Shown: piece after piece, positions 1 to 46,909 of the stretch
Layout of the letters: each line of letters opens with the position of its first letter
Numbering within the stretch: position 1 is the stretch's first letter
Assembly (NCBI GenBank): GCA_017883615.1
Contig: JADGNF010000015.1
Location: forward strand, 1-46,909
Length of the DNA stretch: 46,909 bases
DNA from: Candidatus Bathyarchaeota archaeon
GTDB taxonomy: Archaea > Thermoproteota > Bathyarchaeia > Bathyarchaeales > Bathycorpusculaceae
Direction of reading: 5' to 3'
Notes under the pieces: generated by a model
Told to the model about the DNA's origin: nothing
Database searches by the model: none
The model's input: the letters and a program-made list of their open reading frames with translations, nothing else
Program-made: the position numbers and the translations under genes

Positions 1-329
1 AAAAACACGCCAGAAACCTTCAATTACAAATCACAAAATAACCCCAAAACACCGAGCATTAACCAAAACAAACCCAAAACTGCCACTTCAATTGAAATTC
101 CACCCCCCTAAATTGCAGTTTTCCCTTCAAATCCACAACCAAAGCAACTCTTCCACCAAAAAAGAAGAACAAACCCCTCGTTTCAAGGAGATTGCAAATC
201 CTGGACCTATCCCATTCATCTCACACCAAAACCTGCGGAGTAAACATCCACCTAAACTTCACTCCGAACTACTGGGTTCGGATAAGGCAAAAAAATATCC
301 CGACTCAGGGTAGCCACACCATTTGGGGG
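1..329. other. Left-edge stretch without a supported gene
   Basis: This 329-base stretch is rich in A and C. It has short open frames, but none has a recognisable domain, a ribosome-binding site or protein-like composition. I see no tRNA, repeat array or clear terminator. It lies downstream of the minus-strand hydrolase gene and may hold that gene's 3' end. Confidence 0.5.
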
Positions 330-1118
330 TTATTGAAAGAACTCCACCAAAACGGGAGCGGGAGCTTCAGGCTGCACATCGTGGGTTTGGCCAATTAACA
401 TGCGAAGCTGGGCATTCGGGATCACTTTCTTTAGTGTCTGGGCAGTTTCACGCATAGAGACAGGGCTTTTCTCACCGTACATCACAAGAGTAGCGGCGGT
501 AACCTTCGAAGCCAATTCTATAGGAACAGAACGTTCTTCGCCCAAGACAGCGATGTCATACGCGAGAGTCGGAGCTAAAGCTTCCAAACCAGGCCACATC
601 TCCGACTTGCGCATGAAATTAATTTGCTCATCTGGAACGCCCACGAACTTCATAAAAAGCGCCACAGCGTCGCCTCTCTTGCCATTTGCAAGCAGGTCAG
701 CAAGCTGCCTATTGTACTCCCTCGTGGCTTTGCGACCCTCATTGCTCGAATCATACGCCGCATCATACAACGCCAGCTTCCTAACTTTGTCGCCTAACTC
801 GCTTGCCGCGTTAAGCGCCAAGGCTGCACCCGAAGAGAGACCATAAAGATACCCGGATCCGCCAAACTCGTTGAGTAGCGCGTCTATGTCCTCAACTTCA
901 CGCTGGGGTGAATACGGCGGAGTATCCGTGCTGTCACCTCGTCCACGTCGGTCATAATTTATTACCGCAAAATCAGGAGCAAGGAGCATGGCAAGTTTTG
1001 GCTCAGTCCAGCCTGACTTTGTGGATAGGGCTCCACCTACGATTATAATCAGCGGGCCATGACCTATCTTTTCATACGCAATCTTTGTGCCATCTTTAGA
1101 GGTAACTGAAGATGTCAT
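330..1118 (-). CDS. Alpha/beta-fold hydrolase
   Basis: A 262-residue alpha/beta hydrolase, probably a cytoplasmic esterase or lipase-like enzyme of unknown substrate. Visible family marks are the oxyanion-side GG after the first strands, the nucleophile elbow GLSSG (G-x-S-x-G), and a late His in GQTHD. The acid residue is less clear: where many relatives have GxxD before the last helix, this protein reads GEKSP, so the acid may lie on an earlier strand (LYDAAYD). The start is set at the internal ATG at 1118 because a strong AAGGGAG ribosome-binding site sits about 7 bases upstream; a longer frame would start at 1151. It is monocistronic here. The fold is confident, the substrate unknown. Confidence 0.85.
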   Translation of the reverse strand: MTSSVTSKDGTKIAYEKIGHGPLIIIVGGALSTKSGWTEPKLAMLLAPDFAVINYDRRGRGDSTDTPPYSPQREVEDIDALLNEFGGSGYLYGLSSGAALALNAASELGDKVRKLALYDAAYDSSNEGRKATREYNRQLADLLANGKRGDAVALFMKFVGVPDEQINFMRKSEMWPGLEALAPTLAYDIAVLGEERSVPIELASKVTAATLVMYGEKSPVSMRETAQTLKKVIPNAQLRMLIGQTHDVQPEAPAPVLVEFFQ

Positions 1119-1433
1119 TGACACTTCTCCCTTATCTTCCACCTTGGGCATACATAGAAGTCCAATTTTCTAGGCATTCATATGTGAAAAAAACGTTCAA
1201 GTGCGCATCAATTTTAACCATTAGAAATCACAATAAAAGAGTAATTGGATTGAAGGTAATAAGCCCTCCGAACCTCAATTGCGTCAAATACTGGCTGAGA
1301 ACGACCGAAAATCTTGCGCGAACGAACGTTTGAATCAAAAGTCCAACAATTGAAACAGATGAAAAATCTTCGAGTTTGAAGCAGCCAACCAAACGTTTAC
1401 ACTGTTTTCGGGTGGCAAACTAATCTTGCTTAT
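1119..1433. other. Intergenic stretch, no gene seen
   Basis: About 315 AT-rich bases lie between two minus-strand genes. They should carry the promoter of the hydrolase gene. I find no convincing small ORF, tRNA or repeat in them. Confidence 0.45.
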
Positions 1434-1649
1434 TTATTCGTTAAGTCCACAAGGGCAAGTTCCCGAACCCGATCTTAATGTGTAGCAATTGCCTTTAAAT
1501 CTGCAATTAAGGGCGTTATCGTCGTCCCCGGTGCTTCCAAAATAGATATTTCCTTTAGGTGCTTCCAATTGTCTGCGCATTGAGGCACACTCATTCTGAA
1601 GCCTGTCGAGTTTGCTCATAAATTCTAGACCTTTAACCCCTTCTGGCAT
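1434..1649 (-). CDS. Small cysteine-rich hypothetical protein
   Basis: A 71-residue protein of unknown function. Its N-terminal half is a predicted amphipathic or coiled-coil helix (from MSKLDRLQ onward). Its C-terminal tail has four cysteines in a C-x5-C...C-x-C pattern ending CPCGLNE, which could bind a metal. The GTG-independent ATG at 1649 has a good GGAAGGGAG site 8 bases upstream; a second ATG at 1619 is also possible. No family was recognised. The ribosome-binding site and non-random composition are the main reasons for calling it real. Confidence 0.5.
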   Translation of the reverse strand: MPEGVKGLEFMSKLDRLQNECASMRRQLEAPKGNIYFGSTGDDDNALNCRFKGNCYTLRSGSGTCPCGLNE

Positions 1650-1774
1650 CTGCTTCTCCCTTCCTCAACAGCCATTACATGAAAATCAGCATATAAAACT
1701 TGTTGCAAAAACCATAAAAACCATCTCCAAGAAGCCCATTTTATTCCAAAAACACCAGAAACCGTCCCAAACAA

Positions 1775-1784
1775 CTTTAAATAT
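1775..1784 (+). promoter_or_regulatory. TATA box for the 4-TM membrane protein gene
   Basis: CTTTAAATAT is a good archaeal TATA box. Transcription about 26 bases downstream would begin near 1806. That excludes the GTG at 1803 as a start and favours the ATG at 1818. Confidence 0.5.
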
Positions 1785-1817
1785 GCCAGTCGCCTAAAAA
1801 ATGTGAGGCTTTTACTC

Positions 1818-2237
1818 ATGATTTTTAATACTGTAACAATTAATCTTTCAAACCTTCTCGTCACCATAATTGGTCTGCTAATCCTCTGGATTGTCGTGTC
1901 TATACCAGTTTGGCTTGCCGGAAAAGCAGCGACCGGCGGATCCGCAACATTCGGGGACGCCCTCCTCGCGACACTGGCTGGACCTATAGTCTACTTCATA
2001 GTCAACCTCGTCGTCGACCTCTTCCTTGGCGCCCTGATAGGGGCAACGGCGAACATTTTCGGCTACATTCTAGCTCTCATCGCTTGGATCTGGGTCTTCA
2101 AAGCGAGCTTTCAAACGGGCTGGCTGCAAGCAATACTCATCGCAGTTATGGCATGGCTCATATTCATCGTCCTAAGCGTAGTGATTGGAAGCTTGTTTGG
2201 AGTGATGTACCCCTCACCCTTCTTCCCAACTATCTAA
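1818..2237 (+). CDS. Small four-TM membrane protein (paralogue of 39608-40060)
   Basis: A 139-residue very hydrophobic protein with about four membrane helices and no recognised enzymatic motif. It shares conserved blocks with the protein at 39608-40060 on the other strand: an ISIPV/VSIPV-type helix end, KAATGG/KFVTAG, GPI(V/I)Y, WVFKASF/GVFKASF, TGWL and the C-terminal PxPFFP. The two are clear paralogues. The start is the ATG at 1818, preceded by GTGAGG and placed just downstream of a TATA box. The gene stands alone, with a zinc-ribbon gene convergent to it. Function is unknown; it may be a small channel-like or structural membrane protein. Confidence 0.7.
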   Translation: MIFNTVTINLSNLLVTIIGLLILWIVVSIPVWLAGKAATGGSATFGDALLATLAGPIVYFIVNLVVDLFLGALIGATANIFGYILALIAWIWVFKASFQTGWLQAILIAVMAWLIFIVLSVVIGSLFGVMYPSPFFPTI

Positions 2238-2400
2238 GGAACACAACCAAAGAAAGCAAACAAAAAACTTCTAAGCAACACTGCAGCGAACTCTGAACAA
2301 TTAATTAGCGCAGTCCTCCTCTCGAAATTCTTCCAAACAGCTGCTTCAGTTGCTCGCTCAATCTGTCAGAAAATAAGAAAAGGAAGAATGATAGAGGGTT

Positions 2401-3177
2401 CTAATCGGACAATTTTGATCCACAAGAATCGCAGAAGCGAGCAGCGGAACCTACAGGGGAACCACAATTACAGCAGAACTTTGGTTTGGGTTTGGGAGCA
2501 ATAACCGGTTTAGGGAGCACCATTTGGGCACCACATGAGCTGCAAAACTTGGCCGTAGAATTTGCAGGAACTCCACATGATGGGCAATTCACCTGGGATG
2601 GGCTTGCAACCTGTTCAGGTGCCTGAGGCGCGGGAACACTTGCTGAAGGCGAATATGCAGGAGACGGAGGAGGAGTGTACGCTGGCACAGGGTTTTTCAG
2701 AGGCGCTGAATTCAACGGAGGCGGTGGAGAACGCTGAGCGATGATTGCCGAATTAATCGCAGTAACCCAATCCTCGTTCTTGGAGACACCACTTCCAAGT
2801 ATGAAAGAGTGTGAAGGCTTTAGGTAAGAACACCGATTGTCAACTCTAAGATAAGCTGAAGCCAAATGCCTGGCAGTTTCAACTCGAGTTATGTCTTGAA
2901 GCAGAATAGAATAGCTACCCGGATGGCTTGCGACGTCGTCTAATTCGGCTTTTGAAACACTTTTCTCAGTTGCCCGAGCCGCAAGGGCCCCGCCCAAAGC
3001 ATATATCGTTGCTCTGGCTGCGCCTCCTTTGTTTATGTAAACAAGCCTTCGATTAGTCAGTATAATCGTGCCAACGTCGGCGAACGCTCCAGCCTTTAAT
3101 CCGACAGATGGTGGATGTTCACCTTCATAGGCTTTAACACCTGATTCGCTCTTGAGAATTGTTTCTGTTTCCGACAT
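2401..3177 (-). CDS. PH-like domain protein with two C-terminal zinc ribbons
   Basis: A 258-residue protein in three parts. Residues ~1-148 look like a bacterial/archaeal PH or GRAM-type beta domain (TIILTNRRLVYI is typical of the second strands). Residues ~150-195 are a Pro/Ser/Ala-rich flexible linker. Residues 198-258 hold two zinc ribbons: C198-x2-C201...C212-x2-C215 and C235-x2-C238...C249-x2-C252. There is no membrane segment, so it is probably cytoplasmic and perhaps binds membrane lipid or a partner protein. The start has a strong GAGGAGAGGAAGG site just upstream. It ends in TAG. The domain call is good; the biological role is not known. Confidence 0.75.
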   Translation of the reverse strand: MSETETILKSESGVKAYEGEHPPSVGLKAGAFADVGTIILTNRRLVYINKGGAARATIYALGGALAARATEKSVSKAELDDVASHPGSYSILLQDITRVETARHLASAYLRVDNRCSYLKPSHSFILGSGVSKNEDWVTAINSAIIAQRSPPPPLNSAPLKNPVPAYTPPPSPAYSPSASVPAPQAPEQVASPSQVNCPSCGVPANSTAKFCSSCGAQMVLPKPVIAPKPKPKFCCNCGSPVGSAARFCDSCGSKLSD

Positions 3178-3391
3178 CCTTCCTCTCCTCTAAACCCTAA
3201 ATGTGGAGATGCCGTTTTAAAGATATCTAGAAATCATACAAAACAATGCAACGGTTTCGTATCCTGATGCCTCTGGCAAGTATCTTTCTTCTATAAGCTT
3301 TTAATAAGCAACAAATAACCAAATATATTATTTGATCAATTCCTTCACAAAAAGGAACACCAAAATTATTAAGTGTGCAGAGAGGAAGAAA

Positions 3392-4111
3392 ATGGCAGAC
3401 AATCCGCTGATGAAAACAGTAACGTTGGGAATTCTCATAACAGTTATTGGGGTCGTGATGGTTTTTGGACCGGGACCTTTGGGAATAAACGGTTTCGATG
3501 GGGGATACGCAATTTCTTTCTGTGGCATAATTGTGGCATTTCTGGGCGGAATCATAGCTGCACTTTACTTCCAACAAGCAAGTATCCTTAACGGAATACT
3601 TCGCGGAGAAGGAGTGCTGGCTCACTGGACGTTTGAGCCTGACATGTGGAAAGAATATACGCAAAAAGAATATGTCGAGGAGTTAGCTGAGAAAAAAGGT
3701 TTGTTTTTTGTCGTTTCAGCTTTTGCTTTGTTTTTTGGAGTACTATTTTGGGTTCTTGACAACGGAGCAGGGTTTTTCGTTTTTATAGTGATGTTGGGCC
3801 TTATTGGTTTAATCGGTTTTACTTGGCAATTCTCCGCTTGGTATTACCGGGAAAACAACAAAAGCGGAGGAGTCAAAGAAGCATACGTTGCTCGAAGCGG
3901 CATCTACATGAATCGAAGGCTCTACACTTGGCGTTTGTTTAGCGCCAGATTGTTGGACGTTAAAATAGAGAACAAGAAAGGGTTGCCGGTCCTAAAATTT
4001 AGTTTCACAGCTTTTACATTTCCGGGTCCACAAACCTACACAGCTCGAGTACCCATTCCGAACGGTCAAGAAGAAACAGCAAAAGAAATAGTGCAACAAC
4101 TCAACCAGTAA
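3392..4111 (+). CDS. Membrane protein with four TM helices and a soluble C-terminal domain
   Basis: A 239-residue membrane protein of unknown function. Two helices (residues ~6-55) are followed by a ~50-residue soluble loop beginning near the second helix's YFQQA and rich in charged residues. Then come two more helices (~105-150) and a C-terminal soluble portion of ~85 residues predicted to be beta-rich. The start is placed at the ATG at 3392, which has an AGAGGAAG site directly upstream; a longer frame from 3332 adds a basic stretch without such a site. No recognised family or catalytic motif. It is flanked by unrelated single genes. Confidence 0.65.
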   Translation: MADNPLMKTVTLGILITVIGVVMVFGPGPLGINGFDGGYAISFCGIIVAFLGGIIAALYFQQASILNGILRGEGVLAHWTFEPDMWKEYTQKEYVEELAEKKGLFFVVSAFALFFGVLFWVLDNGAGFFVFIVMLGLIGLIGFTWQFSAWYYRENNKSGGVKEAYVARSGIYMNRRLYTWRLFSARLLDVKIENKKGLPVLKFSFTAFTFPGPQTYTARVPIPNGQEETAKEIVQQLNQ

Positions 4112-4359
4112 CTAGAAGGGTTCAGAACAAAAATCCCAAAGAATCCTGACGGGTCATTAACTTTTTGTTCATTAGTTCCTTTCTGAATAAAGAAGTAAAC
4201 TCAAAGCTTTCTTTCCAACGACAGACCGAATGATGCCAATCAGCCGAAACTGAAACAATCAATATTACGAGATTCGACATAATAAAACCATCGAAACACA
4301 CCTTAAAACCTAAACCGTCTAATCCAATCCTAGAAAACAATTCTAGAAGACGAGCCCTA

Positions 4360-4686
4360 ATGCCCATATCTCAAACGCAAAGTACGCCAAAAAGAAGAGA
4401 TAAGCTTTTGATAATGGCAGAAATCATTGAGCAATCCAAAAACGGCGCTCTAAAAACACAGATCATGTACAAAGCCAATCTCAGCTTCACCCAGCTCAGT
4501 GGATACCTTCGGTTCCTCACGAGAAAGAATCTTTTGGAAAAAGTCGAATCCGAGGGAAAAGAAAGCTACAAAGCCACACAAAAAGGCATAGACTTCTTGG
4601 AAAAGGAGCAACAAATAGTAGATATGTTAAACGAAGAAGGCCTTTTTGAAGAATCAAAAGGAACGTCTCCTAAATCAGCAAACTAA
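4360..4686 (+). CDS. Winged-helix transcriptional regulator (ArnR1/HTH_45-like)
   Basis: A 108-residue DNA-binding protein. Residues ~12-85 match the archaeal single winged-helix type often annotated as ArnR1-like or DUF4364-like: RRDKLLIMAEIIEQ leads into the recognition part (TQIMYKANLSFTQLSGYLRFL), followed by a wing (KNLLEKVESEGKESYKAT) and a dimerisation helix (GIDFLEKEQQIVDML). It is probably a dimeric local repressor or activator. Only 24 bases separate it from a startless hydrophobic frame (4705-4923), a possible partner gene. Target genes cannot be told from the sequence. Confidence 0.8.
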   Translation: MPISQTQSTPKRRDKLLIMAEIIEQSKNGALKTQIMYKANLSFTQLSGYLRFLTRKNLLEKVESEGKESYKATQKGIDFLEKEQQIVDMLNEEGLFEESKGTSPKSAN

Positions 4687-4704
4687 AATCACTTCAACTC
4701 TTGA

Positions 4705-4923
4705 CGGTGCAACATCATTGGAGGCAGCCTTGGCGCAGACTTAGCGTTCGATTTAGTTCTAATCATCATCGGCGTCATCATAATCGTCCTAATAGGCTTG
4801 CTAATTGTTTTCCTGCCAGCTATACTAATAGCCACAGTGGTTTGGTTTCTAACAGGAAGCTTCTTCTGGGCTGCCATAGTGTTCCTGATAATCGCCGCAA
4901 TTTCCCTGCTCAAAAAACTCTGA
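4705..4923 (+). pseudogene. Hydrophobic two-helix frame without a canonical start
   Basis: From 4705 to the TGA at 4921-4923 one frame encodes a strikingly hydrophobic peptide: a DLAFDLVLIIIGV-type first helix, a second (ATVVWFLTGSFFWAAIVFL) and a basic end (LLKKL). It is preceded by an in-frame TGA at 4702 and has no ATG or GTG near the front; the first TTG is at 4798. The pattern of hydrophobic codons is not what a shadow of another gene would give, because no gene lies opposite. It may be a decayed or frameshifted small membrane protein, or it may use a rare start. Confidence 0.35.
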
Positions 4924-4955
4924 ACCCCACAAACCCCATTTTGCCTTTCATAAAA

Positions 4956-4964
4956 CTTTTATAT
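4956..4964 (+). promoter_or_regulatory. TATA box of the LSm gene (leaderless)
   Basis: CTTTTATAT(G) is a strong archaeal TATA element. Its centre lies about 26 bases from the ATG at 4987, so the transcript should begin at or next to the start codon. Confidence 0.55.
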
Positions 4965-4986
4965 GTCGCGTTGGGTTTGTGAGTGT

Positions 4987-5259
4987 ATGCACACCAATTC
5001 ATTTGATCACGGTGCTATGATGGAACCCAGCAAGAAACCGCTCAACGTTCTCATCAAGCAACTCAACGGAAACATAGAAGTTGTTCTCAAGAACGGCTGC
5101 GAATACAAAGGCAAAATGATCAAAGTCGATGGACACATGAACATACTGCTTGAAGGCGCAACCGAATACAAAGACGAAGCAATGCTCACCAACTACGGCA
5201 ACGTGCTTCTCCGCGGGAACAACGTGCTCTACATCGTTCTGGACGCAACAAGACACTAA
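4987..5259 (+). CDS. Sm-like archaeal RNA-binding protein (LSm/SmAP)
   Basis: A ~90-residue LSm protein. After a short N-terminal extension it shows the Sm1 motif (GNIEVVLKNG...GKMIKVDGHMNILLEGA, with the D-x-H-M-N RNA-contact residues) and the Sm2 motif (YGNVLLRGNNVLYIVL). LSm proteins form heptameric rings that bind U-rich RNA and act in RNA metabolism. The ATG at 4987 is chosen because a TATA box sits at the distance expected for a leaderless mRNA; ATGs at 5017 and 5020 would give a shorter N-terminus. It is convergent with the RIO2 gene, only one base from its stop. Confidence 0.95.
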   Translation: MHTNSFDHGAMMEPSKKPLNVLIKQLNGNIEVVLKNGCEYKGKMIKVDGHMNILLEGATEYKDEAMLTNYGNVLLRGNNVLYIVLDATRH

Positions 5260-5260
5260 A

Positions 5261-6172
5261 CTAAAAACTCAGCGTCTCCGTTTTCCCAGAAACAAAACTG
5301 TAAGCATCATCAAGGCTAACTTTAACCTTAAACTTGCGGCTAAAAGGAACAAGCACATTTTTAACATCCCGACGCAGCAAATCCACCGCGTTCGGATGAT
5401 TCCGCCCAACAAACTGTGGCCAATCAATAATCAAAACACGCATTTCAGGCGTCAAAATCACATTATACTCACTCAAATCACCATGAATAACCCCAGCCAA
5501 CAGAAAAGCACGCCGCACATTAACCAAAATCTCCATCAAAACCTGCTTTGGCTTCTCAATAACACGCCACTTCCCCAACTCCCCACCCTCAATCATACCC
5601 ATAACAATCGCATGACGATTCTGACAAATCGGCTCAGGAACCGAAACCCCATACCCATGAACAAGCTTAAGCGCCTCAAACTCTTTCTCCGCAGCCAACC
5701 GCGACTGAAACAACCAACTAGCCCGATCCACCATGTAACCCCGCTTGCGCCTAGTCTGACGAAAACTAATCCGCCCTAACCGATGAAACTTCACCGCAAC
5801 ACGCACGCCCTTAGGATCCAACCCGTCAAAAACGTCCGCTTCTTTCCCAACACCCAACGACTTACCAAAAGCTTCCAGAACCCCTGCTTTAACAAAGGCG
5901 TTAATAGCTAAACAGTCGTAGCCAGTATAGTTCATGGTGTAACCAACGTAACCGCCCTGCATTCGATACACCAAGCCCAATTTGTCGAGCCTGCTGAGTT
6001 CAAAATCAATTCGGTCCATCGGAACCTTACTGTATCTTTGAAGTTGATCCTTTGGAACATATTCACGGTTTCCCATACCTGTTTCCAAGACTTGGAGCAT
6101 TCTAAGATCTTCAGGTTCCAAACTTCGGAATAGGCGCACAGCAACTTCAGCGGATGACATACACAAAGACAT
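5261..6172 (-). CDS. rio2: RIO2-type atypical protein kinase/ATPase
   Basis: A 303-residue RIO2 protein. RIO2 binds pre-small-subunit ribosomes and its ATPase activity drives late 30S/40S maturation. Residues ~10-95 form the winged-helix domain that separates RIO2 from RIO1. The nucleotide-binding loop is GVGKEADVF (107-115), with a likely ATP lysine at K128 (AVKF). The catalytic loop is HGDLSEYN (D232) and the metal-binding loop is IDWPQ (D250), both diagnostic. An alternative start at residue 5 (6160) fits better with a TATA-like element near 6185-6195. It ends in TAG, which shows that TAG is a stop codon in this genome. Divergent from the HTH-RDD gene. Confidence 0.95.
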   Translation of the reverse strand: MSLCMSSAEVAVRLFRSLEPEDLRMLQVLETGMGNREYVPKDQLQRYSKVPMDRIDFELSRLDKLGLVYRMQGGYVGYTMNYTGYDCLAINAFVKAGVLEAFGKSLGVGKEADVFDGLDPKGVRVAVKFHRLGRISFRQTRRKRGYMVDRASWLFQSRLAAEKEFEALKLVHGYGVSVPEPICQNRHAIVMGMIEGGELGKWRVIEKPKQVLMEILVNVRRAFLLAGVIHGDLSEYNVILTPEMRVLIIDWPQFVGRNHPNAVDLLRRDVKNVLVPFSRKFKVKVSLDDAYSFVSGKTETLSF

Positions 6173-6206
6173 ACACTTTTAGCTTAATAAGAATAAAACT
6201 AACCAG

Positions 6207-6240
6207 AGTTGAGTTCAACTTATATGCCAGTTTGTCAACT
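6207..6240 (+). promoter_or_regulatory. Two inverted repeats flanking a TATA-like box
   Basis: AGTTGAGTTCAACT (6207-6220) and AGTTTGTCAACT (6229-6240) are inverted repeats sharing AGTT...CAACT ends. They sit on both sides of CTTATATG (6219-6226), between the divergent RIO2 and HTH-RDD genes. The layout resembles a paired operator, possibly for the winged-helix protein encoded immediately downstream. Binding is inference only. Confidence 0.35.
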
Positions 6241-6302
6241 CCTATAATAAAAGACCCCTAACAGCATCATAATGGATTAAAAGAAAAATTGGGTTTTGGG
6301 TA

Positions 6303-7007
6303 ATGGCAGTAGACCAGGAAAATATTTCAAAAGTCTTAGCCGTCCTTTCGCATAAAATTAGACGGGAAATACTCCTAATTCTGAGGGAGAAAGAGGAAAC
6401 CAGCTTTACCGAGTTAATGAACACTCTAAAAATTGACACTGGCAAACTCAGCTTCCACATGCGCAGCCTACAGCCATTCATCGAGCAGACACAAACCGGG
6501 AAGTACAAACTTAACCGTGCAGGCGAAGATGCCGTAAGAGTCATTCGGGACGTGGAATCGTGGGCTGAAGTGGCTGACGTAAACCGAAAAGCTACGTCGC
6601 AGCTTGCGCTTGCCTCGACCAAACGAAGAACTTACGCATTCCTCATAGACTTCGCGATCATGTTGGCGATTGCATCGTTACTTCTACTTGAAGTGCTTTC
6701 CTCTGCGGCAGGCAACTTGATAGTTATCGTCTTTAACCTGCTTTTCGTTGCCCTAGCCCTCGTCTGGATTTACTCCACTCTTTTCGAAGGCTTCAACGGC
6801 CAAACCATAGGCAAACGCGTATTCGGCTTAAAGGTAGTGCAGACCGATGGCAAAAAACTCTCCTACGACCACGCAGCTATCCGAAACTTTGGGAAGATTC
6901 TTTTACCCTTTGACCTGCTGTTCGGGTACATGATAGATGACCCAAAGTTCGTCCGATACTTTGACAAGTTCGCTGGAACGACAGTTATTGATCTCAGGAA
7001 GCATTAA
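6303..7007 (+). CDS. ArsR-type winged-helix fused to RDD membrane domain
   Basis: A 234-residue fusion protein. Residues ~5-75 are an ArsR-like winged helix (VLAVLSHKIRREILLIL, then TSFTELMNTL...KLSFHMRSL as the helix-turn-helix). Residues ~105-230 are an RDD domain: Arg and Asp in the first helix (KRRTYAFLIDF), a second helix, and the GQTIGKRVFGLKVV block that typifies the family. The arrangement suggests a membrane-anchored DNA-binding regulator whose RDD part may sense ions or lipids. That role is inferred. Paired inverted repeats just upstream may be its own operator. Its neighbour, ThiI, is convergent. Confidence 0.85.
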   Translation: MAVDQENISKVLAVLSHKIRREILLILREKEETSFTELMNTLKIDTGKLSFHMRSLQPFIEQTQTGKYKLNRAGEDAVRVIRDVESWAEVADVNRKATSQLALASTKRRTYAFLIDFAIMLAIASLLLLEVLSSAAGNLIVIVFNLLFVALALVWIYSTLFEGFNGQTIGKRVFGLKVVQTDGKKLSYDHAAIRNFGKILLPFDLLFGYMIDDPKFVRYFDKFAGTTVIDLRKH

Positions 7008-7058
7008 CCAACTTTTCCAGCTTTTTGAGAAAAATTCTTTACGACACCAAGATTTAGG

Positions 7059-8252
7059 TTACAATTCAAGAATTTGAGTTTTCTGCAAAGCCGATTCCAC
7101 CATTGCAGCCATATCCAAGTTAGCTTCGGCTTCTTTTACCGCGCTTAACCTCGCTTGCGTCGCAGGCATAGATGGCGCTGCAGTGCAGCCTTTCGCTTTC
7201 ATTATGGAGATTTCGAACGTGCCAATCTTCTTTGCTATGGCTTCTGTTTCCAGTTTGTCGAAACCCAAGAGTGGGCGGTGAATTGGATATCGTGTTGCGG
7301 CTTCGTCGATGGCGAAGAGGTTATGCATAGTTTGGCTAGCTTGTTCCCCTATAGCTTCGCCAGTCACAATACCAAGCGCCTTTTCATCATCTGCAATGCG
7401 TTCTGCTATGCGGTACATGAGGCGCTTGCAAAGAAGACAAGTGAATCTGGATGGGGCTTTTTCCTGTATGGCTTGTATGTTTTCTCCGTTTGGGACGATA
7501 TAGATCTTGCTTATTTTTCCCGTGCTCCATGCTTGAAGTTTCTTGGCGGTGTCCACGGCTTTCTGGCGCGTGCGGTCATCGGTGTAGGGTGTGTTATCGA
7601 TGTATATTGGAACGGTTGGGCTTCCACGCTTCATGGTTAGCCAACATGCAACTGGAGAATCGATCCCGCCACTGAGTAAGCAAACGGTTTTGGCTTGGGT
7701 ACCAAGCGGGAAACCTCCCTGCGCTGGAATCTGCTCAGCGTAAATGTATGCTTCTTTGTCGCGGATCTCAACGGTGACGGTTACTTTCGGATTAGTTAAA
7801 TTGACTTTTGGGTTGCGACTTTTGAAATGCTCCAAGATTTGTTCTCCGACGTTACGACATACATCTTGGCTACTATACGGATGAGTTCCAACTCGGTGGC
7901 AACGCACAGCAAACGTCGCGTTTTGCGGCAACGCAGTTTCCACCATTTCAAATGCGGTTGCGTAAATGTCGCTCAATTCGGAGGTCGTTTGCTTGGCTGG
8001 GGAAACGCTACTAATACCGAAAACTCTCGTGAGTGCTTTAGCTGTTTCAGTTGCCGTTTGTATTGACATATGAACGTATATTCTGCCTCTTACGCGAACA
8101 ATAGCCGTAGGTTTGAGGTTTTGGCTCTTGAGAGCGACTTTCATGTTTTTGATAAGTTGGCGTTCGTACGAGCGACGGGTCCATTCGCTTTTTATGCCGA
8201 TTTCGCCGCTTAAGCGTATGATTATGGTGTCTGCTTCCGTATTTCTAACCAA
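7059..8252 (-). CDS. thiI: tRNA 4-thiouridine synthase ThiI (no rhodanese domain)
   Basis: A 397-residue ThiI, which activates U8 of tRNA with ATP and installs sulfur to make 4-thiouridine. The N-terminal ferredoxin-like region and THUMP domain span residues ~8-170. The adenylating PP-loop is SGGIDS (194-199), followed by GEAIGEQASQT, typical of the family. It lacks the C-terminal rhodanese domain of E. coli ThiI. Instead it has C272-x2-C275 in FTCLLCKR, the arrangement seen in archaeal ThiI proteins proposed to carry an iron-sulfur cluster and use sulfide. Start has no strong ribosome-binding site. Convergent with the HTH-RDD gene. Confidence 0.93.
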   Translation of the reverse strand: MVRNTEADTIIIRLSGEIGIKSEWTRRSYERQLIKNMKVALKSQNLKPTAIVRVRGRIYVHMSIQTATETAKALTRVFGISSVSPAKQTTSELSDIYATAFEMVETALPQNATFAVRCHRVGTHPYSSQDVCRNVGEQILEHFKSRNPKVNLTNPKVTVTVEIRDKEAYIYAEQIPAQGGFPLGTQAKTVCLLSGGIDSPVACWLTMKRGSPTVPIYIDNTPYTDDRTRQKAVDTAKKLQAWSTGKISKIYIVPNGENIQAIQEKAPSRFTCLLCKRLMYRIAERIADDEKALGIVTGEAIGEQASQTMHNLFAIDEAATRYPIHRPLLGFDKLETEAIAKKIGTFEISIMKAKGCTAAPSMPATQARLSAVKEAEANLDMAAMVESALQKTQILEL

Positions 8253-8489
8253 CCCTTAAGGTGAATAGGGAACATGCGAGCACAGATAATTTATTGTTTA
8301 TGCTCTATGTTGCAATTTTGTTGCTACAGCACCCTATTTTAGGCGGAACCCAAATCGATTAACAAGAACAACCAGATGTAGTCTGTCGAGATTGCATACC
8401 GCGCGTCAAGATGAGGGGTAACCGGAAATTTGGTGAATTCACCCGAGATTTTGAAGTTCAGTCCGGATTTCCAGAGTTGACCGAGCAGC

Positions 8490-9770
8490 TTACTTGAGCT
8501 CGCTAAGCAGCATTCTCACAGCGTTTAATGCTGAAAACGCTGCAGTTTCCATGCTTGAGACCGAAGGTTCGATTGAGTTAAGGTAAATGACGTTTTTGTC
8601 AAGTTTTGTTGGTGGGAGCTTTGTGATTGGTTTGAATGCTGGGTAGGCGGCGCTCCAATTATGGTTCCAAACTGTTTGGCTGTCTCCTTTGAATATGCCT
8701 GTGAGCGCTTCGTCGTTTAGAGGTTCTGGCGAGGAAACGGTCACAAAAGATTCCGTGGCGTTCGCTTTTTGGATGCTGCACTGAGTTATCGGGTCAGCGC
8801 CTTTTGTTGTTAACACGATACCCGGTGGCGTTGCAGAGTTTTTCAGCCCAAAGTATCCAGGGTTAAAGACACCGCGAGCTATACGCCGAAAGATTCTCTG
8901 GTAGGGCTGGGGCACCCAACTGGAAAACTGGAGCCCATCGAATTTGATACCTGCGAAATCAAGAGGAGCAGCAATCAATATAGCGTCAAACTGAACCGCA
9001 TCTTCGCCAGCGGAAATCCTGTATATGTCTTGGAGCGTTTTCTCTATTCCATCCACTCTTTGTCTCAACTTGACTTTTGCATTTGAGGCTTCTGCTAGAC
9101 TTGTGGGTAAAGAACTGTTGCCTTCTGCCAAGCTATAGGTTGCGTTTGAGTAAACGCCTACGAGGCTGATTATACCTGCGAGTCCGCCCAAGTCGGCGTT
9201 CTGGGTATAGATTGTTCGAGCGATTGGAGCAACAATTTCCTCTACAAATGATTGGCTTACTCCTGCTTCAAGAAGAATTTCGTCCAAACGTTTCGTGTAC
9301 CACTTGTCGAGTCCTGCCGACGCCAAGAGCTCACCTATCTCGCCTGGAGACTCTTGTTCATCGTAATACATCTTTACAAATTGCGTTTTTGCTTCTCTAA
9401 GCAAAAGAAATGCCCGTGCCAGACTAAATTTGTATTTCGCCAAAAGCCTTGCATTAGTGACTGCTGGCTGTTTGCTTGACCTGAAAACCAATTTTGAACC
9501 GTTCCAAATGGCGAAATCCGTACGTTCTTCTAAGCGCTTAAATTTAAGATGCTCCGCGTTTACAAGTCCCATAATCGTTTTGTTAGTGCCGTTGAAGAAG
9601 GCAGCGCCCAACTCAAAGTCAGTCCCGGATACGTTTTGCGTCAATACTCTGCCACCTAGTCTGCTTTGGGCCTCATAGATTGTTATATCTATATTTGGAA
9701 GGTATTTTCGGGCAAAATATGCCGCGGAACAACCTCCTATTCCACCTCCAATAATTGCCAGTTTTGACAT
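8490..9770 (-). CDS. Prenylcysteine-oxidase-like FAD-dependent oxidoreductase
   Basis: A 426-residue flavoprotein. The FAD Rossmann motif GGGIGGCSAAYF lies at 8-19, with the ribose-binding Glu in IYEAQSRLGGRV. Beyond the generic amine-oxidase start, the whole length follows the prenylcysteine oxidase (PCYOX1) pattern: FELGAAFF early, the GVSQSFVEEIVAPI(A)R...Y-x-Q block mid-protein, AGIISLVG, SLAEGNSSLP, a late VWNHNWSAAYP and a final VIYLNSIE-PSVSSMETAAFSA. Eukaryotic PCYOX releases cysteine and a prenyl aldehyde from prenylcysteine. The substrate here is unknown; an isoprenoid thioether or lipid is a reasonable guess. There is no signal peptide, so it is probably cytoplasmic. It stands alone. 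Confidence 0.8.
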   Translation of the reverse strand: MSKLAIIGGGIGGCSAAYFARKYLPNIDITIYEAQSRLGGRVLTQNVSGTDFELGAAFFNGTNKTIMGLVNAEHLKFKRLEERTDFAIWNGSKLVFRSSKQPAVTNARLLAKYKFSLARAFLLLREAKTQFVKMYYDEQESPGEIGELLASAGLDKWYTKRLDEILLEAGVSQSFVEEIVAPIARTIYTQNADLGGLAGIISLVGVYSNATYSLAEGNSSLPTSLAEASNAKVKLRQRVDGIEKTLQDIYRISAGEDAVQFDAILIAAPLDFAGIKFDGLQFSSWVPQPYQRIFRRIARGVFNPGYFGLKNSATPPGIVLTTKGADPITQCSIQKANATESFVTVSSPEPLNDEALTGIFKGDSQTVWNHNWSAAYPAFKPITKLPPTKLDKNVIYLNSIEPSVSSMETAAFSALNAVRMLLSELK

Positions 9771-9922
9771 TCCAAATCCAAAAACTCATGTTCCCAGAGT
9801 AAGATAAACCTGCTTGCCGAAAACTGGAACTGTTTATAGAATAATTGTTTATGTTGGAGTTTCCACAGCCGCTGTCAAAAGGTTTAAGTTGTTAAAAGAA
9901 AGGGTTAGTTTGGGTTTCACAA

Positions 9923-10003
9923 ATGGTAAAGCACTTGTTTGGATTTGAAGAAGAAGAAGATTGTGAAGACTGCGAATGCGATGAATGCGAAGAAGAAGAG
10001 TAA
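9923..10003 (+). CDS. 26-residue acidic microprotein with CxxCxCxxC motif
   Basis: ATG at 9923 to TAA at 10001-10003 encodes 26 residues. MVKHLFGF is followed by an acidic run with cysteines at 14, 17, 19 and 22 (C-E-D-C-E-C-D-E-C) and EEEE at the end. The cysteine spacing could bind one metal ion. A TATA-like GGTTTAAGTTG (9881-9891) lies about 37 bases upstream of the ATG. The low-complexity acidic coding is a caution, but the regular cysteines, complete frame and promoter argue for a real gene. No family recognised. Confidence 0.45.
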   Translation: MVKHLFGFEEEEDCEDCECDECEEEE

Positions 10004-10099
10004 GCTAATTCGCAGCTTTTTCTTCTTACAATTTTTGTTTTTCTCAACCTTCTAATCTTAAATATCCCAAGGTTAGTATCGCAAAAGACATCGTTCTAA

Positions 10100-10264
10100 A
10101 CAACAATTAAACCTGAAAAAGTAGGAATAAGAATATACGACGGGTTTCAGATTTCAAGATTTGGAAACGTAAACAGTTTTTACCCCACTTTAGCAATCGA
10201 ACACGTTAAACGTATCCGAAAAGCTGACTTAGCATCTCATCAGAAAGCGTCTACTCGTACCTAA
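10100..10264 (+). other. Protein-like open frame without a start codon
   Basis: From an in-frame stop at 10097 to TAA at 10262-10264 a 54-codon frame reads like coding sequence (IKPEKVGIRIYDGFQ, then SRFGNVNSFYP and a basic end) but has no ATG, GTG or TTG. It overlaps the tail of the minus-strand gene at 10251. It may be a decayed gene fragment or chance. Confidence 0.2.
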
Positions 10265-10442
10265 CCAAGTAAAGTGGTTTCTTGGCTTCTCTGCGTCTTT
10301 GTTCAAGAGACACGTGTTCCAACGAAATCTTTTGCGCTATGTTATTCATGTCTTTTCCACCTAAATTGTTTTTCTCAAAAGACTCTGGGTCTGACTCCTC
10401 ATCTATTAAGGGTTGCTTGATTTGTTCTATTTTGGGTCGCAT
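10251..10442 (-). CDS. Small charged hypothetical protein
   Basis: A 63-residue hydrophilic protein with no recognised domain. The N-terminal half is acidic (DEESDPESFEKN) and the C-terminal half basic (LEQRRREAKKPLYLVRYE). Support comes from a well-placed AAAGGGAG site about 8 bases before the ATG at 10442 and a TATA-like stretch upstream. It lies downstream of the EF-1A gene on the same strand, separated by 184 bases, where many archaea have rpsJ; it is not S10. Function unknown. Confidence 0.5.
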   Translation of the reverse strand: MRPKIEQIKQPLIDEESDPESFEKNNLGGKDMNNIAQKISLEHVSLEQRRREAKKPLYLVRYE

Positions 10443-10626
10443 ATCAATGCTCCCTTTATGTAAAGCAAAGGCTCGGGGAAACCTATTAAAAATATGTTGT
10501 TGCCATGAGACAGCAACAAATCCGGACTCTACATGAAAACGGAATAAGAGATGAGGTTTCTAAAATAGAGTCCATTAAAGAACTGGACAGTTTGCGGTGA
10601 AACAAAAAATGAAGGAAAAAGGGTGT

Positions 10627-11964
10627 TTATGGACCCTTCTTGGTTATTTCTTTCACGACACCTGCGGCGACTGTAGTGCCCATGTCTCTGATTGCGAAGC
10701 GGCCTAATTCTGGGAATTCAAGGTACGTCTCTACTGAAATGGGGTGCAGTGGTTCCATTCGTACCCAAGCGGCATCTCCAGTTTTGAGGAAGCTAGGGTG
10801 CTCTTCGGTGACTTGACCAGTGCGTGGGTCGATTTTCTTAAGCAGTTCGGTGAATTTGCATGCGATTTGGCCTGTGTGGTAGTGAAGAACTGGTGTGTAT
10901 CCGGCTGCGATTGCGGTTGGGTGGTAGATAATGATGATTTGGCCGATGAATTCCTTAGCCACTGTTGGTGGGCTGGATGATAAGCCTGCGACGTCTCCTC
11001 GGTGAACGTCAGTTTTTGCGATTCCTCGGACGTTCAGGCCAATGTTGTCGCCTGGCTCTGCTCTTGGAATAGAGGTGTGGTGCATTTCGATTGATTTTAC
11101 TTCAGCGGTTTTGTTGCTAGGCATGAAAACGATGTTGTCGCCTGGTTTAACCGTGCCTGTTTCGACTCTGCCCACTGGGACAGTGCCAATGCCTGTGATG
11201 CTGTAAACGTCCTGAACCGGCATGCGTAATGGTTTGTTGGTTGGTTTAACAGGGATTTCTAGCAGGTCTAAAGCTTCGATAAGGGTTGGGCCGGTGTACC
11301 ATGGCATCTTGTCGCTTCGCTTGACTAGGTTTTCGCCTGTCCAGCCTGAAACGGGGATGAACCTGATTTTCTCGACCATTTTGCCGTCAGCGTCTTTGAT
11401 TTGGGTCTTGAAGCCAACCATGCCCAGCATACGCGAAATTTCAGCTTTCATTTCATCGTACCTTTCTTTGCTGTAATTAACGGAGATGTCATCCATCTTG
11501 TTAATTGCAACAATTGCTTGACGAATGCCCAGGGTGAAAGCCAAAAATGCGTGCTCACGTGTTTGACCTCCTGCACCAATTCCAGCTTCAAACTCGCCTT
11601 TCTTGGCTGAGCAGAAGAGTATGCAGGCGTCTGCTTGGCTTGCGCCAGTAATCATGTTTTTGACGAAGTCTCTGTGTCCTGGCGCGTCGATAACGGTGTA
11701 GTTGAATTTCTTGGTTTGGAACTGCAAGAATCGAAGGTCAATCGTGACACCTCGTTCTCGTTCCTCTTTGAGGTTGTCGAGTACCCATGCGAATTTGAAT
11801 GTGCCTTTGCCCATTTTTTCGGCTTCTTCTTCGTAAGCTTTGATTGTCCGTTCGTCGATTGCTCCTGCATCGTATAGCAAGTGTCCTGTGGTAGTTGATT
11901 TTCCGTGGTCAACGTGCCCCATGATGATTATGTTTAAGTGGGGTTTCTCGCTTTTGCTCATCAT
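10627..11964 (-). CDS. tuf: Elongation factor 1-alpha (archaeal EF-Tu equivalent)
   Basis: A 445-residue EF-1A, which delivers aminoacyl-tRNA to the ribosome as a GTP complex. G1 is GHVDHGKST, G3 DAPGH and G4 NKMD; switch I contains the KEERERGVTIDL sequence shared by archaeal and eukaryotic EF-1A. Domains 2 and 3 are complete (RVETGTVKPGDNI; YHPTAIAAGYTPVLHYHTGQIA). The length is normal. The start has AAGGAAG just upstream. The S12-S7 pair lies 1.4 kb away on the same strand, with an opposite-strand GTPase gene in between, and no S10 gene follows, so the usual str-type cluster is broken. Confidence 0.98.
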   Translation of the reverse strand: MMSKSEKPHLNIIIMGHVDHGKSTTTGHLLYDAGAIDERTIKAYEEEAEKMGKGTFKFAWVLDNLKEERERGVTIDLRFLQFQTKKFNYTVIDAPGHRDFVKNMITGASQADACILFCSAKKGEFEAGIGAGGQTREHAFLAFTLGIRQAIVAINKMDDISVNYSKERYDEMKAEISRMLGMVGFKTQIKDADGKMVEKIRFIPVSGWTGENLVKRSDKMPWYTGPTLIEALDLLEIPVKPTNKPLRMPVQDVYSITGIGTVPVGRVETGTVKPGDNIVFMPSNKTAEVKSIEMHHTSIPRAEPGDNIGLNVRGIAKTDVHRGDVAGLSSSPPTVAKEFIGQIIIIYHPTAIAAGYTPVLHYHTGQIACKFTELLKKIDPRTGQVTEEHPSFLKTGDAAWVRMEPLHPISVETYLEFPELGRFAIRDMGTTVAAGVVKEITKKGP

Positions 11965-12144
11965 TCATACTTCCTTTTAAGATTCTTCCTTAAGTTTTAG
12001 TGAATTCGTTAACACATCAGTTCTCCAATTATTTTAAGTTTATCATAAGTCTCCAATGTTTCACCACAATGCGCAAAACTGTTTTTGCCCCAAAACAAAC
12101 TTTCAATAGGAGAGGCTTAGGAAAACTGGGTTTTGTTTACAAAT

Positions 12145-12155
12145 CATATTTAAGC
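12145..12155 (+). promoter_or_regulatory. TATA box of the DRG/OBG-like GTPase gene
   Basis: CATATTTAAGC sits about 38 bases before the ATG at 12188, predicting a transcript start near 12176 and a short leader. Confidence 0.45.
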
Positions 12156-12187
12156 GGAAAACATAGTATTCTTTAGCGAAAGCGTTT

Positions 12188-13369
12188 ATGCCTACTAACT
12201 TACCTCCGGAAGCAAAAGATAAGTGGGCTGAGGTGGAAGCGACCAATGATCCCAAGCTGAAACTTCAGAAGTACCAAGAGTTCCTAGCTGAAGTTCCGCA
12301 GCACAAGGGTACGATGAAGCTTCGAGGTCAAATAAAGAGGAAAATGGCGGTTCTCCGCCAAGACTTAGACGACAAGAAAACAAGGCGTGTTGGTTTAAGA
12401 AGCGGTGGACCCAAATTTTTCATTGAAAAAGAAGGATCAGCCCAGATAGCCCTCGTTGGCATGACAAACGTGGGCAAGAGCAGTCTTTTGTCCGCTGTGA
12501 CCAACGCGAAAGTCTGTGTTTCACCTGTTCCGTTCACATCGAAGGATCCGGTACCTAGCATATTGAATTACAAAGATGTGCAGCTCCAAATAGTGGAGAC
12601 GCCTGCCATAATCGAGGGTTCAGCTGATGGCAAACTTTGGGGGTCGCAAACTATAGCTTCTGCCCGTAACGCTGACGGCTTAATTCTCATGGTTGACCTG
12701 AGCGAAAATCCGGTGGCTCAGCTTCAAACTATTCAAGGTGAGTTAGAGAAAGCACGAATAGCCACAACCCGGCCAAAAGGCAAAGTGGATATCGACCGTA
12801 AACATACAGGTACTGCATTAAGGATCGTTTTGGTGGGTAAGCTTCTCGATTGTGGGATGCGGGAAGTCGAGGAGCTTTTGCGAAACCATAGGATTAACGA
12901 CGCTATCGTGAAAATAAGCGGCGAAATCAGCTTAGACGACGTCGAAGAAGCGATCTACGAAACCACTACTTTCAAACCTACACTCATTATAGCAAACAAA
13001 CTGGACGTAAAAGGCGCAGACGCTAATCTTCAAACATTGAACCGTTTCATTCAAGGCAAGCTCCCGATAATTGCCATCTCTTGCGAACAGAAAAGCGGCT
13101 TAGACAAGTTAGGCGAAACAATTTTTAACACACTAGGAATTATCCGAATTTACACAAAGGAACCAAGCAAGAGGGACCCAAGCAGCAAACCGTTTACGCT
13201 TAAACGCGGCGCCACCTTGCAGGACCTCGCCAAAGCCATCCATGGCGAATTCATTTGGAACTTCGCTTATGCACGAGTGTGGGCCAAACGGTTGGTTTTT
13301 AGTCCCCAGAAAGTTGGGTTAACGTTTGTTTTGGAAGATGGCGACGTCGTGGAAATTCACACAAAATAG
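12188..13369 (+). CDS. DRG/OBG-family GTPase with TGS domain
   Basis: A 393-residue translation-associated GTPase. An N-terminal helical region (1-85) precedes the G domain: G1 is GMTNVGKSS, G4 NKLD, and the G5-like AISCEQ. The C-terminal ~70 residues form a TGS domain (KPFTLKRGATLQDLAKAIHGEF...DVVEIH). DRG proteins bind ribosomes. The odd feature is G3: the family DxPG reads ETPAI here, so the Mg/gamma-phosphate Asp is Glu and the invariant Gly is Ala. GTP hydrolysis may therefore work differently. It ends in TAG. It sits on the plus strand, splitting the S12-S7 and EF-1A genes. Confidence 0.9.
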   Translation: MPTNLPPEAKDKWAEVEATNDPKLKLQKYQEFLAEVPQHKGTMKLRGQIKRKMAVLRQDLDDKKTRRVGLRSGGPKFFIEKEGSAQIALVGMTNVGKSSLLSAVTNAKVCVSPVPFTSKDPVPSILNYKDVQLQIVETPAIIEGSADGKLWGSQTIASARNADGLILMVDLSENPVAQLQTIQGELEKARIATTRPKGKVDIDRKHTGTALRIVLVGKLLDCGMREVEELLRNHRINDAIVKISGEISLDDVEEAIYETTTFKPTLIIANKLDVKGADANLQTLNRFIQGKLPIIAISCEQKSGLDKLGETIFNTLGIIRIYTKEPSKRDPSSKPFTLKRGATLQDLAKAIHGEFIWNFAYARVWAKRLVFSPQKVGLTFVLEDGDVVEIHTK

Positions 13370-13427
13370 AAATTGAAAAGTTTTGAAAAAAGAAAATAAT
13401 AAAAGAGAAGGAGGTTGGAACGGGTGC

Positions 13428-14036
13428 TTATCTTGATGACTGCGCGACGCGTTCGATTTCGTTTCTTTTGGCAACGCCTGCACTCTTTATGTCACTGTTT
13501 GCTGCCAGGATCAGTTCGTCTGCGATGCATTCTTCGATGGATTTTGGTGTGTTGGCTGCTGCTGCTCGTGCGCCTTCTGTGATGTGCCTGATTGCTAAGT
13601 CTATTCTGCGTTGTGGTGCAACGTCCACTGATAGGTGATATACGACTCCACCGTAGCTGATACGTGTAGTGTCTTCGCAAGGTGAACAGTTTTCAACTGC
13701 GCGGACAAGAACTTCAACTGGGTTTTTGCTTGTGCGTAAATTGATGATTTCGAAGGCTGCTTTAACTATGTTTGTGGATTTGGCTTTTTTGCCGCTGTTC
13801 TTGCCTGGGCGCATCATGTTGTTTATGAGGCGTTCAACGATGTTGACGTTGGCTTTGCGGAATCTTTGGTGCTCGTGTCTGCCCATGCTGTGCGGGGCAA
13901 CCATCGGAGTTAAGTTTAGGTACCTTTGTAGACCGAGGTCGTTGACTTTGATTTCTTTGAAACTCCATTTCTGGAATAGTTTAATTTCTGCGGGTGTCGC
14001 TGCGGCTGTGGGTGCGGTTGTGGTTGTTGTGCTCAT
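13428..14036 (-). CDS. rpsG: 30S ribosomal protein S7
   Basis: A 202-residue archaeal S7, which binds the 3' major domain of 16S rRNA and starts head assembly. Recognised by NIVERLINNMMRPGKNSGKKAK, ENCSPCEDTTRISYGG, and VDVAPQRRIDLAIRHI in the usual order. An N-terminal extension of ~17 residues is Thr/Ala-rich and probably disordered. It begins 9 bases after the S12 stop and is almost certainly cotranscribed with S12. Convergent with the GTPase gene. Confidence 0.97.
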   Translation of the reverse strand: MSTTTTTAPTAAATPAEIKLFQKWSFKEIKVNDLGLQRYLNLTPMVAPHSMGRHEHQRFRKANVNIVERLINNMMRPGKNSGKKAKSTNIVKAAFEIINLRTSKNPVEVLVRAVENCSPCEDTTRISYGGVVYHLSVDVAPQRRIDLAIRHITEGARAAAANTPKSIEECIADELILAANSDIKSAGVAKRNEIERVAQSSR

Positions 14037-14045
14037 GTTTCATCC

Positions 14046-14486
14046 TTACCGTGCAGGTTTTTGTTTGCGTCCGTAGACGAGTTCGTTAAGTGAGACGCCG
14101 TTTACCATAACGACCTTCCAGCGTACACCGGGGATGTCTCCCATGGCGCCGCCACGGGTGCCGCCAATGCCTTCCACGACGACTTCATCGTGTTCGTCAA
14201 CGACGTTTAACGCGCCGTCTCCGGGTAGGAATGCACTGAGAACGCGTCCGTTCTTGATAAGTTGGGTCCTAACGCATTTGCGAATGGCGCTGTTAGGCTG
14301 TTTTGATTCAACACCTACTTTTTCTAGAACAATGCCTCGTGCTTGAGGTGCACCCTGTAGAGGGTCAACTTTTTCGTCTAGCATGAGTTGGCGACGGTTG
14401 TAGTACCTGTCGCTCCAACGGAAGTTTTTCCGTTTCTTTTGAAGTTTCCGAGCGGCGAATTCGCCTCGGGGTGATTTTGAACCCAT
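14046..14486 (-). CDS. rpsL: 30S ribosomal protein S12
   Basis: A 146-residue archaeal S12, part of the decoding centre. The conserved [12 protein letters not shown] loop and the [18 protein letters not shown] block are present, as is the basic archaeal N-terminus ([20 protein letters not shown]). It is the first gene of the S12-S7 pair. RNase HII is transcribed divergently 240 bases away. Confidence 0.97.
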
Positions 14487-14726
14487 TCTTAAATATCCTC
14501 TTGCACAGTTTAAGTTCCAACACTAATATTTAAACAGCACGAACCAGAAACGGCATGTTTTAGCTTGATTTTACTCGCTGATCTAATGTTCTTGGTGCCG
14601 ATGCCGCGTTTTCCAAAAGCGCACTGCAATCTTAAAACTATTGGCGTGAGGAATTGGTGGCTTGTTTTTGTGAAAGTGTTATAGCCTAGAACCCTGTTAG
14701 CCGCTACTAACGAGGAGAAAAATAGG

Positions 14727-15389
14727 TTGTTGGTTGCTGGCATCGATGAAGCTGGAAGAGGATGCGTAATTGGTCCACTAGTCGTTGCTGGCGTAGCTGT
14801 GAAAGCCACCAACCTGCTGGCGCTCGCAGATTTAGGCGTGAAGGACTCAAAGCTTTTGACCGCTAAGAAACGCGAAGCCTTGTATCCGGAAATTCTTCGT
14901 TTATCGGACAAGCATTTGGTTCTGAAGGTTTCTCCCAAAGAAATTGACCGCTCAGTGGAAAGCCAACGGAAGTTGCACAAGCTAAATCGGCTGGAAGCGG
15001 AAACAATGGCACAAATTGTAACCGAGCTGGAGCCTGATGTTGCTTATGTTGATGCTGCGGATGTTTTAGAAAAGCGGTTTGGGCAACACATTTTGGAGTC
15101 TTCAACGTTCAAGACGCGAATCATCTCCGAACACAAAGCGGACCGCAATTATCCAGTGGTTTCGGCCGCCAGCATCATAGCCAAAGTTGAACGTGACTCT
15201 TCGGTAGCAACTTTGCGTGGCGAGTTTGGCGACTTTGGCACAGGATACCTAACTGATCCTAAAACCAGTTTGTTCCTTAAAGAATGGCTCAGAAACCACG
15301 CTGAATACCCTGAATGTGTGAGAAAATCTTGGAAACCCGCCAAACAAGCAAAAGCAGAACGAGGCACGACACAACAAAAGCTAGCCTAA
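14727..15389 (+). CDS. rnhB: Ribonuclease HII
   Basis: A 220-residue RNase HII, which cuts RNA in RNA-DNA hybrids and removes single ribonucleotides from DNA. Catalytic acids are visible in GIDEAGRG (Asp-Glu), in YVDAAD and in the later KVERD. The start is a TTG at 14727 with a CGAGGAG ribosome-binding site about 9 bases upstream; the next codon is also TTG. The C-terminal ~20 residues are basic and probably flexible. It stands alone, divergent from the ribosomal genes and convergent with fibrillarin. Confidence 0.95.
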   Translation: MLVAGIDEAGRGCVIGPLVVAGVAVKATNLLALADLGVKDSKLLTAKKREALYPEILRLSDKHLVLKVSPKEIDRSVESQRKLHKLNRLEAETMAQIVTELEPDVAYVDAADVLEKRFGQHILESSTFKTRIISEHKADRNYPVVSAASIIAKVERDSSVATLRGEFGDFGTGYLTDPKTSLFLKEWLRNHAEYPECVRKSWKPAKQAKAERGTTQQKLA

Positions 15390-15444
15390 CGAAAAAGCCA
15401 ACTTTTAGTTTGACAACACAAGCGGAGTTGACCACGCGACTATT

Positions 15445-16140
15445 CTACCGTTGAGCCACAATCATTGCGTGTGCAATATCGTAAGGCTCCAAATCTACAA
15501 CCTGTTCCACCTGGAAACCGCGGTTCCGAAGCACCTTGGCTTCCATCTGGTAAACCTCGGATGGTGGCAGTGTTACGTCAATGCTCTGTGACTTGACGGC
15601 TAATAGAACCCAGCCATCTTTTTTGAGAAAAATGTCTGCATTATCCGCTAAAACTTTGGCTTGCTCTGGCTGCGCTATGTCACAGTAAATGTCATCGAGT
15701 TTTTCAGGAATGAACATACCATATTTTTGGGGCATGCGTGCATCGGCCAAAAATGGTGACATGTTAGACCTGTGAGCCACGACGTTAGTTACTAAATCTC
15801 TTAGGCTCCGCTGAGCGAATTCGACGCAGTAAACGTGTCCCTCTTCGCTTACGATATCGCTGATGTGGCTTGGCGTCGTCCCTGAGGCTGCACCCAAATA
15901 CAACACTTTATGACCGGGCAAAATTGGCACGGTCTTTAAACCCTTTAGAATTGCGCCTGCAAGTTTGCTTCGGAAAGCGTCCCAAACCCGATATTCTTCG
16001 CCTTCAAAATGGATTAAGCGTTCTCCGTAGACGTTTTTGCCGGGTGCAAAATTCTTGGTGGCTAAACGTTTTGCGCCGTCTTCAAGCACGGCTTGATAAA
16101 TTCCTGGAAATTCAGGGTGTGGTTTAACTCGGGTTGGCAC
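15445..16140 (-). CDS. flpA: Fibrillarin-like rRNA/tRNA 2'-O-methyltransferase
   Basis: A 231-residue fibrillarin, the SAM-dependent methyltransferase of archaeal C/D-box sRNPs. The SAM-binding segment is VLYLGAASGTTPSHISDI; family blocks YGERLIHFEGEEYRVWDAFRSKLAG, ADARMPQKY and YCDIAQPEQA follow. The start is the GTG at 16140 with GGGGA about 10 bases upstream. This gives the usual archaeal length and overlaps the Nop5 stop by 17 bases. The frame stays open ~300 codons further upstream, but that is only the alternate frame of the repetitive Nop5 tail. Ends in TAG. Translational coupling to Nop5 is likely. Confidence 0.95.
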   Translation of the reverse strand: MPTRVKPHPEFPGIYQAVLEDGAKRLATKNFAPGKNVYGERLIHFEGEEYRVWDAFRSKLAGAILKGLKTVPILPGHKVLYLGAASGTTPSHISDIVSEEGHVYCVEFAQRSLRDLVTNVVAHRSNMSPFLADARMPQKYGMFIPEKLDDIYCDIAQPEQAKVLADNADIFLKKDGWVLLAVKSQSIDVTLPPSEVYQMEAKVLRNRGFQVEQVVDLEPYDIAHAMIVAQR

Positions 16141-18106
16141 GATTGCTTTGTCCCCGATCGCCGCGATTGTCACGTCGTTTGTTTGCGCCACCACTATAGC
16201 CGCCGCCTTCGCGTCGCTGTTCTCCGGTGCCACTGCTGCCAGTATAACCGCCTTCGCTGCGTCTTTGTCCGCCGCTACTTCCATAACTGCCACCGCTGCG
16301 TCTTTCTCCTCCGCCGTATCTTGGAGGGCTGCGTCTCTCGCCACCGCTATAGTTTCCACCGGCGCGTCGCTCGCCTCCGCCTTCACTGCCGTGTCGTTCG
16401 GTGCCTGTACCGCTACCGTATCTTGGGCTGCCGCTGCTTCGCTCTCTGTATCCTCCGCTTCCTTTACTTGGATTCCTATCTCTAAATGAAGCGCTTCCTT
16501 CGTTTTGGTTTCTTTCTCTAAATGGTGCCTGTGGTGCGCTTCTTTCGGTTCCAGCACTTCGGTCTCTAAAGGGAGCACTTCCTCCGCTTTGACTTCGGTC
16601 TCTAAAGGGTGCGCTAGGTGCACTTTCTGAGCTTCGTTCTCTAAAACCGCTGCTTGGGCTTGGACCGCTACTTTCACTGCGCTGTTCTCTTGCGCCGCCG
16701 CTGAATCCTCCGCTTTCTGAGCTTCTTTCGCGGTATGGTGCGCTTCCACCGCTACTGTAGCCTCCGCTTCCTCCAAAACTGCGGCGTTCGCCACCATATC
16801 CGCCGCTGCCTCCGCTGCGTCTGTCTCGTCCGCCACTGTAACCTCCACCGCCGCGTCTTTCGCCTCTAAATTCTCCTCCTCCGCGGAAATCTCGGCGTTC
16901 GCCAAATTCTCGAGGTCTTTGTTCACGGAATTCGCGTTTCTGCTCTTTGAGTGGTGGTGGCTCGGGGTATTTCTGTCGGATTTCTTCGATTCGCTTGTCG
17001 AGCGCTTTTTTGAGTTTGTCGCCCACATAATTGCCGCCATAAGCGTCTATGCGTGCTGCTATGGCAAGTTTACCTGCGACAGCGCGTGCAATCTTTCCTC
17101 TTTGCCACCGCTGCGCGTCGTGAATTAGTGTATGCTGGAAGATTAAGCCGTGCTTGGGTGGTCTAGCTCCTGTTTTTATGGCGCGAAATAGAGCTTTTTC
17201 TGCTCCCAGAACCTGCATGGTGCTAGCGGGTCGTTTGGCGAGGTTTTGAAGCCCGCCTGCGATAGCGATTAAGCGTGCTCCGAGGAGTGCTCCAACTATG
17301 GCTTTCATGTTTGGCGCCACTTCGCCCATTGTGTTGTCTAGATAAGTTTCCATACCTTCCCGAACTTTATACATATCCAAAACATTTTTGCTTAGAGCCT
17401 GAATCTGCATTAGATCAGTTTCTACCAAGTCTGCGCCCATTGAGGATTCGGCTATGCGGCTAATTTGCTCGGTTTTGTTGTTTGGTAAATCTTCTTTTTC
17501 AAGGGCTCGTTGGGTGAAGTTTTCTTTTTTGCCCAAGTTCATGACTAACCGCGCGTAAGTTTCGTGCTTCTCGACTAACCGGTCAAGTTCAGGGAAGTGC
17601 ACGCCATACCATTCTCGCAGTCTGCCCATGAAAAGGTTCAGGGTTCGATCCATGTCGTCGAGAGTTTGAATTGCTTGTCCCACGATTAGGTCACGTTTTT
17701 GGGTCGCTGTCTTAACTTGAACTTTTGCTACTTCGACGCTGACATTGCGCGACCATAAACTGAGGTCTTTGGCGTCTTTTGCAAAGCCTGTTTCAATCGC
17801 CACTTGCTGCATGCCATCGTGACGTTTTTGTGTCTGTTCAGGTTTTGCAAGTTCTGTTGTAACGCCGAGTTTTGTTTGTGCGTGGTTTGCCACGTTTTGG
17901 TTTTCGAAAACGAAAACGTCGTAACCGCTTGTTTGAAGCTGCACAATGAGGGCTGCGGTTTCTTCGGAGAGCGTATCTGGCTCGATGTTGGCGATTCTTT
18001 TTGCTGCTGCTTGTGGCTTTTTGGGGTAAACTTTACTAGCCACTATTTTGTCTTCTTCGTCGAAAGCAACGACGCCGAAGGGAAATTGTATGATAACTGC
18101 TTTCAT
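16124..18106 (-). CDS. Nop5/Nop56/58-like C/D sRNP core protein with long Gly/Arg/Ser tail
   Basis: A 660-residue Nop5, well above the ~380-420 typical of archaea. Residues 1-380 are the normal protein: N-terminal fibrillarin-binding domain, coiled coil (~130-250) and the NOP domain (GALLGARLIAIAGGLQNLAKRPASTMQVLGAEKALFRA in pieces, then GLIFQHTLIH). Residues ~381-660 are a low-complexity tail with RGG-like units at the front (RRDFRGGGEFRGERRGGGG), then about seven degenerate [FY]-R-[DE]-R-[SN] units, then more RGG/YGG. In eukaryotes such arginine-glycine tails sit on fibrillarin, not on its partner. The tail could bind RNA or promote condensation. Operon with fibrillarin. Confidence 0.93.
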   Translation of the reverse strand: MKAVIIQFPFGVVAFDEEDKIVASKVYPKKPQAAAKRIANIEPDTLSEETAALIVQLQTSGYDVFVFENQNVANHAQTKLGVTTELAKPEQTQKRHDGMQQVAIETGFAKDAKDLSLWSRNVSVEVAKVQVKTATQKRDLIVGQAIQTLDDMDRTLNLFMGRLREWYGVHFPELDRLVEKHETYARLVMNLGKKENFTQRALEKEDLPNNKTEQISRIAESSMGADLVETDLMQIQALSKNVLDMYKVREGMETYLDNTMGEVAPNMKAIVGALLGARLIAIAGGLQNLAKRPASTMQVLGAEKALFRAIKTGARPPKHGLIFQHTLIHDAQRWQRGKIARAVAGKLAIAARIDAYGGNYVGDKLKKALDKRIEEIRQKYPEPPPLKEQKREFREQRPREFGERRDFRGGGEFRGERRGGGGYSGGRDRRSGGSGGYGGERRSFGGSGGYSSGGSAPYRERSSESGGFSGGAREQRSESSGPSPSSGFRERSSESAPSAPFRDRSQSGGSAPFRDRSAGTERSAPQAPFRERNQNEGSASFRDRNPSKGSGGYRERSSGSPRYGSGTGTERHGSEGGGERRAGGNYSGGERRSPPRYGGGERRSGGSYGSSGGQRRSEGGYTGSSGTGEQRREGGGYSGGANKRRDNRGDRGQSNRANPS

Positions 18107-18274
18107 GCCTAAGTCAACCTGTTAATGTGCTATAAACGTAATACTGGAATGCGTGTCTTAATAAATACATTTTGAAAGAAAACGGTTCTTTCCCGTTTGG
18201 GGCTGCGTTTTTCAATTTGATGCTATTTCTGTTTCTGAGAAGGCTTTTATGGCGAATAACCCAAACAGGTTGCT

Positions 18275-18703
18275 ATGAAGCCGAACGAAGGTAGACTGCA
18301 AACAGCGGAACACGTTCTTTCTCACATCTTGGAGCACAGGGAGCCAGCCGCGAGAGTTGTCATCGCCAATTTCCAAGATGATTCTGGGTTGCTAGAGGTT
18401 TCTTCCGTTGAGGATTTGCGGACAATAGATTTAGCTAAGTTGCAGACAGATGTCAACAAGGTCTGGAAGCATCTTGCAGTAAAGAAATACGTCCTAAATC
18501 GCAACGAAGCCGAAAAACAATTTGACTTAAGCAGACTTCCCGGTTCAATTGCTGAAGTGCGAATCGTAGAGATTATTGGATTCGACACAACACCGTGCAA
18601 AGATTTGCATGTGGAAAACACCAGCGAAATCGGGGTTTTCACGTTGGAGAGCGTGAAGAAAGTTGGAAAAGACCGGTATAGGTTCAGTTTCCGAGTTGAC
18701 TGA
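18275..18703 (+). CDS. AlaX-like freestanding tRNA editing domain
   Basis: A 142-residue protein resembling the second additional domain of alanyl/threonyl-tRNA synthetases and the small AlaX proteins that hydrolyse mischarged tRNA. The zinc ligands are visible as H13-x3-H17 (TAEHVLSHIL) and C108-x3-H112 (CKDLHVENTSEIG). The C-terminal strand (KVGKDRYRFSFRV) fits. The usual CGGTH is CKDLH, so it is a divergent member and its substrate tRNA is uncertain. A TATA-like GGCTTTTATGG and an AGGT site precede the ATG. Its stop is one base from that of the XPF gene, convergent. Confidence 0.8.
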   Translation: MKPNEGRLQTAEHVLSHILEHREPAARVVIANFQDDSGLLEVSSVEDLRTIDLAKLQTDVNKVWKHLAVKKYVLNRNEAEKQFDLSRLPGSIAEVRIVEIIGFDTTPCKDLHVENTSEIGVFTLESVKKVGKDRYRFSFRVD

Positions 18704-18704
18704 C

Positions 18705-19433
18705 TTATTCGGTTTGTTCCTTGTAGGGTTCTGTTAGGATTTGTTTGACTTTGTTAGTTATTACTGGTCCCAAACCATTCACGTTTTTGCTCCAGTCATC
18801 AACGTTCAGGAGGGCGTTTTGTGGGGTCTGGTATGATTGCAAGATTGCGGTAGCTTTTTCTCGGCCTACACTGGGTAAACTTGCTATGAAGTAAAGTTGC
18901 GCTTCCGATACCGTGTCGTAGTTTTTGAATGCGTGTACTATAGGCGAACGTTTTTCGACTATTTGCTCCTGCCTCGCAGCCACATAGAGGAAGTCTATTG
19001 TTTCTTTTTGACTAGCGGTATTAACCATCGGAACGCCGTTTTTTGCCAGATTGAACATTGCACCCCATACAGCGGCAGGCTGGATTTTGCTAAACTTGTA
19101 AATCATTGGCATGTAGCCTTCGATTATTAGCAGTGATTTTGGGTATGTCTCTTTGAGGCGGAAAATTTGCTCGAAAAGGAACCTTCGAGTTAGGGTGTAG
19201 ATGAAATCTTGGACGGTTTTGCGTTCGACAGCGCACTGATCGCTTAGGATGTAGTCGCCTTTTTCGAGCTGTTCAGTTTTGATTTTTACTCCTTTCTCGA
19301 TTAGCCCCTTAACGATTTTGGAGGCGCTACTGGCTTCGCGGCAATCCACAATTATTGTAGGTTCCTCTTGATCGCCTGGTTTTTTCTCTTTTATAAATGG
19401 GACGAGGGTTTCGGTGCCTGACATGCCCTTCAA
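18705..19433 (-). CDS. xpf: XPF/ERCC4-family structure-specific endonuclease (short form)
   Basis: A 242-residue XPF nuclease of the short, helicase-less type. Nuclease residues are D30 (VDCRE), D60 (KGDYIL) and the ERK-x3-D signature E70-R71-K72...D76. The C-terminus (~185-235) holds tandem helix-hairpin-helix motifs (IASLPSVGREKATAIL; VNGLGPVITNKVKQIL). These enzymes cut 3'-flap and branched DNA near ss/ds junctions and in crenarchaea depend on PCNA; no clear PIP box is visible here. The annotated start is a TTG at 19433; the ATG at 19424 is as good. Confidence 0.92.
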   Translation of the reverse strand: MKGMSGTETLVPFIKEKKPGDQEEPTIIVDCREASSASKIVKGLIEKGVKIKTEQLEKGDYILSDQCAVERKTVQDFIYTLTRRFLFEQIFRLKETYPKSLLIIEGYMPMIYKFSKIQPAAVWGAMFNLAKNGVPMVNTASQKETIDFLYVAARQEQIVEKRSPIVHAFKNYDTVSEAQLYFIASLPSVGREKATAILQSYQTPQNALLNVDDWSKNVNGLGPVITNKVKQILTEPYKEQTE

Positions 19434-19581
19434 CTCTTACGTAGCAACTATGCTCGGGGAGGATTCTTATTTCGCTTTCGATCTTTAAGAGAAGACGGAG
19501 AAGGCTCGCTACTGTCGCAGCGAGATTTTTAGCTGAAAGCTTAAAGGCTTTGTCTGGCACTTAGTTTATCAGGTTGATTTT

Positions 19582-20781
19582 GTGGGATCTAACAAGGCAG
19601 AAAAGCCCAGCAGGTCGGCTTTGTCGGTTCTTTTCTCTGTGGTTTTCTTAGACAACTTAGGCTTCGCCATCGTCCTACCTTATCTGTTCTTTTACGTAAC
19701 CGCTCTTGGAGGTTCGGCTTTTCTCTACGGGATACTTTTAGCCTCTTACAGTTTACTATCCTTCATTTTTACGCCTATTGTCGCGAGGTTCAGCGACCGA
19801 TACGGCAGAAGACGAATTCTTCTGGTTGCATTGGCGGTTTCGAGTTTCAGCTACTTCGTTTTTGGTTCTGCGCATGTTCTTTGGCTGCTTTTTGTAGGCA
19901 GAATGCTAGCTGGAACTACGGCAGCCACGGTTCCAGTGGCTCAAGCTTACGTCGCTGATGTAACCTCCAAAGAGGAGAGACTGCGTTATCTGGGCTTGCT
20001 TGGTGCTGCAGCTGGAATCGCTTTCATCATGGGACCAGCAATAGGCGGAACCCTTAGCTACCTTTACGGCTATGCAGTGCCTTCGTTTCTAGCTTCGGCT
20101 CTGGCCTTAAGCAACCTGATTTTCGCATATTTCCGCTTGCCCGAACCTGCACTCTTTAGAGACCCAGAAAAAACTATGATTTCTTACGCCGCCTTGGTTA
20201 AAGTCATAAAGAAACGGCAAATGATTGTCCTCTTAGGGATTTTCTTCATGTTTTTCGTTTCTTTCGTCTTTCTGCAAGCCGCCCTCTCGCCTTGGCTACT
20301 ACAAGTTTTCGGCTTCGGTTCTTTGCAGGTGGGATTGGTATTCTTTTTTGTAGGCGGAGTTAGCGTATTCACCCAAGCTGTTCTCTTGCCGATGCTCAGC
20401 AAGAAAAACAGCAGATTGAAGTTGACTCTTTACGGCATTGGAGTTTTCGTAGTTGGACTTTTCGTTTTATCTTTGGTTCAGAACATCGCAGGTTTAGTTG
20501 TAGCAGTAGTTTTGATTTCTTTCGGCTTCGGAGTGCTATACATCACTCTTAACACTCTCATTTCGTTAAACGCTCCAACGGAGGCACAGGGAGGAACATT
20601 AGGAATTGCTTGGGCGATTGCGGGTTTGGCGCAAACTGTCGCGCCTGTTTTGGCTGCCAGTGCGTTCGCATTTGGCGTTTCGATAGGTTTCAACGGGTTG
20701 GTTTTTGCGGTTTCGGCGCTGATTGCAATTATCACTGTCCCGCTGGTTTTGAATTTCAAAAAGGCCTACAAGGAACAGTAG
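19582..20781 (+). CDS. Major facilitator superfamily transporter
   Basis: A 399-residue, 12-helix MFS transporter, with an exporter-like pattern. The helix 1 start (VVFLDNLGFAIVLPYLFFYV) and the helix 2-3 motif A (ARFSDRYGRRRILL) resemble drug:H+ antiporters of the TetA type. GPAIGG in helix 5 matches the antiporter motif C. The start is GTG at 19582. The gene lies divergent from XPF and stop-to-stop, without a gap, against the next minus-strand gene. Substrate cannot be told. Confidence 0.9.
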   Translation: MGSNKAEKPSRSALSVLFSVVFLDNLGFAIVLPYLFFYVTALGGSAFLYGILLASYSLLSFIFTPIVARFSDRYGRRRILLVALAVSSFSYFVFGSAHVLWLLFVGRMLAGTTAATVPVAQAYVADVTSKEERLRYLGLLGAAAGIAFIMGPAIGGTLSYLYGYAVPSFLASALALSNLIFAYFRLPEPALFRDPEKTMISYAALVKVIKKRQMIVLLGIFFMFFVSFVFLQAALSPWLLQVFGFGSLQVGLVFFFVGGVSVFTQAVLLPMLSKKNSRLKLTLYGIGVFVVGLFVLSLVQNIAGLVVAVVLISFGFGVLYITLNTLISLNAPTEAQGGTLGIAWAIAGLAQTVAPVLAASAFAFGVSIGFNGLVFAVSALIAIITVPLVLNFKKAYKEQ

Positions 20782-21468
20782 TCAGTGGCTCGTCTCTTTT
20801 TTCGGATCTATTTTATGCCAGATTTTTGTTTTCACGCTTGCGAAACATGTTAAGGCAGTCACAAAAAGGGTTCCCATTTGAACGAAGTTCGCGACAGTAA
20901 TCCATTGGGGTTTGGCGACGATTGATAGACTAACTGTTATGAGTAGGTATAGTGTTGCGATTCCCAATGCGAACTGGGTGACATGGAGAATTTGTCTTGC
21001 CTCGTGAGCTTTGCTTTTTAGCCATCTTAAACTTCGGAAAGCAACTGTGTGCACGTCTGGGAGGTCATCGAGAACCAAAGTTAGGCCACCTAGGAAGAAG
21101 AATCTGCCGGCGTTAAAGGCCAAATTGCTTGAGTTGATGAAAAACATGGTTAGAATTGAAAATGATGTGAAGAATATTATCCAAGCTGAAGATAGGATCA
21201 TGACAAAGAATCCGTATACATAGTGGTGGAACCATAGCCGACCAGTATGCACTTTGCCAACAGATGCTGCTGGAAAAGCATTGAGAATTGCTGCAATTAT
21301 GGCGAGCCAAAACAAGTTACCGTTTACTAGGTAGGGTCCGTAAATAATCCAGTGCTGCCAGTAGAAACCGTATAGGAGCCCGATAGCGCAGGTAACTGTT
21401 AGGACAGAGTTGAAGAGTAAAACAACGCTGAACATTTTCCTGCCGTAAACAGAGATTACGCGATGCAT
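20782..21468 (-). CDS. Multi-TM membrane protein of unknown function
   Basis: A 228-residue integral membrane protein with about five or six helices. Between helices it has WFHHYVYG and a conserved-looking DDLPDVH loop that could be a metal or active site; two His in tandem plus the DD are the only candidate functional residues. C-terminal KKETSH is basic and cytosolic. No family was recognised. Its stop directly abuts that of the MFS gene. Confidence 0.7.
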   Translation of the reverse strand: MHRVISVYGRKMFSVVLLFNSVLTVTCAIGLLYGFYWQHWIIYGPYLVNGNLFWLAIIAAILNAFPAASVGKVHTGRLWFHHYVYGFFVMILSSAWIIFFTSFSILTMFFINSSNLAFNAGRFFFLGGLTLVLDDLPDVHTVAFRSLRWLKSKAHEARQILHVTQFALGIATLYLLITVSLSIVAKPQWITVANFVQMGTLFVTALTCFASVKTKIWHKIDPKKETSH

Positions 21469-21709
21469 CAGACTACACTGTCCATTTGCGTTTTAGTCTC
21501 TTATACACCAACCTATAATTCCGTTATGGTAATCCACTACGAGAAATCAAGTTCCGAAGCTCAGGAAAAGAGATAAGCGAATCATTGAAACGTCAAACAA
21601 AAATTGTCCGGAATGCACATTTTTTGTTTGGTACTATTGAACTAACCACTCAAGGTTGCGTTAATGATAAATTCTCAACTTCTTATAGAATTAACGGGAG
21701 AGACAAAAA

Positions 21710-22405
21710 TTGAAGTATGAAATTAAGTACAAACCATCTTATGCTTTGCTAGTTGTTACGTTGGAACAGGGCGAAATGATAACAGCAGAAGCTGGCGCCA
21801 TGACGTATATGGATCCAACAATTGAACCGCACACGCGTAAACGTGAAAATAGCTTCTGGGGAACTCTAGGGCTGAGCTTAATTGGCGGACAAAGCTTCTT
21901 TGTCAACGACTATACTGCAAACGCAGGCAATGCAGAGGCAGGTTTCGTCGCCGCACCCGTAGGAGACATAGAGAAACTCGAAGTTGCACCCGGCAAAGGC
22001 TACATCATTCAGAAAAGCGCTTACATCGCGTCCACACAGGGCATAGATCTGGACGTCAAGTGGGAAGGCTTCAGCAAAGGTTTGTTTGGGCAGGGCTTAT
22101 TTATGCTTAGAGTCACCGGAAACGGGCAACTGTTCATTAACACGTTTGGCGCCATCGACACCCATACGCTTCAAGCTGGACAAACCATAATCGTGGACAA
22201 CTTCCACCTTGTCGCCTTTAGCGAAACCTGCACCTATAAGGTCACCAAGTTCGGTGGACTCAAAGAAACCATCCTTGGCGGCGAAGGTTTAGTCACCGAG
22301 ATTACGGGTCCGGGCGACGTGCACATCCAAACCAAGAACATGAAGGAGTTTGTGGATTGGCTTTGGACGCTGCTAGAACCGCGGGTACAAAGCAAAGCCC
22401 GCTAA
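21710..22405 (+). CDS. AIM24/TIGR00266 family protein
   Basis: A 231-residue protein of the AIM24 (TIGR00266) family, a beta-rich fold found in many prokaryotes and in mitochondria, where AIM24 is tied to inner-membrane organisation. Its biochemical role is not established. Visible marks are ITAEAGAMTYMDP near the front, GGQSFFVNDYTA, the PGKGYIIQKSAYIA block and the repeated glycine-rich strands. The start is TTG at 21710 with CGGGAG upstream; the ATG at 21716 is out of frame. It stands alone. Confidence 0.85.
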   Translation: MKYEIKYKPSYALLVVTLEQGEMITAEAGAMTYMDPTIEPHTRKRENSFWGTLGLSLIGGQSFFVNDYTANAGNAEAGFVAAPVGDIEKLEVAPGKGYIIQKSAYIASTQGIDLDVKWEGFSKGLFGQGLFMLRVTGNGQLFINTFGAIDTHTLQAGQTIIVDNFHLVAFSETCTYKVTKFGGLKETILGGEGLVTEITGPGDVHIQTKNMKEFVDWLWTLLEPRVQSKAR

Positions 22406-22495
22406 TACCCATCTATTTCCACCTTTTTAGTCCGCTTTGGCAACAAAAAGGTTAAACGTCGAGTCTAAAGAATTCATTATTGATAGGTGAATATA

Positions 22496-22792
22496 ATGAG
22501 CAAAACAAAAAAACCTGCAGATAACCCATCACAAGGAAGCGACGCATGCGAATGCGGTTGTGGAACTGAAGAACTCAAAAGCATAATCGAGAGCGAAGTC
22601 AGCATTTACAAAGCCATTTGGGACGAGGTACAGCAACAATTCTCCGAGGCATCTGAAGAAACACGCATAAAAATCTACGGCATCATTGCACCGTACATCG
22701 GGGACGTGATTACCGTTTCAACAACCGAATGCTTAGAGGAAGAAGAAGACGACGATGACCGCAAAGGCAAGAAAAAGAAGAACAAAAAGTAA
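22496..22792 (+). CDS. Small helical protein with CxCxC and acidic/basic tail
   Basis: A 98-residue protein of unknown function. The front has a Cys cluster (ACECGCGTEE), the middle (~25-75) a predicted helical bundle, and the end an acidic run (LEEEEDDDD) followed at once by a Lys-rich run. The ATG at 22496 is chosen over the GTG at 22487 because AGGTG lies 8 bases before it. The split-charge tail suggests binding to nucleic acid or ribosomes, but this is a guess. No close neighbour on the same strand. Confidence 0.65.
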   Translation: MSKTKKPADNPSQGSDACECGCGTEELKSIIESEVSIYKAIWDEVQQQFSEASEETRIKIYGIIAPYIGDVITVSTTECLEEEEDDDDRKGKKKKNKK

Positions 22793-22869
22793 GCAGCTGC
22801 AACTCCTTCCCTAAAGAGAAGCTAAACCGCCCACCTGTTGAAAGGCGCGGATAACACAATTTCTTTTTT

Positions 22870-24417
22870 TTATCGGTCTAGCGTAACGGTTTTTTCTCGT
22901 TCCCCAATTTTTGCAGGGTACTGGTCAAGTAGCATGCGTTCCGCGGGTTTGCGGCTAAGCACAACTGGTTCCAGTTTGCGAGCTAGCTCAAGCGCAGCCT
23001 CCAACTTGCTTGGGCGCTCTGCGAAAACCTCAAACAGGATCCCGCCTTTGGGAACTGCTTCTCCCAGTTTTGCGTGAAGCTTGAGTCCCGAGCCTGTTTC
23101 TTTGGGGGTTCCAGCGGCTCGTGCAATTTGTACTATGGCGTCCGTGTTAATCCATAACACCCTGCCTTTCTCTTTGGCATTTACTTCGGCGCGTTCGGGA
23201 CCGACTTTGATGTCGTCGGGCGTTACGTTTGGGTTTCCGCCTTGGGCGTCAATGATTTCGCGTAGCTTCGCCAGTGCCTTGCCGGAAGAGAGCATTTCTT
23301 CGGCTTTTTTGCGTCCGTCTAACTCGCCGACTAACTCGAAGAGGATGCCTGCCAAACTAACGGCTTTCTCGTGCACGTCGCGGGGTCCTTCGCCCATCAA
23401 CGTGTAGAGGGCTTCCCGCGCCTCTAGTGCTGGACCTATTCCGCAGCCCAATGGTTGGTCGCCAAACGTCAAGGCACAGTGCACGTTTATGTCTAAGTGT
23501 TGGCCTAAGTGCACGAAGTCCGACGCCAGCGTGTAGGCTTCTGTGGCGGTTTTGATTTTCGCGCCTGTGCCTGTGGGGATATCTACGACGAGGTGGGTGA
23601 CGCCCATGGCTTTTTTCTTGCTCATAATGGATGGCAACAGCAGCGGGTCAATGCCCAGTGGGTACTCCACCCTGATGAAAAGGTCGTCGGCGGGTGCCAG
23701 TTCGAGTGCGCCGCCCCAGACGAGGCAGCCGCCCGTCTTTTTCACGACCGCTTTGATTTCCTCGATGTCCAGATTGACGGGGCAGAGGGTTTCGACGCGA
23801 TCCGCGGTTCCCGCTGGCGAAGTTATGGCTCGCGAGGACGTTTTGGGAATCGTATAACCCGCCGCTGCGATAATGGGCACGACTATCATGCTGGTTTTGT
23901 CGCCTGGAATTCCACCAATGCTATGCTTATCCAAGATAGGGGCTTTGCCGAAACTGATGGTTTTGCCGGTTTCAACCATGGCGCGGCTCATGGCTTCGGT
24001 TTCCGCCATGCTTAGCCCGTAGATTTTGAGCGCTGTTAGGAACGCGGAGATTTCGATGTCGCTTAGGTGCTGCTCCACCACATCCTTCACGATGGTGAGG
24101 AGTTCTTCGTCGCGGAGGCGTTCGCCCCGCAACTTTGCCCGCACGTTGCCAAGCGATTCAGGCATCGGCGCTAACTGCACATCCACCGATTCGTCGCCGG
24201 AGATTCCGAGGGCTTGGGCGATTTCCGCATAGAACCAGACGCGGTCCGCGGGAAAATCCGCCGCCAAATCCGCAATCGCAATAACTTGCTTGCTTTGGTA
24301 AGTTAGCCTGACGCGGTCAGACGAGTGAACGCCTAAAAGCGCGGCGGTTTGGTCGTTGAGAATAACGATGCGTTTGCCGCCTGCGGTAATTTTGAGGACG
24401 CCAGCAGTAAGCTCCAT
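22870..24417 (-). CDS. deoA: AMP phosphorylase (archaeal NMP phosphorylase)
   Basis: A 515-residue member of the thymidine-phosphorylase family, of the archaeal AMP-phosphorylase type. It splits AMP (also CMP/UMP) with phosphate to ribose-1,5-bisphosphate and free base. The ~85-residue N-terminal domain before the catalytic core is the feature that separates AMP phosphorylase from thymidine phosphorylase. The core shows KHSIGGIPGDKTS, TSSRAITSPAGTADRVE and GQHLDINVH. The two other enzymes of the pathway, RuBisCO and R15P isomerase, lie within 3.5 kb, which strengthens the call. It is not in one operon with them: RuBisCO is on the other strand. Confidence 0.93.
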   Translation of the reverse strand: MELTAGVLKITAGGKRIVILNDQTAALLGVHSSDRVRLTYQSKQVIAIADLAADFPADRVWFYAEIAQALGISGDESVDVQLAPMPESLGNVRAKLRGERLRDEELLTIVKDVVEQHLSDIEISAFLTALKIYGLSMAETEAMSRAMVETGKTISFGKAPILDKHSIGGIPGDKTSMIVVPIIAAAGYTIPKTSSRAITSPAGTADRVETLCPVNLDIEEIKAVVKKTGGCLVWGGALELAPADDLFIRVEYPLGIDPLLLPSIMSKKKAMGVTHLVVDIPTGTGAKIKTATEAYTLASDFVHLGQHLDINVHCALTFGDQPLGCGIGPALEAREALYTLMGEGPRDVHEKAVSLAGILFELVGELDGRKKAEEMLSSGKALAKLREIIDAQGGNPNVTPDDIKVGPERAEVNAKEKGRVLWINTDAIVQIARAAGTPKETGSGLKLHAKLGEAVPKGGILFEVFAERPSKLEAALELARKLEPVVLSRKPAERMLLDQYPAKIGEREKTVTLDR

Positions 24418-24484
24418 ACAACCACACGCATTCTATCATGGAGAAGGGATAGTTAAAGATTTTAAGAAAGGATGTGCTTGAAGG

Positions 24485-24883
24485 CTACGCCCAGATTCTT
24501 TTCACCCAATCAATCCGGTCAAAATCCTTATCATGAGAATAAATCTCGCAGATGCCTCTTTTTTTCATCTGTTGTAATGTAAGTGAATCCACAAAGTCTA
24601 ACCCACATTTTTGTACATCATTAAGTGCTGGAAGGAAGTCTTCCCATGCAGGGCTCAGTTTCTCCATTGAAACGTATGAATTTACGGCTGTTAGAAAACC
24701 TTGAACCTCTTTTTTCCTGTTGTTATATTCCAGCCAATCTACGACTTCCTGAATCACTGGCAGCGTTATGACCGCGTCTTCGCCATTTTCGATTCGTTGT
24801 AAAATAGCTTTTGAGATTTCATAATCTGTCTTGGGCGATCCAAAAAAGATGTAGATGAAGACATTAGCATCCAAGAACCGCAT
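24485..24883 (-). CDS. vapC: PIN-domain ribonuclease toxin (VapC family)
   Basis: A 132-residue PIN domain, the toxin of a VapBC module, expected to cut RNA with Mg2+. Acid residues are in place: D5 (FLDANVF), E46 (VIQEVVDW), D99 (LDFVDSLTL) and D118 (SHDKDFD). The ATG shares one base with the antitoxin TAA (TAATG), so the two are translationally coupled. Ends in TAG. It sits between the AMP phosphorylase and RuBisCO genes. Confidence 0.9.
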   Translation of the reverse strand: MRFLDANVFIYIFFGSPKTDYEISKAILQRIENGEDAVITLPVIQEVVDWLEYNNRKKEVQGFLTAVNSYVSMEKLSPAWEDFLPALNDVQKCGLDFVDSLTLQQMKKRGICEIYSHDKDFDRIDWVKRIWA

Positions 24884-25206
24884 TAGGTTGACCTCTTCAT
24901 TTTCCTATCAATACGAGCCGCCGATGCTTTTCGGAGTTCCTTCTTTATCGGTTCTTTTGCAGAGATACCTTTGACAAGGCCTGAAAGGAACTCTGTGGGA
25001 TTTGGAACGGTATTTGAAGGCAGAAGAACGACTTTGTTGCCAATGATTTGTAGTTCGATGTAGTCGCCTTCGCCGATTCCGAATCTTTGCCTTATGTCTG
25101 CAGGGAGGGTTATTTTGCCTTTTTGGAGAACCTTTACTTTTTCGCCCAAAGGTTTTGCCTCATGTTCAATAGTAACATGGATTAGGTTACCTAATAAGAT
25201 TACCAT
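24883..25206 (-). CDS. vapB: AbrB/SpoVT-domain antitoxin (VapB family)
   Basis: A 107-residue antitoxin. The swapped-hairpin AbrB domain lies at ~25-70 (KVKVLQKGKITLPADIRQRFGIGEGDYIELQ). The C-terminal ~35 residues are basic and helical (KELRKASAARIDRKMKR) and would wrap the VapC toxin. AbrB-type antitoxins usually autoregulate their operon. Coupled to vapC by a TAATG overlap. The intergenic gap to RuBisCO (divergent) is only ~100 bases. Confidence 0.88.
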   Translation of the reverse strand: MVILLGNLIHVTIEHEAKPLGEKVKVLQKGKITLPADIRQRFGIGEGDYIELQIIGNKVVLLPSNTVPNPTEFLSGLVKGISAKEPIKKELRKASAARIDRKMKRST

Positions 25207-25310
25207 TTGGAGATTACCCGCAGAGTAAACCCCAACGGTGTCGTCCTCGATTTAGCATGGCAGGGTTTTTAAGGCCAAAACTATTCATCTAAGGCAGGGA
25301 GTTAACCGTT

Positions 25311-26534
25311 TTGAAGTACGTAGATTTCGTTGATTCAACCTACAAGCCGAAAGATTCGGATTTAATCTGCACGTTCACCTTTGAACCCAACGATGTAACG
25401 CTCAAAGAAGCCGCGGGCGCGATAGCGGCCGAAAGCAGCATCGGCACCTGGACCGCCCTCACCACCGAAAAACCCTACGTTCTGAAGCTTGCCGCACACG
25501 TTTTCCGTTTGGAAGGCAACGTCGCTAAAATCGCGTACCCCAAGGAACTTTTTGAGGAAGGGAACATGCCAAACATTTTGAGCAGTGTGGCGGGAAACGT
25601 TTTTGGTTTGAAAGCACTCCGAAGCCTAAGACTGTTAGACATCGAGTTCTCCGGCGATTTGATCAAGGGTTTTAGGGGTCCAAAATACGGCATTGAGGGC
25701 ATCCGTAAAATCCTTAAAATCAAAGACCGCCCCCTCGTCGGAACCATCATCAAGCCCAAGTTGGGGCTCAACTCGGAAGACCACGCAAAAGTCGCGTTTG
25801 ACGCTTGGTCAGGCGGGTGTGACATCGTTAAAGACGACGAGAATTTGAGCAGTCAAAAATTCAACGACTTCGAAGACCGATTGCACGAAACCCTGGACGC
25901 ACGAGACAGGGCGCAGAGCGTGACGGGCGAAAAGAAGGTTTACATGATTAACATCACCGCCGAATCCGAAATTATGCTGGATCGCGCGGACTTGGTGGTG
26001 GATCATGGCGGCGAATACGTCATGGTCGACATCCTTACATGTGGTTGGTCGGCGTTGCAGACGTTGCGCAAACAGGACTACAAGCTGGTGATTCACGCCC
26101 ACCGTGCAGGGCACGCGGCGTTCACGAAGAACCCGCTCCACGGCATCGCTATGCGCCCAATCGTAGAGGTCGCTCGAGCCATCGGCGTAGATCAACTCCA
26201 TGTCGGCACCGTCGTAGGAAAAATGAGCGAAACCAAACCCGAAGTCTTAGAGAACATCGACGCCTGCAAAACCGAAATGCATGGACTCAAACAGGTCATG
26301 CCAGTGGCATCGGGTGGAATCCATCCAAGGCTGGTTCCAGCGTTGCTAGAGACTTTCGGCAAAGATGTCGTTATCCAAGCAGGCGGAGGTATTCACGGAC
26401 ACCCTGACGGCACCAAAACCGGAGCACTAGCCATGCGGCACGCGGTTGACGCGGCGCTGAAGGGAATCAGCTTGGAAGAGTATGCAAAAACCCATCCAGA
26501 GCTCCGAGGCGCCCTAGACACCTGGAAAGCATAA
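25311..26534 (+). CDS. rbcL: Form III ribulose-1,5-bisphosphate carboxylase/oxygenase
   Basis: A 407-residue archaeal RuBisCO large subunit; it carboxylates ribulose-1,5-bisphosphate to two 3-phosphoglycerates. Active-site residues are visible: K148 in GTIIKPKLGL, the carbamylated K174 with D176/E177 in GGCDIVKDDEN, H262/H264-R265 in IHAHRAGH, loop-6 K304 in VVGKMSE, and the phosphate sites SGGIHP and QAGGGIHGH. All catalytic lysines are present, so it is a true RuBisCO and not a RuBisCO-like protein. The start is TTG at 25311 with GGGAG before it. With AMP phosphorylase and R15P isomerase it completes the AMP route rather than the Calvin cycle; no phosphoribulokinase is seen in this window. 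Confidence 0.96.
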   Translation: MKYVDFVDSTYKPKDSDLICTFTFEPNDVTLKEAAGAIAAESSIGTWTALTTEKPYVLKLAAHVFRLEGNVAKIAYPKELFEEGNMPNILSSVAGNVFGLKALRSLRLLDIEFSGDLIKGFRGPKYGIEGIRKILKIKDRPLVGTIIKPKLGLNSEDHAKVAFDAWSGGCDIVKDDENLSSQKFNDFEDRLHETLDARDRAQSVTGEKKVYMINITAESEIMLDRADLVVDHGGEYVMVDILTCGWSALQTLRKQDYKLVIHAHRAGHAAFTKNPLHGIAMRPIVEVARAIGVDQLHVGTVVGKMSETKPEVLENIDACKTEMHGLKQVMPVASGGIHPRLVPALLETFGKDVVIQAGGGIHGHPDGTKTGALAMRHAVDAALKGISLEEYAKTHPELRGALDTWKA

Positions 26535-26630
26535 TCGGAAGAATTGCACGAATTCAAGATTTTACCTTGAGTTCGCGTCTCTCTTTTTGACCAAATCGTT
26601 TTTCCGTCAGAATCTGAGTTTTCATTAAAA

Positions 26631-26640
26631 GCTATATCTT
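26631..26640 (+). promoter_or_regulatory. TATA box of the orphan AbrB gene
   Basis: GCTATATCTT is a TATA box preceded by an A-rich BRE-like stretch. Its centre lies 26 bases before the ATA at 26662, the expected initiation codon position of a leaderless mRNA. Confidence 0.45.
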
Positions 26641-26661
26641 GTCAAACTCTATTACTTTGGT

Positions 26662-26904
26662 ATAGAAAAAACGCGCGTATATCAAGTAGGAAGCCGAGGA
26701 GAACTCTATCCACCAAAGGAAATCCGAGAAAAACTAGGGATAACCCCTGGAAGAAAGGTTCTGTTCAAGGTGGAATCTGGGCGTCTTGTTGTTGAGCCTG
26801 TTCGAACGGTTGCAGAACTACTCAAAGAAAAACCTGCCGTGACAATTTCTTTGAAAGAGTTCAAACGAGAACGAAGAGAGTTGTCTCGGGCAGCTGAGAA
26901 ATAA
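26662..26904 (+). CDS. Orphan AbrB-type antitoxin with apparent ATA start
   Basis: Frame 26662-26904 encodes 80 residues of a typical AbrB/VapB protein: VYQVGSRGELYPPKEIREKLGI is the swapped-hairpin core, followed by GRKVLFKVESGRLVVEP and a helical C-terminal arm (EFKRERRELSRAAEK). The frame extends upstream to a stop at 26626 but has no ATG, GTG or TTG before the domain; at the position where an initiator Met would stand there is ATA. A TATA box 26 bases upstream points to a leaderless transcript beginning at exactly this codon. No toxin gene follows. It lies between RuBisCO and R15P isomerase. It may be a recent ATG-to-ATA mutation (a silent gene) or true AUA initiation. Confidence 0.6.
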   Translation: MEKTRVYQVGSRGELYPPKEIREKLGITPGRKVLFKVESGRLVVEPVRTVAELLKEKPAVTISLKEFKRERRELSRAAEK

Positions 26905-26915
26905 TCAAAGCAAGG

Positions 26916-27845
26916 TTATTCGAATACCCATGGGTATGCGCGGTGCATGACTTCCGCCACGGACTGTGGCGATACGATGCCTTCCTCGCAAATGATGCCG
27001 TGGATCAGGTCCCTCGGCGTCACGTCAAATGCTGGGTTGCGCACGTTAAGCTCTTGTGGGGCTTCTTTCCAGATTTCGTCGCGACTTCGTTCCTCGATTT
27101 TCTCGTATTCCCCATAGAGCGTGGCGGGGTCGAACTTGAGCAGTTCCGAGACGACGTAGAAGGGTTTGCGCGCTTCGTGTGCCAGAACCGCGATTGTTGA
27201 GGACCCGATTTTGTTTACCACATTCCCCTCCGAAGTTATCGCGTCCGCGCCTACAATTACCATATCGACGTCATGCATAAACGACCGCGCCGCCGAATCC
27301 ACGATAAAAGTAGTTTTAACGCCCAATTGGAGCATTTCTTTGGCGGTTATCCTGCCTTGGAAGGCGGGGCGGGTTTCGGTGCAGATGACCTCGAAGGTTT
27401 TGCCGTCGGCTTTGGCTTTTGCCAACAAATGGGTGACTGTGGAGGAATGGCAGTGGGTGAAAACTACGGAGCCCTCGCGGATGCGTTTGGCGCCAATCTC
27501 AGCAATCCGCTCCTTGGAAGCGTCAAGGCTTTTCTGAAACTTCCCCGAACTGACAGACACCAAATTGCACAGTTCCGTGACTTTGCGTTCGTCGCTGTCT
27601 TCCACCTGAGTGATAACCCATCGGACGGCGTTTCGCATTAGCGGTTCAGTTTCCCGAGCAAAGAAAAGCAATTCGCGCGCTTCGCAGAGTTGGGCGATGA
27701 ACTCTTTTCGGGTTTGGGCTTTCGTGTTTTCTGCCTGTATCTGGATGGCTTTTATGGCGGCTATAGCAACGTTTCGTGCACCCTGAACCTGCAGTTTACG
27801 GATTTGCTCGGCGGTCACGCGGACTGATTTAGTCATTTGGGTCAC
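26916..27845 (-). CDS. Ribose-1,5-bisphosphate isomerase
   Basis: A 309-residue member of the eIF-2B/MtnA isomerase family, of the archaeal R15P-isomerase type. It converts ribose-1,5-bisphosphate to ribulose-1,5-bisphosphate for RuBisCO. The catalytic Cys132 (FTHCHSST) and Asp201 (VGADAI) match the Cys/Asp pair of the Thermococcus enzyme. NKIGSS follows as usual. The start ATG at 27845 has no strong ribosome-binding site; a divergent promoter drives the GH3-like gene. It is placed here, not as eIF-2B, because of the adjoining pathway genes. Confidence 0.93.
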   Translation of the reverse strand: MTQMTKSVRVTAEQIRKLQVQGARNVAIAAIKAIQIQAENTKAQTRKEFIAQLCEARELLFFARETEPLMRNAVRWVITQVEDSDERKVTELCNLVSVSSGKFQKSLDASKERIAEIGAKRIREGSVVFTHCHSSTVTHLLAKAKADGKTFEVICTETRPAFQGRITAKEMLQLGVKTTFIVDSAARSFMHDVDMVIVGADAITSEGNVVNKIGSSTIAVLAHEARKPFYVVSELLKFDPATLYGEYEKIEERSRDEIWKEAPQELNVRNPAFDVTPRDLIHGIICEEGIVSPQSVAEVMHRAYPWVFE

Positions 27846-27921
27846 TTGTAGAACGGTTTATAGTTTGTATTTGGATGGCGTAACATATAAGGCAATTGAA
27901 GCAACCAGAGTAGTGAAGTGT

Positions 27922-29070
27922 ATGTTGCCCCAAGACGAGTACATTGACGCGAGCACGGTTTTGAAGTCGTTTGTGGGTCCATGGTACCAGTCGCTGGAGG
28001 ATCCTGCGAAGGCACAAGAAGCGGCGCTGTTGGATTTGCTCAAAAGCTACCGCGCAACCGAGTACGGCAGCAGTCATAGCGCCCAAAGCATCAGCAGCAT
28101 CGCCCAGTACCAAGCCAACTTCCCAATCGTCAACTACAAAGCACTTCAACCCTACTTCAAGCAGGTGCGAGAGGGTAATTTCAAGGCGTTCCTGCCCGAA
28201 GCGCCCGAAACCTGGGTCATGACCCGCGGATCAACTGGCAAACAATCCAAAGTTATCCCAGCCACTCCTACCCACCTAAGGCAAATTTACCTCTGCGGAG
28301 CCCGCGCCATAGTCCACTTCGCGATGCGCAAAGAAAACTTTGACGTGCTAACGGGGAACATTTTAAATTTGAATTTTCCCAGCAGCGTCCACACTTTGAC
28401 CCAAGACGGCAAAGAACTAAGATACGGTTACAGTTCAGGAACTTACGCTAGGCTCAACCCTGAGCTAAGCCAGGTCAGCTTGTTACCTCGCCAGGAAGAC
28501 ATCGATGCGTTGGGTTCAGGCATCGGCAGGGCAGATTGGGAAAAACGGTTCGAACTCGCATACCAGCAGGGACTGGACAAAAACGTTACGGCAACAATGG
28601 GCGTGACCCCCGTCATTTTGGGATTCGCAAAATATCTCCAGCACAGATACGGGAAAAAACCCAAAGACATCTGGAAGTTCCAAGCATTATTCTGCACGAG
28701 TGTGCCCAAAATCCACTTCAGGTATGGACCCATTTTACATAAGTATTTTGGGCAAGCACCCATCGTAGAAATGTACACGGCAACAGAGGGCGTTTTTGGA
28801 CAGCAATACGACGATTTGCCCTACATCACGCCCAACTACGATTCATACCTATTCGAAGTCGACATCGGCAAAGAAATAAAAATGCTCCACGACCTCAAAC
28901 GGGGGGAATGGGGCAGACTCATCGTCTCCTCATGCATGCTTCCCCGCTACGACATAGGCGACATGGTGGAGTCTGCAGGAAAAAACCACTTTCGCATCTT
29001 TGGCAGACGAAACACCCAAACGCTTCTGGAGCATCGATTGTATCGGCTGTTTCTAGGTTGGATGCTCTAA
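27922..29070 (+). CDS. GH3-like acyl-adenylate-forming enzyme
   Basis: A 382-residue relative of plant and bacterial GH3 acyl-acid amido synthetases (ANL-type adenylation superfamily). It would activate a carboxylic acid with ATP and perhaps join it to an amine. Motifs: the phosphate loop TRGSTGKQSK, the YTATEGVFGQ acyl-adenylate site and RYDIGD near the end. Most GH3 proteins have another ~100+ residues as a mobile C-terminal domain; this one stops soon after RIFGRR, so it is short. A TATA-like GTTTATAG at 27856-27863 places transcription after the TTG at 27865, so the ATG at 27922 is preferred. It overlaps the next convergent gene by 4 bases. Confidence 0.75.
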   Translation: MLPQDEYIDASTVLKSFVGPWYQSLEDPAKAQEAALLDLLKSYRATEYGSSHSAQSISSIAQYQANFPIVNYKALQPYFKQVREGNFKAFLPEAPETWVMTRGSTGKQSKVIPATPTHLRQIYLCGARAIVHFAMRKENFDVLTGNILNLNFPSSVHTLTQDGKELRYGYSSGTYARLNPELSQVSLLPRQEDIDALGSGIGRADWEKRFELAYQQGLDKNVTATMGVTPVILGFAKYLQHRYGKKPKDIWKFQALFCTSVPKIHFRYGPILHKYFGQAPIVEMYTATEGVFGQQYDDLPYITPNYDSYLFEVDIGKEIKMLHDLKRGEWGRLIVSSCMLPRYDIGDMVESAGKNHFRIFGRRNTQTLLEHRLYRLFLGWML

Positions 29071-29471
29071 ACTGGCGGAGCAGGATTGCGTCTTCGCGCC
29101 ATCGTTGAAAGCCAAATTGCCACTATAATGATTGCTACGCCGATTATCAGCAGGGTCACCGCATCACCTACTGGCTGAGTCAGGTACCCGACGGCACGAG
29201 CGTAAGCTAAGATACCGATCACGATCACGACTATGCCACCTATCAACCAGCCAATGTGGCCAAATTCACCTTTCTCATGTTTCTCGCCTTTCTCTCCTTT
29301 TTCCCGGGACTGGTTTTTCTCGTTTTTCTCGGCTTTTTCTGCTCTTTGGTAAGGTTGAGAAGGGGAAACAGGTGTAGCGGTTGGAGTCGTCATCCTCAGT
29401 GATGCACCGCAATGAGGACAGAAAGTCATGGTTTCGTCAACTTTGTTGCCGCATTTAGGACAATATGACAT
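29067..29471 (-). CDS. Zinc-ribbon membrane protein
   Basis: A 134-residue protein: an N-terminal zinc ribbon (C4-x2-C7...C18-x2-C21 in YCPKCG...FCPHCGASL), a Thr/Ser/Pro linker, a long charged stretch of KxEK-type repeats (~44-68), two membrane helices (~73-92 and ~104-118) and an RRR C-terminus. The ribbon would be cytosolic. Function unknown; such proteins are common in archaea and may act as adaptor or stress proteins. It ends in TAG and slightly overlaps the GH3-like gene tail to tail. Confidence 0.75.
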   Translation of the reverse strand: MSYCPKCGNKVDETMTFCPHCGASLRMTTPTATPVSPSQPYQRAEKAEKNEKNQSREKGEKGEKHEKGEFGHIGWLIGGIVVIVIGILAYARAVGYLTQPVGDAVTLLIIGVAIIIVAIWLSTMARRRNPAPPV

Positions 29472-29597
29472 AAACTTAGCCTTGATATTTACTATTGAAG
29501 GCTTTACTATTTAAAATATTCACTTTGCTCTTTGCAGAAAAAGTATTATACCTGCAGCTAACCAATAGAAAGCAGGGAAACAGAGGAGAAGAAGACT

Positions 29598-30101
29598 TTG
29601 AACCAAAACCGAACCGACCGCGTTTACGAGCGCCATCACGACGGCTTAATCACCGCGCTCGCCTTCGGAGGCTTCCTAGTCATAATCGGGTTAGTTTTCG
29701 CTTTGAACCCAAACCTCTGGAACCAAATAACAACATTTCTCAACAGCATAACAGACAAAACGGTGCCTTTCCAAGGCAGTTCCAGTTCGAACATAGTTTT
29801 GCCGGCACCCGAAAACCCAGCTGCCCACAACGCACTTTACTCTGCGATTATGCAATTCGACATAGGCTTCGGCATCCTGCAAGTCATTATCTTGGCTTTG
29901 AGGCTCAACCGACACTCAAGGCTGGGCAGGATAGCAGAAACAGTGGGCAACATGGTGTTCTGGTTTGGGGCAGCAGCATTGGTGAACATTTTCCTGTTGA
30001 CAGGAACATTATCAGGCTGGTTCGAGTATTGGGCCGCTTTGATCGTAGTTGTCGGCGTCTCAGTGGTTGCCCGCGCAATAGTTTACTTCACAAAACGATA
30101 A
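29598..30101 (+). CDS. Small four-TM membrane protein
   Basis: A 167-residue integral membrane protein with about four helices and an exported loop of ~40 residues between the first two. No recognised family or catalytic motif. It starts at TTG 29598 with GAGGAGAAG directly upstream. The cytosolic N-terminus is charged (RTDRVYERHHD). Convergent with the GT2 gene of the glycosylation cluster. Confidence 0.7.
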   Translation: MNQNRTDRVYERHHDGLITALAFGGFLVIIGLVFALNPNLWNQITTFLNSITDKTVPFQGSSSSNIVLPAPENPAAHNALYSAIMQFDIGFGILQVIILALRLNRHSRLGRIAETVGNMVFWFGAAALVNIFLLTGTLSGWFEYWAALIVVVGVSVVARAIVYFTKR

Positions 30102-30140
30102 TTCGCTTCCCTTTGCGCTTTCTCTTTTTGGCGCCAAGGG

Positions 30141-30878
30141 TTATTCTTTTTTGAGTTGCCACCATAACTTAAAGACTTGTGCACCCATGTTGTAGCTGTC
30201 TTTAAGAATATTCACTTTTGTTCGGTGCCCACTCGTCCACTCTACAGGAATCTCTTTTATCCGGTAGCCTTTCCTTTGTGCGCGAACGAAGATTTCGGTG
30301 TCCCAAAACCAGTGCCGCGCCGCGACTTCATTTATCATCTCTAAGGCGCATTCTCGTTTGAACGCTTTGAAACCACACTGGTGATCCTTAAGTTTTGAGC
30401 CTAACATGTGACGTACTAGGAAATTGTAGGATTTGCTACTTATGCTTCGACGCAAAGTCCGTTCTACCTTGCTTTCGGGCATCAGGCGAGAACCTGTAGC
30501 GAATTCGTAGCCTTCAAGCGCGACGGCGTCCACTAGTGGCTTTAGGTATTTTAGGTCAGTGGCTAAATCAAGGTCCATATCGACTAGGACTTCTCCGCGG
30601 CTTTGCCGGAAAGAATTGTTGAGGGCAGCGCCGCGTCCAAGTCGTTCTTCGCCGTGGATATGTTTAACGAAGGGGTACTTTTTGGCGAGTTCCTCGGAGC
30701 ATTCTGGAGTGCCGTCAGTGCTGCCGTCTTCAGCGATGATAATTTCGTAGCTCTTGGTGAATATGTCGAGAGCTGCAGCGGTTTTCTCTACTGCGTTTTC
30801 CAAGTAGTCTACTTCGTTGTAAGCGGGAAAAATCACTGAAACCTGCACTGTTTTTTCTGCGTTTTTGGGTGTTGTCAT
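30141..30878 (-). CDS. GT2 dolichol-phosphate mannosyl/glucosyl transferase
   Basis: A 245-residue glycosyltransferase family 2 enzyme of the DPM1 type, expected to move mannose or glucose from a nucleotide sugar onto a polyprenyl phosphate at the cytosolic membrane face. Motifs: VSVIFPAYNE at the front, AEDGSTDGT, the metal-binding DMDLDL (DxD), and a late GFKAFKRE...WFWDTE block. There is no C-terminal membrane helix, as in soluble DPM1. The start ATG overlaps the stop of the upstream PMT gene as ATGA (30875-30878), so translation is coupled. The product would be the lipid-linked donor used by that PMT-like protein. Confidence 0.93.
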   Translation of the reverse strand: MTTPKNAEKTVQVSVIFPAYNEVDYLENAVEKTAAALDIFTKSYEIIIAEDGSTDGTPECSEELAKKYPFVKHIHGEERLGRGAALNNSFRQSRGEVLVDMDLDLATDLKYLKPLVDAVALEGYEFATGSRLMPESKVERTLRRSISSKSYNFLVRHMLGSKLKDHQCGFKAFKRECALEMINEVAARHWFWDTEIFVRAQRKGYRIKEIPVEWTSGHRTKVNILKDSYNMGAQVFKLWWQLKKE

Positions 30879-33800
30879 GAGGCAAAGTACCAGCTTGAGA
30901 GCCATTTCAAGTTGTGAATCCAAGTGTTTGAAACTGGCATTCCTGAGATTACAGGGTAGAAGACAATAAACATAGCGACCACAGCAACGAAGAACGCAAT
31001 GGCGGCTGCTTTACCCCACCATTTGCCCCAGTACTTGTTGATGAAGTAGGCTGAGGCTAAGCAGATGAAGGGTACGCTTACGTAGTAGTGGTAGATGAAG
31101 GTGACTCGGGAGAGGAAGGTGTAGGGAATCCAAGAGAACAAGAAAACAACCATTATGAATATTGGCGCTATGTCTCTGGGTTCATGTTTGCCGCCTAAGT
31201 TGCTTATCATGCCATAAGTAGCCAGCAAAAGGCCGCCGTAGATTGGAAGCGCCAACAGGAAACTGTGATAACCAACAACCTCACTAAGTATCGCAGCAAC
31301 AATGAAGACTACAAATCCAATTGCAATAATCTTGTAATTGCGCAGCCGAGCTTTCTTCTCACTTTCGAGCCTGATAGCTTCTTCGCTTGGCAAAACCTCG
31401 GAGACCTGAATGAGTGGGTGTCTAAGCAATTTTTTGCTGATTCCCGTCCGGAGGTGGCTAGCCAACTCGTCTGCTCCTGCAATGTCGATTGCGATGAATA
31501 TCATACACACAAAACCGACCCACCAAACAGCGGGGTTGCCCATAGCCGAAATTGTCGAAACCACGTTGTTAGGCAGGTACGACACGTCGAGCCAGAGAGG
31601 AACGTAAGCGGGCCAGCTGGGTTGAGCGACGTTATGCAGAGGGTTCACCATAAGTGGCCAACTCCACCACGGGGACTCAAATGTGTGGGTGGCAACCAAG
31701 TTGGCGTGGTAGCTATACATGTGGAACTGTAGGTCTATGACGCCGTTTGTTCCAAAGAAGGTTCTGCCAGTAAGCATGTCGGGTATGTAGATGAGGAAGT
31801 ATATGCCTATGCCCAGAAGTATGAATGCGAACAGAAGCATGAACGGATGGTCAAAGAAAGCCGTGTACCTACGGCTGAAGCCTTCTTTGATTTTTGCCAC
31901 GTCTTTTAATCGGAGAACTACAAGCAGAGCGATTAAGCCGACTGCGCCATAAAGGCTTAGCCACTTTGTGGAGAAGCTCAGGAAAAAGAACATTACTGCC
32001 AGAAACAGGGGGAAGACGGAGGTTTTCCAGCCTTTCTTCATGACGTCTGCGAAGTAGATGAAGAAGAACAGTTGCGAAATCAACGCGAAGAACACAACAT
32101 ACGTGTCTGCAGTGCCCATTCTACCCATGGTGAAATGCATGAAATCAAACGTTAACAAGAATGCTGCCGAGAAACCGCCTATCCATGTTCCAAAGAGCTT
32201 CTTGCCCAAGATGTAAATTATGGGTATCATCAAAGTTGCGAATATCACGCCAATTATGCGCCATCCAAATGGGTTGAACCCAAAAGTCACGATGCTGGCG
32301 GCTTGGATGAGTTTGCCAAGAGGCGGATGTGTCCACTCGTATGGGGACTGCAAATGCAGATACTGCTCGGCGGTTCTCACGAAGTAGATTTCGTCAAAAT
32401 ACGTCTGGGTCATGTAGGTGAAGGGCATCTGGATCTTGTCTTGCTCATCAATCAGGTTATGCAGATCAGCAGGTCTGGCGTCTATTCCGGTTACGTTTTG
32501 GATTACGATTTGTTGACTGTTAGTGTTGGATACGGCTATTTCTTCAAATGCGGCATTGCTTGCGGATGAGATGTTCACGCAAAGGTACTGAGTGGTTTGG
32601 CTGATGTGAACTGCGTTCCACTTGTAGTAGTCGGAAAACGAAACGTTCGAAGAGGCGAGTTGCCAGTTGCCGGGGGAACCTGAATAAACTGAAACGGTAT
32701 ATGAACCGTCGTGAATCAAGAAGTATATTGATTCAACGCTGCTTTGATTGCCAAGGTCTAGATAGAAGCTTTGTCCAGCGTAGAGTTGAGTCTGGTTGAC
32801 AGGGGTCTGCGTTGCTCCTAAATTGTAAGTGGCTATAGAGAAAAAGATTATGCAAAGCGCAAAAATCGTGATCCAATCTCGCTTGTTAAGTTTGGGGAAA
32901 GAAATTCGTCGACTGGGCTCTTCTTTGGTACTCTCATGATCACTGTCAATCGGCGCATTTGCGGCCGGATTTTCTGCAGGTTTTTCCTCTGAAGCAATAG
33001 GCAATGTCTGAAGAGGAACCGTTTCAGCTTGCCTGTTTTGCCGTATCTCCTGAATCATCAAGGTTAAAACATACACTAATGCTAATGAATTTATCAAGCT
33101 TACTATGAAAACGACCAGATCTCCAGGTTGAATAAATGTGCCTGCATTGAGGAACGAAAGGACGTAAAATTGGTTAACAAAGCAAGTTATTGTCAAAGTT
33201 ACGTATAGTGGGCGGGTTTTTTTGAGGAATGGAAACATTAGAGCTAGAATCGCGAAAACTGGAAATAGGTATCGTTCGTGAATTCGAGTGGGCAACATGA
33301 AGAAGCCGAAGAACAAAACAAAAGCAGCCAACAGAACGGTTAACTCATAATTTGTTGAGGAGCGTTTGTGGACAAAATACAACGTGAACGCAGCTAAAGC
33401 GGCGAACATTGCCCAACCCAAAACGAACGTAAATGGCGTGTCTGCTACCCACATCCCGCCAAAGCCCCAGATGTTAAATGCGTTAAGAGATGTGAACTGG
33501 TAGCCGTTGTAGGCGCCAAAGTACAGGTTACTTAAGAAGGTAACTGGGTTGCTCCATTCAAACGGAATTATGACTACAATAACCGTTGCAATTGCGATGC
33601 CAATTGAAGTGAGGATACCTTTCCAATCAGTTTTTCGCCAAACAAGGAAGAAGAAAAGGGGCGCCAACGCAATGCTCTGGGGTTTAGTCAAGACGCCTAA
33701 CATGTAGGCAACGACGGCGATTTTTGGTTTGTTGCTAAAGACGAGGACTAGTGAAAGGACGAGAAGGAAAGTGTAAATAGCGTCGAATTGACCCCAGACG

Positions 33801-34219
33801 GCTGAATTGAAAATTACGGCGGGATTAAAGGCGTAGAGCGCCGTGGCGAGGAGCGCCCAACGGAAGCTTATGCGTTTTCTCACGAAAGTGAATATGATGA
33901 AAGCTGTTGCAATGTCGATGAGGTTAGAGGGCAGCTTCATGATGTAGGTGAAGAGCGTGGAGCCGAATACTCCTAGGCTCTTCGCCAAACTGCCGAAAAC
34001 CCAAAAGATGTAAATGTTGAACGGCGGGTAATCGCACCACGTTTGGTTGTAGAAGCTTCTGATGCCTGAGTTTGCAGCTGTCTGGAACCAAGCCGAGAAG
34101 TCAACTGTATCAATCTTTGCATACCCCTGATTAGAGAAAAAAATGAGCCTCACAAGAAAAGCAAGCAAAAGCAACGCTGCAACGATTATTAACTCGCGTT
34201 TCCCATAAGGAATCCTCAC
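30875..34219 (-). CDS. Tandem GT-C glycosyltransferase: N-terminal GT-C domain fused to PMT (GT39) domain
   Basis: A 1114-residue membrane protein made of two GT-C enzymes. Residues ~1-395 form a multi-helix GT-C unit with an acidic first-loop site (D37-x2-D40), DYPP (63-66), VWGQFDAIYT and RIHERYLFP. Residues ~400-447 are a charged linker. Helix ~450-465 leads to an exported beta-sandwich-like region (~470-600, sugar-binding-module-like). Residues ~600-1114 are a protein O-mannosyltransferase: YFDE (607-610), the EWTHPPLGK block (H631), and FTMGRMGTADTY. PMTs move mannose from lipid-phosphate-mannose to Ser/Thr of exported proteins. The next gene, overlapping by ATGA, encodes the lipid-phosphate-mannose synthase. 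Confidence 0.88.
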   Translation of the reverse strand: MRIPYGKRELIIVAALLLLAFLVRLIFFSNQGYAKIDTVDFSAWFQTAANSGIRSFYNQTWCDYPPFNIYIFWVFGSLAKSLGVFGSTLFTYIMKLPSNLIDIATAFIIFTFVRKRISFRWALLATALYAFNPAVIFNSAVWGQFDAIYTFLLVLSLVLVFSNKPKIAVVAYMLGVLTKPQSIALAPLFFFLVWRKTDWKGILTSIGIAIATVIVVIIPFEWSNPVTFLSNLYFGAYNGYQFTSLNAFNIWGFGGMWVADTPFTFVLGWAMFAALAAFTLYFVHKRSSTNYELTVLLAAFVLFFGFFMLPTRIHERYLFPVFAILALMFPFLKKTRPLYVTLTITCFVNQFYVLSFLNAGTFIQPGDLVVFIVSLINSLALVYVLTLMIQEIRQNRQAETVPLQTLPIASEEKPAENPAANAPIDSDHESTKEEPSRRISFPKLNKRDWITIFALCIIFFSIATYNLGATQTPVNQTQLYAGQSFYLDLGNQSSVESIYFLIHDGSYTVSVYSGSPGNWQLASSNVSFSDYYKWNAVHISQTTQYLCVNISSASNAAFEEIAVSNTNSQQIVIQNVTGIDARPADLHNLIDEQDKIQMPFTYMTQTYFDEIYFVRTAEQYLHLQSPYEWTHPPLGKLIQAASIVTFGFNPFGWRIIGVIFATLMIPIIYILGKKLFGTWIGGFSAAFLLTFDFMHFTMGRMGTADTYVVFFALISQLFFFIYFADVMKKGWKTSVFPLFLAVMFFFLSFSTKWLSLYGAVGLIALLVVLRLKDVAKIKEGFSRRYTAFFDHPFMLLFAFILLGIGIYFLIYIPDMLTGRTFFGTNGVIDLQFHMYSYHANLVATHTFESPWWSWPLMVNPLHNVAQPSWPAYVPLWLDVSYLPNNVVSTISAMGNPAVWWVGFVCMIFIAIDIAGADELASHLRTGISKKLLRHPLIQVSEVLPSEEAIRLESEKKARLRNYKIIAIGFVVFIVAAILSEVVGYHSFLLALPIYGGLLLATYGMISNLGGKHEPRDIAPIFIMVVFLFSWIPYTFLSRVTFIYHYYVSVPFICLASAYFINKYWGKWWGKAAAIAFFVAVVAMFIVFYPVISGMPVSNTWIHNLKWLSSWYFAS

Positions 34220-34320
34220 CGCTGTGCCATCCTCGTTGCCATTTCAAAGAAACGTTTCCCAATAAAAGAGTTTTCGAAAACAACAAGGCTCTGCATCATG
34301 TAAATTTGCACGATGTCAGC

Positions 34321-35490
34321 CTAAAACGCCCATTGCCCCGACGCGAACAGAAACGTGAAGTAGCAAAGCGCCACTGAAAAAGCGATTGTAATGATAACGT
34401 TGACAGTCTTTCGAGATGTGAGCGTACCCAGCAAAATGAACATGGGAAACATAGCCATTACATACCGTGGCACGCTGATCCAAAAAGAGGTTGAGACCGC
34501 AAGCATCCAAGTCAACAGCATGTATAAGAGGTATGATGGGCGGAAACGACGTGCCCAACCTACAGCCACCGTGGCGAACCCAAAGACCGCGAAGAGTAAG
34601 GGTGCCAAGCCGATGGTTATGTTCTCGGGGTAAGATGCGTTTGTTGCCCAGCTAATCGCCGTCTGGAAACCCGCCACAGGGTCAAGCGTGTTGAACCAGT
34701 GCACGCGTTGTATTTCCATGAACATAAATGGATTACCCGTAACCTGTAAGTTAATGTCCAAATAAATCAAGAAGCCAATCAGAACTATGAAAATACAGGC
34801 AAAGTTGAAGCTTGCCATTTTCTTAGGTTTCCAGTGTTGCTGGTGCAGGTATTCCATGAGCAAAACTGGCAGCATCAGGAGTCCGCCTATCCGCGTTAAG
34901 GCAGCCAAGAAGCCCAGAACCCCGGCTAATGACCAATTTCCCAGCCTCGCATAGTAAAGGGATGCAATGACAAACGCGAAGAAGAGGCCTTCCGTGAAGG
35001 GTGCTGAAAGGAAGTATGCGGTGGGGAAAACGCTTAGGAACAGAACTGCTTTTTGGGCCACTTTGTCGCTAAAGTCTAGTTTCGTCAGTTTGTAGAGGTA
35101 TATGAAGCCAACTATGGAGCAGGCGTTCGCGACTGCGAGGGCAGAGAGGTTGATGTAGTTGAAGTCGAAGGTAAAGAGGCGAATTAATAGAGGATACAAA
35201 GGGAAGAAGACTATGAAGTTGGCTGCGTCGCCTGTGTTGACGTACCAGTTCTGGGCTATGTAAACGTAATGAGGCGCGTCCCACTTGTTGAACTGCCCCG
35301 CCAGAATCGTGAGAGGTGCAGCTGATCCATGCATGTAGGCAGCCGCGTATCCAATTGCAAAAACCAAAACCTTCGCTGCGATAACGACAAGAAAGGCAAC
35401 TCTTACAGAATGTGGAATCCTCTGAAGGACAGATGGAACTTTCACTTTTGTCCCCATGTTTATCAATCTGGATGCTGCTGCGTAAATCAT
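34321..35490 (-). CDS. PIG-V/GPI18-like mannosyltransferase
   Basis: A 389-residue GT-C glycosyltransferase of the PIG-V-like group, with ~9-10 membrane helices. Motifs: FNKWDAPHYVYIAQNWY in the first exported loop (W-D-x2-H-Y carries the catalytic Asp), FFPLYPLLIRL and FPTAYFLSAPFTEGLFFAF. It should transfer mannose from a lipid-phosphate donor to a surface glycan or lipid. A TATA box at 35504-35511 implies that transcription starts just inside the ATG at 35490; the internal ATG at 35457 (MGTKVKVP) is thus the likelier start. Probably cotranscribed with the downstream PMT-like and GT2 genes. Ends in TAG. Confidence 0.85.
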   Translation of the reverse strand: MIYAAASRLINMGTKVKVPSVLQRIPHSVRVAFLVVIAAKVLVFAIGYAAAYMHGSAAPLTILAGQFNKWDAPHYVYIAQNWYVNTGDAANFIVFFPLYPLLIRLFTFDFNYINLSALAVANACSIVGFIYLYKLTKLDFSDKVAQKAVLFLSVFPTAYFLSAPFTEGLFFAFVIASLYYARLGNWSLAGVLGFLAALTRIGGLLMLPVLLMEYLHQQHWKPKKMASFNFACIFIVLIGFLIYLDINLQVTGNPFMFMEIQRVHWFNTLDPVAGFQTAISWATNASYPENITIGLAPLLFAVFGFATVAVGWARRFRPSYLLYMLLTWMLAVSTSFWISVPRYVMAMFPMFILLGTLTSRKTVNVIITIAFSVALCYFTFLFASGQWAF

Positions 35491-35503
35491 CGGCTAATCC
35501 AAG

Positions 35504-35511
35504 TTATATAA
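35504..35511 (-). promoter_or_regulatory. TATA box for the PIG-V / PMT / GT2 unit
   Basis: On the minus strand TTATATAA is a near-consensus TATA box. It suggests that the three distal glycosylation genes form their own transcription unit, separate from the two genes further upstream. Confidence 0.5.
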
Positions 35512-35571
35512 GCTTGGCGAATTGAACGGATTTTTTAGGTAGGGATTTTCCCGAGTTTTTGGTATCTCTGG

Positions 35572-37491
35572 TTAGGTTCTGATTTGGGTGGCGTTCACCG
35601 CGTAAATTCGGAGAGAGCCTATTGTGTAAACTGTTTGAAGCCAACTCACCTGGTTAAGTCTGGCTGTGCACCCTGGATAGTCATGCAGCTCGTCGTAGCC
35701 AACGTAGACGTAGGTAACGTGGTAGGTCTGCACGACCTGCCGCAAGTCCGTTTCGGTACCGTTGAAGGCACGGTCAACATCATGAATCCTAGCGTATACT
35801 TGATCCAATGGAATCCCGTGACCGTATGCCCAGTTAACGTAAGAGCACACCACAATCCTGCCGCCAATCATAGCTGGAGGCGAATGGATAGAGGCATCGG
35901 TTAGGAAAACGGAACCCTGGGGCGTGTTGTCCCGCACCCACAACCCCAAATGATATTCATCCCAAGTTGCGCCCCCATAATTCGTGCCCACATTGTAGGC
36001 TACAACACCCACGGACGCCAACAACGAAATCACAATCAACAACACAGCCAGGACTTTTCGGGTTTTGCCCAACATCACTCCAGTTAACACGGATATAGGT
36101 ATCCAGGCAAACATGAAGAACTTGTACATATCCCACACGTTAGGCGTTAACACAAAAAGGTTCGGAATCAAAATCAAAGCGACTAGTACACCTTTCAGGA
36201 GGTAGTGACCTTTTTTTGCGAAGGAAACCGCGGCAATCATAAGCGGCACGCCCAAATTCAAAATGTAATATATGATCGGGTTCAACTTAGCGAAATTATA
36301 GGGAAAAGCGGGACTGAACGCAAACGATGTCCCCGCTAAGCCACCTTGAAGGATAAACGGCAACGCCAGAACACTTGGCACGATGAAGTACAAGTAGCTC
36401 AGTTTGAAACGGTTCTTGTTCAAGAGTAAGCTGATGAAGTAAGCGACGTAGCAGCAGAAGAATGAAACGTTGTGGAACTGGTACACTAATGCGGTGAGGA
36501 CTCCGGCGAGGATTAGCCTGTTCTTGTCTTCCATGTTTCGGAGCAAAAGCAGCACCAAAGCGAACACAGGCAATCCAATCAGGAGCGGTCTCTGCTGGAG
36601 CAGGTTGTCAAATATAGGTGGCAATCCGAACAATCCGCCATACTGGTACCCGTAATTGGTGGTGGCACTAAATTTCCCGCTCGTCAAGGCAGAAAGAAGC
36701 GTATAATAGCTGAAACCCGCGCCGAAAGTTGCGATAACTGAAGATATTATTGCGGCAAGTCTTCCATGCTCTCTTGCCAGCGCATAAATGGCTACACCGA
36801 AGATGCCGATGAAGACGGCGTTCAGGAAGGGCAGCAGTTGCGGCAGGTAACCGACCATTTTCTCGAGGATTGCAGTATGGAAGTCAACGAAATAGTGGTA
36901 GGTCAAGTTTGCTCCAGCGTAGTAGCTCATTTGAGGCGGGAAATTTTCGTTGTTTAAGCTCTCGATTATCTCATAGTGCAGGGGGGTGTCTTGCCAATTT
37001 GAGCCTGTTAGCACAATGCCGTACTGGTTCGTAGACCAGACGCTTTTTAGGAGAACTAAGAGAGCTATGGCGAAAATCAAGGCAAAAACCAAAAGAGTCG
37101 TCTTCTTCACTTGCCCAATCCGGGTGAGGCTTCTGAGGGGGAGGATTTCGCCCTTCTTGAAAATCACTATTGTATAGACTATAGTGAGCGCTAGAAAAGT
37201 TAGGAGTATGGTTTCTTTGCTGTACCCCATTGCTAAGGATACGAAGTAGATGAGCTGTGTCGAAACCAGAACGCTGATGATTGGTACAAAAGCCCAAACC
37301 TCATACGAGGAAAGCTTGAAGAATTTCGCGAAAATTAAACCTGGAACCAGAAAAGTGAAAACGAACGCAGCAAACAGCGCCATGTCAGACGACGCGAATG
37401 ACGCAACGATTAAGACCAAGAGCAGGATTGAAAGCCAGTATTTTTGCAGCCCAGCCGAGTACGAAACGTCCATTTTCAGTTCGTCATCCAC
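35572..37491 (-). CDS. Large GT-C-like membrane protein (DUF2298-like)
   Basis: A 639-residue protein with about 12-13 membrane helices and a C-terminal exported domain of ~130 residues. The first large exported loop reads TGSNWQDTPLHYEII, then ENFPPQMSYYAGANLTYHYFVDF, a pattern seen in DUF2298/YYY-type and related GT-C proteins; the Asp and His near its start are candidate catalytic residues. The C-terminal domain begins around WVRDNTPQGSVFLTDASIHSPP, which resembles the tails of archaeal oligosaccharyl- and glycosyl-transferases. It probably takes part in building surface glycans. Donor and acceptor are unknown. First or second gene of the minus-strand cluster. Confidence 0.75.
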   Translation of the reverse strand: MDDELKMDVSYSAGLQKYWLSILLLVLIVASFASSDMALFAAFVFTFLVPGLIFAKFFKLSSYEVWAFVPIISVLVSTQLIYFVSLAMGYSKETILLTFLALTIVYTIVIFKKGEILPLRSLTRIGQVKKTTLLVFALIFAIALLVLLKSVWSTNQYGIVLTGSNWQDTPLHYEIIESLNNENFPPQMSYYAGANLTYHYFVDFHTAILEKMVGYLPQLLPFLNAVFIGIFGVAIYALAREHGRLAAIISSVIATFGAGFSYYTLLSALTSGKFSATTNYGYQYGGLFGLPPIFDNLLQQRPLLIGLPVFALVLLLLRNMEDKNRLILAGVLTALVYQFHNVSFFCCYVAYFISLLLNKNRFKLSYLYFIVPSVLALPFILQGGLAGTSFAFSPAFPYNFAKLNPIIYYILNLGVPLMIAAVSFAKKGHYLLKGVLVALILIPNLFVLTPNVWDMYKFFMFAWIPISVLTGVMLGKTRKVLAVLLIVISLLASVGVVAYNVGTNYGGATWDEYHLGLWVRDNTPQGSVFLTDASIHSPPAMIGGRIVVCSYVNWAYGHGIPLDQVYARIHDVDRAFNGTETDLRQVVQTYHVTYVYVGYDELHDYPGCTARLNQVSWLQTVYTIGSLRIYAVNATQIRT

Positions 37492-37550
37492 GCCCCAGCA
37501 TAACGCTTCAATAAATGCTGTGCTTGGCTTAAAATCTTGCCCACAACAAG

Positions 37551-38780
37551 CTAAGCAAAGTCAGAGGGCAATGTGGCTGACTCAACAGTTGAGCATGCGA
37601 TGAAGGTTGATGCTGTGGTTGGGTTCCATGTGAGGGTGAGGGTCCTGCCGTTAGTTTGCCATTCGCCAACGGCTATGGGCGATGCGCTTGTCTGGTTCAT
37701 CATGCTGCTGAAGGCGTAGCTGAACTCTGAAGCGTCGTTTACGCTCGTCCACGTGATGTTCCATGTGAACAGATAGTCGTCGCCGTGTTCGTAGTATGTG
37801 AAGTTGTCTCCAGCCCAGCCTGTAGCTGCCTGCTGGGAGGCGCTTTGGTTTAGCCATGTGGCGAGCATTGTTTGGATGAAGTATTCGCCATAGGTATTGT
37901 GGTCTTGGCCCCTGTCAGTCTGAGTCAACGTCCAACTATTCTGGTCAGGCATCGGTGAGGGGACTGTCTGGACGGTTTCGTTGGCGAAGTATTTGTCGAC
38001 ATGTAAGATTTGCATGGTTGAGCTGGGCGTGTACCCTTGCTGGTAAGCTTGGTTTATCAACGCAAACCCGCCTTTGTCGTATAATGCGCCTACGAAGGAT
38101 TTGCCTTGGTCGTAGGGCATGTAGTTTAACGACCACATTGTGTTGGATATCGGATGAACCGCATCTAGGAGTGGGTTATCGACTAGAAAGAAGGGCATGT
38201 TGACGCTGGCTTGCACAACGTGGGCTGTTAAGTTGATGTAGTAGTCAGCCATGAAGGACGCGTCGCCCTCCACCAAAGCGGTGTGCGCCTTATCTTCGTC
38301 ATAAGTTGTAGGCGTCTCGAGTGAAGGCTGCCAAATGTGAGTAAGTTCATGAACTAGAGTCGCTTCAGCATTCTTGTCAAATGGGTTAAAATTCTCTTTT
38401 AACAGGTACACGTCGTGACCGACTGCGGCAGCTATCCAGTTGGCTGTCCAATCAGAAGTCGTCTGAACTAAGCTGTCGTTCTCCTGCATCATGAAAAGTC
38501 CCTTGTAGATCTTTTCCTGCCGAAGAATATTGGTTAAGTCTTGGCTTCCAGAAGGGTGACCCCACTTATCAACCGCCTGCTGCTTAGTGATGATATGCAA
38601 CGTTACGCTAGGCAAAGTTACGCCCCTAATTTTCTCAACTTGAGTTTTGGCGTCTTCAAAGATCTTTTGAGCCTGAAGCGTATATTGATTGGTTAATAGT
38701 TTGACAGCGTCAAATGCGCTCACGACTAGGGCGGCAATCAGAATTACGGAGAAAATTGCTATTCTTGTTTTCGTGTTCAA
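37551..38780 (-). CDS. Exported HExxH-type metalloprotease-like protein
   Basis: A 409-residue protein with one N-terminal membrane anchor (IAIFSVILIAALVVSAF) and a large exported domain. It has a zinc-metalloprotease signature: HELTH at residues 144-148 and a downstream Glu in VEGDAS (E171) that could be the third ligand, as in gluzincins. The C-terminus is beta-rich with a repeating WxxNGRTLTLTWNP-type unit. The start is set at TTG 38780, which has AGGTGA 4 bases upstream; a longer frame from 38867 adds ~29 residues without support. It opens the glycosylation cluster, so it may be a surface protein or its processing enzyme. Ends in TAG. Confidence 0.75.
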   Translation of the reverse strand: MNTKTRIAIFSVILIAALVVSAFDAVKLLTNQYTLQAQKIFEDAKTQVEKIRGVTLPSVTLHIITKQQAVDKWGHPSGSQDLTNILRQEKIYKGLFMMQENDSLVQTTSDWTANWIAAAVGHDVYLLKENFNPFDKNAEATLVHELTHIWQPSLETPTTYDEDKAHTALVEGDASFMADYYINLTAHVVQASVNMPFFLVDNPLLDAVHPISNTMWSLNYMPYDQGKSFVGALYDKGGFALINQAYQQGYTPSSTMQILHVDKYFANETVQTVPSPMPDQNSWTLTQTDRGQDHNTYGEYFIQTMLATWLNQSASQQAATGWAGDNFTYYEHGDDYLFTWNITWTSVNDASEFSYAFSSMMNQTSASPIAVGEWQTNGRTLTLTWNPTTASTFIACSTVESATLPSDFA

Positions 38781-39128
38781 ACGGGTCACCTGAAGCGGGT
38801 AATGCAATTGAGATAGAAGTCCGACCGAAAATAAAGATTCTCCCAAATATCTCCAAAATGTAACCATGAAAAATATAGCAAAAAATCAGTTCAAAACAAG
38901 CAAACGCAAGGGAGGAAAACTTCTTTGGAATACTATCATGTTTGGAGCCTAACAGCCAAAGTATGCAAAAAAGGGGAGGGGCAGGTCAAAAATAGGTTAC
39001 CTATCCCAAAAAACGATGCTTGAAAACAAGCTAAAGCCAAGATGTGAAATAATGTAGACCCTTGTCTTGAGCGATCGTTGCGAACTCCATGCATTATTCT
39101 TATTAACCCGAGTAACTAGTCTTTGTTT
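38781..39128. other. Intergenic region with a short inverted repeat
   Basis: About 350 bases between divergent genes. ATAGGT-T-ACCTAT at 38992-39004 is a perfect 6-base inverted repeat with one spacer base; it may be an operator. A TATA-like ATTCTTATTA near 39097-39107 would serve the DCD-like gene. No ORF is convincing here. Confidence 0.35.
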
Positions 39129-39533
39129 ATGTATTCTGGATATGTTTTCTTCTGCGGTAATACAACCGTTGGAGCTTGTGTCACCAAAAAACTCTACACC
39201 TGCGCCGACACCCAAAAAGACGAAGTTGCAAATATACAGAAAGGCTCCGTGCTTTTCTTCTATAACCCCCAAACCAAAAGCCTCATAGGACCTTTTACAG
39301 CGGCAAGTGGAGGCGCGGAAAGAATAGAAACTGGGGCTTGGACTAGCGAAGTTGATGAGCATTCTGCTTCAGAAAACATAAAGCTGGAATGGGAAGACCT
39401 CCATGTCATTGATAACGCGAACGAAAAATTCCCATTTCTGGATAAGCCTGAGAAATGCAAGTTATCCACCCTTAAAGTGCAGATGCTCCTGGACGCTTTG
39501 AAAGAAGCACCTACTTTCAAAGGACAAGAGTAA
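39129..39533 (+). CDS. DCD-like domain protein
   Basis: A 134-residue single-domain protein resembling the DCD (Development and Cell Death) domain known mainly from plants. Shared marks: an N-terminal GYVFFCGNTTVGACVTKKLYTC segment (here split), then GSVLFFYNPQTKSLIGPF, ASGGAERIETGAW and DEHSASENIKLEW, i.e. the Y-N-x-R/K-L-x-G-x-F core followed by an A-W segment. The fold is related to PUA/EVE-like RNA- or modified-nucleotide-binding domains. The ATG at 39129 is 27 bases below a TATA-like box, so a leaderless transcript is possible; TTG at 39123 is an alternative. Its cellular role is unknown. Confidence 0.7.
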   Translation: MYSGYVFFCGNTTVGACVTKKLYTCADTQKDEVANIQKGSVLFFYNPQTKSLIGPFTAASGGAERIETGAWTSEVDEHSASENIKLEWEDLHVIDNANEKFPFLDKPEKCKLSTLKVQMLLDALKEAPTFKGQE

Positions 39534-39607
39534 CCGGCTCTATTTTTCGTTCAACTTCTCCATCTTCAATTTCTTAGTCTCAATGGGAGCTTGGTCCCAT
39601 TCTTCCT

Positions 39608-40060
39608 TTAGAATTGAGGGAAGAACGGTGCAGGAACCGTAACGCCCAACAAAACCCCAAAAAGTACACTTATCGCAGCAAACACAAGTATTGCAAGCAC
39701 CGCGATTGCCAGCGCACTTAACCAGCCAGTGTGAAAACTCGCCTTAAAGACTCCTACCCACGCGACGAATGCGAGAACTAAGGCCCAAATGTAGACTCCT
39801 GACCCAAACAATGAGCCTAAAAAGATGTTTACGAGAAATATCGTAGCGGCATAAATTATGGGTCCAAAGAGCGTGGCGCTCATTGCATTGCCAAGCGTGG
39901 ACTCGCCTGCAGTTACAAACTTGGCAGCCAGATAAACTGGGATGGAGATAATTATCCAAATAATGACTAACCCTACGATTAAAACCAGAATGTTCAGCAG
40001 GGTTAAATCGCCGATAATAGGCACATACAAAACATCAAAACTCCCTAAGTTTTCTACCAA
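39608..40060 (-). CDS. Small four-TM membrane protein (paralogue of 1818-2237)
   Basis: A 150-residue, very hydrophobic protein with about four helices. It aligns over its length with the protein at 1818-2237: (I/V)SIPV, A(A)KxxTxG, xLxGPI(I/V)Y, (V/L)FLGSLFG-like turn, VFKASFHTGWL and PxPFFP at the C-terminus. The two copies are ~37 kb apart on opposite strands. Function unknown. A short exported or cytosolic N-terminus (~18 residues) is not shared. Confidence 0.7.
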   Translation of the reverse strand: MVENLGSFDVLYVPIIGDLTLLNILVLIVGLVIIWIIISIPVYLAAKFVTAGESTLGNAMSATLFGPIIYAATIFLVNIFLGSLFGSGVYIWALVLAFVAWVGVFKASFHTGWLSALAIAVLAILVFAAISVLFGVLLGVTVPAPFFPQF

Positions 40061-40259
40061 ATCCGCATATAAGAATATTTAGACTAAAAAACTCAAAGTG
40101 GAAAGTCCCACTTTTGTAAAAAAACGATGCAGAAAACAAAGCTTCGACGTTTAAACCGGTTCTAGAAACGGATTCCTTCAGTTATGCCACAAAACATAAA
40201 TTCCTTCGCCCTACCTTTTAGCCTCTGACGGGAGGTAGCTCAGCCTGGCAGAGCTCTCG

Positions 40260-40289
40260 AGCCTGCAAGTAATCTTTGCGGACGGAGAC
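40260..40289 (+). other. tRNA-Tyr intron 1 (30 bases, position 30/31, noncanonical)
   Basis: A relaxed bulge-helix-bulge is visible. CTCT (40254-40257) pairs with GGAG (40284-40287) as the 4-bp central helix; bulges are CG|A (40258-40260) and AC|G (40288-40290), cut after the second base. The intron hairpin GCAAG...TTTGC closes the inner helix. Confidence 0.8.
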
Positions 40290-40296
40290 GCTGTAG

Positions 40297-40343
40297 AGGT
40301 CTACCCACGGTAGGCTTCATTCAAGCCTGTCTAGGCCACAGAT
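40297..40343 (+). other. tRNA-Tyr intron 2 (47 bases, canonical position 37/38)
   Basis: A complete bulge-helix-bulge: CTGT (40291-40294, including the start of the anticodon) pairs with ACAG (40338-40341). Bulges are AG|A (40295-40297) and AT|A (40342-40344). The inner helix is GGTCTA/TAGGCC. Confidence 0.88.
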
Positions 40344-40493
40344 ACCGAGCTGTCGCAGGTTCAAATCCTGCTCTCCCGACCACAATTAACTTCTGTAATG
40401 AAAGCCGGTTTGAATTTTCATTTCTCTTAATTCGCTTCTTTGTATGGAGACCGCTTTTATGCCAAGTTAATATTATGCTAATAGCGTGTTAAC

Positions 40494-40715
40494 ATGGTAA
40501 AGGCAATAGTAACGATTGACGAACGGACGAACCGAATTCTCAATATCCTCAAAGCCAAGTATGGTCTCAAAGACAAAAGTCAAGCGATAAAACTGATGGC
40601 AGAACAGTTTGAGAAAAGCATAATGGAGCCAGAGCCAAGACCAGAGTTCATCGAGAGCTTAAAATCTTCAGAAAAGAAAAAAACGGTGAAAGTCAAGAAC
40701 TTCGCGGTCAGATAA
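40494..40715 (+). CDS. DUF2683/RelB-like antitoxin
   Basis: A 73-residue antitoxin-like protein. Residues 1-45 (AIVTIDERTNRILNILKAKYGLKDKSQAIKLMAEQF) form a ribbon-helix-helix-like DNA-binding part as in DUF2683 proteins. The C-terminus is charged and flexible (ESLKSSEKKKTVKVKN) and would bind a toxin. The RelE-like frame that should be that toxin begins 5 bases downstream and is interrupted by stops, so this antitoxin appears to have outlived its toxin. A TATA-like AATATTATG lies upstream. Confidence 0.75.
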   Translation: MVKAIVTIDERTNRILNILKAKYGLKDKSQAIKLMAEQFEKSIMEPEPRPEFIESLKSSEKKKTVKVKNFAVR

Positions 40716-40720
40716 TCTAA

Positions 40721-40942
40721 GTGATTAGCTTGTATTCCTTAGAAGTGGTTGAAAAAGCAGGTAAGATATTCAAGAAACTGCGAAAGAAGGATTCGGCGTA
40801 GTTTGAAGCGCTATCTAGAAAGGTAAATGAGATTTTGGAAGATCCCTAGCAGTTCAAACCGTTGAGGAGCCCTTTGTAGTATAAGCGTCTTCAATCTTTT
40901 GAAAACCTATTTCGGTTGACTATCGAAGCCTTGAACAGCTAG
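40721..40942 (+). pseudogene. RelE/ParE-like toxin frame interrupted by three TAG codons
   Basis: From GTG at 40721 a 73-codon frame reads as a RelE-family toxin: VISLYSLEVVEKAGKIFKKL, then ILEDP-x-QFKPLRSPL-x-YKRL and FENLFRLTIEA, matching the usual EDPYQFKPL and later strands. It has internal TAG at 40799, 40847 and 40877 and ends in TAG at 40940; there is no frameshift. The antitoxin gene ends 5 bases upstream, giving normal operon order. The simplest reading is a toxin killed by point mutations. Retention of the frame and the exclusive use of TAG are unusual. Confidence 0.7.
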
Positions 40943-40954
40943 ATTTGTGCTTTG

Positions 40955-41119
40955 TTAGAGTTTTCTTTTGGCTTTGCCTACGTCTTCTTGGATTTTCCCT
41001 TTAACTTTCTCAGCTTCGCCTTTGATTATTTGACCTGTGTTGCCAGTAACTTTGCCAGCAGCTACGCGGATTTTACCTTCATCCTTTTTGAGTTTACCTT
41101 TAATTTCATCTTTACTCAT
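40955..41119 (-). CDS. CsbD-family small stress protein
   Basis: A 54-residue hydrophilic protein matching the CsbD family: MSKDEIKGKLKKDEGKIR at the front, GKVTGNTGQIIKGEAEKVKGK in the middle (quoted in parts) and a KAKRKL end. CsbD proteins are abundant stress-induced proteins in bacteria and occur in some archaea; their mechanism is unknown. It faces the broken toxin frame tail to tail. Being short, it is easily missed. ATG at 41119, TAA at 40955-40957. Confidence 0.85.
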   Translation of the reverse strand: MSKDEIKGKLKKDEGKIRVAAGKVTGNTGQIIKGEAEKVKGKIQEDVGKAKRKL

Positions 41120-41260
41120 AAAATTTCACTATAATCTTAATACTTCTGTGATTTTATTAAACATGTGTGACTGTTATCTCGCAACAACAATAAGCCGTTG
41201 CTTTAAAAAGAGACTATTTTATTTTGTGAGTTCAAAAGAAGCGATATTCTTAGCCCTTAA

Positions 41261-41455
41261 TTTGCAAACGGCTCCGAATGGATAACCAGCTACCGCCTCG
41301 TCATTTGCGAACATGAACCAGGACACTTAGAAGAGCAGATGCCTCCATTCCACTACCTTAAAGGCCACAGAAAAGCCGAAATCAATAACGAGAATCTAAC
41401 CACCTATTTTGAGGGCAACAACCAAGCTATCATCATCAAAATGGGTTTAGGGTAA
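41261..41455 (+). pseudogene. Unidentified gene remnant
   Basis: An open frame preceded by in-frame TAA (41258) and ending TAA at 41453 reads as convincing protein (WITSYRLVICEHEPGHLEEQ, PPFHYLKGHRKAEINNENLTTYF) but has no start before an ATG at 41339. The frame is also open upstream of the TAA, back to 41207. No family recognised. Probably the 3' part of a decayed gene. Confidence 0.35.
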
Positions 41456-41511
41456 CTTTTACAACTTTTTTCCATCAATTTTTACATTTGTCTTTACAAT
41501 TTTCAAATAAA

Positions 41512-41814
41512 TCAATTATCCAGAGCTCTTAAGAGTTCTTTGAATCGAACCTGTTGTTCTTCAGTCTTGGGATCCCATGGGAGGACTATCATGGTAAAAT
41601 TGAATTGCTCAACTCTATAGCTAATTCTTCTAGTCGCTATTTTTCTCTTCAGATCTCTTTGTAGAAATATTTCACAGGAACTTGTATGGCACTATACAAA
41701 AATCATCGGCCGAGGCTTGGGAATAATTGTCAAAAGAAATAGAAGACCAAAACGAAAGGATATAACGATAATTTGTTGGTTTAGGTTTGGATTGTTGTTA
41801 TGTTGTGCAGTCAC
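41512..41814 (-). pseudogene. Minus-strand reading frame with one internal TAG
   Basis: From GTG at 41814 to TGA at 41512-41514 (101 codons) one frame has a single stop, TAG at 41692-41694. The part after the TAG looks like coding sequence (RDLKRKIATRRISYRVEQF, then IVLPWDPKTEEQQVRFKELLRALDN in two pieces); the part before it is hydrophobic and less convincing. A TATA-like TTTTATTTAG lies just upstream on this strand. No family recognised. It is most likely a decayed gene. Confidence 0.3.
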
Positions 41815-41860
41815 ATATCTCTAAATAAAACGATTTGCAACGGCTATTTAGGGATGAATT

Positions 41861-42103
41861 ATGTCTCAGAAAAAATCTCCTATAGATGAACCTAGCAACG
41901 AACGGGGGAGCAAAAGTGATGCCCAAATAAATGAACATAGCAATGAACGGTCAAGTCAAAGTGGAACTAAAACAGGTCCGCGCATCGGAAAAAACCCAAA
42001 GCCAGTAGATATTTTAAAGCAGAATAAATGTGGAATATGTGGACAAACTTTTTCCAATCAAACCGAACTAAGAGAGCACAATAAGAAAATTCACGGCATA
42101 TAA
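41861..42103 (+). CDS. Single C2H2 zinc-finger protein (copy 1)
   Basis: An 80-residue protein: a polar N-terminus with the repeated unit (D/N)E(P/H)SNER(G/S)S (two copies around residues 9-16 and 24-31), a basic PRIGKNPKP stretch, and a C-terminal C2H2 finger CGICGQTFSNQTELREH...H with the spacing C-x2-C-x12-H-x4-H. Single fingers of this kind in archaea may bind DNA or protein. An AGGGATGA-like site precedes the ATG. Two more genes with the same finger geometry lie at 45987-46244 and 46443-46667. Confidence 0.85.
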   Translation: MSQKKSPIDEPSNERGSKSDAQINEHSNERSSQSGTKTGPRIGKNPKPVDILKQNKCGICGQTFSNQTELREHNKKIHGI

Positions 42104-42118
42104 TCAGGGGAATAAACA

Positions 42119-42424
42119 GTGATGGAGAAAAAAATGGAAAAAGTCATCGGCACCAATTGTTACAATTGCAAATTCGTAGCCCTTCAAGAAATGGCAACTG
42201 ATCCAAAAGAACTAAACGACGAAGGAGGCATTGACCCGAAAAACAAAAACGAGACAGAGAGAGCGAAAAAAGCCGACTTAATCACCCTTCCTGGCGGATC
42301 CAAAGCAGATGCCCCGACTAAACGTTTTTGCAACAATGAACAAATAAAGATGAACGTAACTGGTCGTATGTGCTGTGCATACTGGGACAATCCTGGCGTC
42401 AAACGACCCTGGAAGAACAAATAA
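42119..42424 (+). CDS. Cysteine-containing hypothetical protein
   Basis: A 101-residue hydrophilic protein. A first pair C14-x2-C17 (NCYNCKF) and a later C71 and C84-C85 (KRFCNNEQ, RMCCAYW) could bind metal or an iron-sulfur cluster. The order CxxC...C...CC with WDNPG at the end is a distinctive arrangement that I cannot place in a family. The start is GTG at 42119 or ATG at 42122; AGGGG stands 8-11 bases upstream. It follows the zinc-finger gene by 15 bases and may share its transcript. Confidence 0.65.
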   Translation: MMEKKMEKVIGTNCYNCKFVALQEMATDPKELNDEGGIDPKNKNETERAKKADLITLPGGSKADAPTKRFCNNEQIKMNVTGRMCCAYWDNPGVKRPWKNK

Positions 42425-42455
42425 GATCATCAAAACGACTATAGAAAAACAAAAG

Positions 42456-42713
42456 ATGCCCTATCCCCTTCTTTGGAGGAAATTTCAGAAAACCGCAAGT
42501 TTCACACAAATTCCTGAAAAAGATATCTCGTAGGAATTCTACAGAGGGGATTTTACCATTTATGATTTTGTTCAGTCAAAGTCGCGGATTGAAAAACTAA
42601 GATCCAGCTTCAAGGGAGACGCAAATGTAAAAACATTGCTAAGTTGCGCCGTCCTTCTGTCAATTCGGAATGGCTGCTCCAATAGGATTCAGTTGCCAAC
42701 GCTGGGGCGTTAG
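42456..42713 (+). pseudogene. Reading frame with one internal TAG
   Basis: From ATG at 42456 the frame MPYPLLWRKF...EKDIS reaches TAG at 42531, then continues as EFYRGDFTIYDFVQSKSRI and onward to TAG at 42711. Both halves have protein-like composition and no frameshift separates them. No family recognised, no clear ribosome-binding site. Overlapping short frames on both strands at 42610-42882 make its right end uncertain. Probably a decayed gene. Confidence 0.3.
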
Positions 42714-42850
42714 GTGCAAATGGAATATGCTTCTTGCGTGGGAGTTTGCTCTCCTTGGCTTTTTTAGGGCCTTGACAGCATGTTTTGGACAAACAGAATA
42801 TATTAACCAAGTTTGCTCATTATGGATGAGTGCGTTAGAGGCATTTTTTA

Positions 42851-43720
42851 ATGCGAAAGAGAAAGACCGAGGAACCTTCTAGAGAGGATTTGACCTTCCG
42901 TTTAAGAAGAGGAACTCAAAAGATTATGTCGAAATCTTCTAGGTTGATGAGGCAAAAGTTCAATCCGAACGATTTCGATGTCGTGACAGTTAAACTCAAT
43001 ATCCAGGGGCTTTCAGTCGTTTTCCAAGATTATCGAATAGTGCAAATCAGCGATATCCATTACGGGCAATGGATTTCTGAAGATCGCTTGAAAGGTGTTG
43101 TCGACTTGATTAACCAGCAGGAGCCGGATCTTGTTGCGATTACGGGGGATTTTGTGTCTTACTCTGGGAATGATATCGAGGGCTTGATCCCTGCACTTAA
43201 GGAAATTTGTGCACGGGACGCCGCGGTTGCCGTGCTCGGTAGCCACGATTATTGGGTTGGAGTGAAGAGGATCCGATCGATCCTGAGTGAAAGCGGGATA
43301 GTCGAGTTAAACAATGATGTTTACACGGTTACTAGAGCGGGTTATCAGTTGCACTTTGCAGGAGTGGGCTGCACTGCTTTGAAGAAGAACGAGTTAAATA
43401 AGGTACTGCAGAAGTTGCCGCCTAATGGGCCTGCAATTTTGCTGGTTCACGAGCCTGACTTCGCCGATGTCAGTGCAGAAACGAAGCGGTTTTGTCTTCA
43501 GCTTTCTGGGCATTCTCACGGAGGCCAGTTTGTGTTACCTAAGCTTGGAACACCTTTCCGCGGTGAGGGTTTCCGAAAGTATCCCCATGGGAAGTATAAG
43601 GTGGGGGAAATGATCCTGTATACCAACCGAGGTTTAGGTACAAACGCGTTTTGGATCCGTATCAACTGCGCGCCCGAGATTACGGTTATTGATCTGCAAT
43701 CTGAAGAGGAGCGAACATGA
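42851..43720 (+). CDS. Calcineurin-like metallophosphoesterase
   Basis: A 289-residue phosphoesterase of the YaeI/YkuE-like type. Metal-site motifs: DIH (68-70), GDFVSY (D100), GSHDYW (130-135), H200 (VHEPDF) and GHSHGG (H221, H223). The usual GNHD Asn is Ser here, so one metal/phosphate ligand is changed. There is no clear membrane segment; the N-terminus is basic. A TATA box (AATATATTAA, ~42797-42806) and GAGG site precede the ATG. Its TGA overlaps the next ATG (ATGA), so the two are coupled. Substrate may be a lipid- or nucleotide-phosphate; unknown. Confidence 0.88.
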   Translation: MRKRKTEEPSREDLTFRLRRGTQKIMSKSSRLMRQKFNPNDFDVVTVKLNIQGLSVVFQDYRIVQISDIHYGQWISEDRLKGVVDLINQQEPDLVAITGDFVSYSGNDIEGLIPALKEICARDAAVAVLGSHDYWVGVKRIRSILSESGIVELNNDVYTVTRAGYQLHFAGVGCTALKKNELNKVLQKLPPNGPAILLVHEPDFADVSAETKRFCLQLSGHSHGGQFVLPKLGTPFRGEGFRKYPHGKYKVGEMILYTNRGLGTNAFWIRINCAPEITVIDLQSEEERT

Positions 43721-45717
43721 CAAAAAACAATTTCACCCGCTTACTAGCTGTGTGGTTTTTGGCTTCTTTAGGAATCTTCTTTACTGGAATTCTTACAGGA
43801 TTTTACTCTCGTAATTTTGTCGTTGGGCTTATGGCAACTGCTGGGCTCGGGTTAATAAATGCGTCACTCTGGCCCATTTTATCGAGGTTAGCCCTTGCGC
43901 GGTCTGTGTTAACGTTTGGCTTGAGTGCGTTAATTCTGAATGCCATAGTTATCTGGTTGTTGTCTTTCTTCACGTCAGAAATTGCGGTCTCTGGGTGGGG
44001 GTTGTTTTTTCTTCCTTTGAATCTAGCAATAATCAATACCGCGGTTTCTGGAATACTTATCGTAGATGACGATGCATCGTTCTACCGTGAGGTCTCCAAG
44101 AAGATGAGGGGGCGAGCAAAGAAGGCCGAGGCAAACAAGGACAAGCCGGGTTTTATCTTTTTGGAGATCGACGGATTGTCTGAGGGGATTCTTCGCAAGG
44201 CGATTGAGAATGGGACGATGCCAACTTTGGCGGAGTGGGTTAATAGTGGAACACATAAAATAGATGGTTGGGAAACGGATTTTTCGTCCCAAACCGGCGC
44301 AAGTCAAGCCGGCATATTACACGGTAACAACAAAGACATCCCTGCTTTTCGGTGGGTGGAAAAAGCCCAAGGTAACAAAGTTGTATCAACTGTTGGGGTG
44401 GGCGATGCACCGGCTATTGAGGCGCGAATCTCGGATGGAAATGGTTTGCTTGCAACCAATGGACACGCTATCGCCAATCTCTATTCTGGTGATGCCAAAG
44501 ACAACATTTTCGTGTTTAGCAAGCTTGGCAGGATTGGGGAGTTGTATAGTCAGTCGTGGAATACTTTCTCGGTGGTTTCCTATAATCTTGTTCACACGAT
44601 TGCGTACACTCTTTGGGAGTTCGTGCTGGAGGCCCGATCTAGGTATAGACAGTGGCGAAGGAATACCCTTCCTAGATTGCGTCATCGAGGACGGTTATAT
44701 TATTTCACCCGGGTTGTGGCGGATGTTTTTCTGCGTGAGTTGAGCACTTACGCGATCATAGGTGACATTATTGCGGGTGACAAAGATGTTGTGTATACTA
44801 CGTTTATGGGGTACGATGAGGTGGCTCATCATTGTGGCATCTCGGACGATGAGGCTTTCTACGTTTTGGGAAAGCTGGACAGGTGCATAAAAAGAATAGA
44901 GATGGCAAAGGCATACGCTAAACGCCCCTACCAACTGTGCGTTCTTTCAGATCACGGTCAGACCAATGGTGCCACGTTCAAGCAACGTTATGGTTACACC
45001 TTGGTGGATTTTGTGCAGAAACTTTTGCCTGAGGGGCACAGGACTTATTTTGACCTTGACTCTAACCAGGACCATTTTGGACAGATGGTGACGGTGCCTT
45101 TACAGAACGTAAAAAATAGAGTGTCTCGGAAGTCAAAGAAGAAGGAGGATAAAGGTTTTGACGCGATCGTGTTGGCTTCGGGAAACGTGGGTTTAATATA
45201 TTTCACACAGTGGGTGGATCGGGTGAGTTTGGAGGATATTGATAAGGCTTATCCGGAGTTGATGAAGGGCTTGTCGCAGCATGAGGGTGTGAGTTTTGCT
45301 ATGGTCCGCTCGAAGGAGAAAGGGGCGGTCGTTATGGGGCCAAGTGGCAAGTATTTCCTGGCTGACGATAAGGTTGAGGGTGAGAATCCATTGGTCAAAT
45401 TTGGGAAGCATGCTGCCGTTCATCTGCGTAGATTAGATAGCTTCAACTGTGTTCCAGATATTCTTCTCGTGAGCATGTACGACACGGAGAAAGATGAGGT
45501 GGCCGCGTTTGAGGAGCTCGTTGGTAGCCACGGCGGTTTAGGTGGCACGCAGTCGAAGCCCTTTATCCTTCATCCTTCTGAGTGGAATCTGGGGAAAGAG
45601 GAAATCGTTGGCGCTGAGAGTGTTGGTATGTTGTTTAAGCGGGAAATGGCGAATGTTTTGTCGAAGTATGGCGGAACCAAACAAAATGATAAAGATGGAT
45701 CGGTGCCAGTTGTTTAA
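43717..45717 (+). CDS. Holin-like four-TM domain fused to alkaline-phosphatase-type phosphodiesterase
   Basis: A 666-residue membrane phosphodiesterase. Residues ~1-115 hold four helices of the type annotated as phage holin superfamily IV. Residues ~140-640 belong to the alkaline phosphatase/nucleotide pyrophosphatase superfamily: first metal Asp in FLEIDGLSEG, likely nucleophile Thr in SSQTGASQAG, YDEVAHHCG, LSDHGQTNG and the final GSHGGLGG. The active site lies on the side where the helices deliver the soluble domain. The same two-domain arrangement is found in bacteria. The operon partner is also a phosphoesterase, which suggests successive hydrolysis of one surface or lipid substrate. Confidence 0.85.
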   Translation: MTKNNFTRLLAVWFLASLGIFFTGILTGFYSRNFVVGLMATAGLGLINASLWPILSRLALARSVLTFGLSALILNAIVIWLLSFFTSEIAVSGWGLFFLPLNLAIINTAVSGILIVDDDASFYREVSKKMRGRAKKAEANKDKPGFIFLEIDGLSEGILRKAIENGTMPTLAEWVNSGTHKIDGWETDFSSQTGASQAGILHGNNKDIPAFRWVEKAQGNKVVSTVGVGDAPAIEARISDGNGLLATNGHAIANLYSGDAKDNIFVFSKLGRIGELYSQSWNTFSVVSYNLVHTIAYTLWEFVLEARSRYRQWRRNTLPRLRHRGRLYYFTRVVADVFLRELSTYAIIGDIIAGDKDVVYTTFMGYDEVAHHCGISDDEAFYVLGKLDRCIKRIEMAKAYAKRPYQLCVLSDHGQTNGATFKQRYGYTLVDFVQKLLPEGHRTYFDLDSNQDHFGQMVTVPLQNVKNRVSRKSKKKEDKGFDAIVLASGNVGLIYFTQWVDRVSLEDIDKAYPELMKGLSQHEGVSFAMVRSKEKGAVVMGPSGKYFLADDKVEGENPLVKFGKHAAVHLRRLDSFNCVPDILLVSMYDTEKDEVAAFEELVGSHGGLGGTQSKPFILHPSEWNLGKEEIVGAESVGMLFKREMANVLSKYGGTKQNDKDGSVPVV

Positions 45718-45986
45718 ACTTCGTAGTGGTTTGACTAATGAAATGTTGCGGCGTTTTCTGTTTCTAAATTTGGTGGCTCTCTTGATGCATTGGCCTATCT
45801 TGAGGTTTCTGTATCGATTTTGAGAATTGCCTTTTACTTTGATAACTTCACTTTTAGGTTACTGACGTTTATCGGTTTTTAGAATTGTGGTTTTACATAG
45901 TCAAAATGAGATCCTCTAATTGTGCGCACGCTAGGTTGCTAAATTGGGTGAATTGTGGGGTTTGTTGTTGGATTTGCTTTCTTGGT

Positions 45987-46244
45987 CTATTCTGAGGTGC
46001 AGCCTTTTTTGTCACAGTTTAGGATGGTTGGTTGATGTCGAGTTAATGCGTGGCTTATGTATTCTTCTCTTGAATTGTAAATTCCGTCGCATAATGGACA
46101 GTGAAGTTTTCCTTTGTCGTCCATTTTGGGTTCTATAATGTCAGTATCTGGCATGTTGCTCGGATACGAAGTTGGAGTATCATTATCTCCATGAACATTG
46201 GTACCTGGATTAATTTTTGGCAAAAACTCACCTACAATATGCAT
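45987..46244 (-). CDS. Single C2H2 zinc-finger protein (copy 2)
   Basis: An 85-residue protein: a polar, acidic N-terminus (residues 1-47) and a C-terminal finger CPLCDGIYNSREEYISH...H, spacing C-x2-C-x12-H-x4-H, followed by a short tail with two further cysteines (LNCDKKGCTSE). It is on the minus strand, divergent from copy 3, with ~200 bases between that should hold both promoters. Ends in TAG. The finger matches copies 1 and 3 in spacing but little in other residues. Confidence 0.8.
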   Translation of the reverse strand: MHIVGEFLPKINPGTNVHGDNDTPTSYPSNMPDTDIIEPKMDDKGKLHCPLCDGIYNSREEYISHALTRHQPTILNCDKKGCTSE

Positions 46245-46442
46245 GTTACTTACAGAAGTTGATTCTTAAAGATATGTGACTAAAACAAGCCACAAATCGA
46301 TAGGTGGATTGTCCATTTATTTGATTGTAGCGTCATTGATGTCACAAATGTTTATGAAAGGACTCACGAGAAAACAGGTTGAAGATTAGTTATTAGTGGG
46401 CCTGAAATACAAGTTGAAAATCAATCTGAACAAAAGTAGCCT

Positions 46443-46667
46443 ATGGAAGCAGAAAAGGTGCTCACCCCAAGTGATGGGTCACCCACTTTTGAACCAGAAG
46501 TACTCCTTGGGAAGGAACAAACGATAGCTCGACCTGGCGGCAATGAGGACAGATTTGTTTGCCAAATATGCTCAAAAAGCTTCAATAGCAAAGTTGAGTT
46601 AGACATGCATGTTGAATCGCTCCATAAGGCCACAGAGAAAACTGTGAATAGAAAATCTGCACGTTAG
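46443..46667 (+). CDS. Single C2H2 zinc-finger protein (copy 3)
   Basis: A 74-residue protein with a polar N-terminus and a finger CQICSKSFNSKVELDMH...H, spacing C-x2-C-x12-H-x4-H, then a basic tail (EKTVNRKSAR). Finger core residues F and L are at the classical positions. It begins at ATG 46443 and ends in TAG 26 bases before a tRNA-like fragment. Closest in style to copy 1 (both QTFSNQTEL / KSFNSKVEL), so these two probably share a recent ancestor. Confidence 0.82.
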   Translation: MEAEKVLTPSDGSPTFEPEVLLGKEQTIARPGGNEDRFVCQICSKSFNSKVELDMHVESLHKATEKTVNRKSAR

Positions 46668-46693
46668 ATAAATAGTCATTACTGAATAGGAGC

Positions 46694-46743
46694 TTGTCTC
46701 CAAGGGGATTTGAACCCGCGACTTCCGCGTTGCGAACGCACAG
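46694..46743 (-). other. tRNA-Ala-like 3' half (possible integration scar)
   Basis: On the minus strand the sequence reads as the 3' half of a tRNA: anticodon loop TTCGCAA (anticodon CGC), variable loop AAGTC, T arm GGGTTCAAATCCC. The T stem has a C-C mismatch, the acceptor 3' strand (TTGGAGACA) lacks CCA, and no matching 5' half is found upstream within the window. It is thus a fragment, such as an att site left by an integrative element or a decayed tRNA. Confidence 0.5.
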
Positions 46744-46909
46744 GACGTTATATATTTGATTTTTTAGCTAATTTGGAAATAATAGCAAGTTATCATGGTT
46801 TCACATGCACGTCTTGGCGTTTTCAACATGGAGTTGTGTTGAGGGTGTGGAGGAATTTGCTTATTAACAGTTAAGGAGGCGTTGAAAAGCATTGCAATCG
46901 CGAAATGCA
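46744..46909. other. Right-edge stretch without a supported gene
   Basis: AT-rich sequence to the end of the window. No ORF, tRNA half or repeat that I can support. A coding region could begin here and continue outside. Confidence 0.4.

Follow-up and report, generated by a model that had tools for sequence, protein, structure and literature searches.

The Nop5 protein (Nop56/58 homologue) encoded in the window, i.e. the analysed stretch of 46,909 nucleotides from a Candidatus Bathyarchaeota archaeon, carries behind its folded core a low-complexity tail of 278 residues rich in arginine, glycine, and serine. Judged from the sequences compared, such tails extend beyond one genome and are a recurrent archaeal innovation on Nop5. 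A first-pass annotation of this DNA had regarded the tail as peculiar to a single archaeon; this view had to be abandoned, as about 39 species in two genera and many ammonia oxidisers possess one.

The Nop5 gene and the composition of its tail

The gene (16124..18106, minus strand) was recognized by its open reading frame and the Pfam domains Nop5_56-rel_N_Arc and Nop. It encodes 660 residues in one open frame, 278 of them past residue 382, which bears out the initial description of a 660-residue Nop5 extended beyond the NOP domain. The N domain covers residues 3-127 (E=7.6e-9) and the NOP domain residues 149-374 (E=5.3e-74); these two domains and the pairing with fibrillarin (17-nt overlap, conserved start) mark the protein as an archaeal Nop5. 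The conserved core, residues 1-382 (16961..18106, minus strand), is 71-81% identical to that of six congeners. Archaeal Nop5 constructs with solved structures stop around residue 380 (3id5/3pla: 388 residues versus 412 in the native protein), so that no tail is required for assembly of the core, and the tail would therefore add something around it.

The tail (residues 383-660; 16127..16960, minus strand) contains 68 G, 50 R, 48 S, 26 E, 22 Phe/Tyr, and 4 K (G 24%, R 18%, S 17%, Tyr/Phe 8%, K 1.4%; G/S together 42%), with L386 as the sole aliphatic residue, and carries a net charge of +21 over 278 residues (NCPR 0.076, FCR 0.31). Searches returned no Pfam or PDB match for the tail and no second match within its own genome, low-complexity filters weakening the latter search. 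AlphaFold, run on a shallow alignment of six sequences, models the tail entirely as coil with a pLDDT of about 30, the NOP domain and core being modelled poorly as well. Presumably, the tail is intrinsically disordered.

Its middle part (16436..16735, minus strand) holds [FY]R[DE]R[SN] units written in mixed codons (16721-16735, 16631-16645, 16592-16606, 16556-16570, 16508-16522, 16472-16486, and 16436-16450, all on the minus strand). Their number, estimated at first sight as about seven, is exactly 7 versus 0.02 expected from 20,000 composition-preserving shuffles. By the same measure, GERR (6 versus 0.2), SGG (13 versus 2.9), and GG (28 versus 16) are in excess, RG is significantly depleted (5 versus 12.2), and RGG occurs twice (3.0 expected). 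Three RG lie within the first 37 tail residues (PPPLKEQKREFREQRPREFGERRDFRGGGEFRGERRG; 16850..16960, minus strand), a part that shares homology with the beginning of the tails in congeners and is the only one with clustered RG; the other two lie within the last 13 residues.

A GAR (RGG/RG) domain is defined by tri-RGG clustering, or by tri-RG with gaps of 0-4. The tail has only two RGG in 278 residues, and a tri-RG is restricted to tail residues 26-37 (gaps 4 and 2) in a sequence depleted of RG overall. The earlier label “RGG” is therefore appropriate for the first 37 residues and inappropriate for the remainder, and an RGG domain is not supported for the tail as a whole. It is not a lysine-rich polyampholyte of the KKE/D type either (K 4/278, FCR 0.31, NCPR 0.08), nor, by inspection, an SR/RS domain, its RS dipeptides being scattered without runs. 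Codon usage of the tail matches that of the Nop5 core (third positions A.40, C.35, T.21, G.04 versus.36/.31/.17/.16). No DNA-level tandem repeat was found in the tail of the window, so that it does not represent a recent assembly stutter.

Occurrence of long Nop5 tails in Thermoproteota

Among 70 aligned Nop5 sequences of the class Bathyarchaeia, the usual tail comprises 18-30 residues and is K/R-rich and Gly-poor (median 24 aa, G 0.04). In 7/7 species of the window’s genus the tail is R-rich and 52-278 aa long, that of the window being the longest seen in the class, and in all 32 sampled species of genus g12 it measures 50-218 aa (one cut by a contig end). The congeners end at residues 433-471 with R-rich tails; stops near residue 390 in relatives, the outcome named at the outset as fatal to the proposal, are not seen in this genus. 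For the 39 tails of the window’s genus and g12, median R is about 22-24% and median G about 16-17%, and at least two RG occur in 30 of them versus 3 of the 31 other class tails. Arginine makes up 16-30% of every tail in the two long-tail genera (g1 and g12), hydrophobic residues are nearly absent, and the net charge grows with tail length (rho 0.61).

Genera g2, g10, g14, and g25, which lie between the window’s genus and g12, have R-rich, Gly-poor tails of 37-55 residues. On the Nop5 core tree, at least six changes are needed for the long Gly-containing tails; an alternative history for them is one gain followed by several losses. When the remaining genomes of the class were assessed by ORF length, no comparable tail was found, only a conserved R-rich tail of 55 aa in family f10. 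A conserved R-rich Nop5 tail of 55-58 aa, not built of repeats, was observed in L104-L109 and L113 (genera g70 and g72).

The survey beyond the class covers a sample of the single phylum Thermoproteota, with ORF lengths for all but about 70 of its genomes with Nop5 hits. Most other Thermoproteota tails sampled measure 18-55 aa, those of the crenarchaeal representatives 25-52 residues by the anchors used. The initial premise that archaeal Nop5 ends soon after the NOP domain thus applies to most genomes sampled and fails for the window’s genus, a second genus of its family, and ammonia-oxidising archaea. The last group consists of families f29, f61, and f58 (L114-L163), assigned as ammonia oxidisers because amoA was present in 10/10 of their genomes tested; they harbor long R/G/E tandem-repeat Nop5 tails of up to 220 aa. 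In f29, 33 of the 34 complete tails read have 50-220 residues, with repeat units such as (DRRREGG) about 21 times in G389, (RRDDRGG) 12 times in G354, (SDRGESRGNRDFRR) in G288, and PRDxFRSRDD units in G258. Many ammonia-oxidiser tails are perfect DNA-level tandem arrays with 100% identity (21 nt x 21, 45 nt x 10), and a basic end (..KKRKKFGRR) is conserved. Since several of these genomes are single-contig, their long tails are not an artefact of draft genomes. The sequences show that long R/G-rich Nop5 tails arose more than once in archaea. The Nop5 tail of L154 (G394) differs from the R/G-rich ones of its relatives in terminating with the repeat SFLCCFLCRFSISFLCC..., possibly a shifted frame or an inverted array.

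With the GC content of 16S rRNA as a proxy for growth temperature, lower GC accompanies longer tails (rho -0.69, 40 genomes). The relation is not significant by independent contrasts (r -0.22, p 0.18), so that a link to temperature is only a lead. The 16S rRNA gene of the window’s own genome is split over two contigs (G000:C71:58494-59342 and G000:C29:10-640) at model position 828/829, a breakpoint recurring in G018, G146, G132, and G537; an intron or insertion could be located at this site.

Selection, possible function, and competing explanations

The preferred reading, given an even chance of being correct, is that the tail is a disordered, net-positive R/G/S-rich extension serving as a multivalent, weakly specific RNA tether that holds the C/D sRNP on pre-rRNA. 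Its present length would have been reached in steps, starting from a basic stub of about 24 residues in the ancestor. Nop5 is a dimer in each sRNP of known structure, and at least two tails per sRNP are therefore expected. Contacts made by arginine and Tyr/Phe would render RNA binding multivalent and weakly specific; the tails would keep the C/D sRNP on pre-rRNA and ease the pairing of guide and substrate, with guided methylation performed by the folded core. We infer RNA contact and recruitment by the tail; condensate formation, to which the same chemistry would lead, is speculative.

In most cases, purifying selection acts on the protein encoded by the tails: dN/dS amounts to 0.06-0.24 in 13 of the 15 close pairs with an estimate (core 0.02-0.10), the outliers being L051/L052 (0.37) and the closest pair, L062/L064 (0.60). 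The pair L061/L066 is gapless over 80 codons, with a dN of 0.10, a dS of 0.82, and 7/8/28 differences at the three codon positions. For the window and its congener L003, tail dN/dS is 0.11 over 72 aligned codons, which represent the first and last parts of the tail and flank roughly 200 inserted residues that are unique to this species and without a homologue. The constraint is loose, as tail length differs widely between sister species and some ends lie in a shifted frame (L020, L044, L067, and L068). This looseness, the dN/dS of the closest pair, and the modest net charge of the tail (+21) weigh against the tether.

The strongest rival, which does explain part of the length variation, is that a solvent-exposed terminus grew almost neutrally, through slippage and unequal crossing-over of minisatellite-like repeats, with only the composition weakly filtered. 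The identical (100%) DNA tandem repeats in ammonia-oxidiser tails, repeat units private to each species, the frame-shifted end of L067 and the possibly shifted one of L154, and the dN/dS of 0.60 for L062/L064 all agree with such growth. It is nevertheless judged possible but on the unlikely side, considering the dN/dS of 0.06-0.24 in most other pairs, R-richness kept over long evolutionary spans in every species of two genera, the conserved basic end, and protein-level units in the tail of the window that lack any DNA-level repeat.

Unlikely, too, is a role of the tail as a condensation domain gathering sRNPs into a nucleolus-like body in the manner of the fibrillarin GAR domain, even though its 278 residues combine R (18%) and Tyr/Phe (8%) as stickers with G/S (42%) as spacers in at least two copies per particle and Sulfolobus is reported to possess a nucleolus-like body (PMC9932318). 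The sampled family-level relatives of Sulfolobus (L090-L092 and L098) have short K/R tails, so that such a body does not depend on a long one; moreover, RG is depleted in the tail of the window, and PRMT5 was absent among the 13 genomes searched, with controls working. As to arginine methylation, a further feature of GAR domains, a search for PRMT_C gave no match in any control. RGG tails as a general habit of the window’s genome were rejected, since the main DEAD-box helicase ends without one and the Nop5 tail has no second match there, subject to the low-complexity filters.

An assembly or binning artefact of the metagenome-assembled genome is extremely improbable as a source of the tail: it is the longest in its class and stems from a 79-contig draft, but its codon usage is core-like without stops over 278 codons, its first 70 residues align to congeners, and long tails also occur in the single-contig genomes G005, G354, and G389. 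The artefact was ruled out on these grounds.

The fibrillarin gene (15445..16140, minus strand; 231 aa, Pfam Fibrillarin) starts with a GTG at 16140 and overlaps the Nop5 end by 17 nt; upstream of the GTG, a GGGGA Shine-Dalgarno-like site (16151-16155, minus strand) is located within the Nop5 tail. About 68 relatives were checked, and in the majority of them fibrillarin starts at -17 or -11 with respect to the Nop5 stop, in the same frame and regardless of Nop5 tail length. Owing to this conserved start, with nothing GAR-like in front, the fibrillarin of the window is without a GAR domain, and the long low-complexity R/G/S-rich tail does reside, as originally claimed, on the partner of fibrillarin and not on fibrillarin. 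A ribosome-binding site for fibrillarin inside the last Nop5 codons, together with a conserved overlap of 11-17 nt, was observed in the window and its relatives and suggests translational coupling of both genes. In L020, L044, L067, and L068 (g12), the frame of fibrillarin with respect to Nop5 is +2 rather than +1, which places their Nop5 C-terminus in a shifted frame.

Mechanical ORF calling yields a 531-aa fibrillarin frame whose N-terminal extension (16141..17040, minus strand) is spurious and a by-product of tail composition. The probability that the tail DNA really codes for this extension in the +1 frame, or for both frames, is close to nil, although the +1 frame is open over about 300 codons: a stop can arise in +1 only where a codon has T as its second and A/G as its third base, i.e. 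L, I, V, or M, and with a single such residue in the tail the frame is necessarily open; synonymous resampling gives a mean of 0.66 stops in +1, compared with 18 in +2 and with 26 for the core; the start of fibrillarin and the site upstream of it are conserved at -17/-11 in genera whose tails have 20 aa as well as in those with 200 aa; and in the gapless pair, identity reaches 81% in the Nop5 frame but only 56% in the +1 frame. Dual coding and a long fibrillarin were ruled out by the conserved start, the resampled stops, and the frame identities.

Relation to known extensions and significance

At the homologous position, ordinary archaeal Nop5 carries a short basic C-terminal stub, which is likewise R/K-rich and ends at the fibrillarin start; unlike the tail of the window, this stub usually has 18-30 aa and is K/R-rich and Gly-poor. 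Ammonia-oxidiser tails are, like that of the window, long, R/G/E-rich, repeat-built, and placed on Nop5, but they have other repeat units and perfect DNA-level arrays and belong to a separate lineage; some, e.g. (RRDDRGG)n, are nearer to a true RGG array.

The KKE/D tails of eukaryotic Nop56/Nop58 share with the tail of the window the protein family, the position after NOP, charge, low complexity, and variable length, and those of yeast support rRNA modification and nucleolar compaction (PMC11528048). They are, however, strong K/E polyampholytes, in contrast to a tail with 1.4% K, 18% R, 24% G, and 17% S. The GAR domain of eukaryotic fibrillarin and Gar1 resembles the tail of the window as a disordered Gly/Arg-rich addition to a core protein of C/D RNPs, but it sits at the opposite end of the other partner, and the tail of the window is RG-depleted. 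The independent route envisaged by the first-pass annotation is upheld in that the evolution of the tail was separate from that of the GAR and KKE/D extensions in eukaryotes.

The evolutionary argument of a 2024 study on disordered domains of snoRNPs rests in part on the statement that archaeal C/D RNPs have neither lysine-rich nor GAR extensions (PMC11528048). In 2020, a survey of 148 archaeal proteomes obtained no match to an RG-rich domain (PMC7608942). At the sequence level, the archaeal Nop5 tails contradict this published absence in the broad sense: they are long R/G-rich extensions, most of which, including that of the window, are not strict RGG arrays. No paper describing such archaeal Nop5 tails was found in the open-access literature.

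Long R/G-rich Nop5 extensions exist in cultivable-type as well as uncultured archaeal lineages. This makes it testable, in simple purified particles, what a disordered tail contributes to an RNA-guided methyltransferase that works without one. It is conceivable, if quite improbable, that Nop5 tails, gained repeatedly and independently in the window’s genus, a sister-level genus, and ammonia oxidisers, organise sRNPs into rRNA-processing assemblies. If true, they would constitute a prokaryotic counterpart to the disordered parts of snoRNPs by which the nucleolus is built.
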